Part shown: positions 1-64,000 of the stretch, one piece after another
Position numbering within the stretch: the first letter of the stretch is position 1
Layout of the letters: every line of letters begins with the position of its first letter
NCBI GenBank assembly: GCA_026418175.1
Contig: JAOABX010000001.1
Span: 1-64,000 of the forward strand
Reading direction: 5' to 3'
Length of the DNA: 64,000 nucleotides
Source of the DNA: Flavobacteriales bacterium
GTDB lineage: Bacteria; Bacteroidota; Bacteroidia; CAIKAF01
The notes under the pieces: generated by a model
Told to the model about the DNA's origin: nothing
What the model saw: the letters and a program-made list of their open reading frames with translations, nothing else
Databases searched by the model: none
Made by a program: the position numbers and the translations under genes

Positions 1-276
1 GGTTGTGATTTGCTTTCATTCTTTGACTTATTGATATTTGTTACAGCTCTCCGTTGTAGGCCCCCTCATGCCACTGGGTTGTGATTTGCTTTCATTCTTT
101 GACTTATTGATATTTGTTACAGCGAAACGTAAGGAATTCACGCACACAGCACAGGTTGTGATTTGCTTTCATTCTTTGACTTATTGATATTTGTTACAGC
201 AAAAATATTTTATTATTCTCGATAGCTTCGGTTGTGATTTGCTTTCATTCTTTGACTTATTGATATTTGTTACAGC
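1..276 (+). CRISPR. Type II-C CRISPR array, four repeats, left end cut by window
   Basis: Four identical 47-nt repeats start at 1, 77, 154 and 230. They begin GGTTGTGATTTGC and end TTTGTTACAGC. The three spacers are 29, 30 and 29 nt. Long repeats of 46-48 nt starting GTTGTGATTTGC are known from Bacteroidota type II-C loci. The first G is present in every copy seen, so the unit may be 47 nt, or 46 nt with a fixed spacer end. The tracrRNA at 7465 pairs with the 5' part of the repeat as written, so crRNAs are made from the + strand and the array runs toward cas2. The leader and promoter should then lie left of the window. The window starts exactly at a repeat boundary, so the true array length is unknown. 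No spacer match was seen elsewhere in the window by eye. Confidence 0.97.
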
Positions 277-282
277 ATACAT

Positions 283-345
283 GCTGGAACCCCCTGAAAA
301 ATCAATAAGTTCAAGGAAAATTAGAAGAAAAAAACTGTAACAAAT
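283..345. repeat. Inverted fragments of the CRISPR repeat after the array
   Basis: ATCAATAAGT at 301-310 is the exact reverse complement of repeat-4 positions 255-264. CTGTAACAAAT at 335-345 is the exact reverse complement of positions 265-275. A weaker match (GCTGgAAC, 283-290) precedes the first, so 283-320 resembles a decayed inverted copy of the 3' half of the repeat. In a transcript of the array these could pair with the 3' half of the last repeat, the half that the tracrRNA does not cover. Paired together the two long matches would cross, forming a pseudoknot, so they are more likely alternatives or relics. The match is seen directly; the role is unknown. Confidence 0.7.
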
Positions 346-351
346 GCTTCG

Positions 352-380
352 GCCGCCCCTGCTCCGGGGCGGTTTTTTTT
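352..380 (+). terminator. Rho-independent terminator closing the CRISPR transcript
   Basis: The 7-bp GC stem CCGCCCC / GGGGCGG has a 4-nt loop and is followed by eight T. It points rightward, so it would end the array transcript 4 bp before the cas2 stop codon, which is read the other way. No equal T tract directly follows the hairpin on the other strand. Confidence 0.88.
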
Positions 381-383
381 ATC

Positions 384-1690
<1,307 letters not shown>

Positions 1691-1752
1691 GGTTTTTGAT
1701 TTTTAAATATCTTCAATTTAGGCAATAAAACGGAGGCTCCGATGATCAAATT

Positions 1753-2922
1753 CTACTTAATTTTTTTCAGATGCTTGTTAATAAACGTAAGGAGTGAGCA
1801 TACCTGTATATTATGGGTTTTATAACTGTCGCTTTCGGGAGTTATTAAGAAATTATTAGGCGATTGCAAATCGTTAATACAATTTAAAAAGCCTTTGGGT
1901 ATTTCGGGATGGTTGTTTAGCTTAATTTCTATGCAGGCTACAGGGCGATTCCCTTTTACCAGCACCAAATCGGTTTCGGCGCCGTGATGGGTTCGGTAAA
2001 AAAAGGCTTTAAGGCTGGGGTGCATTAACTGGATTATTTGTTCAATCACAAAGCCTTCCCACGAAGCGCCGCATACAATGTGGTTAAGCAACGATTCGTA
2101 GCTGTCAACCCGATTCATATAGTGCAGTAATCCGCTATCGCGGAAGTATATTTTAGGCGACTTTACAATACGTTTTGATGTATTTATGAACCATGGAGGC
2201 AAACGCCGTATCAGGTATGCAGCTTCCATAAAATCCATATACTTAACTACGGTAGCCCTGCTAATACCTAATGAGCGCGACAAATCTTCATAATTAAGAA
2301 GATTGGAGCTAATGCCCGATAAAATAGCCCACAACTTACGAACGGTAGCAGGCGATAAGCTTTCGTTCATGAGCATGGTAACATCCCGTTCTACAAACGT
2401 TTTTTCGTAATTATACATCCATGTGCTCCATTGCGTTAGGCTTCGTAACCGGAGGGCTTCAGGATATCCGCCCCGGAACCATAATTTTTTGTAGTCAATC
2501 CTGGTTTTTTGTGCCTCTAATACGTTTATACCGGGTAGTTCGATATAGGCTACTCTGCCGGCTAATGTTTCGGAAACATGACGCATTAAAAAAGGAGAAA
2601 CAGAACCTAATAATAAAAAACGACCCGGCTTTCGTTTGGCATCTATAATTGGTCGTAATACAGTAAATAATTCGGGCATGGTTTGGGCTTCATCTATTAT
2701 GATAAGTTTTTCGGGGTTGGCAGTAAATACTCCTTCCATATCGTCTAATTTTCGTCTATCGGAAGGAAGTTCTAAATCGAAGTGTAGAGTATTGCGTTTT
2801 CTTTGGTTAGCAATGTATTTAGCCAGGGTAGATTTACCAATTTGCCGAGCTCCTCCAATAACCACCGCCGGAAACTGGTTTAAGAGTCTGTTAATTTCTT
2901 GTTGTGCAAGGCGTTTTATCAT
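1753..2922 (-). CDS. AAA ATPase with DUF4143-type C-terminus, inside the cas operon
   Basis: This 389-residue protein is not a known Cas protein. The N-terminal ATPase has a Walker A, GGARQIGKST (about 23-32), a Walker B, KLIIIDEAQ (about 71-79), and a sensor-like LLLGSVSP. The middle carries a winged-helix-like segment, LSRSLGISRATVVKYMDFM. The C-terminal part, GAETDLVLVKG...IEIKLN, has the spacing of a PD-(D/E)XK nuclease core, as is common in DUF4143 proteins. This family is scattered and mobile in Bacteroidota and archaea, with unclear function. It lies between cas9 and cas1 in the same direction, where type II-C loci normally have almost no gap. Two palindromes lie just upstream. Whether it takes part in immunity is unknown; it may be a passenger. 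Confidence 0.85.
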   Translation of the reverse strand: MIKRLAQQEINRLLNQFPAVVIGGARQIGKSTLAKYIANQRKRNTLHFDLELPSDRRKLDDMEGVFTANPEKLIIIDEAQTMPELFTVLRPIIDAKRKPGRFLLLGSVSPFLMRHVSETLAGRVAYIELPGINVLEAQKTRIDYKKLWFRGGYPEALRLRSLTQWSTWMYNYEKTFVERDVTMLMNESLSPATVRKLWAILSGISSNLLNYEDLSRSLGISRATVVKYMDFMEAAYLIRRLPPWFINTSKRIVKSPKIYFRDSGLLHYMNRVDSYESLLNHIVCGASWEGFVIEQIIQLMHPSLKAFFYRTHHGAETDLVLVKGNRPVACIEIKLNNHPEIPKGFLNCINDLQSPNNFLITPESDSYKTHNIQVCSLLTFINKHLKKIK

Positions 2923-2929
2923 AGCTACT

Positions 2930-2970
2930 ACCGTGAAAAATTATAAGCAAAGTTATAAAATTTCACGGTA
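2930..2970. repeat. 41-bp palindrome, copy 1, 7 bp before the ATPase start
   Basis: The 17-bp arms begin ACCGTGAAAAATTATAA and close as ...TTTCACGGT around the loop GCAAAG. On the minus strand it ends 7 bp before the ATG of the ATPase, so it could be an operator or an mRNA hairpin that hides the ribosome site. It differs from copy 2 by one base. Confidence 0.85.
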
Positions 2971-3038
2971 AAAATAGTTTATAAATCATGCAGCGGTAAA
3001 AATTTATGTAATTGAAAAAGAATCAAATAGACTATTAA

Positions 3039-3079
3039 ACCGTGAAAAATTATAAGCAAAGTTATAAATTTTCACGGTA
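3039..3079. repeat. 41-bp palindrome, copy 2, 7 bp after the cas9 stop
   Basis: This is the same palindrome as 2930-2970 with one substitution in the right arm, so the pair forms a direct repeat of an inverted repeat 109 bp apart. It starts 7 bp past the cas9 stop codon. As RNA it would form a long hairpin at the 3' end of cas9 and could end or process that message. No copy was seen on the other side of the ATPase gene. Confidence 0.85.
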
Positions 3080-3086
3080 AAAGTTT

Positions 3087-6000
3087 TTAAAATTTCCATA
3101 CAATTTCTCCATCAGATTTTATTTCAAAATCTTTGCCTTCAAAAAGACAGTTTAGTTTTGCTGCTTTAAGGGATAATCCTGCCTGATATTTATCTGGATT
3201 AAAATCATTCTCACATAGCTTATCAATTTCGGGATTAGGACGTGCATCAAGATTATTTTTTAAGTAAATATCCGGTGTTCCTGATACATTAAATTTATAA
3301 ACCACAAAAACTCTGTTTTGCAACTGTTGCGTGGTTAATTTTTTCAATTCTTCCTTATTCTCTTTGTAAAAGATGGCTTTTTGCCCTACTCTGATAACAT
3401 GTTTAAGGGGTAATCCGCTGACTGATTTATTTAAATAACTGTTGTTCCATACTTCTTTAACAGAAGAGTAACCAAATTTTGCAAATTCCAATAAACTAAT
3501 GATGCGAGCTTCTCGTTTGATTTTATTCTCATGTACATTCTCGTAAAGCAGGTATAAAAAGTTTTCATCGTTTTGAACAAAAACATTTTTTTTGTGTTCT
3601 TTTTTGGGATTATGAGAGTTTAATTTTAGTGAAACAGCTTTGTTTATAGTTAGAAAACCTCTTCCAGCTTTTACTCTGCAACGAATATGACGTATACGCT
3701 TTCCTTGAAAATCAACAACTTCAGTAAGTTTCTTACCAGATTTTATTTGATCTTGAATGTGTTTTTTCAAAAGTTCATCTACTATTACATCTTTTTCTAA
3801 ATCAACTTTGTCGATGGGTTTTCTTGAAACAATCCATAATTCATTTTCCAGTGTTTTAAACTTTCCATTTTCTTTAATGGGGTAACCTTCTTTATTTCTT
3901 TCAGGAACTTTTACAGCACCGAAATATGTTTCTAGATGCAACTGCCCTCTTATAGAATCTCCCTCCATTTTCTTGATATTTCCATTTTTTGTTAGTTGTT
4001 TAACTCCTCTTTTTCTGATTATTTTCCGGGTAGGCGTGAGTGTCTTATCCCGCATGATATGATTGATTAGCACATTAGTGTCAATTTCAAGGATGTGATT
4101 TGTATTAAATTCGGGGTATGGTTTGTCATGAAAATTTATATTGGATTCTAAAGCTCGATAATATTCTTTAAGTAATTCATCACGCTTACCTGAGCCGGGG
4201 ATTAAGGTGAGGACAGCGGCATCTATGGCATGGTGGCTGTGGCGGCTGCGATCTTTCTGTTCGTCTCCTTTTATTTCAAAAATCTTTTTGAATTCATTAA
4301 CCACAGTGGCTTTTTGAACCTCTACTTTGTTAAATAACGACTTCATGTATGCCCGCGCATATTTGTTTATAATTTGTGTATCAACGAGCTGGCTGTTTTT
4401 CCACCAGTTGGGTATTTCATTCAGAGTGAAAGTTTTAACTTTTTTGTCCCAATAATCAAAATCAAATTGAAGCAAATGTCTTTCACGAACTAAATAGTTT
4501 TTTCTTTCCACATTGCCCATTCTGTTTGCTTTTTTGGTTTCGGCTTTGTTCTTTTCAATGCGTTCTTTCAATGAATCTCTTTTTTCGATCCATTTTTTCA
4601 AACGTGGTTCTATGGCCGGATAAGTAACACCATTAAAAATGAATTCGGTTTTGTAGTTTTCCAATTGTGTAGGGATCCGGTCTTTTTGAATGTTGGTGTT
4701 GAAGTAGGCATCGGCAACAGTAAGGTTTGCAAGAGAGTTATCAAATGAATCGCTTCGTTGAAATGTGTGTGCAAACTGAGTTTTTGTTCCGTCAAACAGG
4801 TCAGTTATCCGAATGGTTTTACCGGTATACATACACTGGCATTGCTGTTCTTTCCATAGGCGATATTTGTCAACATCTTCTTTCAAGGATTTTATCTGTT
4901 TATATACTTCTTCACCGTTTTCTAATTGTTCCCACCAAAGACGGAACTTGTCAATATTATCGGCATCATTTTCGTTCAGATTCGGGTATTTCTGTTTTGC
5001 TACTCCAAGTATTGCTTTAGCAAACTCTTTATTTTCTTCCTCTCGTCTTTTTTGATATTCCTGTATAGCCCATCTTTTGTTTGCATCATTCAATTCCCTG
5101 GCCATTTCAATGACAATTTTAGTTTCGGGATCTATTTTACCAACTTCTAATAAGTAATTTATCAGTTTTCTCAATTCATACATAGTTCGCATGGCCATAG
5201 GATTTTTCCATCCTTTGCTTGGCGGCATTGGGTCTCCTAACTGCATTACTTCACGTATTACTTCTCCTGTTTGCTTATCTACTACCTTTTTTATTTTGTT
5301 TGCTTTGGGATAAATATCAATGTCTGACGGATGATAGAGGTGCTTTAACTTATTGGCTTCTGCACCAAATCTTTCGTGTAAAACTTTTTTTATTGCTTCG
5401 TCAAGGCGTGGTAGTTTGTAGTAGTCAATCTCCGGATTTTTTCCTTGTCGGGAAGATGCTTTTTCTTCCGGCTGTTGCTTGCCATATAAGAAAGTAAGAT
5501 ATTTTTCCAAAACAAAATTATAGTATTCGTTCTTCTCTTCTTCCGGTTTGTTAGTCCAATTGCTTTCTCCAAAATACTGCCTGAGTTTTTGTTCAGTTTC
5601 CTTTTCAGCTAATTTTCTGATTTGTTCATCTACGCCTTTCTTTTTGTTTGAATTTGTTTCAGCGAAATATTTTTGTATCAACCCGTTTACGATATTCAAT
5701 TTTTCTTTTTGATGGTCAATACTTCTGATGGTTTCTGATATGGCTTTTTGTATTTCATTTTTGTTCTTCTCAAAATTTTCTTTGCCAAGAACTCTGGAAA
5801 GGTTAGCGAAAGAAACTGCTTCAGAATAGAGGTACCCTTCCTGTAAATAGGGAAGAATTTTTGAAATAGCGCTGCGGCTCAAAGAGCCATATCCTTGCGA
5901 AATACCTATTTCGGAAAACTGTTTGGCTTTATCATCATCCCATTCCAATACATTTTTGCAGAAAGTGACGAGTTCTTCGGGTTTGTCTTTTATCTCCAAA

Positions 6001-7424
6001 TAATCATACAACAGATGCCAGATGCCTTCAAAATTAAGTGTCCGTTTATCATGAATTTTTTTGCTTTTAAACTCATGTTTCCCTTTTTTCCATACAGCTT
6101 TACGAGTTCCATACTTTACAGTATATTCTACTTTTAGCCCTTCCCAGTTTATTCCAAAACGGTTTTCATCTGTTATGAATTTGTTTTTCCATTGATTATC
6201 AAAGACATTCATCAAACCGGCAATGACAGGACAAGCTGAAACATTCGGCTTGTTTTTATAATTAAATTCCCACTTGCCGTTTTCAGAAAACGTTTCAATG
6301 ATTTCATCGAACTTAAAGAAGCTTCTCTCATCAACTTTACCGTTGTTTTGGCCTCTTTCTGTTTTTTTGAAAAATAATTGTTCAAAAATTTTCTTCTTGA
6401 TGTCAATGGGTATCGGTTCAAAGCGATTATGTGAGCCGGCCTCCCTCCTCTGTATGTTATTAATAAAAGCCAATGCCCGAAACTCTTCAAATAGAGGGTG
6501 GCTTATGGGGATACGAGTTTTTCCTTTTTCAAGTGTGCAATTCCCCACTAATCCTTTTTGGCTTCGTAACGGGCGGACATAATAAGCTGCATGATGAAGT
6601 TTTTTGGTTAATTCATCGCTTAGCCCTTGTTTTTTACAAATAGCCAAAAACTCTTCTTCATAATACTTTCTTTGAATTACTCCGCTGGCTCTGAAGCGTC
6701 TTGTCTTGAGTGTTTCATTTGCCAGTGTGGCAATATGGTAGTTTGGATATTGTTTCTTCTTTTCTTCAATCTCTTTGTTTTCTGCATAGGTTGACTTTCC
6801 GCTTTTACGGCTTGATTTGAAACCTCTTCTTTGTGCTAAATGATAGAGGGCTCTGCCAATCATGAGTTTTCTATTTATTTCATCTTCTATAAAAGTGTTC
6901 AATAATTCACATTTTAAATCGTAAGGACTTTTTCTTATTGGTTTTGGCTCATTACGTTTGTTTGTGGACATTCCTTTAATTCCAAAATACTCTGGATCCA
7001 TAGCAAGCCATTTTAACCATGCCTCGTTATTTAGAGGATATTTTCTGCCTTTATTTTTCTTTTTCCCATTCACATCTACCCATTCACCGATACTCCAAAG
7101 CCGCAGTTCTTTTTCATTCAATGGGCACATTTTTTCTTTAATAAGTATCTTTAAAAGTTCCCATTTACGATAGCGTTTGGCATTGTATAACCTTCGTTTG
7201 CTACGATTCTTTCTTCTTTCTGCAGCAAGCGAAAACTCTCCTGATTTGCCATCGCCAACTCCTTTTTCAAAAACTATTACGCCATAATCAACAATTTGAT
7301 TTCTCAAATCATCGTGGTTTCGCTTAAATTGGGATAGAAACTCTATACGATTTTCTTCATCTGTTTCACGGATTGCCCAACCAATGGAGTTGGTGCCCAA
7401 GTCAAGTCCTAAAATTTTTGCCAT
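3087..7424 (-). CDS. cas9: CRISPR-associated endonuclease Cas9, type II-C, altered HNH motif
   Basis: Cas9 is the RNA-guided DNA endonuclease of the locus. At 1445 residues it is in the usual range for Bacteroidota II-C enzymes. RuvC-I is ILGLDLGTNSIGWAI with Asp8. The Arg-rich bridge helix is about 68-95 (AAERRKNRSKRRLYNAKRY). RuvC-II is IVIEMARELN with Glu773. RuvC-III is HSHHAIDAAV with His1065 and Asp1068. The HNH region CMYTGKTIRITDLF...FAHTFQRSDSFDNSLANLT...FNTNIQKDRIP keeps the presumed general base His886 and the later Asn residues. The position just before the His, normally Asp or Glu and a metal ligand (D839 of SpCas9), is Ala885, and the usual IP after HT is FQ. RuvC looks intact, so the enzyme may cut mainly one strand. 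The start ATG is right for the RuvC-I motif. The gene reads away from the tracrRNA. Confidence 0.97.
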   Translation of the reverse strand: MAKILGLDLGTNSIGWAIRETDEENRIEFLSQFKRNHDDLRNQIVDYGVIVFEKGVGDGKSGEFSLAAERRKNRSKRRLYNAKRYRKWELLKILIKEKMCPLNEKELRLWSIGEWVDVNGKKKNKGRKYPLNNEAWLKWLAMDPEYFGIKGMSTNKRNEPKPIRKSPYDLKCELLNTFIEDEINRKLMIGRALYHLAQRRGFKSSRKSGKSTYAENKEIEEKKKQYPNYHIATLANETLKTRRFRASGVIQRKYYEEEFLAICKKQGLSDELTKKLHHAAYYVRPLRSQKGLVGNCTLEKGKTRIPISHPLFEEFRALAFINNIQRREAGSHNRFEPIPIDIKKKIFEQLFFKKTERGQNNGKVDERSFFKFDEIIETFSENGKWEFNYKNKPNVSACPVIAGLMNVFDNQWKNKFITDENRFGINWEGLKVEYTVKYGTRKAVWKKGKHEFKSKKIHDKRTLNFEGIWHLLYDYLEIKDKPEELVTFCKNVLEWDDDKAKQFSEIGISQGYGSLSRSAISKILPYLQEGYLYSEAVSFANLSRVLGKENFEKNKNEIQKAISETIRSIDHQKEKLNIVNGLIQKYFAETNSNKKKGVDEQIRKLAEKETEQKLRQYFGESNWTNKPEEEKNEYYNFVLEKYLTFLYGKQQPEEKASSRQGKNPEIDYYKLPRLDEAIKKVLHERFGAEANKLKHLYHPSDIDIYPKANKIKKVVDKQTGEVIREVMQLGDPMPPSKGWKNPMAMRTMYELRKLINYLLEVGKIDPETKIVIEMARELNDANKRWAIQEYQKRREEENKEFAKAILGVAKQKYPNLNENDADNIDKFRLWWEQLENGEEVYKQIKSLKEDVDKYRLWKEQQCQCMYTGKTIRITDLFDGTKTQFAHTFQRSDSFDNSLANLTVADAYFNTNIQKDRIPTQLENYKTEFIFNGVTYPAIEPRLKKWIEKRDSLKERIEKNKAETKKANRMGNVERKNYLVRERHLLQFDFDYWDKKVKTFTLNEIPNWWKNSQLVDTQIINKYARAYMKSLFNKVEVQKATVVNEFKKIFEIKGDEQKDRSRHSHHAIDAAVLTLIPGSGKRDELLKEYYRALESNINFHDKPYPEFNTNHILEIDTNVLINHIMRDKTLTPTRKIIRKRGVKQLTKNGNIKKMEGDSIRGQLHLETYFGAVKVPERNKEGYPIKENGKFKTLENELWIVSRKPIDKVDLEKDVIVDELLKKHIQDQIKSGKKLTEVVDFQGKRIRHIRCRVKAGRGFLTINKAVSLKLNSHNPKKEHKKNVFVQNDENFLYLLYENVHENKIKREARIISLLEFAKFGYSSVKEVWNNSYLNKSVSGLPLKHVIRVGQKAIFYKENKEELKKLTTQQLQNRVFVVYKFNVSGTPDIYLKNNLDARPNPEIDKLCENDFNPDKYQAGLSLKAAKLNCLFEGKDFEIKSDGEIVWKF

Positions 7425-7461
7425 AGTATTTTAATTTTAATGTTTTTTCTTTAGTATTGTG

Positions 7462-7540
7462 TTTGCAAATCACAACAAGGCTATAAGCCGAAGAGCGATT
7501 TGCTCTTAAGCCCCGCATACTTCTGTGGGGCATTTTTATT
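7462..7540 (+). ncRNA. tracrRNA of the type II-C system
   Basis: GCAAATCACAAC (7465-7476) is the exact reverse complement of the first 12 nt of the core repeat GTTGTGATTTGC and forms the anti-repeat. Then follow a small hairpin GGCT-ATA-AGCC (7479-7489), a second hairpin AAGAGC / GCTCTT (7491-7507), and an 8-bp terminator GCCCCGCA / TGTGGGGC with one G-U pair followed by ATTTTTATT (7510-7540). This order of anti-repeat, nexus-like hairpin and terminator is that of II-C tracrRNAs. Beyond 12 bp the duplex meets a U-rich internal loop, and only a few more pairs seem possible. The 5' end is not determined; no clear TAnnTTTG promoter was found. The gene diverges from cas9 and ends 7 bp before the stop of the DGQHR gene. 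Confidence 0.9.
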
Positions 7541-7547
7541 ATATAAC

Positions 7548-8651
7548 TTATTTCTCCACCATTCCCCACAATTTCTTATAAATTACACTTACACGCTCCA
7601 CTTGGCCTTTGGCTACAAAGCGTTCGTAAAATCCTTCTTTTCTAAAATCAGGAATCAATCGTTTCCAGGGCTCAAGGTGTGTGGTCCAGGCTTTTACCCG
7701 GTCTTCATCAACATCATGTGCATCTTTAAATTCAGCAGCAACCCGTATCATGGCTTTGAGGGTAATGCTGTTGCATACCATGTATTTATCGTTTTCCCAG
7801 GCTTCGCCCCATGCATTTTTTGCAGCTTTTAAAAAGTCGCGAATCACTTCGTAATAATATTCTGTCCAGGCCTTGGTAGCTGCTATTTCTGTATTGGTTT
7901 TCATGTCGTTGGTAATCATGCGGTGCAGTTCGTTAAACAGTTCGGCCTGCAAAATCCATTTGTCTTTGCTGCTGCGCCCACCCAAGCGATTGATGCGGTA
8001 TTGCAGCGGGCTGTCGTTTTCACTGTATAGTTTTTCTCCAATCAACGAGGCTAATTTTTTATCGGCCGATGTCCACGAAACTTTTTCATATAAGTCTATC
8101 AAATGGCTTTTGTTGATGCGGGTGGGAGTAGAATTGATAATTACAAACATTTCGGTGGCAAAATCTTCACTTTTGCCATCAAAAATGATACAGGGCACGT
8201 GAATGGTATTGGCTTCTTCAGGATTGCTACGATAAAAAAATTCTAAGGCTGCCAGGCGGTGTTGCCCATCAATAATAAAAAACTTATCGAGTGGTTCTTC
8301 CAAATTGCCTACGTTAGGCATGTTGCCAAGTGGTGTAAAGGGCAAGGTATGCGGAGTAAATAATAACACCGTGGCCGGAATAGGCGGTTGGGTAGCTGCT
8401 GTTTCGTAAAAGTTTTTAATGGCTGCTACTTTTTTTCTGGATATTTCGCGTTGAAACGATTTATCACTACGCTCAATTTTTTTAATAAATTCAGCTATTT
8501 CGTCTTGTTTAGACGTTTCTTCAGCTTCAATTTTTTCTTTGTTTTCATCGTAAAACCGGCTGATAAATTTTACTTTTCGTAAAATATCAGCAGCCGGATA
8601 GGAAGCAAAATAAAATACAGCATCTTTTTGGCGGATTTGTGTGGCTAACAT
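7548..8651 (-). CDS. DGQHR-domain (DndB-like) protein
   Basis: This 367-residue protein carries the signature FIIDGQHRLAALEF at about 125-138, with DGQHR at 128-132. It defines the DGQHR family that includes DndB, the regulator of DNA phosphorothioation. Further family features are FVIINSTPTRINKSHLIDLYE after it and helical C-terminal parts. No dndCDE or other modification gene is in the window, so it is a solitary member and its partner is unknown. It reads toward cas9 in the same direction, with only the oppositely directed tracrRNA between them, so its message may run into cas9. It is likely part of the same defence island; the link to CRISPR function is inference. Confidence 0.82.
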   Translation of the reverse strand: MLATQIRQKDAVFYFASYPAADILRKVKFISRFYDENKEKIEAEETSKQDEIAEFIKKIERSDKSFQREISRKKVAAIKNFYETAATQPPIPATVLLFTPHTLPFTPLGNMPNVGNLEEPLDKFFIIDGQHRLAALEFFYRSNPEEANTIHVPCIIFDGKSEDFATEMFVIINSTPTRINKSHLIDLYEKVSWTSADKKLASLIGEKLYSENDSPLQYRINRLGGRSSKDKWILQAELFNELHRMITNDMKTNTEIAATKAWTEYYYEVIRDFLKAAKNAWGEAWENDKYMVCNSITLKAMIRVAAEFKDAHDVDEDRVKAWTTHLEPWKRLIPDFRKEGFYERFVAKGQVERVSVIYKKLWGMVEK

Positions 8652-8734
8652 AGGAATGTATGTTTGGTTTTGTTAAAAATAAAAAATGTTTTTTACTTCC
8701 ATGTTATTAGGAATTTAATGCAAAATACTCGCCT

Positions 8735-8757
8735 AAAACGCATCGTATATGCGTTTT
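8735..8757. terminator. Perfect 9-bp hairpin between pgm and the DGQHR gene
   Basis: AAAACGCAT - CGTAT - ATGCGTTTT forms a symmetric stem. It lies after the stop of the leftward pgm/pmm gene's downstream neighbour boundary, upstream of 8651 in minus-strand terms, and separates the core gene at 8786 from the defence genes. The A/T ends would let it act in either direction. On the minus strand it would end the phosphohexomutase transcript. Confidence 0.55.
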
Positions 8758-8785
8758 GAAATAAAAAACAATGCTAATAAAAGCC

Positions 8786-10186
8786 TTACAGTGCCAGCAT
8801 TTGGCTTTTTACGGTATGCAAAAATCGGTGGGTTTCTTCATGGGTAGGGGTTTCGGCATAAATTCGCAGTACGGGCTCGGTACCACTGGCCCTTATGAGT
8901 AGCCATGCTTCGTTATCAAAATGAAATTTATGCCCGTCTATATTTTCGGTACGGCGTACCTCATAGTTGCCAAAGCGATGTAATGTACCGCTCTTACAGG
9001 CTGCAACAATGCGTTGTTTTTGTTCTTCGGTAAGGTGTAAGTCCAGTCTATCATAGGCAAAGGGACCAACAATTTCATACACTTCATCAATCAATTCACG
9101 CAGCGATTTTCCGCTTTTAGCCATAAATTCCCAAATAATCAGCCCCATCCATATACCGTCTCGTTCAGGAATATGCCCTTTTACCGCTATTCCACCTGAT
9201 TCTTCTCCGCCCAGCAGCACATTGCCCTGTAGCATATAGCCGGTAATGTGTTTGAAACCTATGGGGGTGGTAATTTGCTCTAAATGATAATGATTGCAGA
9301 TTTTTTTAATTTTTTCACTCACCGAAAAGGCAGTAATCACCTTGCCGGTCATGCCTTTGTATTTTACTAAGTAATGAATGAGCAGTAAGATGATATGATG
9401 CGAATCAACAAAATTTCCTTGCTCGTCAAACAATCCGATGCGGTCAGCATCGCCGTCGGTTGCCAGGCCGCAGTCAATGGCTTGTGATACCTGAATAAAT
9501 TCTGAAAATTCTTTGAGGTTGCGCAGGATAGGTTCGGGGGCAATGCCTTCAAATCCAGGGTTTTCGGTGCAATGCATCAATTCTATTTCCGGAAATAATT
9601 CATTCATCACCGCTTGCCCGGCACCATACATGGCATCGTACCCAAATCGAAATTGGGAACGACGAATAGTTTCAATATCAAAATTTTTTTTTACAGCGGT
9701 AATGTATAACTCCCGAAGTTCTTTACGAATATAGCCGGGATGATTTGCTAATAGGATGTTACTGGTATCGGGCACGGCATCAGGAATCAATCTTTCAACT
9801 TCCTCAATGTGTTCGGGCAACAACGGGCCACCAAACGAGCCTTTTAATTTATAGCCGTTGTATTCCGGTGGATTGTGGCTGGCGGTAATGACTATTCCCA
9901 GCGATGCCCCGAGTTGCAATGTACCCATTGAAACCATGGGTGTGCTTACAAATCCTTCGTTGTAATATACTTGTATGCCGTTTGATAAAAAAACCTTAGC
10001 GGCTTCTTCCATAAATAATCGGCCACCAAACCGGCAATCGTGCCCAATCACAATTATCGGCTTCATGTTTTTTCCCAAAAGCCAGGCGGCCACTCCGGCA
10101 CTTACTCGTTTTACATTGTCTACCGTAAAGTCTTTGGCGATGATTGCCCGCCAGCCGTCAGTACCAAATTTTATGGAAGTTGCCAT
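8786..10186 (-). CDS. Phosphoglucomutase/phosphomannomutase family protein
   Basis: This alpha-D-phosphohexomutase moves phosphate between C1 and C6 of hexose phosphates, supplying sugar-nucleotide synthesis in the cytoplasm. At 466 residues it has all four signature loops: the phosphoserine loop TASHNPPEYNG (Ser103), the metal loop DGDADRIG, the sugar loop GEESGGIAVKGH and the phosphate loop RASGTEPVLRIYAE. The N-terminus IKFGTDGWRAIIAKDF is typical of the Bacteroidota PGM/PMM group rather than GlmM, but substrate preference cannot be fixed from sequence. Neighbours do not suggest an operon. Confidence 0.93.
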   Translation of the reverse strand: MATSIKFGTDGWRAIIAKDFTVDNVKRVSAGVAAWLLGKNMKPIIVIGHDCRFGGRLFMEEAAKVFLSNGIQVYYNEGFVSTPMVSMGTLQLGASLGIVITASHNPPEYNGYKLKGSFGGPLLPEHIEEVERLIPDAVPDTSNILLANHPGYIRKELRELYITAVKKNFDIETIRRSQFRFGYDAMYGAGQAVMNELFPEIELMHCTENPGFEGIAPEPILRNLKEFSEFIQVSQAIDCGLATDGDADRIGLFDEQGNFVDSHHIILLLIHYLVKYKGMTGKVITAFSVSEKIKKICNHYHLEQITTPIGFKHITGYMLQGNVLLGGEESGGIAVKGHIPERDGIWMGLIIWEFMAKSGKSLRELIDEVYEIVGPFAYDRLDLHLTEEQKQRIVAACKSGTLHRFGNYEVRRTENIDGHKFHFDNEAWLLIRASGTEPVLRIYAETPTHEETHRFLHTVKSQMLAL

Positions 10187-10405
10187 GTTGAGGTTTTGTG
10201 CAAAATTAATGTTTTAAAAAGATGTAAGATTGTGCACTTAAAAGAGCATTTTTACCTGCAAAAAAGAATTTTCACATTAGTTATTGAATAATGATTGAAT
10301 CATTTATTTATTTGTTCAGTAGTTAACAAATTAAAGTCAAATTTTCTTTATTTATTTTTTTGTGCTCACAGCCAAAGCAGATAATTTATTGATTTCATAT
10401 CAAGA

Positions 10406-11428
10406 TTATTTAATTCCATTTTTATCCAATGCACGTTGGTAGCGCGTAGCATTTCTGTTATGTTCTTGCAGAGTAACAGCAAAACTATGATGCCCTGAAA
10501 AATCTTCTTTTGCACACATATATAAGAAATTGTGTTTTTCGTAATTCAATACAGCATCTATGGCATCAGGTTCAGGTATCATGATGGGGCCGGGTGGCAA
10601 CCCTTCATACTTATAAGTATTGTAAGGTGAATCAATTTCGAGATGATGATGCAGTACCCGTTTGATAGATGTATTACCATGTGCAAAAATTACTGTTGGG
10701 TCACTTTGCAGTAGCATCCCTTTTTTTAACCGGTTAATGTATAATCCGGCAATGCGTTTCCATTCACTTTTATGTACAGATTGTTCAGCCATTACAATGG
10801 ATGCTAAAATTCCTACTTCAGCCGGAGTAAGTGGAATAGTTGCTGCTTTTTGTTTTCGTTCTTCCGTCCAAAAGGCATCGTATTCTTTTGCCATACGTTT
10901 TACAAAAGCATCAGCACCCGTATTCCAATAAAATTCGTAGGTGTTTGGAATATAGAGCAATTCACAAGTTTCTTCATTCAACCCTCGTAACGTTAAAATA
11001 TCCGGGTTGCACATAGCTTGCACCAATGAAATAGAATCAACCTCTAGTTTTTTTGCAATTTTTCCTGCCAGTTGGGGGATGGAACGTACATAATGAAAGC
11101 TAACCTGAACGGGTGTTTGTTTTCCTGATTTTAAGAGGTTTACCAGCGCATTGTTTGTCATGCCGTCAATCAATTTGTAACGGCCGGGCTTGATGGATTC
11201 CGGATAACTTTTTTGTTTTGCAACCCAAACAAACCCTTTTGTATTTTTTAAGATTCCTCTTCGTTCAAGTTGCGCAACCACAGTATCGAAATTACTACCT
11301 GTAGCAATGTATAAATAGGGATCATCTTGCTGTACTTTTACATTGGGGTCATTCAGGTATCCATACCAGTGGCAGCCGCTTATTGCCGTGCTAAGAAAAA
11401 TAAAAAAAAATAAGGCTCTCAAATACAT
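10406..11428 (-). CDS. mltG: Endolytic transglycosylase MltG-like lipoprotein
   Basis: MltG cleaves nascent peptidoglycan strands and is thought to end their growth. The ORF track gives 395 residues, but the start at 11428 is preferred. It gives MYLRALFFFIFLSTAISGC, a signal peptide with a lipobox-like Cys, 340 residues, and avoids overlap with the divergent gene at 11487. A LysM-like region precedes the YceG domain. The catalytic block ILASIVMAEQSVHKSEW matches the family ASIVxxE with the second Glu kept, and YINRLKKGMLLQSDPTVIFAHG and PYNTYKYEGLPPGPI are family hallmarks. Most MltG proteins are anchored by a membrane helix; a lipoprotein anchor is an inference from the Cys. Confidence 0.9.
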   Translation of the reverse strand: MYLRALFFFIFLSTAISGCHWYGYLNDPNVKVQQDDPYLYIATGSNFDTVVAQLERRGILKNTKGFVWVAKQKSYPESIKPGRYKLIDGMTNNALVNLLKSGKQTPVQVSFHYVRSIPQLAGKIAKKLEVDSISLVQAMCNPDILTLRGLNEETCELLYIPNTYEFYWNTGADAFVKRMAKEYDAFWTEERKQKAATIPLTPAEVGILASIVMAEQSVHKSEWKRIAGLYINRLKKGMLLQSDPTVIFAHGNTSIKRVLHHHLEIDSPYNTYKYEGLPPGPIMIPEPDAIDAVLNYEKHNFLYMCAKEDFSGHHSFAVTLQEHNRNATRYQRALDKNGIK

Positions 11429-11486
11429 ATAAACCGAAAGATAAGAAATCCTTGCCAGGTTTAGAAAATCTGCTAACTTTGAAGAG

Positions 11487-13097
11487 ATGATTGGTAAACA
11501 ACATATCGCGTATTTATTGAGTATTATCAGTTTGTCATCTGTTGCACAGGGGCGATTGTGGAATCGTGGTACCATACATCTGGATGTTGGCACGGAAGCA
11601 AGAGTTCATGGCAACATAATTTTAGATGAGCCGGTAACCGGTGACGGTTATTTGGTTTTTGCCGGAACAAATCCTGCCTTTGCACAAGGTGATAAGTTAC
11701 AAACTGATAATTTCCGAATAGAAAGCACTTCTAGTTTAATTCTTAATAATGATTTTAAAATTATCCAACATGCCGACTTGATATCAGGAGTAGTTGACTT
11801 GAATACCTACGATGTGTATTTTTCGCAACCCGCTTCCATTTCGGGAGGCAATAATTCTTCCTACTTTCAAACTTCCGGGAACGGTAAAATCATAATACCT
11901 GTGAATAATGTTACAGCTACCATTCCTCTGGGAATTAATTCTTATTACATACAAGCAGGTATTTCTCAACAAGGCTTACCGGATACTTTTTCTTTAAAAC
12001 TATGGCCTGCATTAACTGATAATGGTTTGCCGGGAGGCAATGCAATTACTTCTCATGTGGGTGCTTGGGCGGTTCACTTTCAGGAGTCAGTGTACGGGTT
12101 TAATGATATTACATTGTCCTTGCAATGGCCCGATAACAGTTTAACCAGTTCGTTTTTTGAGCCTCACTCAGTAATGATTTTCCATAACGGTACAAATTAT
12201 ATCCCTTTATCACCATGTGGCGAAGATTTAAGTTTGGTTAATCCGAATACCCTTCAGGTTTCGGGATTACAATTTGTAGGACTATATGGAGTGGGTGATT
12301 CGTTGTATCTTCCTCCGCAACCACAGGCCAATATTACCATGGGAGGGCCAACGCAATTTTGTTTCGGCGACAGCGTTGGGCTACAGGCCTCTACGGCTAC
12401 TTCTTACTTATGGAATACTGGAGCTACTACTCAAAGCATTTACGTATCGGCATCGGGCAGCTATCAAGTTACAATTACCGATATTAACTCCTGTCAATCA
12501 GTTTCACCACCAATAACTATTACAGTTTACCAACCGGATAGCATGTACACTACCGAAACAGCCTGCGATTCATTTTTTTGGAATGCAACCGGCCAATTTT
12601 ATTATGCTAACGGGCAATACACTGCTGCCTTAACAAATCAAAACGGTTGCGATAGCATCATTACCTTGGATTTACTCATCCAGCCCTCCATTACATATTC
12701 ACAAACTTTTAATATTTGTCCCGGAGCTTCTGTAACGGTAGGCAATAATACGTATGCTTCGCCAGGTACATATTATGATGTATTTACTGCAAGCAACGGA
12801 TGTGATAGTATGGTAACAACTACGCTTATTTGGCTTGATTGTTCCGGAATATCTCAAGAATCATCGCATGATATCCAAATATTTCCAAACCCTACGCAAG
12901 ATGTAATTTATATTAGTAATGCTAATAATGCAGATTTGCAAATTTTTAATCTACAAGGACAGATTATAATTCAATATCCCTTGAATTTAAATAATGCCAA
13001 TTCATATCATATGGTTGATATTAAATTTTTACCCCCTGGAGTATATATTCTTAGAATAAATGAATTATCATTTCGTGTTGTAAAAATTAATCATTAA
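11487..13097 (+). CDS. T9SS-secreted protein with Ig-like repeats and type A sorting tail
   Basis: This 536-residue protein has a Sec signal (MIGKQHIAYLLSIISLSSVAQG). The C-terminus IQIFPNPTQDVIYISN...LQGQIIIQYPL...PPGVYILRI is the Por secretion tail, so it is exported by the type IX system and probably fixed on the cell surface. In the middle are Ig-like segments (FCFGDSVGLQAS...GSYQVTITD) and Cys-containing units around CDSFFWNATGQFY and GCDSIITLD, common in Bacteroidota surface proteins. No enzymatic motif was seen. It diverges from mltG and is followed after 18 bp by a gene in the same direction. Confidence 0.85.
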   Translation: MIGKQHIAYLLSIISLSSVAQGRLWNRGTIHLDVGTEARVHGNIILDEPVTGDGYLVFAGTNPAFAQGDKLQTDNFRIESTSSLILNNDFKIIQHADLISGVVDLNTYDVYFSQPASISGGNNSSYFQTSGNGKIIIPVNNVTATIPLGINSYYIQAGISQQGLPDTFSLKLWPALTDNGLPGGNAITSHVGAWAVHFQESVYGFNDITLSLQWPDNSLTSSFFEPHSVMIFHNGTNYIPLSPCGEDLSLVNPNTLQVSGLQFVGLYGVGDSLYLPPQPQANITMGGPTQFCFGDSVGLQASTATSYLWNTGATTQSIYVSASGSYQVTITDINSCQSVSPPITITVYQPDSMYTTETACDSFFWNATGQFYYANGQYTAALTNQNGCDSIITLDLLIQPSITYSQTFNICPGASVTVGNNTYASPGTYYDVFTASNGCDSMVTTTLIWLDCSGISQESSHDIQIFPNPTQDVIYISNANNADLQIFNLQGQIIIQYPLNLNNANSYHMVDIKFLPPGVYILRINELSFRVVKINH

Positions 13098-13115
13098 AAT
13101 AAATAATTATAAGCG

Positions 13116-14036
13116 ATGAGAATTTTTTTATCCTGTATAATCTATTTTTTGTTCATTCAATGTGTATCACCTGTTAGCCTTAATCATCCTGTAAATACCA
13201 ACCCTCATGTTTTTGGAAAGCATTCTGTTAATAGATTTACGAAGTTTAAAAAAGGCGATATTTATTGGGGAGCATTTTATTTACTGGGGGTGAATGTTCC
13301 TCTTTTACAATGGAATTCTTTAGATAATTTTATTAAGTATCATAATCATTTTTACTCGAGTTTTTTATCTGCTCCACTATCAGAATCTTATTCATACAGG
13401 CCTTCGTTTATACATGGCATCGAAGCCAACATCATGGTGATGACCTTGAATACATTGTGGACAAAAACAACCACTGATTTACATGCCGTTTATACCAATG
13501 GCGATGAACGAATTATTACCGTTGATTTTAATACGTTTCAAACAGGATTTGATGTGGAATTACCAATCAGTTATTTTCGAATCGGGGTATGTAATGGTAT
13601 AACGTTCAACTGGGGTGAGTTTAGCTCTGGATATAAGTATAATCAGTTAGGTGATGATTATGTAAGTTATGCCCAGGATGTACCCATGAATGGAATATAC
13701 AGTACTCGGAGACTAGCAAGGTATATGCTAGGCGGAAGAGTTGGATTTACCTGGAAATTTGTAAAGTTTGTGGCCAAGGCACAATATATCTTTCCGGGCG
13801 ATAAAGAAAAAGATTATTTAATTCCGTTATATGATAAATTATTTAGTACAACACCCGGTTTTGGTTATTATTCTGATGGCGAAATTCCCCAGTATTTTAA
13901 TTATGCACCGGAAAATGTAAATAATTTAAATCAACAAACAGAATTAATTAGTACACCTCACGGATGGTTTTTGACGTTCCAGCTAGGCTTTGGTTTTACG
14001 AATGTAGATAATTATAAATTAAAATATTTGTTTTAA
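13116..14036 (+). CDS. Hypothetical exported protein, probably outer-membrane beta-barrel-like
   Basis: This 306-residue protein is of no recognised family. It has a hydrophobic N-terminus with a lipobox-like end (IIYFLFIQCVSP). The rest is rich in alternating aromatic and polar residues, for example FRIGVCNGITFNWGEF, FVKFVAKAQYIF and WFLTFQLGFGFTN, which reads like transmembrane beta strands. It ends in a Phe (LKYLF), as many outer-membrane barrels do. It follows the T9SS protein by 18 bp and overlaps the next gene by one base (TAATG), so the three likely form one transcript. Confidence 0.7.
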   Translation: MRIFLSCIIYFLFIQCVSPVSLNHPVNTNPHVFGKHSVNRFTKFKKGDIYWGAFYLLGVNVPLLQWNSLDNFIKYHNHFYSSFLSAPLSESYSYRPSFIHGIEANIMVMTLNTLWTKTTTDLHAVYTNGDERIITVDFNTFQTGFDVELPISYFRIGVCNGITFNWGEFSSGYKYNQLGDDYVSYAQDVPMNGIYSTRRLARYMLGGRVGFTWKFVKFVAKAQYIFPGDKEKDYLIPLYDKLFSTTPGFGYYSDGEIPQYFNYAPENVNNLNQQTELISTPHGWFLTFQLGFGFTNVDNYKLKYLF

Positions 14037-14521
14037 TGATGACTCGCATTGTATTTATTGTATTTGCAGGCATAGCTTTATACGGATGCCATGGATATGA
14101 TTATCCCTTGGATGTTCGTGCAGAAATCTTAAATCAAATGCAGGGCGATTATCGCATTACGTTATTTAAAAATCAGGATACAACCATAAATAATTTTTGT
14201 ACGTTTACATTAACCAATGAAAATTTAGATGCCGCTGATCCTTTTCCCAAAATTTATTTTGATAATATTTTATCAAAACATTCTACTATTTTTCAATATT
14301 TCTGTATTGCTTATTGTTTAGATATTCCCCCTGATTACAGCGGCCGTTCTTATATCTATTGGGAACCGGATGTATATGAAAAACGTATTAATCTATGGGC
14401 CATTGCCGGGCTACAGGATTTGCATAAGGTTGTTAATAGAAAAATAATATCTAATAAGGAAGAAAAATGGTGGCTTGTTACACAAGCTGGATTGGAAGAA
14501 ATTTATATTAAAAAATTATAG
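14036..14521 (+). CDS. Hypothetical lipoprotein
   Basis: This 161-residue protein starts MMTRIVFIVFAGIALYGCHGYD, a lipoprotein signal with LYGC as the lipobox. The remainder has no motif recognised here. It is translationally coupled to the upstream gene (TAATG overlap), which suggests that the two products work together at the envelope. It ends convergent to dapF with about 30 bp between. Confidence 0.7.
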   Translation: MMTRIVFIVFAGIALYGCHGYDYPLDVRAEILNQMQGDYRITLFKNQDTTINNFCTFTLTNENLDAADPFPKIYFDNILSKHSTIFQYFCIAYCLDIPPDYSGRSYIYWEPDVYEKRINLWAIAGLQDLHKVVNRKIISNKEEKWWLVTQAGLEEIYIKKL

Positions 14522-14551
14522 AAAAAATTAGTATGTCTTAATCAATTCAAA

Positions 14552-15352
14552 TCATAGTAATTCAATTTGGCCTTCAAATACTTTTTGGGCCGGGCCTATT
14601 AAGTGAATATTCAAGTAGTTTCCCGGTGCAATTTTATTAACTTTTACCTGCAATGCTCCTCCCTTCGTCAGAATTTTATCAGGCTGAAATGCATTCAGTA
14701 AAACATCTGCTGCAATATATGAAGCCACAACCCCAGTTCCACACGAATAGGTTTCATCTTCCACCCCGCGTTCATAAGTGCGTACCTTCAATGAATTTCC
14801 CGATTTTTGAATATAATTTACATTGATTCCCTGGGCCATAAATCGTTCATTGTATCGTATTTTTCGGGCTTCTGCCACAAGGTCTAATTTATCTACATCT
14901 TGGCTTATTCTAACAAAATGAGGTGATCCGGTATTGAGAATAATGGTATGTTCATCCACTCGTTCAATTTCTTGTACCGGTTGCATCTCCAAATCAACCA
15001 AAAAACCATGGGGAATTGCTTCCATGATTTGAGCTTTATGGTGTCCATCTACTGCTAAAAAGTCAAGGCAATTTTTAGTCTTCCCAATTCCCAGTTGTTT
15101 TGCAAAGGCAGCTATACAACGCCCCCCGTTACCGCACATGCTGCTTAACTTACCGTCAGAATTATAGTAAACCATTTTGAAATCAAATTCCGGGGCATTT
15201 TCAAGTAAAATTAAGCCATCAGCACCAATTCCAAAACGCCGGTGGCAAAGTAGTTCTATGTGTTGCTGTGTAGCATAAAATTTACCGTCACGGTTATCGA
15301 TCATAATAAAATCGTTGCCGGTACCCTGGTATTTATAAAAGTCAATTTTCAT
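14552..15352 (-). CDS. dapF: Diaminopimelate epimerase
   Basis: DapF interconverts LL- and meso-diaminopimelate for lysine and peptidoglycan synthesis. The 266-residue protein has both catalytic Cys motifs, SMCGNGGRCIAAF and YSCGTGVVAS, and the N-terminal FYKYQGTGNDFIMIDNRDG typical of the family. It lies alone, convergent with the lipoprotein gene and divergent from the HtrA gene. Confidence 0.97.
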   Translation of the reverse strand: MKIDFYKYQGTGNDFIMIDNRDGKFYATQQHIELLCHRRFGIGADGLILLENAPEFDFKMVYYNSDGKLSSMCGNGGRCIAAFAKQLGIGKTKNCLDFLAVDGHHKAQIMEAIPHGFLVDLEMQPVQEIERVDEHTIILNTGSPHFVRISQDVDKLDLVAEARKIRYNERFMAQGINVNYIQKSGNSLKVRTYERGVEDETYSCGTGVVASYIAADVLLNAFQPDKILTKGGALQVKVNKIAPGNYLNIHLIGPAQKVFEGQIELL

Positions 15353-15482
15353 TTAAACAATTTAACTTTTTGGCATTTTTCCGGAATGTAATTTTGTGTT
15401 GAGAAAATAATTAATTAACACAAATTAACCCTCAAATTGTATCAAAGATAGGTTCTTTACGTTAATGTACAGGTTTTAAAAA

Positions 15483-16922
15483 ATGAGCGTTATGAAAAAT
15501 ACCGTTGGAACAATCATGGCAGCTCTTGCCGGAGGATTAATATCACTGGGTATTTATACCCATATAGTACCCAATAAAACCGTGATGCAGGTTTCTCCTG
15601 CTCCAGTAATAAAAACCAGCACAGATGTAACTCCGCTACCTATATCAGGAGTTGATTTTACAGTTGCTGCTGAACGTACCGTTAATGGTGTGGTTCATAT
15701 TAAAACCATTACGAAAACTACCAGAACGCAGCGCTATATGGATCCATTTGAACATTTCTTTTTCGGTAATCCATTTCAGCGTGAAATTCCACAAATGGGA
15801 GCAGGCTCTGGGGTCATTATTACAGAAGATGGATATATTATTACAAACAATCATGTTATTGACCGAGCCGATGAAATTGAAGTTACCCTGAATGATAAGC
15901 GAACTTATAAGGGAAAAGTAATTGGCACAGATCCCAATACTGATCTTGCGGTTATTAAAATTGATGAAACCGGGTTGCCTGTAGTTCCATTTGGGAATAG
16001 CGATTTGGTAAAAGTAGGAGAATGGGTGTTGGCTGTAGGAAATCCTTTTAATCTAACATCTACGGTTACAGCCGGTATTGTAAGTGCTAAAGGCCGAAAC
16101 ATTGACATCATTCAGGAGAATTATAAGATTGAATCATTCATCCAGACAGATGCTGCTGTAAACCCTGGAAATAGTGGCGGAGCGTTGGTAAACATAAACG
16201 GAGAGTTGGTGGGTATTAATACCGCCATATCCAGCCATACCGGATCGTATGAAGGCTATGCCTTTGCCATTCCTTCAAACCTGGTACAAAAAGTTGCCCG
16301 TGACCTGATTGAGTTTGGAACCGTACAACGTGGCTTACTGGGAGTGAATATTAAAGAAATCAATGCAGAATTTGCTAAATTGAAGGGTATTCAGGAACTG
16401 GAAGGTGTATGGGTGGAAGCTCCTATTGCTGGTGGGGCGGCCGAAGAAGCCGGAATTCGCTCTGGTGATATCATCTTGCAAGTAAATGGAGTGAAAGTGA
16501 ATTCAGTAGCAGCATTGCAAGAGCAAATTGGACTGTATCGCCCCGGTGATCGGGTGAAATTGCTGATATCTCGCTCCGGAAAACAAGCGGAAATTGTTGC
16601 TGTTCTGAAAAATAAAGCCGGAACAACGCAATTGCTTGATAAGCCAACGGAAGTAAACTCTATGCTGGGAGCTCGTTTTAGGCCTTTGAGCGAAGAGGAG
16701 CTTCAAAAATACAAATTAACGCATGGCGTAATGGTAGAAGAAGTAACAAATGGTAAGCTGCGCAATGCTGGAGTGAAAGCCGGTTACATTATTACCGAAA
16801 TAAATGGTAAGCAGGTTAAATCATTGGATGATCTGAACCAAGCCCTCAATTCTTCCAAAGGTATTTATTACATAGGCGGCATGTATAAAACCGGAGAAAA
16901 AGTGTATTATTCATTCAATTAA
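15483..16922 (+). CDS. HtrA/DegP-family periplasmic serine protease
   Basis: DegP-type proteases degrade or refold damaged envelope proteins. The 479-residue protein has an N-terminal membrane or signal segment (TIMAALAGGLISLGIY) and the trypsin-like triad: His124 in TNNHVID, Asp154 in NTDLAVIKI and Ser231 in NPGNSGGALV. Two PDZ domains follow, from about 280-370 and 390-479. The segment RYMDPFEHFFFGNPF is the flexible LA loop. A second ATG at 15492 is a possible start. About 90 bp upstream, TAATTTTG (15389-15396) resembles a Bacteroidota -7 box. Confidence 0.95.
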   Translation: MSVMKNTVGTIMAALAGGLISLGIYTHIVPNKTVMQVSPAPVIKTSTDVTPLPISGVDFTVAAERTVNGVVHIKTITKTTRTQRYMDPFEHFFFGNPFQREIPQMGAGSGVIITEDGYIITNNHVIDRADEIEVTLNDKRTYKGKVIGTDPNTDLAVIKIDETGLPVVPFGNSDLVKVGEWVLAVGNPFNLTSTVTAGIVSAKGRNIDIIQENYKIESFIQTDAAVNPGNSGGALVNINGELVGINTAISSHTGSYEGYAFAIPSNLVQKVARDLIEFGTVQRGLLGVNIKEINAEFAKLKGIQELEGVWVEAPIAGGAAEEAGIRSGDIILQVNGVKVNSVAALQEQIGLYRPGDRVKLLISRSGKQAEIVAVLKNKAGTTQLLDKPTEVNSMLGARFRPLSEEELQKYKLTHGVMVEEVTNGKLRNAGVKAGYIITEINGKQVKSLDDLNQALNSSKGIYYIGGMYKTGEKVYYSFN

Positions 16923-16987
16923 GATGTTACAATACAGGCCCGGATTTTTTTCTTCTAAGATAAAATAAAAATCTTGGGCCTGCGTTA

Positions 16988-17022
16988 TTTGTTGACTTTT
17001 TGACAAAAAGGTGTTAATTTTG
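16988..17022 (+). promoter_or_regulatory. Candidate promoter of the sigma factor gene
   Basis: TTTG (16988-16991) and TAATTTTG (17015-17022) match the Bacteroidota -33 and -7 elements TTTG and TAnnTTTG. The 23-bp gap is slightly longer than the usual 19-21, so the -33 box is less certain than the -7 box. It lies about 50 bp before the start codon of rpoD. Confidence 0.5.
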
Positions 17023-17071
17023 CATCTTGTGTCGTTAAAATTTTATAACGCTAAATCTGTTTATTAAAACT

Positions 17072-17935
17072 ATGAGGCAATTAAAAATTACAAAATCCAT
17101 CACTAACCGTGAAAGCCGTTCGCTGGACAAATACCTTCAGGAAATTGGAAAAGAAGAATTGATCACAGCCGAAGAAGAAGTAGAACTAGCCCGCCGCATC
17201 AAGCAGGGTGATCAGGTTGCATTGGAAAAGCTTACAAGGGCTAATTTACGCTTTGTGGTATCAGTTGCCAAGCAATATCAAAACCAAGGGTTAACCCTTC
17301 CCGACCTGATTAATGAGGGGAATTTAGGATTGATCAAAGCTGCCCAGCGCTTTGATGAAACTCGCGGTTTTAAATTTATTTCATATGCCGTTTGGTGGAT
17401 TCGCCAGTCCATTCTTCAGGCCATTGCCGAACATTCTCGAATTGTTCGCTTACCATTGAACCAAGTAGGCTCATTAAATAAATTGAATAAAGCTTTTTCC
17501 AAATTGGAACAAGAATTTGAACGTGAACCTACGGAAGAAGAATTAGCTCAAATTCTCGATTTGCCAGAGGATAAAATCAAAGATTCAATTTCTATTTCTG
17601 GCCGTCATATTTCTATGGATGCTCCGTTGGTTTCTGGCGAAGAAAGCACCTTGTATGATGTAATGGTGAATAAAGATTCGCCTCGTGCCGACAAAGAACT
17701 CATTAAGGAGTCATTGCAAACCGAAATTGAACGTACCCTTGATACGTTGAGCGAACGTGAAAAAGAAATTATCAAATTGTACTTTGGTATTGGCATGAAC
17801 CATGGCCTTACTATTGATGAAATAGGCGAAAAATTTGACCTCACCCGCGAACGTGTTCGCCAGATTAAAGAAAAAGCGTTGAAAAGGCTTCGTCAAAGTA
17901 CTCGCAGCAAATTGTTGCGTACGTATCTTGGATAA
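17072..17935 (+). CDS. rpoD: Primary sigma factor (Bacteroidota RpoD/SigA type)
   Basis: This 287-residue sigma-70 factor is the short primary form of Bacteroidota, lacking the long region 1.1. Regions in order: 1.2 ([27 protein letters not shown]), 2 with [18 protein letters not shown] and [13 protein letters not shown], 3, and 4.2 with the helix-turn-helix [29 protein letters not shown]. It should recognise the TTTG / TAnnTTTG promoters seen in this window. A strong terminator follows at once. Confidence 0.96.
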
Positions 17936-17954
17936 CTTTTTTTAACGAAAATGT

Positions 17955-17985
17955 AAAAGGCCGTCCTTTTGGATGGCCTTTTTTT
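17955..17985 (+). terminator. Terminator of rpoD
   Basis: AAGGCCGTCC pairs with GGATGGCCTT around TTTT, and seven T follow. The hairpin starts about 20 bp past the rpoD stop and ends just before the start of the next gene. Confidence 0.9.
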
Positions 17986-18002
17986 ATTGGAATTTTGTAT
18001 GC

Positions 18003-19115
18003 ATGAAACCATCCGTAGTACTCCTTTTTCCTCTTGTAATTTTGATTTCTTTTTCCGCTTGCAGTGTAAAAAATTTTAGATTGCAAGCAGGGCCGCCCAA
18101 TGTAGAATCGTATAAATCGTTTGATAATTATGTTTTCAATTCATCTGAGGTGCCTTTTTGTTTTAATGAATGTGTAAATAATACACTACTTGGCAAAAAA
18201 TTGTTGGTAAGCAAAGGCCCATTTAATTCAAATGTTGTAACACTTGAAAAATTTCTTGAATCAGGTCCTACCATTGCATTTGCCATAATTCGAAATGACA
18301 CGGTGTTGTATGAATACTATGCTCCAGATTATAATGAGCAGAAACTCGTAACTTCGTTTTCAGTGGCCAAATCATTTGTTTCAGCTGTATTGGGAGTAGC
18401 CATTCATGAAAAATATATTGGTAGTGTGGAAGATCCGATTACTCGATATTTACCCGAGTTAGAAAAACGTGATCCTCGGTTCTCACAAATAAAAATACGT
18501 CATGTGCTCAACCATGTGGCGGGTATTGATTATCCGTCTATAACCTGGTCATATTATACTCATAATCACGATAAGATTTTTAAAAAAATGAAATATGACG
18601 AAGGGCCAGGGGTACGCTATCACTATGATAACGGCAACACCATGCTCATTACCTACATCATTGAGCGGGCTACAGGAAAAAAATTTCAGGATTATTTTAA
18701 TGAAAAAATCTGGAGTAAAATTCAAGCAGAAAATGAAATTTTATGGACTTTAGATAGCAAAGAGAAAAACAACGTAAAAACATTCTGTTGTATCAATGGA
18801 CGGGTTCGCGATTTTGCTAAGTTTGGCCGTTTGTATCTCAATAGAGGCCGTTGGGGGGATGAGCAGGTGATTCCTGAAGCATGGATTGATGAATCAATTA
18901 AATACGATGTAACAGATGCCAGTACTTGGGGTAATGAATATTTTTGGTATTTAGGCCCCAAAGAATATGGATATTATTATGCCGCAGGATTATATGGCCA
19001 ATATATTTACATATATCCTAAAAAGAATGTAATAATACTTCGTTTTGCCAAACGGGCATTTCACCTCAACTTTATGTTTGAGGAACAGATGATACAAGTA
19101 ATGGATCAATTATAG
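18003..19115 (+). CDS. Serine hydrolase of the class C beta-lactamase family, lipoprotein
   Basis: The start at 18003 gives MKPSVVLLFPLVILISFSAC, a lipoprotein signal; the longer ORF adds codons from inside the rpoD terminator. Total length is 370 residues. The SxxK motif is SVAKSF (nucleophile Ser), and the YxN motif is in YHYDNGNTML, as in esterases, D-aminopeptidases and penicillin-binding protein-like enzymes of this fold. Substrate is unknown. It is probably an envelope esterase or peptidase rather than a resistance enzyme. It ends 6 bp before the convergent porX stop. Confidence 0.85.
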   Translation: MKPSVVLLFPLVILISFSACSVKNFRLQAGPPNVESYKSFDNYVFNSSEVPFCFNECVNNTLLGKKLLVSKGPFNSNVVTLEKFLESGPTIAFAIIRNDTVLYEYYAPDYNEQKLVTSFSVAKSFVSAVLGVAIHEKYIGSVEDPITRYLPELEKRDPRFSQIKIRHVLNHVAGIDYPSITWSYYTHNHDKIFKKMKYDEGPGVRYHYDNGNTMLITYIIERATGKKFQDYFNEKIWSKIQAENEILWTLDSKEKNNVKTFCCINGRVRDFAKFGRLYLNRGRWGDEQVIPEAWIDESIKYDVTDASTWGNEYFWYLGPKEYGYYYAAGLYGQYIYIYPKKNVIILRFAKRAFHLNFMFEEQMIQVMDQL

Positions 19116-19121
19116 ATATGC

Positions 19122-20675
19122 TTACCGGGGAGTGAGTTTAACCACAGGAATTAGCATTTCTTCCAATGAAATTCCTCCATGCTGAAAGGTGTTTCGGTAA
19201 TAGTTGACATAATAGTTGTAATTATTGGGATAAGCAAAAAACTTGTCTTCCCGGGCAAAGATATATCGCGTACTTACATTAATTTTAGGTAAAAATCCTT
19301 TGGCAGGATCGGATATTTCAAATACATCTTTTGCTTCATACCTTAAGTTTTTTCCTTGTTTGTACCGCAAATTGGTTGTTGTATTTTTATCGCCTACTAC
19401 CTGAATCGGATCTTTAACACGGATGCTTCCATGATCAGTTGTAATAATCATCGAGGCTTTAAATTCAGCAGCTTTACGAATAATATCAAGCAAGGGTGAG
19501 TGTTCAAACCAACTGAGTGTAATTGAACGGTAAGCGGCTTCATCATCGGCCAATTCGCGAATTACTTCCATATCGGTGCGTGCATGGCTCAGCATATCTA
19601 CAAAATTGTAAACAATTACATTTAGTTTATTTCCTAATAAATTTTTGATGGATTCGCTCAGCTTTTTGCCTGCGGCCAGGTTGGTTATTTTATTGTATGA
19701 AAATTTAATATTTAGCCCCATGCGTTTTAATTGTTCCGCTAAAAGCTCTTCTTCATGCATGTTTTTACCGCCTTCATCGTCTTCGTTTAACCAAAGCCGC
19801 GGATGAAGTTTTTCTATTTCAGAGGGCATAAGTCCGGCAAAAATGGCATTTCGGGCATAATGCGTAGCCGTTGGTAAGATGCTGCAATAAATATCTTCTT
19901 CATCTATTTTGTAATATTCTGTAATGATGGGTTGTATAACTTTCCATTGATCAAACCGCAGATTGTCAATCACAATCATGAATAAGGAGTCTGAATGTTG
20001 TAGGTGTGGGGCTATCTTGTTTTTAAAAAGGGTATGTGATAGCGTGGGGCGGTCTTTGGCAGAGGCGCTTAACCATTCTAAATAATTTTCTTCTACAAAT
20101 TCGCAAAATCTGCGATTAGCTTCATTTTTTTGCATTCTTAGCACTTCTTCCATTCCTGAATTTTTTGATTCCTGAAGCTCCATTTCCCAGTAAACCAGTT
20201 TGCGGTAAATGTCTTTCCATTCTTCTAAATTCAGATCATCACTGAGGGTCATACCAATATTGCGAAATTCTTGTTGGTAAGCCATGGTTGTCTTTTCGCT
20301 AATAATGCGTTTGTTATCAATATTTTTTTTGATTGACAGTAAAATCTGATGGGGATTTACGGGTTTAATTAGATAGTCTGATATTTTGGAGCCGATGGCT
20401 TCTTCCATAATATGTTCCTCCTCGCTTTTGGTAATCATAATTATTGGTACTTCTGCACGGATAGATTTTAATTCTGCCAGCACTTCCAGGCCTGATTTTC
20501 CAGGCATGTTTTCGTCTAAAAATACCAAATCAAAATCTTTTTCTTTAAACAATTCAATTGCGTCATCACCATTGTTAACAGTATCTACCAGATAGCCTTT
20601 TTCATTTAAAAAGATAATATGCGGCTTGAGTAATTCTATTTCATCGTCGGCCCAAAGGATATTAATTTTTTCCAT
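19122..20675 (-). CDS. porX: T9SS response regulator PorX (receiver + PglZ domain)
   Basis: PorX controls type IX secretion, and its C-terminal PglZ domain is an alkaline-phosphatase-like phosphodiesterase reported to act on oligonucleotides. The receiver domain (1-120) has ILWADDE, Asp54 in DLVFLDENMPG, and the Thr/Lys switch residues in IMITK and YLIKPVNP. A helical linker leads to PglZ (about 180-517) with FMIVIDNLRFDQW, PTATHYARNAIFAG and MIITTDHGSIRVKDP as metal and nucleophile regions. The presence of T9SS cargo in the window agrees. It is divergent from the HD gene with a 65-bp gap. Confidence 0.95.
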   Translation of the reverse strand: MEKINILWADDEIELLKPHIIFLNEKGYLVDTVNNGDDAIELFKEKDFDLVFLDENMPGKSGLEVLAELKSIRAEVPIIMITKSEEEHIMEEAIGSKISDYLIKPVNPHQILLSIKKNIDNKRIISEKTTMAYQQEFRNIGMTLSDDLNLEEWKDIYRKLVYWEMELQESKNSGMEEVLRMQKNEANRRFCEFVEENYLEWLSASAKDRPTLSHTLFKNKIAPHLQHSDSLFMIVIDNLRFDQWKVIQPIITEYYKIDEEDIYCSILPTATHYARNAIFAGLMPSEIEKLHPRLWLNEDDEGGKNMHEEELLAEQLKRMGLNIKFSYNKITNLAAGKKLSESIKNLLGNKLNVIVYNFVDMLSHARTDMEVIRELADDEAAYRSITLSWFEHSPLLDIIRKAAEFKASMIITTDHGSIRVKDPIQVVGDKNTTTNLRYKQGKNLRYEAKDVFEISDPAKGFLPKINVSTRYIFAREDKFFAYPNNYNYYVNYYRNTFQHGGISLEEMLIPVVKLTPR

Positions 20676-20740
20676 ATTCTACTGTATATTTGATGCGAGG
20701 TTTAAGAATCACAAAGTTAAACACATAGTATCCCGAAATA

Positions 20741-21979
20741 TTGTCTGTTTCAAAAATTTTTAATGATCCGGTTTACGGTTTTATCACCGTATCTGATAGG
20801 TTGATCCTGCAACTCATTGATCACCCTTATTTTCAGCGATTAAGCAGAATTTCGCAGGTAGGGCTTTCTCATTTTGTGTATCCGGGAGCGCATCATACCC
20901 GTTTTCATCATGCCTTGGGAGCCTTGCACCTCATGCAGCAAGCCCTGGATGGATTGCGGGCCAAAGGAATAACTATAACCGAAGATGAATACCGTTCTGC
21001 CCAAATTGCTATTTTGCTTCATGACATTGGCCATGGTCCTTTTTCTCACACTCTTGAAAATACTATTTTGGAAGGAGTAGATCATGAATCGTTGTCGTTG
21101 GAAATTATGAAGCTTCTCAATGTGCAGTATCATTCAGAGTTGGAACAGGCCATTGCCATATTTACCGGCACTTATCACAAGCGGTTTCTACATCAATTGG
21201 TGTCAAGCCAACTGGATATTGATAGGCTGGACTATTTAATGCGAGATAGCTTTTATACCGGTGTAGCGGAAGGAATCATTGGATCTGAACGAATTATTAA
21301 AATGATGCAGGTAGAAAATGACCAACTGGTCATAGAAGAAAAAGGGATCTACTCGTTGGAAAAATTTTTAATTGCCCGCCGGCTAATGTACTGGCAGGTA
21401 TATTTACATAAAACAGTACTTGCTGCTGAATTATTACTTACGCTTATTATGCAGCGGGCTAAAAGTTTGGCAGCCGAAGGAAAAAAATTGTTTTGCACAT
21501 CGGCACTACAAAAATTTTTATACCCCTCCTCTGTGTCAACGCTAAATCAATCGGCCATGATTGAAGAGTTTACACGGTTGGATGATTTTGATGTGCTGGC
21601 ATCCATCAAAGAATGGTGCAACGAAAATGATCGGGTATTGTCTGACCTTTGCAAACGGCTCATCCAGCGAAGGCTATTTAAGGCCGTTTGGTGGAATGAA
21701 GAACCTGACAAGCAAACCATGCAACGAATTGTTCAAACGATTTCGTCTTATTATGGGTTGGATGATAATGAGGCTTGCTATTATTTGAGGTCGGAGCGAA
21801 TTGTTCAATTACCTTATGACAGCAGTAAAGGAGAAATTATGATACGATTGAAAAACGGATCGTTAAAAACAATTTTTGAAGCATCAGATAACTTGAGCCG
21901 GGAAAACTTATCCCGTCCAGTAGTTAAATACATAGTTTGTTATCCAAAAGAAATCCAATTAGAAATAAGTAAAAATTAA
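20741..21979 (+). CDS. HD-domain phosphohydrolase (SAMHD1/dGTPase-like)
   Basis: The 412-residue protein shows the HD metal site: HTRFHHALGALHLM supplies the first His, ILLHDIGHGPFSH the HD pair, and DIDRLDYLMRDS the last Asp. This is the YdhJ/SAMHD1-like group, which hydrolyses deoxynucleoside triphosphates or nucleotides; the substrate here is unknown. The start appears to be TTG (20741), giving the family-like N-terminus KIFNDPVYGFITV. In Bacteroidota this gene commonly precedes lpxD, as it does here with 24 bp between. Confidence 0.85.
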   Translation: MSVSKIFNDPVYGFITVSDRLILQLIDHPYFQRLSRISQVGLSHFVYPGAHHTRFHHALGALHLMQQALDGLRAKGITITEDEYRSAQIAILLHDIGHGPFSHTLENTILEGVDHESLSLEIMKLLNVQYHSELEQAIAIFTGTYHKRFLHQLVSSQLDIDRLDYLMRDSFYTGVAEGIIGSERIIKMMQVENDQLVIEEKGIYSLEKFLIARRLMYWQVYLHKTVLAAELLLTLIMQRAKSLAAEGKKLFCTSALQKFLYPSSVSTLNQSAMIEEFTRLDDFDVLASIKEWCNENDRVLSDLCKRLIQRRLFKAVWWNEEPDKQTMQRIVQTISSYYGLDDNEACYYLRSERIVQLPYDSSKGEIMIRLKNGSLKTIFEASDNLSRENLSRPVVKYIVCYPKEIQLEISKN

Positions 21980-22003
21980 GTATGTTTATCAATTAATTAA
22001 TGC

Positions 22004-23044
22004 ATGGAATATTCTGCTCGCGAAATTGCCGCCCTTGTAAATGGAACGATTGAAGGATACCCGGATGTGAAGGTGAACAGCCTTTCTAAGATTGAAGAAG
22101 GCCGACCCAACACTCTTTCGTTTATGGGGAATCCGAAATATGAAGAATTTATTTACAACACACAGTCGTCGGTGGTGATTGTAAACCGTAGCTTTCAACC
22201 TTCCAAGCCGGTTTCTGCAACGCTGATTCGCGTAGATGATGCATATCAGGCATTTGCAAAACTTTTGGAAGCCTATAATTCCAAAAATTCAAGTCAAAAA
22301 GGAATTGAACAGCCTAGTTATATAGCATCGGATGCAAGTTTGGGAAGCGAAGTATATATTGGTGCTTTCAGTTATGTCGGAAAAGGTGTAAAACTAGGTA
22401 CCCGGTGTAAGATTTATCCAGGGGTATATATTGGCAACCATGTTGAGTTGGGAGATGATTGTGTTTTACATCCCGGAGTTAAAATATATCAGAATTGTAA
22501 AATAGGAAACCGCGTGATAATACATGCCAATGCAGTTATTGGTGCAGATGGATTTGGATACACCCGAAATGAAGATAAATCTTACACCAAGGTATCACAA
22601 ATAGGCAATGTGATTATTGAAGATGATGTGGAAATTGGCGCCAATACAACCATTGATAGCGCTACGTTGGGTTCTACCATTATACGAAAGGGCGTTAAGC
22701 TTGATAATTTAATTCAGATAGCCCATAACGTTGAGATAGGCGAACATACTGCCATTGCGTCGCTGGTTGGTATTAGCGGTTCTACTAAAATTGGAAAACG
22801 TTGTGTGATTGCTGGCCAGGTTGGAATTACGGGGCATGTAGAAATTGCCGATGATATCACCATCGGTGCACAAGCCGGTGTTACAAAATCTTTTACTAAA
22901 CCCGGAATTAATATTTTGGGAGCCCCCGCTTACGAGGCAGATGAAAGTAAGAAAATCTTTATTGCCACCCGTCGTTTGCCTGAATTAATGAAAAAAATTG
23001 CTAATCTTGAAGCGGAATTAGCTAAACTAAAAAAAGGAGAATAA
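22004..23044 (+). CDS. lpxD: UDP-3-O-acylglucosamine N-acyltransferase LpxD
   Basis: LpxD adds the second hydroxyacyl chain in lipid A synthesis. The 346-residue protein has the N-terminal uridine-binding domain (about 1-100), left-handed beta-helix hexapeptide repeats (about 105-310) and a C-terminal helical tail ([18 protein letters not shown]). The catalytic His is in [13 protein letters not shown], and [13 protein letters not shown] is the family loop. It leads the lipid A cluster and is followed by lpxC/fabZ after 13 bp. Confidence 0.95.
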
Positions 23045-23057
23045 GACTGTTTCATTC

Positions 23058-24455
23058 ATGGATAATCAGCAAACCCTTTCTCAGCCGGTAACCTTTTCCG
23101 GGATCGGATTACATACAGGAGCACAAGTAACGCTTACGATACTGCCTGCACCTGAAAATCATGGCGTACAATTTAAACGTACCGATTTGGATGGACAGCC
23201 AATCATACCTGCCGATGTTGACCTGGTGATAGATACCAATCGTGGTACAGCGCTCGCTAAAGGAGAAGCGGTTGTTTATACCGTAGAACATGTTCTAGCA
23301 GCTTTGGCCGGAATGCAGATTGATAATGCTTTGATTGAGATTAACGGCCCTGAGCCCCCTATTTTGGATGGAAGTGCCTGGCCATACGTAGAAGCCATTT
23401 TGGCAGTGGGCATTCAACAGCAAAATGCCCGTCGTGAATATTTTACTATTCCTTCCAGAATAATTCATGAAGATGCAGAACGAAAATCTGAAATGATTGC
23501 GTTGCCCGACGAACGCTATCGTCTTTCAGTAATGATTGATTTTGATAGTAAAGTCTTGGTAACACAAGGTGCTTCTTTTGATATTGAAAAAAACAATTTT
23601 GCCGAAGATATTTCAAAGGCACGAACTTTTGTTTTTTTACATGAGATAGAACATTTAATAGAACACAATCTCATAAAAGGTGGCGATTTATCAAATGCAA
23701 TTGTTTTTGTAGAGCAAAAGCTCAGCGACGAAAAACTGGATGCTCTGGCAAAATTTTTTAATAAGCCGGATGTAAAAGTTAATGGCAGCAATATACTCAA
23801 TCATGTAGAGCTATACTATGCCAATGAACCGGCACGTCATAAACTGTTAGATTTAATGGGCGATTTGTCGCTGGTAGGGATGCCCCTTCGTGGAAATATT
23901 ATCGCTCATCGACCGGGGCATAAAACCAATATTGCGCTTGCTAAAAAAATCAAACAATTGATAAAAGATGAAAAAGCAGGCAAAGCTATGCCCTACATTG
24001 ATCTTACTAAAAATTTATTTGATATTCATAAGATAATGGATTTTTTACCTCACCGGTATCCTTTTTTACTGGTGGACCGCATTATAGAAATGAGCGATGA
24101 GCACGTGGTAGGCATTAAAAATGTTACCATGAATGAGCCTTTTTTTGTTGGTCATTTTCCTGGTAATCCGGTTATGCCTGGAGTAATGCAGATTGAAGCC
24201 ATGGCTCAGGTGGGTGGCATTTTGGCTATGAATTCGGTGGATGATTATAAAAAATATACTCCTTATTTTATTAAAATAGAATCGGTAAAATTCAAGCAAA
24301 AAGTATTACCCGGCGATACGTTGGTTTTTGTATTGCACCTGCTTACTCCAATTCGTCGAGGAATATGCCATATGGCCGGGAAAGCATATGTAGATGGAAA
24401 AGTAGTTATGGAGGCAGAAATGATGGCTCAACTAATAAAGAATGCAGATGCATGA
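23058..24455 (+). CDS. lpxC/fabZ: Bifunctional LpxC deacetylase / FabZ dehydratase
   Basis: The fusion is characteristic of Bacteroidota. Residues 1-310 are LpxC, the zinc deacetylase that commits to lipid A, with the zinc His in YTVEHVLAALAGM and the NGPEPPILDGSAWPYV and ARHKLLDLMGDLSLVG motifs. Residues about 320-465 are FabZ, with the active-site region FLPHRYPFLLVDRI and GHFPGNPVMPGVMQIEAMAQ of the 3-hydroxyacyl-ACP dehydratase. It overlaps the next gene by ATGA. Normally lpxA comes next; here an ABC ATPase does. Confidence 0.97.
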   Translation: MDNQQTLSQPVTFSGIGLHTGAQVTLTILPAPENHGVQFKRTDLDGQPIIPADVDLVIDTNRGTALAKGEAVVYTVEHVLAALAGMQIDNALIEINGPEPPILDGSAWPYVEAILAVGIQQQNARREYFTIPSRIIHEDAERKSEMIALPDERYRLSVMIDFDSKVLVTQGASFDIEKNNFAEDISKARTFVFLHEIEHLIEHNLIKGGDLSNAIVFVEQKLSDEKLDALAKFFNKPDVKVNGSNILNHVELYYANEPARHKLLDLMGDLSLVGMPLRGNIIAHRPGHKTNIALAKKIKQLIKDEKAGKAMPYIDLTKNLFDIHKIMDFLPHRYPFLLVDRIIEMSDEHVVGIKNVTMNEPFFVGHFPGNPVMPGVMQIEAMAQVGGILAMNSVDDYKKYTPYFIKIESVKFKQKVLPGDTLVFVLHLLTPIRRGICHMAGKAYVDGKVVMEAEMMAQLIKNADA

Positions 24456-25066
24456 GGGTAATCCTCAATAAGGTAGGCAAACAGTTTGATCAACATTGGG
24501 TAATTCGCGATGTGAATGGCGAGTTTGCAGCTCCGGAAGCCGTAGCTGTATTGGGTCAAAACGGATCAGGTAAATCTACGTTAATTAAGATGCTTTCCGG
24601 ATATGTGCATCCCGATGATGGAACTGTAGAATTTATTGATTCTACTAAAATACCGCCCGATGAGATTTATCTAAGGGTTAGTATGGCTGCTCCCTGGATG
24701 GAGTTGATTGAAGAATTTACACTAACAGAAACTTTAAAATTTCATGGTAGCTTTAGATCCTGGATTAAGCCTTTTACCATAAAACAATTACTCGAAATTT
24801 CTGAACTAACACATGCTTCTCATAAGCAAATACGGCATTTTTCAAGCGGGATGAAACAGCGAGTAAAATTACTATTGGCCATTCTTACTCAAAGCAACCT
24901 ACTGCTTTTGGATGAGCCTTGTTCTAATTTAGATGCTAAGGCTGTAGCTTGGTATCAGCAATTATTAAGAGAGTATCAAGGAGAGCGTCTTTTGTTTGTA
25001 GCTTCCAATCATCAGGCTGAAGAAATTTTTTGCTGTACCAACCAAATTGAACTTGCTACCCATTAG
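24452..25066 (+). CDS. ABC transporter ATP-binding protein
   Basis: The start at 24452 (ATGA overlap with lpxC/fabZ) gives MRVILNKVGKQFDQHWVI, 204 residues; the track's longer start is a shadow. Walker A is LGQNGSGKST, the signature is HFSSGMKQRVKLLLAI, Walker B is LLLLDEPCSNLD, and the switch is ASNH. It is the size of CcmA/LptB-like ATPases. No permease is adjacent. It occupies the position of lpxA in the usual Bacteroidota lipid A cluster, so a role in envelope transport is plausible but unproven. Confidence 0.88.
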   Translation: MRVILNKVGKQFDQHWVIRDVNGEFAAPEAVAVLGQNGSGKSTLIKMLSGYVHPDDGTVEFIDSTKIPPDEIYLRVSMAAPWMELIEEFTLTETLKFHGSFRSWIKPFTIKQLLEISELTHASHKQIRHFSSGMKQRVKLLLAILTQSNLLLLDEPCSNLDAKAVAWYQQLLREYQGERLLFVASNHQAEEIFCCTNQIELATH

Positions 25067-25128
25067 TTTTAAAAAAAATTCTTCAATTCTTATGTTTTTT
25101 TTAGGTTTGTAAACATGATTTGAAAATT

Positions 25129-25692
25129 ATGGCTACCACCGCTGATTTTAAAATGGGAATGTGCATTGAAATGAATAATGATTTATTGATGATATTGGAT
25201 TTTCAACGATTTCAAACAGGCAGAGGAGGGTCGAACGTAAGAACAAAATTAAAGAGCTTGAACACTGGAAAAACCTTCGAACATACTTTTACTGGTGGTG
25301 AAAAAATAGAGATTGCCCGTGTTGAGCGTCGTCCGCATCAGTTTTTATACAAAGATGAATCAGGATATGTTTTTATGAACACAAATACCTTTGATCAGGT
25401 AACCATAGCAGAAGATTTGGTTGAAAATGCAGATCTGATGAAAGAAGGTGAACAAGTGCATGTATTGTTTCATGCAGATAAAGAAGTGCCTCTGAATGTT
25501 GAATTACCCCAGTTTGTAGAAATGGTAGTTATATATACCGAGCCGGGCTTGGCCGGCGATACTGCTAAGAATACTCTAAAGCCAGCAACGCTTGAAACTG
25601 GCGCCGAAATTCGCGTGCCACTTTTTATCAACCAGGGAGAGAAAATCCGGGTTGATACGAAGAATAGAGCCTATTATGAACGTGTTAAATAA
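25129..25692 (+). CDS. efp: Translation elongation factor P
   Basis: EF-P relieves ribosome stalling at proline runs. The start ATG at 25129 gives MATTADFKMGMCIEMNN, 188 residues. Three beta-barrel domains are evident, with the signature-like C-terminus ETGAEIRVPLFINQGEKIRVDTKNRAYYERV. The tip loop of domain I reads QTGRGGSNVRTKLKSL, placing Arg where many relatives (PGKGxA) have a modifiable Lys, and the Pro before the loop is Thr. This leaves the modification type open. It sits between the ABC ATPase and a second lpxD-like gene, a neighbourhood common in the phylum. Confidence 0.95.
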   Translation: MATTADFKMGMCIEMNNDLLMILDFQRFQTGRGGSNVRTKLKSLNTGKTFEHTFTGGEKIEIARVERRPHQFLYKDESGYVFMNTNTFDQVTIAEDLVENADLMKEGEQVHVLFHADKEVPLNVELPQFVEMVVIYTEPGLAGDTAKNTLKPATLETGAEIRVPLFINQGEKIRVDTKNRAYYERVK

Positions 25693-25712
25693 TTTAACTT
25701 ACAGCAACCTGC

Positions 25713-26681
25713 ATGAAGTTTTCCTCTCCTATTACATTGAAAGATTTGGCTGAACAGCTGGGCTGTGAATTTGAAGGCGATGGTAATTTTGTTATTACCG
25801 GAGTAAATGAAATCCATGTAGTTTCACCCGGTGAAGTTACCTTTGTTGACCATCCCAAATATTACGACAAGGCACTTTCTTGCCCGGCATCTGTGATTAT
25901 CATTGACCGTAAGGTAGATCGTCCGGAAGGAAAACACTTGCTATTTCATTCGGATCCGTTTTCCCGATTTAAAAAAATTATCGAAGACCGAATAGCATTT
26001 CATCCATCTAATCAACCCATACATCCATCGGCAAAAATAGGCGAAGGTACAGTATTGCAGCCGGGGGTGTTTGTTGGCGAAAATGTAGTAATCGGCAAGA
26101 ATTGTTTAATCCATGCTAATGTAGCCATCTATCAGGATACAGTAATCGGCGATAATGTGATTATTCACGCAAATACTACCATTGGTGGGGATGCATTTTA
26201 TATGAAACGTCGGCCAGACCATTACGAAAAGTTTCCATCGTGTGGAAGAGTGATTATTGAAAATGATGTGGAAATTGGATCGGGCTGTACTGTTGACCGT
26301 GGGGTTACTAGCGATACCATAGTAGGCCAAGGAACAAAAATTGATAATCAGGTACACATTGGCCATGATACAATCATTGGTAAACATTGTATTGTGGCTG
26401 CGCAGGTGGGCATTTCAGGAATTGTAAAAATTGAAGATTATGCTCTCATCTGGGGGCAGGTTGGAATAGACCGTGATCTGGTGATTGGTAAAGGAGCTGT
26501 AATCTTGGCTCAATCTGGGGTAACGAAAACACTTGAGGGAGGTAAAACGTATTTTGGAAGCCCAGCCGGAGAGTCTAGAGAACGTATGAAAGAATACGTT
26601 TCTGTTCGAAAAATTCCGGAATTAATAAAGCGTATAGAAGAGTTAGAAAAGTTGCTTAATAAGCAAAAAGGTGGCAAATGA
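25713..26681 (+). CDS. LpxD-like acyltransferase, second paralogue
   Basis: At 322 residues it shares the LpxD layout: an N-terminal domain ([23 protein letters not shown]), a hexapeptide beta-helix, and the tail [17 protein letters not shown]. The catalytic His is kept in [12 protein letters not shown]. The loop before it is [16 protein letters not shown] rather than the canonical GFGY type, so substrate may differ. Paralogues of this kind next to efp recur in Bacteroidota. It may act on another nucleotide sugar or chain length. The next gene starts inside its last codons. Confidence 0.85.
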
Positions 26682-27903
26682 TTCAACAAATAGTTCTGTC
26701 CGTTCTTCTCGCGACTTTAAGCTGAATGCCTTGCTTGAAGTTACCAAGGCTATTAACTCAAATTTCTCAAAAGAACAGTTGCTCAAAATTTATGAATCTA
26801 TTCTTAAAAATCAACTCAGGCTACCTCGTTTTGCTGTATTTACGGTTCGTCCCGGAAGAGGGATAGTTCAGGAAATCTCTAGCGGATTAACTTCTGAAGA
26901 TTTACAAGCCATTAATATTCATGATTACTTAAGTAAAATTTCCGATCCGCTGGAAGTGTATGAATTGGGTGAATCAAGTTTTGATTGGTTTGATTATATC
27001 ATTCCGGTGTTTCATAAATCACAGCCTTTGGCCTATGTGTTAATTGGTATAAATAAGGCTAATTCTCACTCAAATCTGCTTGAAAAAGAAGATTTATCGT
27101 TTATTCAGGCATTGACCAATATTATTTACGTAGCTTTTGAAAATAAAAACTTAGCCAAAGAAAAAATTCAGCAAGAACGATTACGTAAAGAATTAGAGCT
27201 TGCATCTGAAGTACAAAACATGTTGCTCCCCCATGCATTTCCCCAATCGCATGATATTTTGGTAGATGCCTTTTACAAATCACATACTGAAGTGGGAGGC
27301 GATTATTATGACTTTTTTCAGTTGAATCAAGATGAATATGCTCTTTGTATTGCTGATGTTTCAGGTAAAGGGGTTTCTGCCGCCTTGCTAATGTCGAATT
27401 TTCAGGCCAATGTTAGAGCCTTGTTCCATTATATACCAACGCTTGAAGAATTAACGAGGGTACTTAATCGAAAAGTGATTGAAAATGCTAAAGGCGAACG
27501 TTTTATTACTGCTTTTTTGGCAAAATACCATGCCAGGCATCGTACTCTCACCTATGTAAATGCCGGTCATCTTCCTCCCATATTAATTAGTGGCAACCAT
27601 CAAATATTACTTCGCGAAGGTTCAGTAGGACTTGGAATGTTGGATGAGTTACCCTTTGTAAAAACACGTGAATTAGTTTTTGAACCTGATACTTTGTTGG
27701 TTTGTTATACAGATGGATTAACAGAATTACAAGACGATAACAATAATTTCCTTGGATTAGACATGCTGCGTGAAATGATTAGTGATAACCGAATGCTTAA
27801 TCCTGATCAACTAACTACACATGTATTACTAGCACTCGAAAAATTTAAAGGCAATCAACCGTATAAAGATGATATTGCTTTCTTAGCTTGCCGTTTTCTC
27901 TGA
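26671..27903 (+). CDS. PP2C/SpoIIE-family serine phosphatase with GAF-like domain
   Basis: The 410-residue protein begins with GTG (26671), overlapping the preceding gene by 11 bp. The N-terminal half (about 15-165) is GAF-like, followed by a coiled linker ([24 protein letters not shown]). The C-terminal half is a SpoIIE/RsbU phosphatase with metal-binding Asp motifs [24 protein letters not shown] and CYTDGLTEL. RsbU-type enzymes usually act on anti-sigma antagonist proteins; no partner is nearby. Its 3' end overlaps the convergent Wzy-like gene by 21 bp. Confidence 0.9.
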
Positions 27904-29319
27904 TGACTTTTTAACCTGTATTTCTAACGCAACCAAGGCAGCTGTGAATCCCCAATAAGGTACAGATAATTTATCGGTATCCAGAAAATTATTTAAAAAT
28001 CCATGAATCCAGTATGTACATAATCCTAATAAAAGCATGATAGCCGTTTGTTTTATTTTACGGTTTGCCTGCTGATGAAAAACAATTCTACTGGCAGTAT
28101 AGTATGTCATACCAATTACGAACAAAAACGTAAATAATCCCGGAAGCCCCTGTTCAGATAATGGGCCTAAGTATTCACTGTGTGCATTACCAACATCTCC
28201 AAAATTGGTACTAATAATGGTCATTTCATACGAACGTTGAAAGGGAGCATATACAAAAGCATAGGTTCCGGGCCCCCATCCTGTAACAGGACGTTCTTTA
28301 AACATTCGCAAAGCACAGCTCCATCGTAATAATCTTTCTTTGTTAGAAGCATCAGTTGAGATGTTTGACATGGATTGAACATGCTCGGCAAGTTTACCGG
28401 ATGAGTCTTGTTTGTTTTTTTCAAGTCGCATTAAAATTTCAGTTTCAAAAGAGAAGTAGAATATCAATGCTCCCACAAATAACATTGCAATAAAGTACCA
28501 TCGAATTCGAAAGAACAATACCATAAATAATGCTAATGCCCCCATTACACTTAGCCACGAAGCCCTGGAATAAGAAAGCAAAAGCCCAACGCTAAATAAT
28601 CCTGTAATTGCTGCAATAAGAATTTTAATAAACAAACCATGTAGGTTTACAAATGTATAACCTACTAAAAAAGGAATATACATGGCAATGGCTGCAGCGT
28701 AAATGGTGTGGTCGTAGTAAAATGGTGTCATAACCCAGTGGCTGGGTTGTTGCTCAAAGCCCCAAGCGGCATGCCTTGAAACAGTATAAATAATTACACC
28801 TCCCAATGGTAAGATGTATAACCACAGGTACCATTGAATGTTTTGATATTTTTTAAATACCTGTGTACCTAAAAAATAAAAAGGTATAATAAACCAAAGC
28901 TTACTTGCCAGAAACTTAAATGATACAATGGGCATTTCGCTGGTTAAGGAAGAAATAAAAATCCAAAATAGGTAAGCATAAATTGCAAATGAAACCGGAT
29001 GTTTCAATACATTTTTATCAAATGTTCCTTCAGCCAGTGCCTTGAATAGAAACATTACCATTGTTCCTATCATCAATGGCTCTGCAGGCAATGAAAGAGC
29101 GGCGCCAATATCAACTTCTTTTAATTCAATTGACAAAGGTGTAACAATTACACTAAGAAGAAATAATTTATCTATAGAAAGAAAGGCTAATCCAATAATA
29201 GCTAAAACTACCGGTGTTAAATACAACCAATATTGTTCGTAGTAAATAAAAATTGTATTAAGTGCTATGAAACAAGCACTTAGTATATAAAACCACCGGA
29301 TTTTAATAGCTTCCGACAA
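27883..29319 (-). CDS. O-antigen ligase/polymerase family membrane protein
   Basis: The 478-residue protein has about 11-12 hydrophobic segments and the Wzy/WaaL domain: a large periplasmic loop with ERLLRWSCALRMFKERPVTGWGPGTYAF and NAHSEYLGPLSEQGLPGLFTFL. The family either polymerises surface polysaccharide or ligates it to lipid A. It is the last of three genes (GT2, Wzz-like, this one) with small gaps, which favours a polysaccharide polymerase or ligase role in one operon. Which of the two cannot be told from sequence. Confidence 0.85.
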   Translation of the reverse strand: MSEAIKIRWFYILSACFIALNTIFIYYEQYWLYLTPVVLAIIGLAFLSIDKLFLLSVIVTPLSIELKEVDIGAALSLPAEPLMIGTMVMFLFKALAEGTFDKNVLKHPVSFAIYAYLFWIFISSLTSEMPIVSFKFLASKLWFIIPFYFLGTQVFKKYQNIQWYLWLYILPLGGVIIYTVSRHAAWGFEQQPSHWVMTPFYYDHTIYAAAIAMYIPFLVGYTFVNLHGLFIKILIAAITGLFSVGLLLSYSRASWLSVMGALALFMVLFFRIRWYFIAMLFVGALIFYFSFETEILMRLEKNKQDSSGKLAEHVQSMSNISTDASNKERLLRWSCALRMFKERPVTGWGPGTYAFVYAPFQRSYEMTIISTNFGDVGNAHSEYLGPLSEQGLPGLFTFLFVIGMTYYTASRIVFHQQANRKIKQTAIMLLLGLCTYWIHGFLNNFLDTDKLSVPYWGFTAALVALEIQVKKSSEKTAS

Positions 29320-29322
29320 TGG

Positions 29323-30363
29323 CTATGCTTGATTTTGCTTAAGTTTGTTTAACTCCAGTTTGTATTTCTTCCAATTTTCTAAACCAATCAGGAAGAAGAT
29401 TGTCATACAAAATGTTGCAAATGTTGCTCCTAACACAATCATAGAACGTTTAGGATATGTTTTGCGATCAGCCGGATAAGCATAGTTTACAACCATTTTG
29501 TGAGGAATGTTTCGTTCGGCATCCACACGTGCTTGATCGTATTTAAGTTTTATTTCAGAAAGTTGTTTTCTGTATAATTCCAGATTATCAGTAAGTGCAA
29601 CATAGGCGCCGCCGTATTTTGATAAAATGGCTATTTTTTCTTCTAATGCTTTAATAGCTCGTTGATCACCTTTTGAAACTGCTGCTGCATATTCTTTATT
29701 GATTACTTCTGATTGTGATGCATAGTCATTAATCCCCATGCTTCGTATTTTATCGAGCGAATCACTCATCATTTGAATTTGTGATTGAAGATTTAGATAT
29801 TCTGCTTCCACAATTTTAAGTCCTTCACGGGCACGTTCTTTTTGAATTCGGTTTTTTACTGAATCCAATCGGGCTGCAATATCATTGGCGATTCCTGCAG
29901 CTATGTTTGGGTCTTCGTCTAATACGCTTATTTCTACCGAATTAAATTCTGTTCGCCTAAAATTTACATTTTTTGCAAACTTTTTCATCATTTTGGTTTT
30001 GGCAAATTTCCCATTTGGATTAATCTTGTAATGTTCATATAAATTATATTGAGCAATTACCCACTCCCTAATTTCATCTGATTGTAAAATTTGTAAGGCT
30101 TGTTCTGCTTCTGCTTCTTCACCAAACTCCAAAAAGTCCTGGCGGCTGTTTCCGGTAACATCTAACAGAGCTTTCGAAATGGAGTTAGTGGTTGTTGGAT
30201 AAAAAATTACAACTGATTTATACCGGTCTTTCATGGTTAATGAAATAATAACCGATGCAATAGCACCAATCAATGTGGCTATTGCTATATGTTTCCACCA
30301 CTTCACTAAAAATGAGATGAACCCAAATGAACTAAAGCTAAATTCCTGCGACTGATTACTCAT
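29323..30363 (-). CDS. Wzz/GumC-family chain length determinant protein
   Basis: The 346-residue protein has an N-terminal membrane segment (HIAIATLIGAIASVIISLTM), a long periplasmic coiled part (NRIQKERAREGLKIVEAEYLNLQSQI...), the conserved YPADRKTYPKRS motif just before the second membrane segment (IVLGATFATFCMTIFFLIGL), and a short cytoplasmic end without a kinase domain. Such proteins set polysaccharide chain length at the inner membrane. It is 3 bp upstream of the Wzy/WaaL-like gene. Confidence 0.88.
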   Translation of the reverse strand: MSNQSQEFSFSSFGFISFLVKWWKHIAIATLIGAIASVIISLTMKDRYKSVVIFYPTTTNSISKALLDVTGNSRQDFLEFGEEAEAEQALQILQSDEIREWVIAQYNLYEHYKINPNGKFAKTKMMKKFAKNVNFRRTEFNSVEISVLDEDPNIAAGIANDIAARLDSVKNRIQKERAREGLKIVEAEYLNLQSQIQMMSDSLDKIRSMGINDYASQSEVINKEYAAAVSKGDQRAIKALEEKIAILSKYGGAYVALTDNLELYRKQLSEIKLKYDQARVDAERNIPHKMVVNYAYPADRKTYPKRSMIVLGATFATFCMTIFFLIGLENWKKYKLELNKLKQNQA

Positions 30364-30402
30364 GGTTCTTGTTGTTATGTTTTGATATGCTGCAAATTTA
30401 TT

Positions 30403-31170
30403 CTAAAATTCGGATGTGTGTTGTTTTTGTAACTTCAGCAGTAGTAAGTATTTTTGAAACACTTCATAGGCGGTAATGGTAGCAATGATCCAGCCTTTGC
30501 GGCCATCCAAAAATCCCGCTTTAATAAAATAATCCCGAATAAATCGGCCGATGGGATGAATGATTAACTTCCATACAGAAGACCGTTTGCCGGCTTTTAA
30601 ATAGGCTTTGGCTGCCAGGTTTGCAAAATATAACGCCTTTTTTTTATGTTCTGCCACTGTTTGATATGAATAATGTAGAATATGCCCGGGGATATGCTGA
30701 ATAACGCATCCTGGATGCATTTCAAATTTATCATGAGGGTTTATACCAGTCCACCTTCCTTTGTGCCTGTTCCATAAACGTAGTTTTTTATCCGGATACC
30801 AGGCTCCATGCCTTATATATGTTCCACAATAATTGTTTAATCGGTTCATGGTGTATCCATCAGCGGTTGGTTGTTCCATAATGTGTTGTATGGTATTAGA
30901 AAGTACTTCATCAACAGCTTCATCAGCATCTAAGGATAGTACCCAATCATATGTTGCCTGCGCAGCAGCATAGTTTTTTTGTTCTATATGACCTTCAAAT
31001 GGATGATACATTATTCTTGCTCCCATTTGTGAAGCAATTTCGCAAGTTTGGTCAGTTGAGCCTGAATCTACCACTAATATTTCAGCAGCCCATGATTTTA
31101 CTGATTCAATACAACGCGATATATTTCGTTCTTCATTGTATGTTATGATAACTACACTAACCTGAACCAT
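30403..31170 (-). CDS. Glycosyltransferase family 2 (WaaE/KdtX-like)
   Basis: Start at 31170 (MVQVSVVIITYNEERNI) is preferred over the track's start five codons earlier, giving 255 residues. The GT-A nucleotide-sugar site is VVDSGSTDQT and the DxD-like motif is LSLDADEAVDE. HGAWYPDKKLRLW and GRWTGINPHDKFEM are typical of the LPS core beta-glucosyltransferase-like group. It is first of the leftward polysaccharide operon and has a hairpin in its leader about 60 bp before the start. Confidence 0.88.
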   Translation of the reverse strand: MVQVSVVIITYNEERNISRCIESVKSWAAEILVVDSGSTDQTCEIASQMGARIMYHPFEGHIEQKNYAAAQATYDWVLSLDADEAVDEVLSNTIQHIMEQPTADGYTMNRLNNYCGTYIRHGAWYPDKKLRLWNRHKGRWTGINPHDKFEMHPGCVIQHIPGHILHYSYQTVAEHKKKALYFANLAAKAYLKAGKRSSVWKLIIHPIGRFIRDYFIKAGFLDGRKGWIIATITAYEVFQKYLLLLKLQKQHTSEF

Positions 31171-31230
31171 AATTGTAAATAGCACGGGAAAAGTACACAG
31201 AAAATGTAAGGAAAGAATTAAAAAAATTAA

Positions 31231-31253
31231 CCCCCGGCCTGATTGACCGGGGG
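31231..31253 (-). terminator. Hairpin in the leader of the polysaccharide operon
   Basis: CCCCCGG / CCGGGGG with a 9-nt loop. Read on the minus strand it is followed by TTAATTTTTTTAATT, as in an intrinsic terminator. It lies 61 bp before the GT2 start, in a 406-bp gap (31171-31576) with no other gene found. It may therefore be an attenuator, or the end of a short leader RNA. The rest of the gap is AT-rich and holds nothing else clear. Confidence 0.6.
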
Positions 31254-31576
31254 AAAATTTTAATTCACCAAAAACAATAATCCGAATGTAACGGGTTTTT
31301 TATTTACAACCAATGAAATTTTGAGAAATACATTATATGTTCACAACTTTGTAATTTTAACTTTTTAATAAAGTTTTAAAAATCATTTATATAAATTGAT
31401 CTTCTTGTTTTTTTACTCTACCATTTTGTTAATATCTGCACATTTTTTTAGGAAATATACTTCAAAATAATTGAGATGGGAGTATGCTTTGAAATTTGTG
31501 TTTCCGGTCTTTAAAACATATTCATTTTCTTAATTTTTATTCTTTTCATCGTATTTGCGCTATTTTTGTAACGATT

Positions 31577-32029
31577 ATGAAAGCAAGCAACTTCTTTATC
31601 ATTTCTTTTGCAGTAATTTTAATCGTCATTGTTGCAGCCTGCGGTAAATCATTGTCGAAAGAAGAAAAGGAAGCTAAAATTTTAGAAAAACAAATCAACG
31701 AAGTGATGGCTATTCACGATTCGGTTATGCCTAAGACTGGTGAAATCTTTAAATTGAAAAAAAAGCTATCTAATTTTGAAAAAACAATCTCAGATTCTAT
31801 TCAAATTCAAAAAATATTTCGTTGCAAAAATCTATTGGTTGAGGCAGACGAAGCCATGATGAAATGGATGCATGAATTCCGGGAAGCCGACCCGATGCTT
31901 AGTTTTCAGGAAAAACAACGTTATTACCTGGAAGAAAAGAAAAAAATTACTGAAGTAAAAAACAAAATGCTTTCCAGTATTGATAGTGCAAAATTTTTAT
32001 TGCATGAACTTGAAAATATTTCAAAATAG
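31577..32029 (+). CDS. Hypothetical lipoprotein with coiled-coil body
   Basis: Start at 31577 gives MKASNFFIISFAVILIVIVAACGKS, a lipoprotein signal with lipobox VAAC, 150 residues in total; the track's earlier start is not supported. The body is charged and helical (KEEKEAKILEKQINEVMAIHDSVMPKTGEI), including a repeat of Lys/Glu heptad-like stretches. No family recognised. TATTTTTG (about 31560-31567) resembles a -7 box but lies too close to the start to be sure. The SCO1 gene begins 26 bp before its end, so the two are coupled with the cytochrome gene. Confidence 0.75.
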   Translation: MKASNFFIISFAVILIVIVAACGKSLSKEEKEAKILEKQINEVMAIHDSVMPKTGEIFKLKKKLSNFEKTISDSIQIQKIFRCKNLLVEADEAMMKWMHEFREADPMLSFQEKQRYYLEEKKKITEVKNKMLSSIDSAKFLLHELENISK

Positions 32030-32681
32030 TTGGTTTTCTATATTACTTTTATTAATTGCTTGTGGACCAAGTAAATCTCACAAATCAAGTCGTAACGATT
32101 CTCCATCACGTCTTCCATTTTTTGGAGAACCGTCCATCTTATCTCGGGAAGAAAACGGTGTATTGATCATTGATACGGTTTATCCAACCATTCCCAATTT
32201 TTCATTTCGTAATCAGGAAGGTAAACTAATAACGCAAGAAGATATCAAAGGCAAAATATATGTGGCTGATTTCTTTTTTACAACCTGCCCCACCATTTGC
32301 CCGATTATGAAGTCACAAATGTTACGTGTTTATGAAACCTTTTTAAATGAACCGAGGCTTGTGATTTTAAGCCACAGTATTGACCCTGAACATGATTCAG
32401 TATCAGTACTTAAAGAATATGCAGATCGGCTACAGGTAGCTGCACCCCGTTGGAATTTTCTTACTGGAAACAAGGATTCAATCTATACCCTTGCTGAAGC
32501 TTATATGGCCAGTGCTGCAGAAGATCCTACTGCCCCGGGTGGTTTTATTCATAGTGGGGCATTCATACTGATTGATCACAACCGTTTTATAAGAGGATAT
32601 TATGATGGTACAAAGCCTGAAGAAGTAGATCAACTCATTAAAGATATTCCGATATTATTGCGTGAAGTATCAGAGCCTTAA
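32004..32681 (+). CDS. SCO1/SenC-family copper chaperone lipoprotein
   Basis: SCO proteins deliver copper to, or reduce, the CuA site of cytochrome oxidase. Start at 32004 gives MNLKIFQNSWFSILLLLIACGPS, a lipoprotein signal, 225 residues. The copper-binding site is FFTTCPTICPIM (CxxxC) with the distal His in GGFIHSGAFILIDH. Thioredoxin fold otherwise typical. It overlaps the lipoprotein gene before it and the cytochrome gene after it, so respiration-linked function of the trio is likely. Confidence 0.9.
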   Translation: MNLKIFQNSWFSILLLLIACGPSKSHKSSRNDSPSRLPFFGEPSILSREENGVLIIDTVYPTIPNFSFRNQEGKLITQEDIKGKIYVADFFFTTCPTICPIMKSQMLRVYETFLNEPRLVILSHSIDPEHDSVSVLKEYADRLQVAAPRWNFLTGNKDSIYTLAEAYMASAAEDPTAPGGFIHSGAFILIDHNRFIRGYYDGTKPEEVDQLIKDIPILLREVSEP

Positions 32682-33087
32682 AATTTTGTTGCAAATACTT
32701 ATCCCACTCCTCATTATTGGGATAGTGGTGGTAATTTATCCAAAAACTAAAGCTAAATCGGTTTTATTGGGCGAATCGGTGTATAAAAAACACTGTGCCA
32801 ATTGTCATGGATTAAAAGGCGAAGGTCTTCGCTTATTAATTCCACCGTTAGGTGATCCACGTTCTATGCAGCTTGAAAATTTAGTATGTACCATACGCTA
32901 TGGCAAGCGGGGTGAAATTTTGGTTTTTGGCCAAACCTATAATCGTCCCATGCCTGGTAATTATGAGCTTGAAAACGACGAAATTACAGCATTAATTAAC
33001 TATTTATACTCCATTTTTCCAATTACTCCAACCTATCAAGCCGTTACTCTATCTGAAGTAAATGGATTGATTCAACAATGCAAATAA
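32662..33087 (+). CDS. Membrane-anchored class I cytochrome c
   Basis: This 141-residue protein has an N-terminal anchor (ILLQILIPLLIIGIVVVIY) and one heme site, KHCANCHGLKGEG (CxxCH), with a likely axial Met in YNRPMPGNYELENDEITALINYLYSIF. Start is GTG inside the SCO1 gene (20-bp overlap). It probably carries electrons to a terminal oxidase in the periplasm. Confidence 0.88.
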   Translation: MKYQSLKILLQILIPLLIIGIVVVIYPKTKAKSVLLGESVYKKHCANCHGLKGEGLRLLIPPLGDPRSMQLENLVCTIRYGKRGEILVFGQTYNRPMPGNYELENDEITALINYLYSIFPITPTYQAVTLSEVNGLIQQCK

Positions 33088-33132
33088 TTTAAATGCCAAA
33101 AAATCAATACATTAAGGCTATTCGAGGATTAA

Positions 33133-33212
33133 ATATTAACTTAATGTTAAGTAAGTATTAAAAAAAAGTAAAAATAATATTAACTTAGCGTTAAGTTTTC
33201 CGTATAATACGG
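33133..33212 (+). promoter_or_regulatory. Two palindromic operator-like sites before a small MORN_2 gene
   Basis: ATTAACTTAATGTTAAGT (33135-33152 region) and ATTAACTTAGCGTTAAGT (33178-33195 region) are near-copies about 43 bp apart. The first contains the perfect palindrome ACTTAA-TG-TTAAGT. The perfect palindrome CCGTAT-A-ATACGG follows at about 33200-33212, 32 bp before the start of the next gene. The repeat of an inverted repeat is typical of a dimeric regulator's sites. Confidence 0.6.
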
Positions 33213-33243
33213 TATTGTTTAACCTTTAAAAACAAGTAATGCC

Positions 33244-33636
33244 ATGAAAAAGTGGATTGTATGTTTTGTGCTGAGTATGCCTTTATTTGTTATTGCTCAG
33301 AATTTTGAACGCTATCAGTACAATGCTGAAGGAAAAATTATAGCCAAATACTCGGGAATTGATCATAATAATTTTGATTTTGTGAAGTATTATGATAATG
33401 GAAAAAAAATGACAGAGGGAACCTACTTGGAGGGTAAAAAGCATGGGGTATGGAAAACCTGGAATGAAGAAGGAAAATTAACAGCTAAGGCCAGATACAA
33501 ACATGGTGAAAAAACAGGCAGATGGATGATTGTGGATGAAAGTGATAAAAATGTTTTTCATATCAGCTTTGAAAACAATCAGGTAAAAGAGGCGACTAAA
33601 ACTAAAGATATGAGTAAAGTACTTGTAAAACGTTAG
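33244..33636 (+). CDS. Small secreted MORN_2-repeat protein
   Basis: The 130-residue protein has a signal peptide (MKKWIVCFVLSMPLFVIAQ) and YwqK/MORN_2-type repeats: YDNGKKMTEGTYLEGKKHGVWKTWNEEGKLTAKARYKHGEKTGRW. These units are common in Bacteroidota surface proteins and toxin-antitoxin-like cassettes, but no toxin is next to it. Function unknown. It has its own palindromic upstream region and its own terminator, so it is likely a separately regulated gene. Confidence 0.8.
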   Translation: MKKWIVCFVLSMPLFVIAQNFERYQYNAEGKIIAKYSGIDHNNFDFVKYYDNGKKMTEGTYLEGKKHGVWKTWNEEGKLTAKARYKHGEKTGRWMIVDESDKNVFHISFENNQVKEATKTKDMSKVLVKR

Positions 33637-33676
33637 TTTACCTACTTTGTATAGTAAACATTAATTGTGAATCCTT

Positions 33677-33711
33677 AAAGTCCGGCGCTATTGGGTCGGA
33701 CTTTTTATTTA
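33677..33711 (+). terminator. Terminator after the MORN_2 gene
   Basis: AAAGTCCG pairs with CGGACTTT around a 12-nt loop and is followed by TTATTTATT. It ends about 50 bp before tlyA. Confidence 0.85.
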
Positions 33712-33758
33712 TTGCAAATCTAATTCATTACTTTTATAAAAGCATTCATCTTTGCAAC

Positions 33759-34487
33759 ATGCGTTTGGATGTGTTTTTGGTTCAGAAGGGTTGGTTCCCT
33801 TCACGGCAAAAGGCTCGAAAAGCCATTGATGCTGGTTGGGTTATTGTCAATGGAAAACCAGTACCCAAAGCTGGAACAGAAATTACATTGAATGATGTAA
33901 TTGAAGTATCTCCCAATGAACTTTTAAAGTATGTGAGTGCCGGTGGTTTTAAACTGGAAAAAGCTATTCTCGATTTTCAGCTTGACTTTCGTGGAAAAAC
34001 CATTCTTGATATAGGGGCCTCTACCGGTGGATTTACAGATTGTGCCTTGCAACACGGAGCGGTAAAAGTGTACACCGTAGATGTAGGTACAGATCAGCTT
34101 TCCCCGCAATTAAAAAAAGATTCACGCGTAATTTGGCATGAACAAACGCATATTAAAGATTTTACCTTAGCTATCAATGTTGATGTAGTGTTAATGGATG
34201 TATCATTTATGTCGCAGGTATTGGTATATCCTCTACTAAAAAACTGGCTGAAACCACAGGGATGGGTAATTTCGCTTATCAAACCACAATTTGAACTGAA
34301 TAAAAAAATTTCATTTCGCAGAGGCATTATTCGTGATGAACAGCTTCATCAGCAGGTACTGAATAAGATAATTGACGAAGCTGCCAAACATAACCTGATG
34401 GTTCAGAAAATTACTACTGCACCTGAAAGTGAACAAAAAAACAAAGAGTTTTTAGCGTGGTTTATTTATCAACCAGCAGTTCAATAG
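33759..34487 (+). CDS. tlyA: TlyA-family rRNA 2'-O-methyltransferase
   Basis: TlyA methylates ribose in 16S/23S rRNA. The 242-residue protein has an N-terminal S4 RNA-binding domain (MRLDVFLVQKGWFPSRQKARKAI) and an FtsJ-like methyltransferase with the AdoMet loop ILDIGASTGGFTDCALQHGA and the motif SLIKPQFEL. Length is a little below the usual 260-270. Its stop codon directly abuts the stop of the convergent gene. Confidence 0.92.
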   Translation: MRLDVFLVQKGWFPSRQKARKAIDAGWVIVNGKPVPKAGTEITLNDVIEVSPNELLKYVSAGGFKLEKAILDFQLDFRGKTILDIGASTGGFTDCALQHGAVKVYTVDVGTDQLSPQLKKDSRVIWHEQTHIKDFTLAINVDVVLMDVSFMSQVLVYPLLKNWLKPQGWVISLIKPQFELNKKISFRRGIIRDEQLHQQVLNKIIDEAAKHNLMVQKITTAPESEQKNKEFLAWFIYQPAVQ

Positions 34488-36956
34488 TTATAGGCCCATC
34501 TCCATTTCTCCGCCTTCCTGCATGCGTCGGCGGTTTTCTCTTCTATTTGATTCCTGTTGTTTACCAAATCGGTAGGTAAATTGAATAGTAGCTACTCGGG
34601 TTTCCCGTTTTCGATACACATCTCCATAGAAATTAATTCCACGGGTATCCACATAAAATCGTCGAGTATCAAAAATATCAGAAACATTGAGTGTAAGCGA
34701 TGCTTTATTTTTAAGAAAATCCAACCGATATCCGGCATCCAGCCCCCAAACTTCGGCCATGGTTCCTTGCGGAAATACATTGGGTCCGTTTAAATTAAAA
34801 GAAAGTTGAAACTCCATATTTTTTCCAATCTTAAAACTGTTTTGCAAACGAATGTTATAGCTAAAATTGGTAGCATTGAGCTCGCCTTCTTGATTTTGTC
34901 CAAACACCTGATTGCGGAATACACTAACTGTAGAGGTGCTATTCCACCATTTAAACCACCGATTGCGAGCTACCAGTTCAACACCGAAGTTGATAGAATA
35001 ATCAAGGTTTATAAAGGTAACGGTAGATATTCCCAGAGAGTCCACATTGCGGTACCGTTGGATGATGCCATCTACATGCCGAAAATATGCCGTGGCTACC
35101 AACGTATGGTTTTTCCACTGCTTGGAATAATTGAATTCTAGAGCATCAATGTTTTCGGGATTCAAATCCGGATTTCCCTTTCGGATATTCAACGGGTCTT
35201 CATAATTAGCAAAAGGATTTAGGCTTTGTAAACCCGGTCGGTTAATTCTTCGAGAGTAATTTAATTGAAATTCGTTGCCTTTGCCAGCTTTGTAGCTAAG
35301 AAACACAGATGGGAAAAAGTTTACATAATTTTTTGTAAAGGCAATATTCCCTATTGTTTGTTCTCCCCATACATTGGTTTGTTCAACTCGCAATCCTACC
35401 TGATAACCAAATTTTTCTTTTACAGAACCACTAAATGTACCGTAAACCGCATTCACATTTTCAAGGTAAATAAACCGATTGGTAAGGCCATTGTCTATAA
35501 TCCAATTGTTTTGATTGTAATCAAAAGAATCAGCAATCATTTCATTGTCAAACTGCCGGATATTTACCTTCCAGCCTGTTTCAAATTTGTATATTTTAGC
35601 AAAGGGGTGTGTATAGTCCATTTGGGTTACAGATACAATGCTTTGGTTATATTGAATATTATGACTTAATGAAGGAAGCCGGGTAGTATCTGGAAGGTTA
35701 TCCAGCGTAAATTCTTGTTGAATGTAATTTCCTCGATTGGAAGAACGGTTAAAAGAAATACTAGAAGAGGCCGTTAACTCTCTGTTTTGCTTGGGTAATT
35801 TGAGTGTGTAATTGATTCCGCCATCAGCACTGTAACTCTCGTTCGGGGTATCAGTGTTACGTTGATAAATTCGTGTAACCCAGTCATTAGCATTCAAAAA
35901 CTGATAATCAATCAGCTCAGGCCTAATACCATTACCATAGCCAAACAAATATGTGAGGCCAATGGTATTTCTAGTATTGGGCATAAAATCAATGTTTCCT
36001 GAAAATGTAGGGCTAATATCCCATGTAAATCCTTCGTTTTGCTGATTAATAGTATAAGAATTAACTGAATCAATCAGGTTAGTACGGTTATTATACCCCC
36101 CAAACATGTAGCGGCTGTATCGAAATCCCAATGTATTGCTGGTTGAAAGTTTTTCAGTACGGTAATTCAGGGTAGCACTGGCATTGTATTTATGATAAGT
36201 GCCCACGCCGGCAGTGATACTACCACTCATCCCGTCGGCAATGTTTCGTTTGGTTATGATATTGATAATACCGCTCATTCCTTCGGCATCGTATTTAGCC
36301 GATGGGTTGGTAATGAGTTCAATACGGTCTATGTTGGATGCAGGAATTTGTTGCAGAATTTGTTCGCGGTTTTGAGCCGTTAATCCAGAAGGCCTACCAT
36401 TAATGAAAATCATCAGGTTTTCGCTTCCCCGCAAGCTAATCTTTCCGTCAATATCTACATTTACCGTGGGAACTTGCTTTAATACATCAATGGCAGAGCC
36501 ACCTGCACTTACCAAATCTTTTTCTACGTTGAATATTTTTTTGTCAATAGCCAACTGAAAATTATCTTTTTCTTCTTCAATGGTTACTTGCTCGAGTGCT
36601 TTGGCATCTACTTCCAATAAAATAGTTCCTGCAGAAACTTCAGGTTGTTGTGGGGTTATCACCACGGTATCTTTTACAGTTTTATATCCAATAAAAGAAT
36701 AGGTTAGATAATATTTTCCAGGTTTTAATTTATCCAGCAAAAATTCTCCTTTTGAATCGGCAAGTGCACCTGTAAAAAAGCTGGTATCTCTGGCATGGCG
36801 TGCGGTAATTGTGGTAAATTCCACCGGCTTTTTAGTCAAGGCATCCAGAATTTTTCCTGTAATTTTACCGTTGGTGGGTATTCCTTGATCGGGTTGAGAA
36901 AATGCCCGCAAGGAGAAGCATAAAATCAAATATATCGCGTAAACCAATCGTTTCAT
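34488..36956 (-). CDS. Outer-membrane beta-barrel protein with carboxypeptidase-like and plug domains
   Basis: Start at 36956 (MKRLVYAIYLILCFSLRAFSQ signal) is preferred to the track's five-codon-longer form; 822 residues. Order: CarboxypepD_reg-like domain (about 25-115, GKITGKILDALTKKPVEF), TonB-plug-like domain (about 120-215, SAGGSAIDVLKQVPTVNVDIDGKISLRG), then a large barrel with YNRSRRINRPGL-like strands and a C-terminal Arg/Glu-rich tail (RRENRRRMQEGGEMEMGL) typical of the OMP_b-brl_3 family. No substrate can be inferred. It lacks an adjacent SusD. Confidence 0.88.
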   Translation of the reverse strand: MKRLVYAIYLILCFSLRAFSQPDQGIPTNGKITGKILDALTKKPVEFTTITARHARDTSFFTGALADSKGEFLLDKLKPGKYYLTYSFIGYKTVKDTVVITPQQPEVSAGTILLEVDAKALEQVTIEEEKDNFQLAIDKKIFNVEKDLVSAGGSAIDVLKQVPTVNVDIDGKISLRGSENLMIFINGRPSGLTAQNREQILQQIPASNIDRIELITNPSAKYDAEGMSGIINIITKRNIADGMSGSITAGVGTYHKYNASATLNYRTEKLSTSNTLGFRYSRYMFGGYNNRTNLIDSVNSYTINQQNEGFTWDISPTFSGNIDFMPNTRNTIGLTYLFGYGNGIRPELIDYQFLNANDWVTRIYQRNTDTPNESYSADGGINYTLKLPKQNRELTASSSISFNRSSNRGNYIQQEFTLDNLPDTTRLPSLSHNIQYNQSIVSVTQMDYTHPFAKIYKFETGWKVNIRQFDNEMIADSFDYNQNNWIIDNGLTNRFIYLENVNAVYGTFSGSVKEKFGYQVGLRVEQTNVWGEQTIGNIAFTKNYVNFFPSVFLSYKAGKGNEFQLNYSRRINRPGLQSLNPFANYEDPLNIRKGNPDLNPENIDALEFNYSKQWKNHTLVATAYFRHVDGIIQRYRNVDSLGISTVTFINLDYSINFGVELVARNRWFKWWNSTSTVSVFRNQVFGQNQEGELNATNFSYNIRLQNSFKIGKNMEFQLSFNLNGPNVFPQGTMAEVWGLDAGYRLDFLKNKASLTLNVSDIFDTRRFYVDTRGINFYGDVYRKRETRVATIQFTYRFGKQQESNRRENRRRMQEGGEMEMGL

Positions 36957-37089
36957 TATACAAACATACAATTATTGAGACTTCTAAAGGACTAAAAAAT
37001 GTGAAAGCCCATGGTGTTCGTTACTTTTTAAAAGTATTAGATCATGCTTTTGTTCAAGGGTTTAATTTTGTAGTTATAAACAGGGCTTT

Positions 37090-37971
37090 ATGAAGCAATA
37101 TCATGAATTATTGGAACGTATTCTACGTGAAGGGGTGAAAAAAGAAGACCGCACCGGAACTGGTACCCTCAGTGTATTTGGGCATCAGAATCGGTATAAT
37201 CTTAGTGATGGCTTCCCGCTAGTTACTACCAAAAAGGTACCATTTCGATTAATTGCCCATGAATTATTGTGGTTTTTGCAGGGTGCTACCAACATTCAAT
37301 ACCTTGTAAGAAATAACGTGCATATTTGGGATGACTGGCCATATGCTGCCTATAAGAAAAGCCCTGAATTTGCCGGTGAAACTATGGAGGAATTTGCAGC
37401 AAAAGTGGCTACCGATGATGCTTTTGCTGCCCGATGGGGGGAATTGGGGCCAATATATGGATATCAGTGGAGAAGCTGGCCTTCTCCAGATGGAACTTCT
37501 GTTGATCAGATTCAACAGGTGATTGATACGTTAAAACGAAATCCTGATTCTCGTCGAATTTTAGTAAGTGCGTGGAATGTTCCTTTTATTGATCAAATGG
37601 CATTGCCTCCCTGCCATACATTTTTCCAGTTTTATGTTGCAGACAGACGTTTATCCTGCCAGTTATATCAACGCAGTGCCGATGTGTTTTTAGGGGTACC
37701 GTTTAATATCGCTTCTTATGCCTTGTTAACCCTTATGATTGCTCAAGTTTGCGAATTAAAACCTGGCGAATTTATTCACACATTTGGAGATGCCCATATT
37801 TATCTAAACCATTTGGACCAAGTTAAACTTCAGTTATCCCGCGACTATCGACCTCTTCCAGAATTGAAAATCAATCCTTCTGTTAAGAATATCTTTGAGT
37901 TCACTATCGATGATTTTGAACTGTTGAATTATCATCCACATCCTGCCATTAAAGCCGAAGTAGCCGTATAA
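37090..37971 (+). CDS. thyA: Thymidylate synthase
   Basis: ThyA methylates dUMP to dTMP with methylenetetrahydrofolate. The 293-residue protein has the N-terminal [14 protein letters not shown], the nucleophile Cys in [12 protein letters not shown], and the C-terminal [11 protein letters not shown]. An insertion of about 25 residues ([20 protein letters not shown]) makes it longer than the E. coli enzyme; such insertions are known in many bacteria. folA follows after one base. Confidence 0.97.
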
Positions 37972-37972
37972 T

Positions 37973-38470
37973 ATGAATCTTTCCATAATTGTAGCTATGG
38001 CCGAAAACGGTGCTATTGGTTTAAACAATCAGTTATTATGGCATTTGCCCGATGATCTAAAATTTTTCAAACAGCATACATTGAATAAGCCCATTATTAT
38101 GGGGAGAAAGACGTATGAATCAATCGGAAGCAAGCCGCTACCGAAACGAACCAATGTAGTAATTTCACGCAATAAGCATTATTCGGTGGCTGAAGGTGTT
38201 TTATTATTTGATTCTCTTTCTCATGCTTTGCAGCATTTTCAAAACGAAGACGAAATATTTGTGATTGGCGGGGCTCAATTGTATAATTTGGCATGGCCTT
38301 TATGCAACCGTTTGTATCGTACCTTGGTGCATACTATACCAACAGCTGATACATTTTTTAAACATGAGCCGGATGAACATTGGACTTTGGTTTTTGAACA
38401 GCATCATGAGGCTGATGATAAGCATGCATTTTCATTTACTTTTCAAATTTTTGATAAAAAATCGCGATGA
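37973..38470 (+). CDS. folA: Dihydrofolate reductase
   Basis: DHFR regenerates tetrahydrofolate used up by ThyA, and the two genes are adjacent. The 165-residue protein shows the family start LSIIVAMAENGAIGLNNQLLWHLPDDLKFFKQHT, the NADPH site IMGRKTYESIG, and IFVIGGAQLYNLAWPL. It overlaps the next gene as ATGA. Confidence 0.97.
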   Translation: MNLSIIVAMAENGAIGLNNQLLWHLPDDLKFFKQHTLNKPIIMGRKTYESIGSKPLPKRTNVVISRNKHYSVAEGVLLFDSLSHALQHFQNEDEIFVIGGAQLYNLAWPLCNRLYRTLVHTIPTADTFFKHEPDEHWTLVFEQHHEADDKHAFSFTFQIFDKKSR

Positions 38471-39645
38471 AAACCCTATCCATTATTCTTTGTTCCCTTT
38501 TATATTTTGGAATGGTTAAAGCCCAATGCCTTCAAGGAAACTGTACCAATGGTATAGGAACCTATCGGTATTCAACAGGTTCGATTTATACAGGGCAGTT
38601 TAAAAACATGCGTGAACATGGAAATGGTGAAATAGTTTGGAGCAATGGTGATATGTATTCTGGAGAATGGAACAATGGCACCATGCATGGAAAAGGCACT
38701 TATACCTGGGCTTCAGGAAATTATTACAAGGGATTATTTGAAAATGGACAAAAAAGCGGCTTTGGGGAATTTCATTGGGTAAATGGCGATTTTTATTTAG
38801 GAAATTATTCCAATGATTTGTTTAATGGAAAAGGCACTTATCAATGGGCTAATGGTGATTACTACACCGGGGATTTTAAAGATGGAAAAAAACACGGGAA
38901 AGGTACTTATATTTTTAAAAAAGGCGGAGGGTATGACGGAGAATGGATGAATGATACATATCATGGCAAAGGGCGTTTGATTTTTTCAAATGGAGATATT
39001 TATGAAGGCGATTTCGTGAATGATATGCGTACCGGTAATGGTACGATGAAATATGCCAATGGAGGTACATATAACGGTGGATGGTTAAACAATCTTTGCC
39101 ATGGGTATGGGGAGCGCATTTGGGATAATGGTGACACATATAAGGGCGAGTGGCAAAATAATCAGCGAAGCGGAATTGGAACTTATATCTGGGTAACAGG
39201 AACAGTATATCAGGGCCATTGGAAAGATAACAAACGTATGGGGCATGGTGTACAAACTTGGTCAGATGGTACACGATACGAGGGCGAATGGAGCAATGAT
39301 GAAATGAACGGTGTAGGAACTTGTGAGTGGCCCACCGGTGATAAATATACCGGCGAATGGTTACAGGGGAAGCGCCACGGTAAAGGCACATATTTATATG
39401 CTGACGGAAGTGTTTATCGGGGAGATTTTCAATTTAATCAGATGCACGGAAACGGGAGGTTTGAGTCTTCTACCGGCGAAATTTACGAAGGTGGATTTAG
39501 CAGTGGAAGTTATCATGGTAAAGGGAAGCTTATCTATCCTAATGGCATGGTGGAGGAAGGAGAGTTCATCAATCATTTGTTGGTAAAGGGGATTCGTACA
39601 CTACCCAATGGGAAGAAACAAAAAGTAAAACCTACCAAAAAGTAA
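38467..39645 (+). CDS. Secreted MORN-repeat protein
   Basis: This 392-residue protein has a signal peptide (MKTLSIILCSLLYFGMVKAQ) followed by about 14 tandem MORN units of about 23 residues, each of the form YxGxWxNxxxHGxGxYxW (for example YTGEWLQGKRHGKGTYLYADG). MORN repeats form long beta-strand ribbons that bind lipids or proteins. It is coupled to folA by a 4-bp overlap, which may be only positional. Function unknown. Confidence 0.9.
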   Translation: MKTLSIILCSLLYFGMVKAQCLQGNCTNGIGTYRYSTGSIYTGQFKNMREHGNGEIVWSNGDMYSGEWNNGTMHGKGTYTWASGNYYKGLFENGQKSGFGEFHWVNGDFYLGNYSNDLFNGKGTYQWANGDYYTGDFKDGKKHGKGTYIFKKGGGYDGEWMNDTYHGKGRLIFSNGDIYEGDFVNDMRTGNGTMKYANGGTYNGGWLNNLCHGYGERIWDNGDTYKGEWQNNQRSGIGTYIWVTGTVYQGHWKDNKRMGHGVQTWSDGTRYEGEWSNDEMNGVGTCEWPTGDKYTGEWLQGKRHGKGTYLYADGSVYRGDFQFNQMHGNGRFESSTGEIYEGGFSSGSYHGKGKLIYPNGMVEEGEFINHLLVKGIRTLPNGKKQKVKPTKK

Positions 39646-39690
39646 GACATATATAAAAACCCACCGTACTTTTGTTATTGTTTTTAAAAA

Positions 39691-39867
39691 CTATTGTTTG
39701 ATAAATTCCATAATTCGCTTGGTTTGACTGATACTTTCCCAAAATGTATTGTTATGAACTCCTTAGCTATCTAGATGTAATTCATCATGAAGAGGGGTTT
39801 GTGTTTTTCTTAATGTATCAGCAAAGTGTATAGAATACATTGAATTAACTATATTATATTTCCGTAC
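39691..39867 (-). pseudogene. Probable remnant of an alpha/beta-hydrolase-like gene
   Basis: The 298-bp gap between the MORN gene and dsbD holds a minus-strand reading frame broken by one stop. Its last part reads GVHNNTFWESISQTKRIMEFIKQ and ends at TAG (39691-39693), which resembles the C-terminal active-site His region of alpha/beta hydrolases. Upstream in the same frame, after an internal TAA, lies YSIHFADTLRKTQTPLH. The frame is short and decayed, so a functional product is not expected. Identity is by eye only; the remainder of the gap shows nothing. Confidence 0.4.
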
Positions 39868-39943
39868 AAGCTATTAGTAATTGTAACAATAATAGATGTA
39901 GTTAATTATAAAATCGAATGCTCGTCTATTACTTTTAAAGAAA

Positions 39944-42070
39944 TTAATTATGCCTTCTGCGTTTATTGAAGCGACAAAGACCTTCTTGAAGAAAGGCATC
40001 ATATTCATCCGCATTGGGCGTGTAGCTTCGCGGAGCTGCTAATAATTTACCATTGGGATCAATCAATATGTATTGTGGCTGTGTATTGGCTTTGTAAAAG
40101 TATGCCTGAAAATCACTCCATTTAGCACCGTATGTTTTTAACAATTCACCGGTTCTGTATGATTTTACTTCTTTTCCGGCAGGTAATGAATTTTTATCAT
40201 CCACATATAAGGAGATGACCACATAATCATTTTGCAATTTATTCAACACTTTTTTTACTGACCATACATTATCTTCCATTTTTCGGCAATTTACGCAGGC
40301 ATATCCTGTAAAATCAATTAATACCGGTTTATTCTCTCGTCGTGCTTTTTGCATGCCTTCATCAAAATCGTGATAGCAATCTAATCCATGCGGACATTCC
40401 GTTGGGTTCCATTCTCGATAATTAGTGGGCGGTGCTAATCCGCTAAGTAGTTTAACGGGAGCTCCAAATAAACCCGGAATCATATACATAGCAAACCCCA
40501 GTGAAATAATGGCAAAGCTCAGGCGCATTACCGATAATTTGGGTTTGTTATCACTGTCGTGAGATAATTTAAATGTACCTAATAAATACAGCCCTAACAA
40601 ACTGAAAATAATAATCCATAAAGCCAAGAAAATTTCTCTTTTCAGTATCCCCCAGTGGTATGCCATATCTACTACTGAGAAAAATTTTAATGCCAGCGCT
40701 AATTCAAGTAATCCTAATGAGACTTTCACGGTGTTTAACCATCCGCCCGATTTAGGTAATGAATTAAGCCAGCCTGGAAATAATGCAAAAAGTGCAAACG
40801 GGAGAGCTAATGCCAGTGAAAATCCAAACATTCCCATCAGCGGGCCGGTATTGTTTCCACTTACAGCTGCTTCTACCAGCAAGGTGCCAATAATGGGACC
40901 TGTACAACTAAAAGAAACCAGCGAAAGTGTAAATGCCATGAAAAATATACCAATTAAACCACCTTTATTTGAGCCTTTATCTACTGCATTTACAAACCTG
41001 CTTGGTAATGTTATTTCAAAAGCCCCTAAAAAAGAAGCGGCAAACACAACGAAAATGATAAAGAACAGCATGTTCCAAAAAGCGCTACTAGCCATACGAT
41101 TCAGTGCATCTGGTCCAGCCAGTTTAGTTACCAAAAATCCAAGGCCAGTGTATAGTATGATTATTGAAAGTGCATAAATCAGTGCATTAGATATCCCTTT
41201 GGCCCGGTTTTTACTTTGTTTGGTGAAAAAACTTACTGTAAGTGGAATCATAGGAAATACGCAGGGTGTAAGTAAAGCAAATAATCCTCCTAAAAATCCT
41301 GCGATAAAAATTCCCCAGAACGTTCTTTTTTCAGGTGCCCAGCCATCGCCTCCACAATCTTCTTCTAAATTGGCCAGGGCTTCATCGCTAAGCATTTCCG
41401 GAACTATGGTTTCGTTATTTTCAATCATTACCGGGCATCCTTTATTGCTGCTATCACCTGAAATTTGTGGACATTCATCTTCCGGATCAGGCACTTCGTC
41501 GCTATCACTATCCGGGCAACCCATAAATTTTGCTAAACCCGACAATTCCGGGCATTTATCTAGTGTATTTTCTACACCATCATCGTCTAAATCATTTGGG
41601 TTTTTAACAATTTCAATACCTCCAACTGAAATAGAAAATAAAAACTTTTCATCCACTGGTAAACAAACCCCATCATCCATGCAGGCCTGTCCGTAAATAC
41701 TACCTTTAATTTTAAAAGGCTCTTTACTTAGAATAGTGATTTTTTGTTTGAATACTACCGTGGCTGTTTCAAAATATGCTACAGGGCCCAAGTATTCATC
41801 ATTTATTTTTTTGGGTTTGGGTTCAATTACTTTTCCTTCTCGCTTAAATGCGTCGCTTTTATCAAAAACAAATTCTAATGGATTGGGCGGATTTTCCTGT
41901 GAATACAAATGCCATCCAGATTCAACCTTTGCTATAAAAATTAATTCAGCTTGATTATTTTCTTCATATTTTACTTCATAACTCCATTTTACCGGATTCA
42001 TCATTTGGGCAAATAACCCTGATAGAGAAATGAAAAAAAAGCTAATTAAAAGCAAGGCGTATTTTCTCAT
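39944..42070 (-). CDS. dsbD: Thiol:disulfide interchange protein DsbD with inserted TSP3-like repeats
   Basis: DsbD carries electrons from cytoplasmic thioredoxin to periplasmic partners. Start at 42070 (MRKYALLLISFFFISLSGLFAQ, signal peptide) is preferred; 708 residues. Order: N-terminal DsbD-alpha domain with Cys pair in QACMDDGVCLP; an Asp-rich block, DLDDDGVENTLDKCPELSG and PDSDSDEVPDPEDECP, of thrombospondin type 3 calcium-binding type; eight membrane helices with CysA in TPCVFPMIPL and SCTGPIIGTLL; and the C-terminal thioredoxin domain with YACVNCRKMEDN. The TSP3 block is normally seen in OmpA-like proteins, not in DsbD. Confidence 0.93.
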   Translation of the reverse strand: MRKYALLLISFFFISLSGLFAQMMNPVKWSYEVKYEENNQAELIFIAKVESGWHLYSQENPPNPLEFVFDKSDAFKREGKVIEPKPKKINDEYLGPVAYFETATVVFKQKITILSKEPFKIKGSIYGQACMDDGVCLPVDEKFLFSISVGGIEIVKNPNDLDDDGVENTLDKCPELSGLAKFMGCPDSDSDEVPDPEDECPQISGDSSNKGCPVMIENNETIVPEMLSDEALANLEEDCGGDGWAPEKRTFWGIFIAGFLGGLFALLTPCVFPMIPLTVSFFTKQSKNRAKGISNALIYALSIIILYTGLGFLVTKLAGPDALNRMASSAFWNMLFFIIFVVFAASFLGAFEITLPSRFVNAVDKGSNKGGLIGIFFMAFTLSLVSFSCTGPIIGTLLVEAAVSGNNTGPLMGMFGFSLALALPFALFALFPGWLNSLPKSGGWLNTVKVSLGLLELALALKFFSVVDMAYHWGILKREIFLALWIIIFSLLGLYLLGTFKLSHDSDNKPKLSVMRLSFAIISLGFAMYMIPGLFGAPVKLLSGLAPPTNYREWNPTECPHGLDCYHDFDEGMQKARRENKPVLIDFTGYACVNCRKMEDNVWSVKKVLNKLQNDYVVISLYVDDKNSLPAGKEVKSYRTGELLKTYGAKWSDFQAYFYKANTQPQYILIDPNGKLLAAPRSYTPNADEYDAFLQEGLCRFNKRRRHN

Positions 42071-42141
42071 GGCATAATGCATAATGTATACAAAAGTAAT
42101 AAACTTCCCTATGGGTTGAAGTAATATCTTGATGCAAGGCA

Positions 42142-43878
42142 TCACTTCCCGGCTGCTGCGTTATCACCTCGTTGGTCTACACCGGCTTCCCACCTGTTGT
42201 CTTGGGTACGTAAAATAGCACTTACCCTGCCGATGGGGGGCCTGAATTGAATTGTATATCCTGCCATTTTCAGTGAATCCAATAGTTCTTGTTTTTCTTT
42301 CCAAGTTTCTTCTAAATACAAAATATCCGGCACCCATTGATGATGAAAGCGGGGCTGATTGCATGATTCCTGCATTCCCTGCTTGTAAATAAGTACATTT
42401 AATAGTTGCTGTAAAACCGTAGTAATAATTGTTGCGCCTCCGGGAGAACCAACAATTAATTTTATATTTCCGTTTTCTTTAACCAGGGTAGGTGTCATTG
42501 AACTTAACATGCGTTTGCCAGGTTGTATAGCATTGGCTTTACCGCCTATCAGTCCGAATTGATTTTTTATTCCTGGTTTAATGGAAAAGTCATCCATTTC
42601 GTTGTTCATAATAAAGCCGGCGTCTTTCACAATTACTCGGCTTCCATAAGCACTGTTTATTGTTGTTGTAATACTCACAGCATTCCCTTTATTATCAATC
42701 ACGCTAAAGTGTGTTGTTTCTTCACTTTCATATCCAGTAATGATACCAGGTTTGATACGTGCTGAAGGAGTAGATTTGGATGGAATACCAAATTGATTAA
42801 GGCGTTGCATTAGGTAAGATTTTGAAAGTAACGAATCAGTGGGTACATCAACAAAATCAGGATCGCCAAGGTATTTGCTTCTGTCAGCATATGCCATTTT
42901 TTCTGCTTCTGCAACAGTAATAATTTGCTGAAGTGATTGAAACGGAATGGTATGGATATTCCATTTTTCTAACATAAATAAAATTTGTAATAGTGCTATT
43001 CCACCACTACTAGGAGGAGGCATGGTAATTATTTCATAATTGTAGAATGTTCCTTTGAGTGGAGTTCTCCATATGGCTTTGTAATTTCTTAAATCTAAAG
43101 AATCAATCCAGTTGCCATGAGTTTGCATTTCCTGAATAATCAGTCGAGATGTTTCTCCCCTGTAAAAATCATCTGGTCCATGGTGAGCTATACGTTTCAG
43201 TGTTTTAGCTAATTCGGGTTGTTTTAATGTATCGCCGGCTTGCCATTTATTACAGGTAAATACATTAGGCCCATTTATAGAATCCAATTCATCTATTACT
43301 TCTTGCAATTCTAAAACATCTTTTTCTGTCAGTACAAATCCATGTTGGGCGTAATATATGGCAGGTTGAATCAATTTGCTCCAGGGCATTGTACCAAAAC
43401 GCTGATGAATTTCATACATCCCCATAACTGAACCTGGTATCCCCGATGCCCGATGCCCGATAACGCTTTTTCCGGGAATTACATTTCCTGTTTGGTCTAA
43501 ATATATATTTTCTTGAGCTTTTGCTGGTGCCTGTTCCCTAAAATCCAAGGCTACTGGATTTTCTCCTGCCGGTTGGGCTACCATAAATCCACCTCCACCG
43601 ATATTTCCCGCTTGCGGATACGTAACAGCTAAAACAAAGTGCATGGCAATGGCTGCATCAAAGGCATTGCCCCCTTTTTCTAGAATGAGCGCCCCTATTT
43701 CGGAAGCTTCTTTTCGTGCAGAAACTGCCATGTATTCATGGGTATAGAAAGAAGCAACATGTTTTTTCGATGTATTTTTTTTCTTGCACTTAAATAATGG
43801 AATACATCCTAATGAAATCAGAAGGATACTTATTATAATTTTACGAAGTGTATTTATCACACTTAAAGTTTTATGCAT
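42142..43878 (-). CDS. ggt: Gamma-glutamyltranspeptidase, lipoprotein
   Basis: GGT hydrolyses or transfers the gamma-glutamyl group of glutathione. The 578-residue precursor has a lipobox-like signal (ILLISLGC) and the autocleavage site with nucleophile Thr in EETTHFSVIDNKGNAVSI, along with VGSPGGATIITTV. The large subunit begins QAGNIGGGGFMVA, as in the family. Its 3' end overlaps nothing of the true dsbD start, but its start overlaps the aldehyde dehydrogenase end by 16 bp, so the two are probably one transcript. Confidence 0.93.
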   Translation of the reverse strand: MHKTLSVINTLRKIIISILLISLGCIPLFKCKKKNTSKKHVASFYTHEYMAVSARKEASEIGALILEKGGNAFDAAIAMHFVLAVTYPQAGNIGGGGFMVAQPAGENPVALDFREQAPAKAQENIYLDQTGNVIPGKSVIGHRASGIPGSVMGMYEIHQRFGTMPWSKLIQPAIYYAQHGFVLTEKDVLELQEVIDELDSINGPNVFTCNKWQAGDTLKQPELAKTLKRIAHHGPDDFYRGETSRLIIQEMQTHGNWIDSLDLRNYKAIWRTPLKGTFYNYEIITMPPPSSGGIALLQILFMLEKWNIHTIPFQSLQQIITVAEAEKMAYADRSKYLGDPDFVDVPTDSLLSKSYLMQRLNQFGIPSKSTPSARIKPGIITGYESEETTHFSVIDNKGNAVSITTTINSAYGSRVIVKDAGFIMNNEMDDFSIKPGIKNQFGLIGGKANAIQPGKRMLSSMTPTLVKENGNIKLIVGSPGGATIITTVLQQLLNVLIYKQGMQESCNQPRFHHQWVPDILYLEETWKEKQELLDSLKMAGYTIQFRPPIGRVSAILRTQDNRWEAGVDQRGDNAAAGK

Positions 43879-45305
43879 ACATTTTTAGGCTCTGTAAAAA
43901 AGCGCAGCGCTTCCCATCCGCCTTCTCTTCCAATACCTGAACTTTTCATACCACCAAACGGAGTTCGCAAATCACGTAGCATCCAGCAGTTAACCCAAAC
44001 AATTCCTGTTTTAATTTTCTCAGCCATTCGATGTGCCCTTTTTACATCATTTGTCCAAATGCTAGACGCCAATCCATACATAGTACTATTCGCATATTCT
44101 AGCACTTCTTCTTCAGTATCGAATGGTTGTAATGTGACTACGGGGCCAAAGATTTCTTCTTGGTTTGTACGGCACTGAAAAGAAAGCCCTTCTATTACGG
44201 TAGGACGATAATAATACCCTTCATTAAATTCTCCGGATAACTTTACACGATATCCACCTGTGAGGATTTTTCCTCCTTCTTCTTTTGCTAGTTGTACATA
44301 GGATTCAATTTTTTCTAAGTGTTGTTTTGACACTAATGCCCCCATAAAGTTTTTTTCATCGAATGGATTGCCTACTTGTATTGCTTCTACTTTTTTTAAA
44401 AATTCATTTTTGAATGTTTCATAGATTTCGTGTTGTACAAATAAGCGCGAACCGCACAAGCAAATTTGCCCCTGATTTGTAAATGATGCTCGAATAGCTG
44501 TATTTACAGCATCTTCCATAGTAGCATCGTTAAATACAATGAATGGATTTTTACCGCCCAGTTCTAATGATAATTTTTTAAACATGGGACTGGCTGTGCG
44601 TGCAATTTCTTCTCCTGTTTTTGTTCCACCGGTAAATGAAATTATTGGAATTTCAGGATGTTTTACGATGGAAGCTCCAACTTTTGCTCCCAATCCATGT
44701 ACAATATTTAATACACCCGGTGGCAACCCAGCCTCCTTGCAAATTTCACTTAAATAAAATGCGGTGAGAGGGGTCAGTTCTGAAGGCTTAGCAACCACTG
44801 TATTTCCGGCAGCCAGGGCAGGGGCAATTTTCCAGGTAAATAAATACAAAGGCAAATTCCAGGGAGAAATGCATCCGGCTATACCGATTGGTCTGCGTAA
44901 TGTATAATTTATCGCTGTTTCTTCCATGTAATGTGATTCAGAGGCAAAATGCTGAATTCCGGTCCCGAAAAATTTAAAATTGCTGGCAGATCTGGGAATA
45001 TCAGTTTGTTTGGCTAACCAAAGTGGTTTACCACTATCCATAGATTCTGCATGGGCTAAAAAGTCGAGTTTTTTTAAAATTCTATTGGATATTTCGATAA
45101 GAAAATCCCCACGTTTTTCAGCAGATAAATTACTCCAGGTTGAAAATGCAGCTTTTGCTGCCTGCGTAGCCATGGCAACGTCCTGTTCATCGCTGTCGGG
45201 TAATTGGCTGTATATTTTTCCAGTTGCCGGAGCAATATTATCCAGCCATTGACGGGAAACTGATTCAACAAGGTTGCCGTTGATGTAATTTTTTATCTGA
45301 ATCAC
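43863..45305 (-). CDS. NAD(P)-dependent aldehyde dehydrogenase
   Basis: A 480-residue soluble aldehyde dehydrogenase. The catalytic Glu region is KLSLELGGKNPFIV and the catalytic Cys is in NQGQICLCGSRLF; NAD binding is by ISPWNLPLY and SFTGGTKTGEEI. It resembles the 2-hydroxymuconic semialdehyde dehydrogenase group, but the substrate is uncertain. Start appears to be GTG at 45305. It precedes ggt in the same direction. Confidence 0.9.
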   Translation of the reverse strand: MIQIKNYINGNLVESVSRQWLDNIAPATGKIYSQLPDSDEQDVAMATQAAKAAFSTWSNLSAEKRGDFLIEISNRILKKLDFLAHAESMDSGKPLWLAKQTDIPRSASNFKFFGTGIQHFASESHYMEETAINYTLRRPIGIAGCISPWNLPLYLFTWKIAPALAAGNTVVAKPSELTPLTAFYLSEICKEAGLPPGVLNIVHGLGAKVGASIVKHPEIPIISFTGGTKTGEEIARTASPMFKKLSLELGGKNPFIVFNDATMEDAVNTAIRASFTNQGQICLCGSRLFVQHEIYETFKNEFLKKVEAIQVGNPFDEKNFMGALVSKQHLEKIESYVQLAKEEGGKILTGGYRVKLSGEFNEGYYYRPTVIEGLSFQCRTNQEEIFGPVVTLQPFDTEEEVLEYANSTMYGLASSIWTNDVKRAHRMAEKIKTGIVWVNCWMLRDLRTPFGGMKSSGIGREGGWEALRFFTEPKNVCIKL

Positions 45306-45344
45306 GATTATTAAGTTTTGTGGATAAAATTATGCAAAAACCCT

Positions 45345-46247
45345 TCAGAAATATTCTTCGTTTGATTCTATCATGTTCACATAATCCAGGTATCTGAATC
45401 CGGCAATAGCTCCTTGCTCTACTGCTTCAATCACGGCACAGCCGGGTTCGTTGATATGGAGGCAATTATTGAATTTGCATTTGGTTTTGATTTTCAAAAT
45501 TTCTGGAAAATATGAGCCAATCTCAGTTTTTTCCATATTTACTAGCCCAAATTCTTTTATACCTGGAGTGTCAATAACATACCCGCCAAAACTAAGCCGA
45601 TGCATTTCTGCAAATGTTGTAGTGTGTTTTCCTTTGTTAAATTTTTTAGATATTTCACCAGTTCGTAGTTTTAAACTTGGATCCAATGCATTCAGCAAAG
45701 AGGATTTGCCTACGCCTGAATGACCTGTAAATAATGATGTTTTATCTTTTAACTGATTACGTAAAAATGTAATATCATCTTCATTGAAAGAAGAGATAAA
45801 GTAAGTAGGATAGCCCAACGATGAAAATACATCAGCCAGGTATTTTGCATCCTCCCAATCTCCGTCTTGTAGTAGGTCTTTTTTGTTGTATAAAATTCCA
45901 GCAGGGATATCATATGCTTCGGCTGTTACAAGTATTCGATTGATAAAACCGGTGGAAGTTCTTGGGTTTCTTAAGGTGGCTACAATCCAAAGCTGATCAA
46001 TGTTGGATGCTACGATGTGGGTTTGCTTGGAAAGGTTGGTTGACTTACGAATTAGATAATTTTTTCGGGGTAGTATATCAATGATTAATCCTTCTTCTGA
46101 AATTAATACCTCATCGCCCACCGAAACAGGATTAGTGTGTTTCAATTCTTCCAGTCGTAATCTTCCACCTAACTTAAGGTCTAAAATTTTATCTTCTACA
46201 ATTACTTTGTAAAAACTTCCAGTTGATTTTAAAATGCGACCTTTCAT
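45345..46247 (-). CDS. rsgA: Ribosome biogenesis GTPase RsgA
   Basis: RsgA is a circularly permuted GTPase that matures the 30S subunit. The 300-residue protein has an N-terminal OB domain, then G4 (NKKDLL), G1 (GHSGVGKSSLLNAL) and G3 (DTPGIKEFGL) in permuted order, and a C-terminal zinc motif CKFNNCLHINEPGC. Its ATG overlaps the upstream membrane-protein gene by 4 bp. Confidence 0.95.
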   Translation of the reverse strand: MKGRILKSTGSFYKVIVEDKILDLKLGGRLRLEELKHTNPVSVGDEVLISEEGLIIDILPRKNYLIRKSTNLSKQTHIVASNIDQLWIVATLRNPRTSTGFINRILVTAEAYDIPAGILYNKKDLLQDGDWEDAKYLADVFSSLGYPTYFISSFNEDDITFLRNQLKDKTSLFTGHSGVGKSSLLNALDPSLKLRTGEISKKFNKGKHTTTFAEMHRLSFGGYVIDTPGIKEFGLVNMEKTEIGSYFPEILKIKTKCKFNNCLHINEPGCAVIEAVEQGAIAGFRYLDYVNMIESNEEYF

Positions 46248-46657
46248 GCAAGCAGGTAAAATTGAAAAGCAAAAAATATGGTGATACTGGCAATAATCAG
46301 ACTATCTGCAAGCAGAATTCCAAAAACTCCATTTAACCAAGAACTTTTTTGTGAGAAGATAGTAATAAATAATATATCCAAGCTTACAGCTGTCACTATA
46401 AGTAATACGAAAAACTCCTGAACCGAAGCAAAGGGCTTAATTTTTAAAAAAAAGAGTATAAATAATGCTCCAAAAAAAATAAGGTTTGATGAAAGTGTAA
46501 GAAATACACAATTTTTAAATTTTTTATAACCGGTTAAATAAATACCACCAGTTTTAAGAACCCAAGTTACTATAAAGAAACTTCCAGCCAACACCATGAA
46601 TGGCCATTCATGCAGCATGTGGTCAAATGTTTCATAAAACCAAGAAACAGTAAGCAT
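46244..46657 (-). CDS. Hypothetical small membrane protein
   Basis: A 137-residue protein with four probable membrane helices (MVLAGSFFIVTWVLKTGGIYL, FLTLSSNLIFFGALFILFFL, FFVLLIVTAVSLDILFITIF, ILLADSLIIASITIFFAFQFY). No family recognised. It lies one base from the end of valS and overlaps the start of rsgA, so the three genes read together. Confidence 0.7.
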   Translation of the reverse strand: MLTVSWFYETFDHMLHEWPFMVLAGSFFIVTWVLKTGGIYLTGYKKFKNCVFLTLSSNLIFFGALFILFFLKIKPFASVQEFFVLLIVTAVSLDILFITIFSQKSSWLNGVFGILLADSLIIASITIFFAFQFYLLA

Positions 46658-46658
46658 A

Positions 46659-49334
46659 TTATTTGTTCATAAGTTGAAGAGATTCAAGCTGGGCTTGCAA
46701 CATGCTGATTTTATTTTCTGCATCTGTTTTTTTCTTTTGTTCCATAGCTACTACCTCCGGTTTGGCTTTGGCAATAAATCCCGGATTGTTTAATTTGGCA
46801 GAAACAGATTTTAAAAATCCCTGTAAATAATCAATTTCTTTTAGGATGCGATCTTTTTCTGCCTGAAGGTCTAACGTATCTGTAAAGGGTATAAAGCATT
46901 CCGTATTATCAGCCACAAAAGCAAAGGCCTGTTCTACCTTGCCATTTACCCATTGAATACCATGTAAGTTTCCCAATTTAATTATGATAGGTTGAAAATT
47001 ATAGATGCTTTCATTTTTTCCTGATATGAAAAGCTGCAAAGTTTCTTTGGGATGAATGTTTTTAGATTTTCTGAAATTTCTGATTTGGGATATTACCTGC
47101 GAGGCAATTTCAAATTGGCGAAGCAATTCGCTATTTATTGAAGCTGCTTTGGGCCAGGTTGCCAGCATAATGCTTTCTTTATCGCCACGGGCTTTAAGCT
47201 GGTGCCATATTTCCTCAGTTATAAACGGCATCAAAGGATGTAGCAGTTTCATCAGGTCTTCAAAATATTTGATGGTTATTTGATACGTCTGTTCATCGAT
47301 GGGGTGGCCAAAAGCGGGCTTTATTATTTCAAGATACCATGAACAGAAGTCATCCCAAATGAGTTTATAGGTAGCCATCAATGCTTCACTCATTCTAAAC
47401 TTGGCATACAAGTCGTTCACTTCTTCTAATACCTGGTTAAATCGGCTTTCAAACCATTGAATAGCAATGCTGTTTCCTGAAGAAGCAGGCAAGGATGAAT
47501 CTACATCCCAGCCTTTTACCAATCGCAAGGCATTCCATATTTTATTGGTAAAGTTTCGCCCTTGTTCGCACAATGATTCATCAAATAGCAAGTCATTACC
47601 GGCAGGTGAGCTAAACAGCATACCGACCCGAACACCATCGGCACTGTACTTTTCTATCAGTTCCAGCGGGTCAGGCGAATTGCCTAGTGATTTACTCATC
47701 TTTCTGCCCAATTTATCACGTACAATACCGGTAAGATAAACGTCTTTAAAAGGCTTATCATTCATGTATTCATAACCGGCCATGATCATTCGTGCTACCC
47801 AGAAAAATAAAATTTCGGGGGCTGTTACCAATACATCCGTGGGATAGTAATATGCTAATTCCGGATTGATGCAAGATAGTTTTCCGGTTTTTAAGTCCAG
47901 ATCTTCAAATCCATCAAACACTGCAATGGGCCAAAGCCAAGATGAAGCCCATGTATCTAAAACATCTTCATCTTGTTTTAGGTCTGCCAACGTAATGGAT
48001 GGATTTTTTTGCTGTGCTAATTGCAATGCCTGTTCTTCATTTTCTGCTACAACAAATTCACCATTGGGCAAATACCAAGCGGGAATACGGTGTCCCCACC
48101 ACAATTGCCGGGAAATACACCAATCTCGGACGTTTTCCATCCAGTGGCGATATGTGTTTTTAAATTTTGCCGGATGAAGCCTTATCTCGTCATTTTCAAC
48201 AGCCTCCATCGCTCTTCTAGAAACTTCTTTCATCCGAATAAACCATTGCTCGCTAAGTTTAGGTTCTACTACGGTATTGGTACGCTCTGAACGTCCGATT
48301 TTAGTGATGAACTCTTTTTCTTCCACAATCAACCCGGCTTCACGAAGTTTTTTTACTATGCGTTTGCGAACTTCAAATCTGTCTAAGCCAACAAACTCTG
48401 GTATTTCGCAGGCTTCATTTAATGTTCCGTCCAGATTGATGGTATCAATAATGGGTAATTTATGACGAAGTCCTATTTCGTAATCATTTGCATCGTGTGC
48501 AGGTGTTACTTTCAAGCATCCGGTTCCGAAATCTTTTTCTACATAATTATCGGCTATTATTGGGATTTCCCGATTTATAAATGGAACGAGGGCTTTTTTG
48601 CCAATCAAGTGTGTATATCGTTCATCTGTAGGATTAACGGCAATTGCTACATCACCCATGATGGTTTCTGGCCGCTGAGTAGCTATTACAACAGAATCAG
48701 ATGAGCCCTTCAATGCATACCGTATACTATAAAGAATGGAAACTTCTCCTTCTTCTTTATATATTACTTCTTCGTTGGACAAGGCAGTTTTTGCTTCGCA
48801 ATCCCAATTGATCATTCGAAGCCCTCGATATATGTATCCTTTATTATAATAGTCAACAAAAACACGAATTACTGCCCGATAATATTTTTCATCCATGGTA
48901 AACCGGGTACGTTCCCAGTCGCAGCTAGCCCCTAGTTTTTTTAACTGTTCTAAAATGATGCCTCCGTATTTTTCTTTCCATTCCCAGGCATATTTCAAAA
49001 ATTCATCCCGGGTTAAATCAGATTTTTTGATGCCTTTTTCCCGCAGCATGGCCACAACTTTAGCTTCAGTGGCAATTGATGCATGGTCAGTACCGGGTAC
49101 CCAGCATGCATTTTTTCCTTCCATCCGGGCCTTGCGTATTAAAACATCCTGTATTGTGTTATTCAACATGTGTCCCATGTGCAGAACACCGGTTACATTG
49201 GGGGGGGGGATCAGTATAGTGTATGGTTCACGATTATCTGGTACAGAGCGAAAGAGTTGATGATGCATCCAATAGCTGTACCATTTAGGTTCTACCAGGC
49301 TAGGGTTGTATGTTTTTTCTAGTTGTTGTTCCAT
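46659..49334 (-). CDS. valS: Valine-tRNA ligase
   Basis: ValS charges tRNA-Val. The 891-residue protein has the class I HIGH motif in PPPNVTGVLHMGHML, KMSKS in GRKMSKSLGNSPDP, the editing domain (about 190-340, TQRPETIMGDVAIAV), and a C-terminal coiled coil (AKPEVVAMEQKKKTDAENKISMLQAQLESLQ). Length is normal. It diverges from the T9SS giant at 49542. Confidence 0.97.
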   Translation of the reverse strand: MEQQLEKTYNPSLVEPKWYSYWMHHQLFRSVPDNREPYTILIPPPNVTGVLHMGHMLNNTIQDVLIRKARMEGKNACWVPGTDHASIATEAKVVAMLREKGIKKSDLTRDEFLKYAWEWKEKYGGIILEQLKKLGASCDWERTRFTMDEKYYRAVIRVFVDYYNKGYIYRGLRMINWDCEAKTALSNEEVIYKEEGEVSILYSIRYALKGSSDSVVIATQRPETIMGDVAIAVNPTDERYTHLIGKKALVPFINREIPIIADNYVEKDFGTGCLKVTPAHDANDYEIGLRHKLPIIDTINLDGTLNEACEIPEFVGLDRFEVRKRIVKKLREAGLIVEEKEFITKIGRSERTNTVVEPKLSEQWFIRMKEVSRRAMEAVENDEIRLHPAKFKNTYRHWMENVRDWCISRQLWWGHRIPAWYLPNGEFVVAENEEQALQLAQQKNPSITLADLKQDEDVLDTWASSWLWPIAVFDGFEDLDLKTGKLSCINPELAYYYPTDVLVTAPEILFFWVARMIMAGYEYMNDKPFKDVYLTGIVRDKLGRKMSKSLGNSPDPLELIEKYSADGVRVGMLFSSPAGNDLLFDESLCEQGRNFTNKIWNALRLVKGWDVDSSLPASSGNSIAIQWFESRFNQVLEEVNDLYAKFRMSEALMATYKLIWDDFCSWYLEIIKPAFGHPIDEQTYQITIKYFEDLMKLLHPLMPFITEEIWHQLKARGDKESIMLATWPKAASINSELLRQFEIASQVISQIRNFRKSKNIHPKETLQLFISGKNESIYNFQPIIIKLGNLHGIQWVNGKVEQAFAFVADNTECFIPFTDTLDLQAEKDRILKEIDYLQGFLKSVSAKLNNPGFIAKAKPEVVAMEQKKKTDAENKISMLQAQLESLQLMNK

Positions 49335-49541
49335 GTATGCGATAATATATTTTACTCAAATGAAAACAAAAGTAAACAATTGAATAGCTAAATTTTTTTT
49401 TCATAAAATTTACCTCTTAAAGGAATACAAGTCAATTGTTAATAATCATAAAATCAACAAATTGGCAATTTAAATAAACATTTGTTGAAAATCTATGTTA
49501 AAAAAGCATTAAATTTAGCCTCAATTTCAAACATTAAAATC

Positions 49542-52500
49542 ATGAAAAAATTCTACAATCTTATTTTTAACCTTCTTGTAGCTTATTTTCTCAATTCATT
49601 TATTGTATCTGCACAGTGCCCTTTCCCAGGATCTAATTGGGGTACAGCTTCTGCACCTACCATCATTGGTCAAACAGTAACTGTTACTACCTGTGCTTAT
49701 GCTGGATTAGAGCGTTCTACCATTAATGGGGTAACTGCAGGTAATTATTATGTTGTAAGTTATTCAGGACCGAGTGCGAATTATGTTACAATATACGATG
49801 CAAGTTTTACTCCGGTGGCTTTTGGTCCGAATCCGGTTGCTTTTACAGCTCCCTCTTCAGGAACTTATTATTCTGCCGTATTTACTTCAGCTCCTCCCAG
49901 TTGTGGTTCTGATGCATCTTGTTATACCTGTCAATGGACTTTACAAACACCCCCTACTCCCTGTGTAGCTCCGCCAACAGCAGGAGTGGTAACTGCTTCT
50001 GCCAATCCAGTATGTGCTGGCTCTGGTTTCACTTTGTCGTTAACAGGCAGTTCAACAGGATCAGGATTGTCTTACCAGTGGCAAGAATCTGCAACGGGTT
50101 CGAATTTTACTAACATAGTAGGTGCTACAAATAATACTTACAGCACCTCAATATTTACTCAAAATTACTATCGCTGTGTAGTAACATGTTCAGGACAAAG
50201 TGATACTACAGCCCCATTGTTGGTAACAATAGCTCCTTTTTATAATTGTTATTGTGCTTCTAATGCAACTTCGACAGCAGATTCAAAAATCGATCGCGTC
50301 CAAATATCAAATATTGATTATGTGTCTAATCCTACCACATGTGAAACCGTAACGAATATTAACTCTCCAGTAGGTCAGCTCTTTTTAGGTTTGCCCTATT
50401 CCATATTAGTACGCGCTGGTACTTGTGGGGGCACATACACACGATCTGGTAGAGTATTTATTGATTATGACCATAGCGGAACCTATGACATACCCAATGA
50501 AATTGCCTTTGAGTTTGGGCCTTCAGCTCCCGGAAGCCCTCAACAAGACTTTACAGGTACTGTAAATATTCCTTTAACAGCCTCGACTGGTAATACTGGC
50601 ATGAGAGTCGTTTTGGTAGAAACTACTTCTCCTTCAAGTGTTAACCCTTGCGGCACGTATTTGTGGGGAGAAACGGAAAATTATATTGTGAATATCCTTC
50701 CTCAGCCTGCCAATGAAGCTGGAATATCAGCTATTGTTTCTCCACAACAGCCGGCATGTACTATAGGAAATTCAATTGAGGTTACGTTAACAAATCAGTA
50801 TGGAACTGCTCCATTAACCTCTGCTACGATTACATATAGCATAAATGGTGGATCTCCTGTAGCTTTTAACTGGTCTGGGAATATAGCTCCTAATGCTTCG
50901 CAAAATGTGGTGATTGGCTCTGCTTCATTCAATGACATGGATGTGTTAAAAGTATGGGTTTCTAATCCGAATGGGGTGCCAGATATTGTAAATTTAAATG
51001 ATACTATTGAAGTAACTTTATACAATGCGTTGAGCGGAGTATATACAGTATATGGTACAAGTCCAGATTATAATACATTAAATGATGCTGTTGCTGATTT
51101 AGAAACTCGCGGTATTTGCGGAAATGTAACGTTTAATCTTCGTTCTGGAACATACAACGAGCAAGTATTAATCAATGATTATGCTTCATTGGGGAATTAT
51201 TCGGTTACAATACAAGCAGAAACACAAAATGCTGCAGATGTTAAATTGGAGTTCTTCCCGGGCTTGTCTAATAATTATGTAATTGGTTTGGAAGAAACTC
51301 ATGATATCGTTCTTCAGCATCTAACATTAGCAAACACTTCATTTTATGCCAGTGTAGTGAATTTCCTTGGTGGGAATGAAAAAATTATTGTAAAAAATTG
51401 CCGTATTTATGGTGATAGCTTAGCAACTATTGCTTCAATAAATAAGGCAACAATTGTTTCTGCTGGTGAAATTGATAATGATATTAATCTTATAAATAAT
51501 GAAATAGTAGGAGGTTCATATGGTATTTGGATGTTTGGTCAAGATGATATCACCGTAGAGAGCGGACTAAAAATTGAAAATAATATTGTTCGTAAGTACT
51601 ATGGAGCAGGTGTAGTGGCAGTGTATCAGAATAGGCCAGAGATTAGAAACAATATAATTTATTCTGATAACTCAAATACCAATACCAATATTTTCCATTT
51701 GGATGTTGAAGCTACCTTGAATGGGGCAGTGGTAACTGGTAATAATGTGCGTGGTATTCAGGGTGGTTTCGGAGTAAATTTGGTAAATGTAGATGCTCAG
51801 CCCGGAAACAAATCGATTGTAGCAAACAATTTTGTTTATATGGGAGCCACTGGATCTCCAACCAATAGTCATGGTATAACGATTCAAGATTGTTCAAACG
51901 CTCAGGTTGTATTTAATTCTGTGCATACCATGGCTGCAACTACTACGGCTGCAGGAATTCGCATTTACAACGGACAGTCTTCCGGTATTAATTTGTTAAA
52001 TAATAACGTTGTAAACTCCGGTGCGGGGTATGCTGTTAACAGTGAATCTCAATACTATATTGATCAATCTGACTACAATAACTTCTTTACTACCGGAGCT
52101 AATTATGTTAGGGTAGGAAGTAATGCTGCAAACTTAGCCGCGTTACAATCAGCTACGGGTAAAGATGGCAATTCTTGGTCTGTTGATCCAAACTTTAATG
52201 GAACAGATTTACATACATGTCGTGTTGAGTTAGATAATGCTGGGATACCTGTTGCCGGTATTACAGTAGATTATGATGGTGATACTCGTAACACACTGAC
52301 CCCCGATATTGGCGCAGATGAATTTATGAGTAATGATAATTTTACATTGGGGCCTGATATTGTAAAATGTCCCGGCGATGTTGTAACTATTGGTGCTGAA
52401 GAAATCCTTTCAGCAAATTATTATTGGAGTCCAACATTCCAAACAACACCTAGCATTACAGTTTCTCAACCCGGTACATACATTTTGCAGGTGGTACATG

Positions 52501-53051
52501 GTTGCGGATATGCTTTTGATACAGTTATAGTAACTAATTCAGCGTTGCCCAATGCTTCATTTAACTATACTCAAAACTTTTTCACGGCATCATTTAACAA
52601 CACTTCAACCAATGCCACTTCATATCATTGGAATTTTGGTGATGGAAATACTTCAACGTTAGCAAACCCCAATCATGTATTTCCTACCAATGGAACATAT
52701 ACTGTAACATTAATTGCTTATAGTGATTGTGGAGATAGTGCAGTTGCTACTCAGGTAGTGGTTATTAATCCAAATGTTGCTGGAATAGAAGATGAAAATG
52801 TTCTATCATTTGGAATTTATCCTAATCCATCAGAAGGTGTTTTTGCAATTAACATTTCTCCGATAGAAAGCACTGAAGCACTTCTTCAAGTCATGGATTT
52901 ATCCGGAAAATTAATTCTTACCCGTACATTTGGTTCAGCTTCATTTGGATTAACAGATTGGATAGACATGAGTGAAAAAGCAGCCGGAACATATGTTTTA
53001 AAGCTCACAATTGGACAATATTCTAAAACAACACGATTAATCATTAAGTAA
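49542..53051 (+). CDS. Large T9SS-secreted multidomain surface protein, copy 1
   Basis: Start at 49542 (MKKFYNLIFNLLVAYFLNSFIVSAQ) gives 1169 residues; the track begins 20 codons earlier. Domains in order: N-terminal secretion-associated part, an Ig-like region (GFTLSLTGSSTGSGLSYQW), a GEVED domain (VFIDYDHSGTYDIPNE...LWGETENYIVNI), a CARDB-like region, a right-handed beta-helix repeat region (NEIVGGSYGIWMF, NNIVRKYYGAGVVAV), a region ending CPGDVVTIG, a PKD domain (NFGDGNTSTLANPNHVFPT), and the type A sorting tail (FGIYPNPSEGVFAIN...TYVLKLTIG). It is probably an adhesin or matrix-binding protein. Its own terminator follows and a paralogue comes next. Confidence 0.9.
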   Translation: MKKFYNLIFNLLVAYFLNSFIVSAQCPFPGSNWGTASAPTIIGQTVTVTTCAYAGLERSTINGVTAGNYYVVSYSGPSANYVTIYDASFTPVAFGPNPVAFTAPSSGTYYSAVFTSAPPSCGSDASCYTCQWTLQTPPTPCVAPPTAGVVTASANPVCAGSGFTLSLTGSSTGSGLSYQWQESATGSNFTNIVGATNNTYSTSIFTQNYYRCVVTCSGQSDTTAPLLVTIAPFYNCYCASNATSTADSKIDRVQISNIDYVSNPTTCETVTNINSPVGQLFLGLPYSILVRAGTCGGTYTRSGRVFIDYDHSGTYDIPNEIAFEFGPSAPGSPQQDFTGTVNIPLTASTGNTGMRVVLVETTSPSSVNPCGTYLWGETENYIVNILPQPANEAGISAIVSPQQPACTIGNSIEVTLTNQYGTAPLTSATITYSINGGSPVAFNWSGNIAPNASQNVVIGSASFNDMDVLKVWVSNPNGVPDIVNLNDTIEVTLYNALSGVYTVYGTSPDYNTLNDAVADLETRGICGNVTFNLRSGTYNEQVLINDYASLGNYSVTIQAETQNAADVKLEFFPGLSNNYVIGLEETHDIVLQHLTLANTSFYASVVNFLGGNEKIIVKNCRIYGDSLATIASINKATIVSAGEIDNDINLINNEIVGGSYGIWMFGQDDITVESGLKIENNIVRKYYGAGVVAVYQNRPEIRNNIIYSDNSNTNTNIFHLDVEATLNGAVVTGNNVRGIQGGFGVNLVNVDAQPGNKSIVANNFVYMGATGSPTNSHGITIQDCSNAQVVFNSVHTMAATTTAAGIRIYNGQSSGINLLNNNVVNSGAGYAVNSESQYYIDQSDYNNFFTTGANYVRVGSNAANLAALQSATGKDGNSWSVDPNFNGTDLHTCRVELDNAGIPVAGITVDYDGDTRNTLTPDIGADEFMSNDNFTLGPDIVKCPGDVVTIGAEEILSANYYWSPTFQTTPSITVSQPGTYILQVVHGCGYAFDTVIVTNSALPNASFNYTQNFFTASFNNTSTNATSYHWNFGDGNTSTLANPNHVFPTNGTYTVTLIAYSDCGDSAVATQVVVINPNVAGIEDENVLSFGIYPNPSEGVFAINISPIESTEALLQVMDLSGKLILTRTFGSASFGLTDWIDMSEKAAGTYVLKLTIGQYSKTTRLIIK

Positions 53052-53058
53052 TTAATTA

Positions 53059-53089
53059 AAAATGGGTGGAATAAATCCGCCCATTTTTT
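53059..53089 (+). terminator. Terminator between the two T9SS giants
   Basis: AAAATGGGTGG pairs with CCGCCCATTTT around a short loop and is followed by a T tract. It ends about 20 bp before the start of the next gene. Confidence 0.88.
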
Positions 53090-53108
53090 AACTTTAATAT
53101 TTTTAGGT

Positions 53109-56100
53109 ATGAAAAATCAGTATTCAGTATTTTCGAAAGTTTGCTCACTAATTATTGGAGTATTGGCAATAGTTCAAGCAAATACTCAAACAACCATTTC
53201 TACTATCACCGGTACTAACTTTACCGGTGGTAATGGGGTATTAGGGTCTTCTGCTATTACTTTTGTTGTTGAAAACACTAATGCATTTCCAGTCTTATTG
53301 ACCAATGTTGAAGTGTATTGGCAAACAGCTAATTCGGGAACTGTACCTTCATTGTGGTATTCTTCTACATCATTGTCAGGACCTCCTACAATTACAGCAC
53401 CTAACTGGACATTAATTACTACAGCTCCGGCTTTAACAATTCCTGCCAATGGATATTATAATACATTCACAGGATTAAGTTTTCTTATTCCAGCAGGCAC
53501 TATCTATCGTTTTGCTGTTCAGTCTACAAACGGCATTCGTTACAGTGGTGCTTCACCAGTTCCTTCTCCCAGCACATTTAGTGGTGGTGGAGTAAATTTG
53601 CACGTATATAATTACCAAATTTCAGGGTTAAATGTTGGTTATGGCGGTGCATTTCCAAGTCCACCCAATAATCCGAGAGCATTTACTGGAAGCATTACCA
53701 TACAGCCAGCCCTGCCATGTGTAGCTCCTCCAACTGCCGGGAATGCTGTTGCTTCAGCTAATCCGGCTTGTCCTAATCAAACTGTTAATCTTTCTTTATC
53801 GGGTGCCAGCAGTGGTTTGGGAATGACTTATCAGTGGCAAACATCACCAAACAATAACAACAATTGGACTAATATTACTGGAGCGACTAATAGTACGTAT
53901 TCTAGTACTTTTTCTTCATCTGCTTGGTTCAGAGCTGTTCTTACTTGTTCTGGCCAATCAGACACTTCATCACCTATTTTACTTAATATAAATCCTCACT
54001 ATAATTGTTATTGTACCTCTGCCGCAACCAGTGCGATTGATGAATACGTAGATACCGTACGCATTGGAAACTTTGTAAATCAAAGTTTTGGTGTATGTGG
54101 TGGTTATCAAAATTTTACATCTCTTACTCCTCCGGTATTCTTTAAAACAGCTACCTATCCATCGGCTATTAGTACCCGTGATTGTGAAGGTACTAACTTT
54201 TATCCACGTTACGTGGAAGTTTACATAGATTATAATCAGGATGGAATTTATCAAGAACCGTCTGAAATTGTATTAAGTGGTAATTTACCGGCAGCATTGC
54301 AAAATTCGGTAATTGGAAACATTACTATTCCTCCGGGTGCATTAACCGGTATTACAGGTATGCGTGTAGTTTGCCGTGAATCAGGCAGTGCAGCTACCAC
54401 ACAACCTTGTGGTACCTATACCTGGGGAGAAACGGAAGATTACTTGGTGGATATTCGTCCTTACCCAACCAATGATGCAGGGCTTGCAGCTATAATTTCA
54501 CCCACTCAATCGCCATCTTTATCTTGTAGTGTTGATGATAATGTTACTGTAAGTTTGACAACAATGGGGCTAACTGCATTAACTTCAGCAGATATCGTTG
54601 TTTCTGTAAATGGCAATGTTGTTACTACTTATAATTGGACAGGTTCAATTACTGCTGGCCAGACCGCTACTGTGAATATAGGTACAGTGAATTTCAATGA
54701 TGGCGATTTTGTTAAAATTTGGGCTACAAATCCGAATGGTAATGCAGATGAGTTTGATGGAAATGATACCTTGTCGTTATATGTTTATGATGCCTTGAGT
54801 GGAGCTTATACAGTTGGAGGAACTTCTCCCAATTTTAATTCCTTAACTGATGCTGTAAATGCATTAATGACTCGAGGAATTTGTAATGATGTAATATTTA
54901 ATATTCGTCCTGGACTGTATAATGAACAAGTTTCCATCGGGCAATATCCTATAGTAGGAACCGGGAATTACCGGGTTACCTTCCAGTCAGAAACTTTGAA
55001 TGCCAATGATGTAACCATTGATTTTGCTCCGGGTTCATCAGCTACTAATTATCTATTTGATTTGAATGGCGCAGATAATGTAACCTTGAATCGGCTTACC
55101 TTGCGTAATACTTCGTTTTTCTCTACAACTGTTCGTTTGGGGAATGGAGCCAATAACATCATAATTGAAAACAACAATATTATTGGAGATACATTGGCTG
55201 CAGCCGTTGATGTTAATAAGCATACCATCAATTCAACTTCAGGCAACGATAATAACTTGATTATTAGAAATAATACTATTCGGGGAGGATCTCGGGCGAT
55301 TTGGTTGTTTGGAGAAAGTGCCTCGTCATATGAAACAGGGTTGAAAATCAACGAAAATACTATTACTGATTATTATCAGGCAGGGGTAGTATTGGCTGTA
55401 TCAGATTCGTCCAGAAGTATTTAAAAACAATATAACCTCTGACACCACCAATGGTATTGGAAATATATTCCATTTGGATATAGAGCAAGCCATTAATGGT
55501 GCTGTAGTCACAAACAACTATGTAAATGGACGTCAAGCTGGTTTTGGTATTAATTTGGTAAACATTGATGCCAATACGTCTAATCCAACCCTTGTAGCTA
55601 ATAACATGGTGTATATGGGTTCTACCATAAATAGTACCTATAGTGAAGCCATTGCCTTGCAAGATGTTACCAATGCAAACGTAGTATTTAACTCAGCTCA
55701 TGTACGAAGTGCAAACACTGAAACTGCTGCCATACGCGTATTTGGTGGTTCTTCTAATGGTATAAATATTTGGAATAACAACTTGGTAAATAGTGGTACG
55801 GGAGTAGCCCTAAATGCAGAAAGTGAGTTTTATGTTGCAGCATCAGATTACAATAACTTCTTTGTTAATGGGTCAAATGTGTCATTAGTTGGAAGTACAC
55901 CATTTGCTAGCCTTGCTGCATGGCAAAGTGGAACTGGTTTTGATCAACATTCAATCTCTGTAAATCCAAACTTTACTGGTGAAGATTTACATACTTGCCG
56001 TACAGAATTAGATGGTGCAGGAACTGCCATTGTCGGGGTTACTAATGACTATGATAATGATCCCAGAAATACTTCTACTCCTGATATAGGTGCTGATGAA

Positions 56101-56829
56101 TTTATTTCAACTGCTAATTTCACATTAGGCCCTGACATTATTAAGTGTCCTGCTGATACAATTACTTTGAGTGCTCCATTCATTAATGGTGCCACTTACA
56201 ACTGGAGTCCATTCTTCCAAACAACGCCTTCTATTACTACTAATTTTGCAACCACTTATTTTGTTCAGGTTGTATCAGGTTGTGGATTGGCTACAGATAC
56301 TGTGATTGTAACCAATTATCCATCTGCTACAGCATCGTTTACTAGCACGAACAGCTTCTTCTCCGTTGTATTTAATAATACTTCAACAAACGGTGTGAGT
56401 TATTCTTGGGATTTTGGCGATGGAAACACTTCTACTGCTATGAATCCTACACATATATACAATGATGAAGGAACATATACGGTTGTACTTACAGTTACTG
56501 ATCAATGTGGTAATACGGCCACAGCTTCTCAAGTAGTAACGATCGATGTTCAGTTTAATAGCCTGGATGAAGAAGCTATTCAGCAACTAAATGTTTATCC
56601 TAACCCCACCGAAGGTGAAGTATTTGTGCAGTTTGTTTTTGATGGAACAAAAAATATCCAAATTCGCATGGTTGATTTGGCTGGAAGATTAATATACAGC
56701 CGCAACATGGGAACATATTCAGGCATGTATAGTTCAATACTTGATCTTTCAGGCCAACCTGCTGGAACATACCTGATGTTTATTCAAGCAGGTGAACATA
56801 CTAAAGTTCAACGTATAGTTGTGAAATAA
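53109..56829 (+). pseudogene. Large T9SS-secreted protein, copy 2, split by a frameshift
   Basis: The gene is read as two ORFs, 53109-55424 (771 residues, signal MKNQYSVFSKVCSLIIGVLAIVQANTQ) and 55474-56829 (451 residues). Domain order matches copy 1: Ig-like, GEVED (CGTYTWGETEDYLVDI), CARDB-like, beta-helix, PKD (WDFGDGNTSTAMNPTHIY) and sorting tail (LNVYPNPTEGEVFVQF). The first ORF ends at TAA (55422-55424) after SDSSRSI. Reading from 55411 in the other frame gives PEVFKNNI, which aligns with RPEIRNNI of copy 1, so one base was gained or two were lost near 55409-55411. As written, the first product lacks the sorting tail and the second lacks a signal. A sequencing error cannot be excluded. 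Confidence 0.88.
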
Positions 56830-56847
56830 TATCAGGTAAGTATAAAT

Positions 56848-56876
56848 AAAAAGCCCGGAGATCCGGGCTTTTTATT
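56848..56876. terminator. Bidirectional terminator between copy 2 and recX
   Basis: AAAAAGCCCGG pairs with CCGGGCTTTTT around AGAT. T tracts lie on both sides, so it can end the rightward gene and the leftward recX, whose stop is at 56872. Confidence 0.9.
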
Positions 56877-57327
56877 TATTAATTAATTTTTTTAGTACAG
56901 TTTGTATCTCTTGGTTGCTGTATCCTTTTTGAAGTAAATAAGCCCGAAGTTTCAATTTTTTTTTGGCCAATAGTGGTTCTTTCAAGCTATTCCATTTTTT
57001 CTGAGCCAATAAATATAGTGTATCTTGATAAGGCGTTTCATCTATTTCACTAAGGGCTATTTCAATAATTTCCGGGTCAATTTTTTTGCGTTTTAGTTCA
57101 TAAAGTATTTTTTGCCGACCCCACTTTTTTATAGCTGATTTGCTTAGGGCATATTGGGTTGCAAACCTTTTCTCGTTTAGATAATTTTCCTGAATGAGCC
57201 GAGAAATAATCTTTTCTGTTTGTTCTTCATCAAGTCCAAGCTCTTTGCATTTTAGTTGAGTTTCATGTATGCATCGGTCGCGATAGGTGCACCAGCGAAG
57301 CAGTTTTTCGTAACCGGGTTCATTCAT
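56872..57327 (-). CDS. recX: Regulatory protein RecX
   Basis: RecX caps and limits RecA filaments. The 151-residue protein has the three-helix tandem repeats of the family, with RWCTYRDRCIHETQLKCKELGLDEEQTEKIISRLIQENYLNEKRFATQYALSK abbreviated here to its key motif YLNEKRFATQYALSK and GRQKILYELKRKKID. It is on the opposite strand from the T9SS genes, and an envelope lipoprotein gene lies 8 bp upstream in the same direction. Confidence 0.88.
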   Translation of the reverse strand: MNEPGYEKLLRWCTYRDRCIHETQLKCKELGLDEEQTEKIISRLIQENYLNEKRFATQYALSKSAIKKWGRQKILYELKRKKIDPEIIEIALSEIDETPYQDTLYLLAQKKWNSLKEPLLAKKKLKLRAYLLQKGYSNQEIQTVLKKLINK

Positions 57328-57334
57328 GGTTGAA

Positions 57335-57775
57335 CTAATTAAATACCCTAATTAGCACTCCATCAAAGCTTGTATTATATTGCTTTAAGGGATAAATAGC
57401 TACTCCATCAACCACGCTGCCATTTATTAAACTAAATCTTGAACCGCAACCTTCCCCATAACAATCATTATCAACCAAAAACAATCCATTGCTGTCCACA
57501 CTAACTTTTCCGCAAGGATTTTCTGTATCATACGGGCAATGCCGTTCATAACAGTTAACTTGATCAATAGATGCCCGGTATAAAATCAGCCCTCGTGAGC
57601 CCCCGTTTAAATAGGCCCATCCTCCTACAGCCTGTAAAGAAACAAACTGTGGGTCAAAGGTGCTGATGGTAATATCTATCGGTACATAAGGAATATTGGC
57701 CGGATACTGGCCACAGCGTATGAATAAAAGGCTGCTGGCAACAAAGATAGCCAATACGCTTAAAACAGGATTCAT
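57335..57775 (-). CDS. Lipoprotein with a degenerate Rieske-like fold
   Basis: The 146-residue protein has a lipobox-like signal (SSLLFIRCGQY). The C-terminal half resembles the Rieske iron-sulfur fold (GLFLVDNDCYGEGCGSRFSL...GVAIYPLKQY), but the ligand motifs CxH and CxxH are not there. Instead there are Cys in CYERHCPYD, NPCGKV, DCYG and GCGS and a single His. So it probably does not carry a normal 2Fe-2S cluster; disulfides or another metal are possible. The match is by pattern only. Confidence 0.55.
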   Translation of the reverse strand: MNPVLSVLAIFVASSLLFIRCGQYPANIPYVPIDITISTFDPQFVSLQAVGGWAYLNGGSRGLILYRASIDQVNCYERHCPYDTENPCGKVSVDSNGLFLVDNDCYGEGCGSRFSLINGSVVDGVAIYPLKQYNTSFDGVLIRVFN

Positions 57776-57836
57776 TTTTGTACTTTCGATTACTATGACA
57801 AAGATAACTCCCCAAAACCAGAGTTTCGTACATGTA

Positions 57837-60035
57837 ATGCAACGATTTGTTTGTTTTAACCTTTATTTTCTCATTTGTATTTTTTCAATTTCACTATTTG
57901 CGCAATATTCCATTTATCATGGGGTGAGTTTGCCTACTTCTGATACCATTCGGGCATTAATTATTTTTTGCGAAGTAGATTATGCAAACGGTCCTTGCCC
58001 AAAAGACTTACCTGATGAATTTACTGGCCAATGGACTCGAAAACCGGACGGTACCAGAGGCCTTCCTGCCAATGCAGGTATTTATTTGGACCATGAGATT
58101 ATTGACATTCCTAAAGGATATATTACCGGTTACTACCATGAAGCTTCCTTTGGAAAGTATATAATATTGGGTGATTATTTACCAGATGTGGTACATGTTC
58201 CCTGTCATCAAATAAAACAGGGTTTAAACTTAGATCAAGTGCTTCAAATTTTAAATAACAAGTTTGCCGACCAGTCATTGCAAACGGCACATGGATACAC
58301 GCTACATGATTTTGATCAATGGAGCGAGGCACCTCAAGGGGTACCTAAACCCAAAGTGCCAGATGGAAAAATTGATTTGGTCTACTTGATTTGGCGAAAT
58401 AACCGATTTTTAAATGGGTATAATACGTGGGATAATTCCGGATATGGAGTAACACCCGTTCGGGGTATTCCTTTTTGTGGAATGAAAGGAGTGAATACTG
58501 CGGCTTCGTTCAACAATTCCTGGGGCGACGACCATGGATTTTACATTACCATTGCTGAACATCTGCATGCTATTTTTGGAGGCAATCATTGGCATTCGGG
58601 TGGAGGGAGAGGAGTTCATACATTTTTGTGTATTCCTTACAATTATGGTGTTACAGGGCAATTGGAGGCTACCATGCAAGCTGTATGTGGTTGGGATCGT
58701 TGGATGATGCATTGGCAAAATCCCGGTAAGCAATTTCTCATTTCTTCGCTGGATTCTGCATTGCAAGAAGTTAATACAGAAAATTTTTCACTTGAAACAT
58801 TTCCACAGGGAGGCAAATTTATACTTCGTGACCATGTAAAAACCGGTGATGCCATTCGTATTAAGCTGCCTTTTATTGATTGGAAAAAAGAAGGCGATGT
58901 AAAAAATCAATACCTATGGCTTGAATTCAGAAATTTTACCACACGATTTGATAAATACATCAATGGCGAAGAAAATGCTTGTGAAGATTTTTATCCAGAT
59001 GCCATTCGCGGCACTCCGGGATTATATGCATATATTCAGGTTGGTAAAGATCTTCGCGAAGGGAAAGATATTTATACTTCAAAACCCCAGCATCCCAATG
59101 GATTGGCAAGTTGGTTGCTACCACTCACTGCTGAAGGTAATTATGATTATGTTTACCGATATGATAAGCAGCCGGTTCCTCATGCAGGGTGTGGTAGCTG
59201 GGGCAATAGTTGTTTGCCTTTTGATTTAGTATCCAGTAAGCCGAATCCATTTACCGGCCATTCAGATTTATTCCGATTCACTGATTCTAATCAGGATGGA
59301 ATATTATATCAGGGAGACGATTTACAGCCCGGATTGTGTGATTTAATGGGAGACACCGTGATTTATAATTATCATCGTAACGGAGATAAAGACGATGCGT
59401 TTTGCAAACGGAATGGTAAAACAAAACTCTATATTGCCTCTAATCCAGCACCGGTACCAGTTTATACGTATGCAACCGATTTTGAAAGTAACCGGTTTTA
59501 TTTCAAAGAAAATGATTCAAAAAGCAGCTTTGAAAATCGTATCATTTGGCTGAACGGGCTTTCTATTGAAATTCTTCGTGAAGATATTTTAGTGGGTGGA
59601 GAATCAGCGATTGAAGTAATGATTCGCTGGGATGATTATAGGGTAGATCAATCAGTGCGTTGGTGTGGAGATATTCGTTTAAGCCCACATGTATTCGATA
59701 TACAAAAGCCATCGTTAGTAGTACTTCCTAGAAAAAAAATTTTATTGGACCGAAGCGAATCCCCAACTTTTCATCTACGTCGTGGAGAAAAAAAAGATGG
59801 TTCGTATTGGATGTCTGATAAAACAAAATTCACGGTACTAAACGGAGCATATATTTATCTTGAAAATAAATCATGCATTGAATTGAAAAACGAAAGTGAA
59901 TTAGTTCTTGAAGCAGGAGCAAAATTTAAAATGGGTAAAGGAAGTAAAATAATAATTCATAAGGGCTGTAAGTTTATTATACAGCCCGGTGCAGAAGTAA
60001 TTCGATTAAAAGGTGCAAGGATTATATACAAATAG
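57837..60035 (+). CDS. Secreted protein resembling M6-type metalloproteases, degenerate active site
   Basis: Start at 57837 gives the signal MQRFVCFNLYFLICIFSISLFAQ; 57795 is an alternative. About 732 residues. The region ITIAEHLHAIFGGNHWHSGGG matches the metal-site helix of M6-like peptidases (usual IHExxHxLFGGNxFHxGGG), but the first His is Ala (AEHLH). The N-terminal part, LIIFCEVDYANGPCP, also fits. The C-terminus ends in short beta-helix-like repeats (MGKGSKIIIHKGCKFIIQPGAEVI). Probably catalytically dead or altered. It lacks a clear T9SS tail. Confidence 0.6.
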   Translation: MQRFVCFNLYFLICIFSISLFAQYSIYHGVSLPTSDTIRALIIFCEVDYANGPCPKDLPDEFTGQWTRKPDGTRGLPANAGIYLDHEIIDIPKGYITGYYHEASFGKYIILGDYLPDVVHVPCHQIKQGLNLDQVLQILNNKFADQSLQTAHGYTLHDFDQWSEAPQGVPKPKVPDGKIDLVYLIWRNNRFLNGYNTWDNSGYGVTPVRGIPFCGMKGVNTAASFNNSWGDDHGFYITIAEHLHAIFGGNHWHSGGGRGVHTFLCIPYNYGVTGQLEATMQAVCGWDRWMMHWQNPGKQFLISSLDSALQEVNTENFSLETFPQGGKFILRDHVKTGDAIRIKLPFIDWKKEGDVKNQYLWLEFRNFTTRFDKYINGEENACEDFYPDAIRGTPGLYAYIQVGKDLREGKDIYTSKPQHPNGLASWLLPLTAEGNYDYVYRYDKQPVPHAGCGSWGNSCLPFDLVSSKPNPFTGHSDLFRFTDSNQDGILYQGDDLQPGLCDLMGDTVIYNYHRNGDKDDAFCKRNGKTKLYIASNPAPVPVYTYATDFESNRFYFKENDSKSSFENRIIWLNGLSIEILREDILVGGESAIEVMIRWDDYRVDQSVRWCGDIRLSPHVFDIQKPSLVVLPRKKILLDRSESPTFHLRRGEKKDGSYWMSDKTKFTVLNGAYIYLENKSCIELKNESELVLEAGAKFKMGKGSKIIIHKGCKFIIQPGAEVIRLKGARIIYK

Positions 60036-60546
60036 AAATTTTATAAAAACATGGCCGTTGTTGCTTTGCCTTTTTATTATTCTGCCGGGGCAAATAGTGG
60101 CGCAAAAGCGCAGTGGTAAACAGGAGCGGGTTACGGTAAAAGATGTTCCAGATGAATACAAGCATGGAAAAAAAAATATTAAGCCTCATCAACGGAAAAA
60201 GATGCAAACCAAAGATTTTATTAACCGGAGAAAAACCTACCGGGATAAAATGACAAAGCGTGAAAAGCGGCAGATTGATAAAATTATTGGGATTGACAGA
60301 AAAGCAGAACGAAAAAAACATCGAAAAGAACTAAAAGAAAAAAGGGAGTTTGCCCGTGCTGAAAGAAAACTTCGAAGAAAACATTTAGCATTACAAACGC
60401 CTGAAGTTAGAAAACGGATGAAAAAAAATTTAAAGAAAACACAAAAAGAGTTCATCGCATTACAACAAAAACAATGGGAAAATCCCTATTCTAAAAAACC
60501 GAAAAAAAGAAAATCTAACCTTTCAAGGCCCCGAATAAAACCATGA
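60013..60546 (+). CDS. Small exported Lys/Arg-rich protein
   Basis: The 177-residue protein has a signal-like segment (NFIKTWPLLLCLFIILPGQIVAQ) and a mature part with very high Lys and Arg content (RKKMQTKDFINRRKTYRDKMTKREKRQIDK, KKRKSNLSR). Start is GTG within the 3' end of the preceding gene (23-bp overlap). No family recognised. The strong positive charge could bind nucleic acid or acidic polymer outside the cell. Confidence 0.7.
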   Translation: MQGLYTNRNFIKTWPLLLCLFIILPGQIVAQKRSGKQERVTVKDVPDEYKHGKKNIKPHQRKKMQTKDFINRRKTYRDKMTKREKRQIDKIIGIDRKAERKKHRKELKEKREFARAERKLRRKHLALQTPEVRKRMKKNLKKTQKEFIALQQKQWENPYSKKPKKRKSNLSRPRIKP

Positions 60547-60719
60547 TTAAGATAAATGTTAATGGATGTTAACCTTTATTCCTGTTGATTATCAAAAAGA
60601 TACTTATAGTTTTACGTATTAAATTATTTATTTTCCTTCCACATTTCCATGATTTTGTAATTGGATTGCATAGATTCGAAATCTAAATTTGAAATTGCAA
60701 CCAAATAAAATCTTTGAAA

Positions 60720-61166
60720 ATGGAAGATTTCTCAACCATAATTTACATAGTTTTTATTATACTCAGTATAGTTGGTGGGTTGTTTGGAAAAGAGAAAAAA
60801 ACTTCGTCATCACCCAAAAAGGCGCAAATGCCACAAACTCCAAAAACAACCAGCAATAAAAAGCCTGCGAATGAAAAAACATTGCAGGAAATGATGGATG
60901 TGCTTAAAAAGCGTGCTTCACAACAATCAGAATATAAAAAAGAGCCGGCATTGCCTGAAGAATCCATGAATATATTTGAAAAATATGAAACAGAGAATCA
61001 ATCTCTGGAAGAGATCATTGGTGATGAAGATGATCATCGAAATACAAATTTGCGATGGATGATAGTAGAAGAAGAAAAAAGGCATGAAAACCGCTTTAAA
61101 GTGGATGATTGGAAGCAGGCCATTGTGATTTCGGAAGTGTTAGGTAAGCCTAAAGCGCTTCAATAA
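60720..61166 (+). CDS. Hypothetical membrane-anchored protein
   Basis: Start at 60720 (ATG) rather than the TTG at 60714; 148 residues. One N-terminal helix (IIYIVFIILSIVGGLFG) is followed by a charged, low-complexity cytoplasmic part (KKAQMPQTPKTTSNKKPANEKT). Ends LGKPKALQ. No function can be given. The 173-bp gap before it contains nothing clear. Confidence 0.7.
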   Translation: MEDFSTIIYIVFIILSIVGGLFGKEKKTSSSPKKAQMPQTPKTTSNKKPANEKTLQEMMDVLKKRASQQSEYKKEPALPEESMNIFEKYETENQSLEEIIGDEDDHRNTNLRWMIVEEEKRHENRFKVDDWKQAIVISEVLGKPKALQ

Positions 61167-61196
61167 CAGAGATGTAAAAAAAAATTTAAGGTAAGA

Positions 61197-61227
61197 TTTG
61201 TTAAAAACCCTTAATTGACTACTTTTA
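61197..61227 (+). promoter_or_regulatory. Candidate promoter of the TonB receptor gene
   Basis: TTTG (61197-61200), 19 bp, then TACTTTTA (61220-61227). The second box is TAnnTTTG with the last G changed to A. Spacing is as expected for Bacteroidota. The gene starts about 50 bp downstream. Confidence 0.5.
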
Positions 61228-61277
61228 CCGACTTGAAAATTTAACCGAACTGTAACAATAAATAAACATAAGCAGAT

Positions 61278-64000
61278 ATGATGAAAAAGTTACTGTACTC
61301 AATCGGGCTAATCATGGGAATGCAATGGGCTGTAATGGCTCAGAACACCATGGGGGAACTGAAGGGTGAAGTAAAGGATGATAAAGGAGAGCCCGTTCCC
61401 TTTGCCGCTGTTGTTATTGAAAAAGATGGCGTACAGGTTCGTGGGGATGCTACAGATTTTGACGGTAAATACTGGATTAAAGGTATTCCAGCCGGAACAT
61501 ATACGGTTGTTTTTTCCTCAACCGGCTATCAAACCACCAAAAAAACCAATGTACGGGTAGAAGGTGGAGGAAATATTACATTCCTAAATGCGGTAATGAG
61601 TACATCGGTGATTGATTTAGGTACAGTAAAAATTGAAGCGGAAGTAGTTCCTCTGATTCAGAAGGACGAAACTTCTGTTCGCAAAACCATTACCCGGGAT
61701 GAAATTTTGAAACTTCCTTCGCGTGATCCGCTTTCCGCTGCTACTACGGTGGGTGGTGTATTTTCACGCGATGGTGAAGTAGGTAACATTCGGGGTGCTC
61801 GTGCTGCTGCCACGGTGTTCGTTGACGGTGTAAAAATACGGGGTGCTGCAGCGAATCTCCCACAGCAAGCGGTTGAAGAAACCCAGGTGGTATTAGGGGG
61901 GGTGCCGGCTAGCTTTGGAGACGTTACCGGAGGTTTGATCCTGGTAACTACCCGTTCAATTCCAAATAAATATTTTGGTGCAATCGAAGCACGTACATCT
62001 CAGTTCCTGGATAATTGGGGAGACAACCTGTTTAGTGGTGCTTTGGGAGGCCCTATAGTTAAAAGTAAGAAAAATGCACGACCTGTTGCTGGATTCCTAG
62101 CTACGGTTGAAGGAAATTATGTGAAAGATCCCCGCCCGGTGGCTGGTGGAATTTGGAAGGTAAAAGATGATGTAAAAGAACGTCTTCTGCAAGAGCCCAT
62201 TCGTCTTGCTTCTGGTTTCCAGTCAGGTACCCGATTGAATTCAGAGTTTTTACGCATGAGCGATTTTGAAAAAGTTGCAGTTCGGCAAAATGTAGCCTCA
62301 ATGTATATCAATGCTCAAGCAAAACTAGATTTCAACATTGCTAAAAATACCATTTTTACCGTGGGTGGTTTCTTCAACGCTAATCAGGGAAGAAACTTTA
62401 GTTATGCAAATTCCTTGTTTAACTGGGAAAATAATTCTCAAAGCCAAGGTACTAGTTGGAATGTTTGGGGGCGTATTACCCAGCGTTTTGAACCAGCTCG
62501 TGATACTACCGGTAAAAATCGAGCCTTTAAGAATGCCATGGTATCCTTACAGGTTGATTATTTGCAAGGAAATGACCTAACCCAAAATCCAACACACAGA
62601 AATAACTTTTTTAACTATGGATATTATGGCCGTTTTGATATCAATAGAATTCCTACCTATGCTTATGGTTTTGATCCTAAAGAAAATAAATCAGGTTGGC
62701 TTTACACCGGGCTGCGAGATTTTGGTGTAACCTATACTCCAGCATCATTTAATGAAACGTCTGCGGCTATAAATAGTCAGTATTTTAATTTCTACGCTGC
62801 TGATCCGCTTTTCACTATTGACTTGCCTACCATTCAGAATTTTGGAGGCTTATTAAATGGTTTTGCGCCACGAACGGTTTATAACTTGTGGAACCATGTG
62901 GGTACACAAGCTAACGGATATAGCATGACCAATAATAATCAGTTCCGAATCGTAGCTCAAGGTTCAATGGCGCTTAAAGATCATGATATTCAAGTTGGAT
63001 TTGAATTTGAGCAACGTACAGACAATGCATACAGCTTGGCACCAATCGCCTTGTGGAGGCTAGCTCGTCAATATGCAAACTCTCATTTAGGTGAAATTGA
63101 TACCTCTAATCCGATTGCTGTGTATAATAGCTTAGGTGTTTATCAGGACACTATCAACTATAACCCATTATACATCGCTGATCCTAATCGTCCAGGGTTT
63201 GGCTTAGGACAGTATTATTTTGATTATCGCCTTCGTGAGAAACTGGGTTTACCTACCAATGGAACTAATATTCTGAATGTGGATGCGCTGGATCCAAGCT
63301 TCCTGACATTAGATATGTTTTCACCCGATGAGTTGTTGAATCAGGGAGCTAATTTGGTTACCTATTACGGGTATGATGCATATGGAAATAAGGCTGGCTC
63401 ATCAAGTTTTGAAGAGTTCTTTACAGCCCGCGATCAATTTGGAAACTACACCCGTCCTATAGCTCCTTATCAGCCTAATTACTTGGCAGGATATATTATG
63501 GATAAGTTTTCATTTAAAGATATTATTTTTAATGTAGGAGTGCGGGTAGATCGTTTTGATGCCAACCAAAAGGTTTTGAAAGACCGCTATTCATTATATG
63601 AAGCATATACAGCCGGTGAGGTTACAACATTGGGAGGAAACCCAGTAACGCATCCTGGAAATATCGGTAGCGATTACATGGTATATGTAAATGACCTCAC
63701 TAATCCAACAGATATTCTTGGATATAGAAATGGAGATGTTTGGTATAATGCCAATGGTGAAGTAATTAATGATCCAACATTAATTCGTACTGCATCCGGA
63801 AGAGTACAGCCTTATGTATTAGACCCCAATGCTTCAGTAGAAAAAGGATTTAACCCGATTGGTGCATTTACTGATTATACACCACAAGTAAATGTAATGC
63901 CTCGTATTGCGTTTTCATTCCCTATTTCTGACAATACACAGTTTACAGCGTACTATGATATTTTAACACAGCGTCCGGGTGCTTTCTTTACCCGAAATAA
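61278..64000 (+). CDS. TonB-dependent outer-membrane receptor, partial (runs off right edge)
   Basis: Translation from ATG at 61278 stays open to the window end (907 codons, no stop seen). It starts MMKKLLYSIGLIMGMQWAVMAQ (signal), followed by a CarboxypepD_reg-like domain (KDDKGEPVPFAAVVIEKDG...GTYTVVFSSTGYQT), a plug domain (PLSAATTVGGVFSRDGEVGNIRG...VFVDGVKIRG), and the beginning of a large barrel. The ORF track omits it because no stop is in view. No SusD neighbour is visible. Substrate unknown. Confidence 0.92.
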   Translation, partial: MMKKLLYSIGLIMGMQWAVMAQNTMGELKGEVKDDKGEPVPFAAVVIEKDGVQVRGDATDFDGKYWIKGIPAGTYTVVFSSTGYQTTKKTNVRVEGGGNITFLNAVMSTSVIDLGTVKIEAEVVPLIQKDETSVRKTITRDEILKLPSRDPLSAATTVGGVFSRDGEVGNIRGARAAATVFVDGVKIRGAAANLPQQAVEETQVVLGGVPASFGDVTGGLILVTTRSIPNKYFGAIEARTSQFLDNWGDNLFSGALGGPIVKSKKNARPVAGFLATVEGNYVKDPRPVAGGIWKVKDDVKERLLQEPIRLASGFQSGTRLNSEFLRMSDFEKVAVRQNVASMYINAQAKLDFNIAKNTIFTVGGFFNANQGRNFSYANSLFNWENNSQSQGTSWNVWGRITQRFEPARDTTGKNRAFKNAMVSLQVDYLQGNDLTQNPTHRNNFFNYGYYGRFDINRIPTYAYGFDPKENKSGWLYTGLRDFGVTYTPASFNETSAAINSQYFNFYAADPLFTIDLPTIQNFGGLLNGFAPRTVYNLWNHVGTQANGYSMTNNNQFRIVAQGSMALKDHDIQVGFEFEQRTDNAYSLAPIALWRLARQYANSHLGEIDTSNPIAVYNSLGVYQDTINYNPLYIADPNRPGFGLGQYYFDYRLREKLGLPTNGTNILNVDALDPSFLTLDMFSPDELLNQGANLVTYYGYDAYGNKAGSSSFEEFFTARDQFGNYTRPIAPYQPNYLAGYIMDKFSFKDIIFNVGVRVDRFDANQKVLKDRYSLYEAYTAGEVTTLGGNPVTHPGNIGSDYMVYVNDLTNPTDILGYRNGDVWYNANGEVINDPTLIRTASGRVQPYVLDPNASVEKGFNPIGAFTDYTPQVNVMPRIAFSFPISDNTQFTAYYDILTQRPGAFFTRN

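Follow-up and report, generated by a model that had tools for sequence, protein, structure and literature searches.

A PDC-S01 ATPase gene at the cas9–cas1 junction of a type II-C CRISPR locus: upstream palindromes and a residue–base code consistent with self-binding

In autoregulated controllers of defence and restriction systems, and likewise in toxin–antitoxin operons, the protein binds a palindrome that lies over its own promoter. We describe here an ATPase gene, placed within a CRISPR locus, which appears to follow the same principle with quite different protein parts.

The gene belongs to a family known as PDC-S01, which combines an AAA_14 with a DUF4143 domain. According to the account given in PMC12988326, the PDC candidates were found by their embedding in defence loci (Payne et al., 2024), PDC-S01 ranks fourth by frequency among the putative defence genes of prokaryotes and, like most PDCs, is experimentally unvalidated, with validation pending. 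In the literature searched, we found no description of a self-operator, a residue–base code or a repeated cas9–cas1 placement for PDC-S01, and the sections covered of a structured-RNA survey of CRISPR operons (PMC9067536) contain no palindromic element of this kind.

The CRISPR locus and its ATPase

The window, by which we mean the whole 64,000-nucleotide stretch of Flavobacteriales DNA that was analysed, begins at the first base of its contig. The genes cas9, ATPase, cas1 and cas2 follow one another in a single direction and are adjoined by a CRISPR array (Table 1). The locus is of type II-C, with cas9, cas1, cas2 and an array present and neither csn2 nor cas4 among the genes identified there. 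An earlier, sequence-only reading had described an ATPase gene between cas9 and cas1, codirectional with both and preceded by twin palindromes, and all of this is confirmed.

Table 1. Features of the CRISPR locus and of the ATPase gene (window coordinates).
Feature	Position	Strand	Basis or remark
CRISPR array, four repeats, 76–77 bp spacing	1..286	.	Cut by contig start (window base 1 = contig base 1)
cas2	384..716	-	Pfam CRISPR_Cas2
cas1	713..1690	-	Pfam Cas_Cas1; sequence
AAA_14 + wHTH + DUF4143 (PD-(D/E)XK-like) ATPase, PADLOC PDC-S01 family, 389 aa	1753..2922	-	Pfam, PADLOC, AlphaFold
PD-(D/E)XK-like core, residues 285–340	1903..2070	-	Alignment
His313 codon, predicts ACCxTG base (His to G)	1984..1986	-	MI/APC outlier
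Winged-helix DNA-binding region (predicted), residues 201–245	2188..2322	-	Residues 221–223 covary with inner half-site bases
Operator palindrome O1 (putative), 42 bp, overlaps promoter; discriminating bases 2933 and 2966 (ACCG in both arms)	2929..2970	-	
Bacteroidota-type -7 promoter box TAACTTTG within O1	2948..2955	-	Sequence; TAnnTTTG scan
Operator palindrome O2 (putative), 40 bp; discriminating bases 3042 and 3075 (ACCG in both arms)	3039..3078	-	
cas9, 1445 aa	3087..7424	-	TIGR01865 E 5e-94, HNH_4

The ATPase reading frame matches AAA_14 (E = 2e-24) and DUF4143 (E = 9e-41), AAA_22 being the only further Pfam match, and the PADLOC PDC-S01 profile (E = 8e-88). This makes the suggestion of an accessory defence or guard module plausible. 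The gene is the sole copy in the genome, in which there is no other DUF4143 gene. The AlphaFold model has a pLDDT of 93.8. Residues Gly24, Gly29, Lys30, Asp77 and Glu78 (Walker A and B) and Glu289, Glu316 and Lys334 are invariant in the alignment, while Asp318 and Glu332 are conserved in at least 90% of sequences. Since the Walker and PD-(D/E)XK residues are kept, the protein would be expected to be active.

The conserved start of cas1 lies 62 bp after the ATPase gene. At this position (1688–1690, minus strand) the window has ATC rather than the ATG expected from its relatives, which begin MIKRTLYFG. There is no in-frame ATG, GTG or TTG between the preceding stop and the ATC, and the next such start is a TTG at 1630. 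Either an assembly error or a weakened cas1 start could account for this. We also note a DndB/DpdB-like gene directly upstream of cas9 in the window (7548–8651), as in one other locus, L176.

Upstream palindromes and the residue–base code

The twin palindromes fall within two 44-bp segments that are 98% identical and 109 bp apart, with O2 upstream of O1. A spacing of 7 bp had been quoted for both; this was approximate, O1 ending 6 bp before the ATPase ATG and O2 lying 8 bp after the cas9 stop. The window contains four half-site matches, compared with 0.21 expected from shuffles, and no further such palindrome was found in the whole genome. Both copies lie on one side of the gene only. The proposal that they mark an inserting cassette was wrong if a mobility repeat is meant: they appear to be the gene's own promoter–operator, and the genome has them at this place only. 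A REP/RAYT mobile element was likewise rejected, as there is no transposase domain, the palindromes are one-sided and the genome holds two copies rather than many. Twin or triple operators were also seen in seven solo relatives, with varying spacing.

Comparison with other family members indicates that symmetric sites are a conserved property of the family. In 41 of 104 relatives a strong palindrome lies no more than 120 bp upstream of the gene, compared with 0/312 in shuffled sequences and 11/104 in downstream controls. A site model, for which 54 loci apart from a few atypical ones served as training set and the key base was omitted, placed symmetric sites before 154 of 184 relatives at a threshold of 4, the highest shuffled score being 2.8. 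Certain distances of the sites from the start codon and from the Bacteroidota -7 box are preferred: the TAnnTTTG motif occurs on the sense strand in 83 loci and on the antisense strand in 26, with offsets from the site centre of mostly +10 or +30/32 bp. The type of site follows the ATPase lineage and not the location, as illustrated by two cas-embedded copies (L016 and G020) whose TATCCATG-type sites resemble those of solo relatives. Moreover, palindrome distance tracks the winged helix beyond what is accounted for by the AAA and nuclease parts (partial r of 0.28 and 0.31; 0/500 permutations).

When mutual information was computed between the 389 protein columns and the positions of the half-site, residue 313 and base x of ACCxTG stood out. 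Across all columns this pair scores highest (APC 1.10), followed by 0.67 at the gappy last column and 0.48 at the recognition helix, where residues 221–223 covary with the inner half-site positions 8–11. Residue 313 is a histidine in the window's protein (RTHHGAETD) and lies in the nuclease-like domain three residues before the conserved glutamate. Gln or Asn at this position goes with A, His with G, Asp or Glu with C, and Ala, Gly or Val with T; the window, with His313 and a G, fits. The combined counts are 38/38 (Gln) and 11/11 (Asn) for A, 18/18 (His) and 3/3 (Lys) for G, 34/35 (Asp) and 3/3 (Glu) for C, and 25/25 (Ala), 2/3 (Gly) and 2/3 (Val) for T. Residues Ser and Thr are mixed, with no consistent base. 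Pairings of Asn or Gln with A, His or Lys with G, Asp or Glu with C and a small residue with T are the textbook contacts of proteins with double-stranded DNA.

The first set of loci agrees with the code in 97 of 97 cases, 54 of which had served to find it. Agreement was 36/39 in loci fetched after the code had been written down, the Lys–G pairing having first been noticed in this later set and thus not being blind there. In a phylum-wide set, drawn mostly from other classes, 14 of 15 symmetric sites scoring above the shuffled maximum agree. Independent phylogenetic pairs, taken from a tree built without the residues concerned, support the predicted direction in 9.8/10 (A), 5.7/6 (C), 8.0/8 (G) and 7.8/8 (T) cases, and none supports the opposite. 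Of the 23 discordant pairs of paralogues that share a genome, 20 have each paralogue matching its own site, and such paralogues with distinct operators point to private self-regulation. Relatives with Gly313 often have operators with a different key base in either arm (four such loci were noted), which would suit a relaxed specificity; this asymmetry is as expected, glycine having no side chain.

Because a single residue predicts a single operator base, it is very probable that the protein acts on its own promoter, binding and controlling it. The earlier suggestion of an autoregulatory operator thus gains strong support from promoter phasing, protein–DNA covariation and the code. We picture the palindrome as bound by the protein in a symmetric state, probably as a dimer. 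The winged helix would then read the inner part of each half-site, and one outer base would be read through residue 313 by the loop just before the conserved glutamate of the nuclease-like domain. Lying over the -7 or -33 region, the protein would most likely repress its own promoter. The position of the palindrome by itself would fit a repressor or an activator, since an activator could equally well have its site centred around -40 relative to a leaderless start.

Two other explanations of the palindromes deserve mention. The inverted repeats after the cas9 stop look perfect, as would suit an RNA element (hairpin, attenuator or terminator) between this gene and the ATPase, and an RNA switch had been offered as an alternative to the operator. 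However, the mismatches between arms comprise 21 G–T and 19 A–C, with no G–U excess, and the protein code is base-specific and has the look of double-stranded DNA recognition. Furthermore, the -7 box is inside O1, so that the ATPase's own transcript would lack the left arm of O1, which argues against a hairpin. We regard this explanation as very improbable. Alternatively, the palindrome might be chiefly a cleavage or loading site for the nuclease domain, at which the ATPase assembles and is licensed, rather than primarily an operator. The base-reading residue does adjoin invariant or near-invariant nuclease residues, and the code resembles base contacts of the restriction-enzyme type. Against this, the sites keep preferred distances from the start codon and -7 box, those in the window's genome occur solely at the gene's own promoter, and cutting there would break the chromosome. 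A cleavage or loading site is therefore doubtful in our view.

Recurrence at the cas9–cas1 junction

The order cas9–ATPase–cas1 occurs in six Bacteroidota genomes, that of the window among them, and the insertion is not unique to the window. Neither of the two outcomes that were to count against the earlier reading, an absence of palindromes near other family members and an insertion confined to one genome, was obtained. Among 80 named relatives, the three nearest (67–77% identity) and one at 49% also precede cas1, with cas9 upstream where the contig reaches. A class sample of 395 genomes, 83 of them with a II-C-like Cas1, added one embedded case (G020) and brought the total to six. The placement is rare, being found in 3 of the 83 Cas1-bearing genomes of this sample. 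The ATPase stop and cas1 start overlap by 4 bp in three loci and are 4 bp apart in one, compared with 62 bp in the window; in L016 a transposase lies between the two genes.

The six cas-linked ATPases do not form one clade (AU test, p = 2.9e-7), and in the Cas1 tree their hosts occupy at least four positions, requiring at least four changes. As judged from these trees, no fewer than three separate lineages of the ATPase are involved and no fewer than four of Cas1, and a single ancestral capture together with CRISPR is rejected by both. Grouping of the four clade-1 cas copies in a single clade is not firmly excluded (p = 0.075), but their hosts stand apart from one another in the Cas1 tree. We found no close relative with an empty cas9–cas1 gap from which to set insertion boundaries. 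In G002, a member of the same genus, Cas1 is about 53–55% identical and a transposase lies in the gap.

In G003, which is another species of the same genus as the window, the ATPase, Cas1 and Cas2 are 77, 82 and 91% identical to those of the window, and a different Cas9 (77% identical to that of L009) is encoded at the same chromosomal site. The pieces of this site are on two contigs; it was recognised by genes that correspond in size and order to those neighbouring the locus in the window, which are DndB-like and phosphomutase-like. The place of the window's DndB/DpdB-like gene is taken by one of similar size.

The retention of ATPase–cas1–cas2 beside two different Cas9 proteins in one genus would suit a dedicated II-C spacer-acquisition factor acting in place of Cas4 or Csn2, as would the position directly before cas1, with stop/start overlap in three loci, and the possession of ATPase and nuclease parts. 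However, most relatives are solo genes away from cas1–cas2, the cas-linked copies are polyphyletic, the ATPase is absent from most II-C loci and it has no match to a Cas4 profile. Such a role appears improbable.

The view that II-C loci usually contain only cas9, cas1 and cas2 holds poorly for Bacteroidota. Extra open reading frames, all codirectional with the cas genes, occupy the gap in about 30 of the 74 loci in which cas9 and cas1 are both in view (three of which were chosen for carrying the ATPase). These include REP-type transposases, ATPase_2-type ATPases and nucleotidyltransferase-like, Fic, RhuM/DOC and HIRAN genes. Among the gap proteins scanned with PADLOC, the DUF4143 ATPase, Fic, RhuM/DOC and HIRAN proteins match defence candidates (PDC families), and the ATPase_2, nucleotidyltransferase-like and transposase proteins have no such match. 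REP-type tyrosine transposases were seen in 12 loci, L016 included, all codirectional. Fic and RhuM/DOC genes each precede cas1 in two loci, and nucleotidyltransferase-like genes in four, one of which also has a HIRAN gene. In five loci the gap holds an ATPase of a different family (Pfam ATPase_2 where scanned), and the four such genes checked have their own, different inverted repeats just 5' of the start (e.g. ATCATACATAATGTATGAT).

As the association with cas9–cas1 is rare and the gap admits other genes, the ATPase could be a passenger there, with no functional tie to CRISPR, at a junction that is open to mobile or selfish genes. The variety of gap contents elsewhere favours this. On the other hand, every inserted reading frame runs in the direction of the cas genes, with coupling to cas1 in several cases and a match to PADLOC defence candidates in several. 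We consider a passenger a realistic possibility, although not the likelier case, and it is compatible with the operator part of the interpretation that we prefer.

Interpretation and comparison with known systems

In our view, the most consistent interpretation, to which we assign a probability of roughly 0.78, is that the gene is a self-binding, autoregulated PDC-S01 cassette which has been inserted repeatedly and leaves cas1–cas2 downstream of its operator. The cassette would be self-contained: its protein unites an AAA+ ATPase, a winged helix and a PD-(D/E)XK-like domain, and it would bring its own promoter–operator. Such cassettes have repeatedly entered the cas9–cas1 junction of type II-C loci, where cas9 would have separate expression from upstream. 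The conserved symmetric sites, the promoter phasing, the code, the repeated insertion and the gene order emerge directly from comparison; binding is inferred from covariation, and dimer formation, repression, co-transcription with cas1–cas2 and a defence role are likewise deductions. Since cas1–cas2 usually follow the ATPase directly, co-expression from the ATPase operator is possible; this suggestion comes from gene order, and in the window the intervening gap and the non-canonical cas1 start must be borne in mind. A defence role of PDC-S01 would presumably involve ATP-dependent sensing or nuclease action.

A bolder proposal, which we think unlikely, is that the ATPase senses infection through phage DNA or nucleotide state, leaves its operator and so induces itself and cas1–cas2, and with them spacer acquisition. 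PDC-S01 proteins would then generally be promoter-bound sentinels in which a nuclease-fold domain reads a private operator by a one-residue code. If this were true, spacer acquisition would be switched on by infection. In any case, the repeated capture with cas1 directly downstream raises the question of whether control of the acquisition genes has passed to another defence gene.

What is new here is the residue–base code of the palindromes in a very common and uncharacterised bacterial gene family. The code offers a direct handle on what PDC-S01 binds, as exchange of the residue should change the operator preference.

A phmmer search of the PDB gave no convincing match to the ATPase. The best fold matches are the archaeal AAA+ ATPases Sso1545 (PDB entry 2FNA; E = 7e-7) and PABY2304 (2QEN; E = 2e-6), with a TM score of about 0.5 and only 14–15% identity over the alignment. 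Cas4, a PD-(D/E)XK protein, and Csn2 are likewise nuclease-like or ATPase accessories beside cas1–cas2, but the ATPase described here has different domains and its family is mostly solo outside CRISPR loci. It resembles PDC-S01 in its profile match and in its location inside a defence locus. Compared with autoregulated controllers and toxin–antitoxin systems, its DNA contacts would be made by a winged helix together with the nuclease-fold domain of an AAA+ ATPase.
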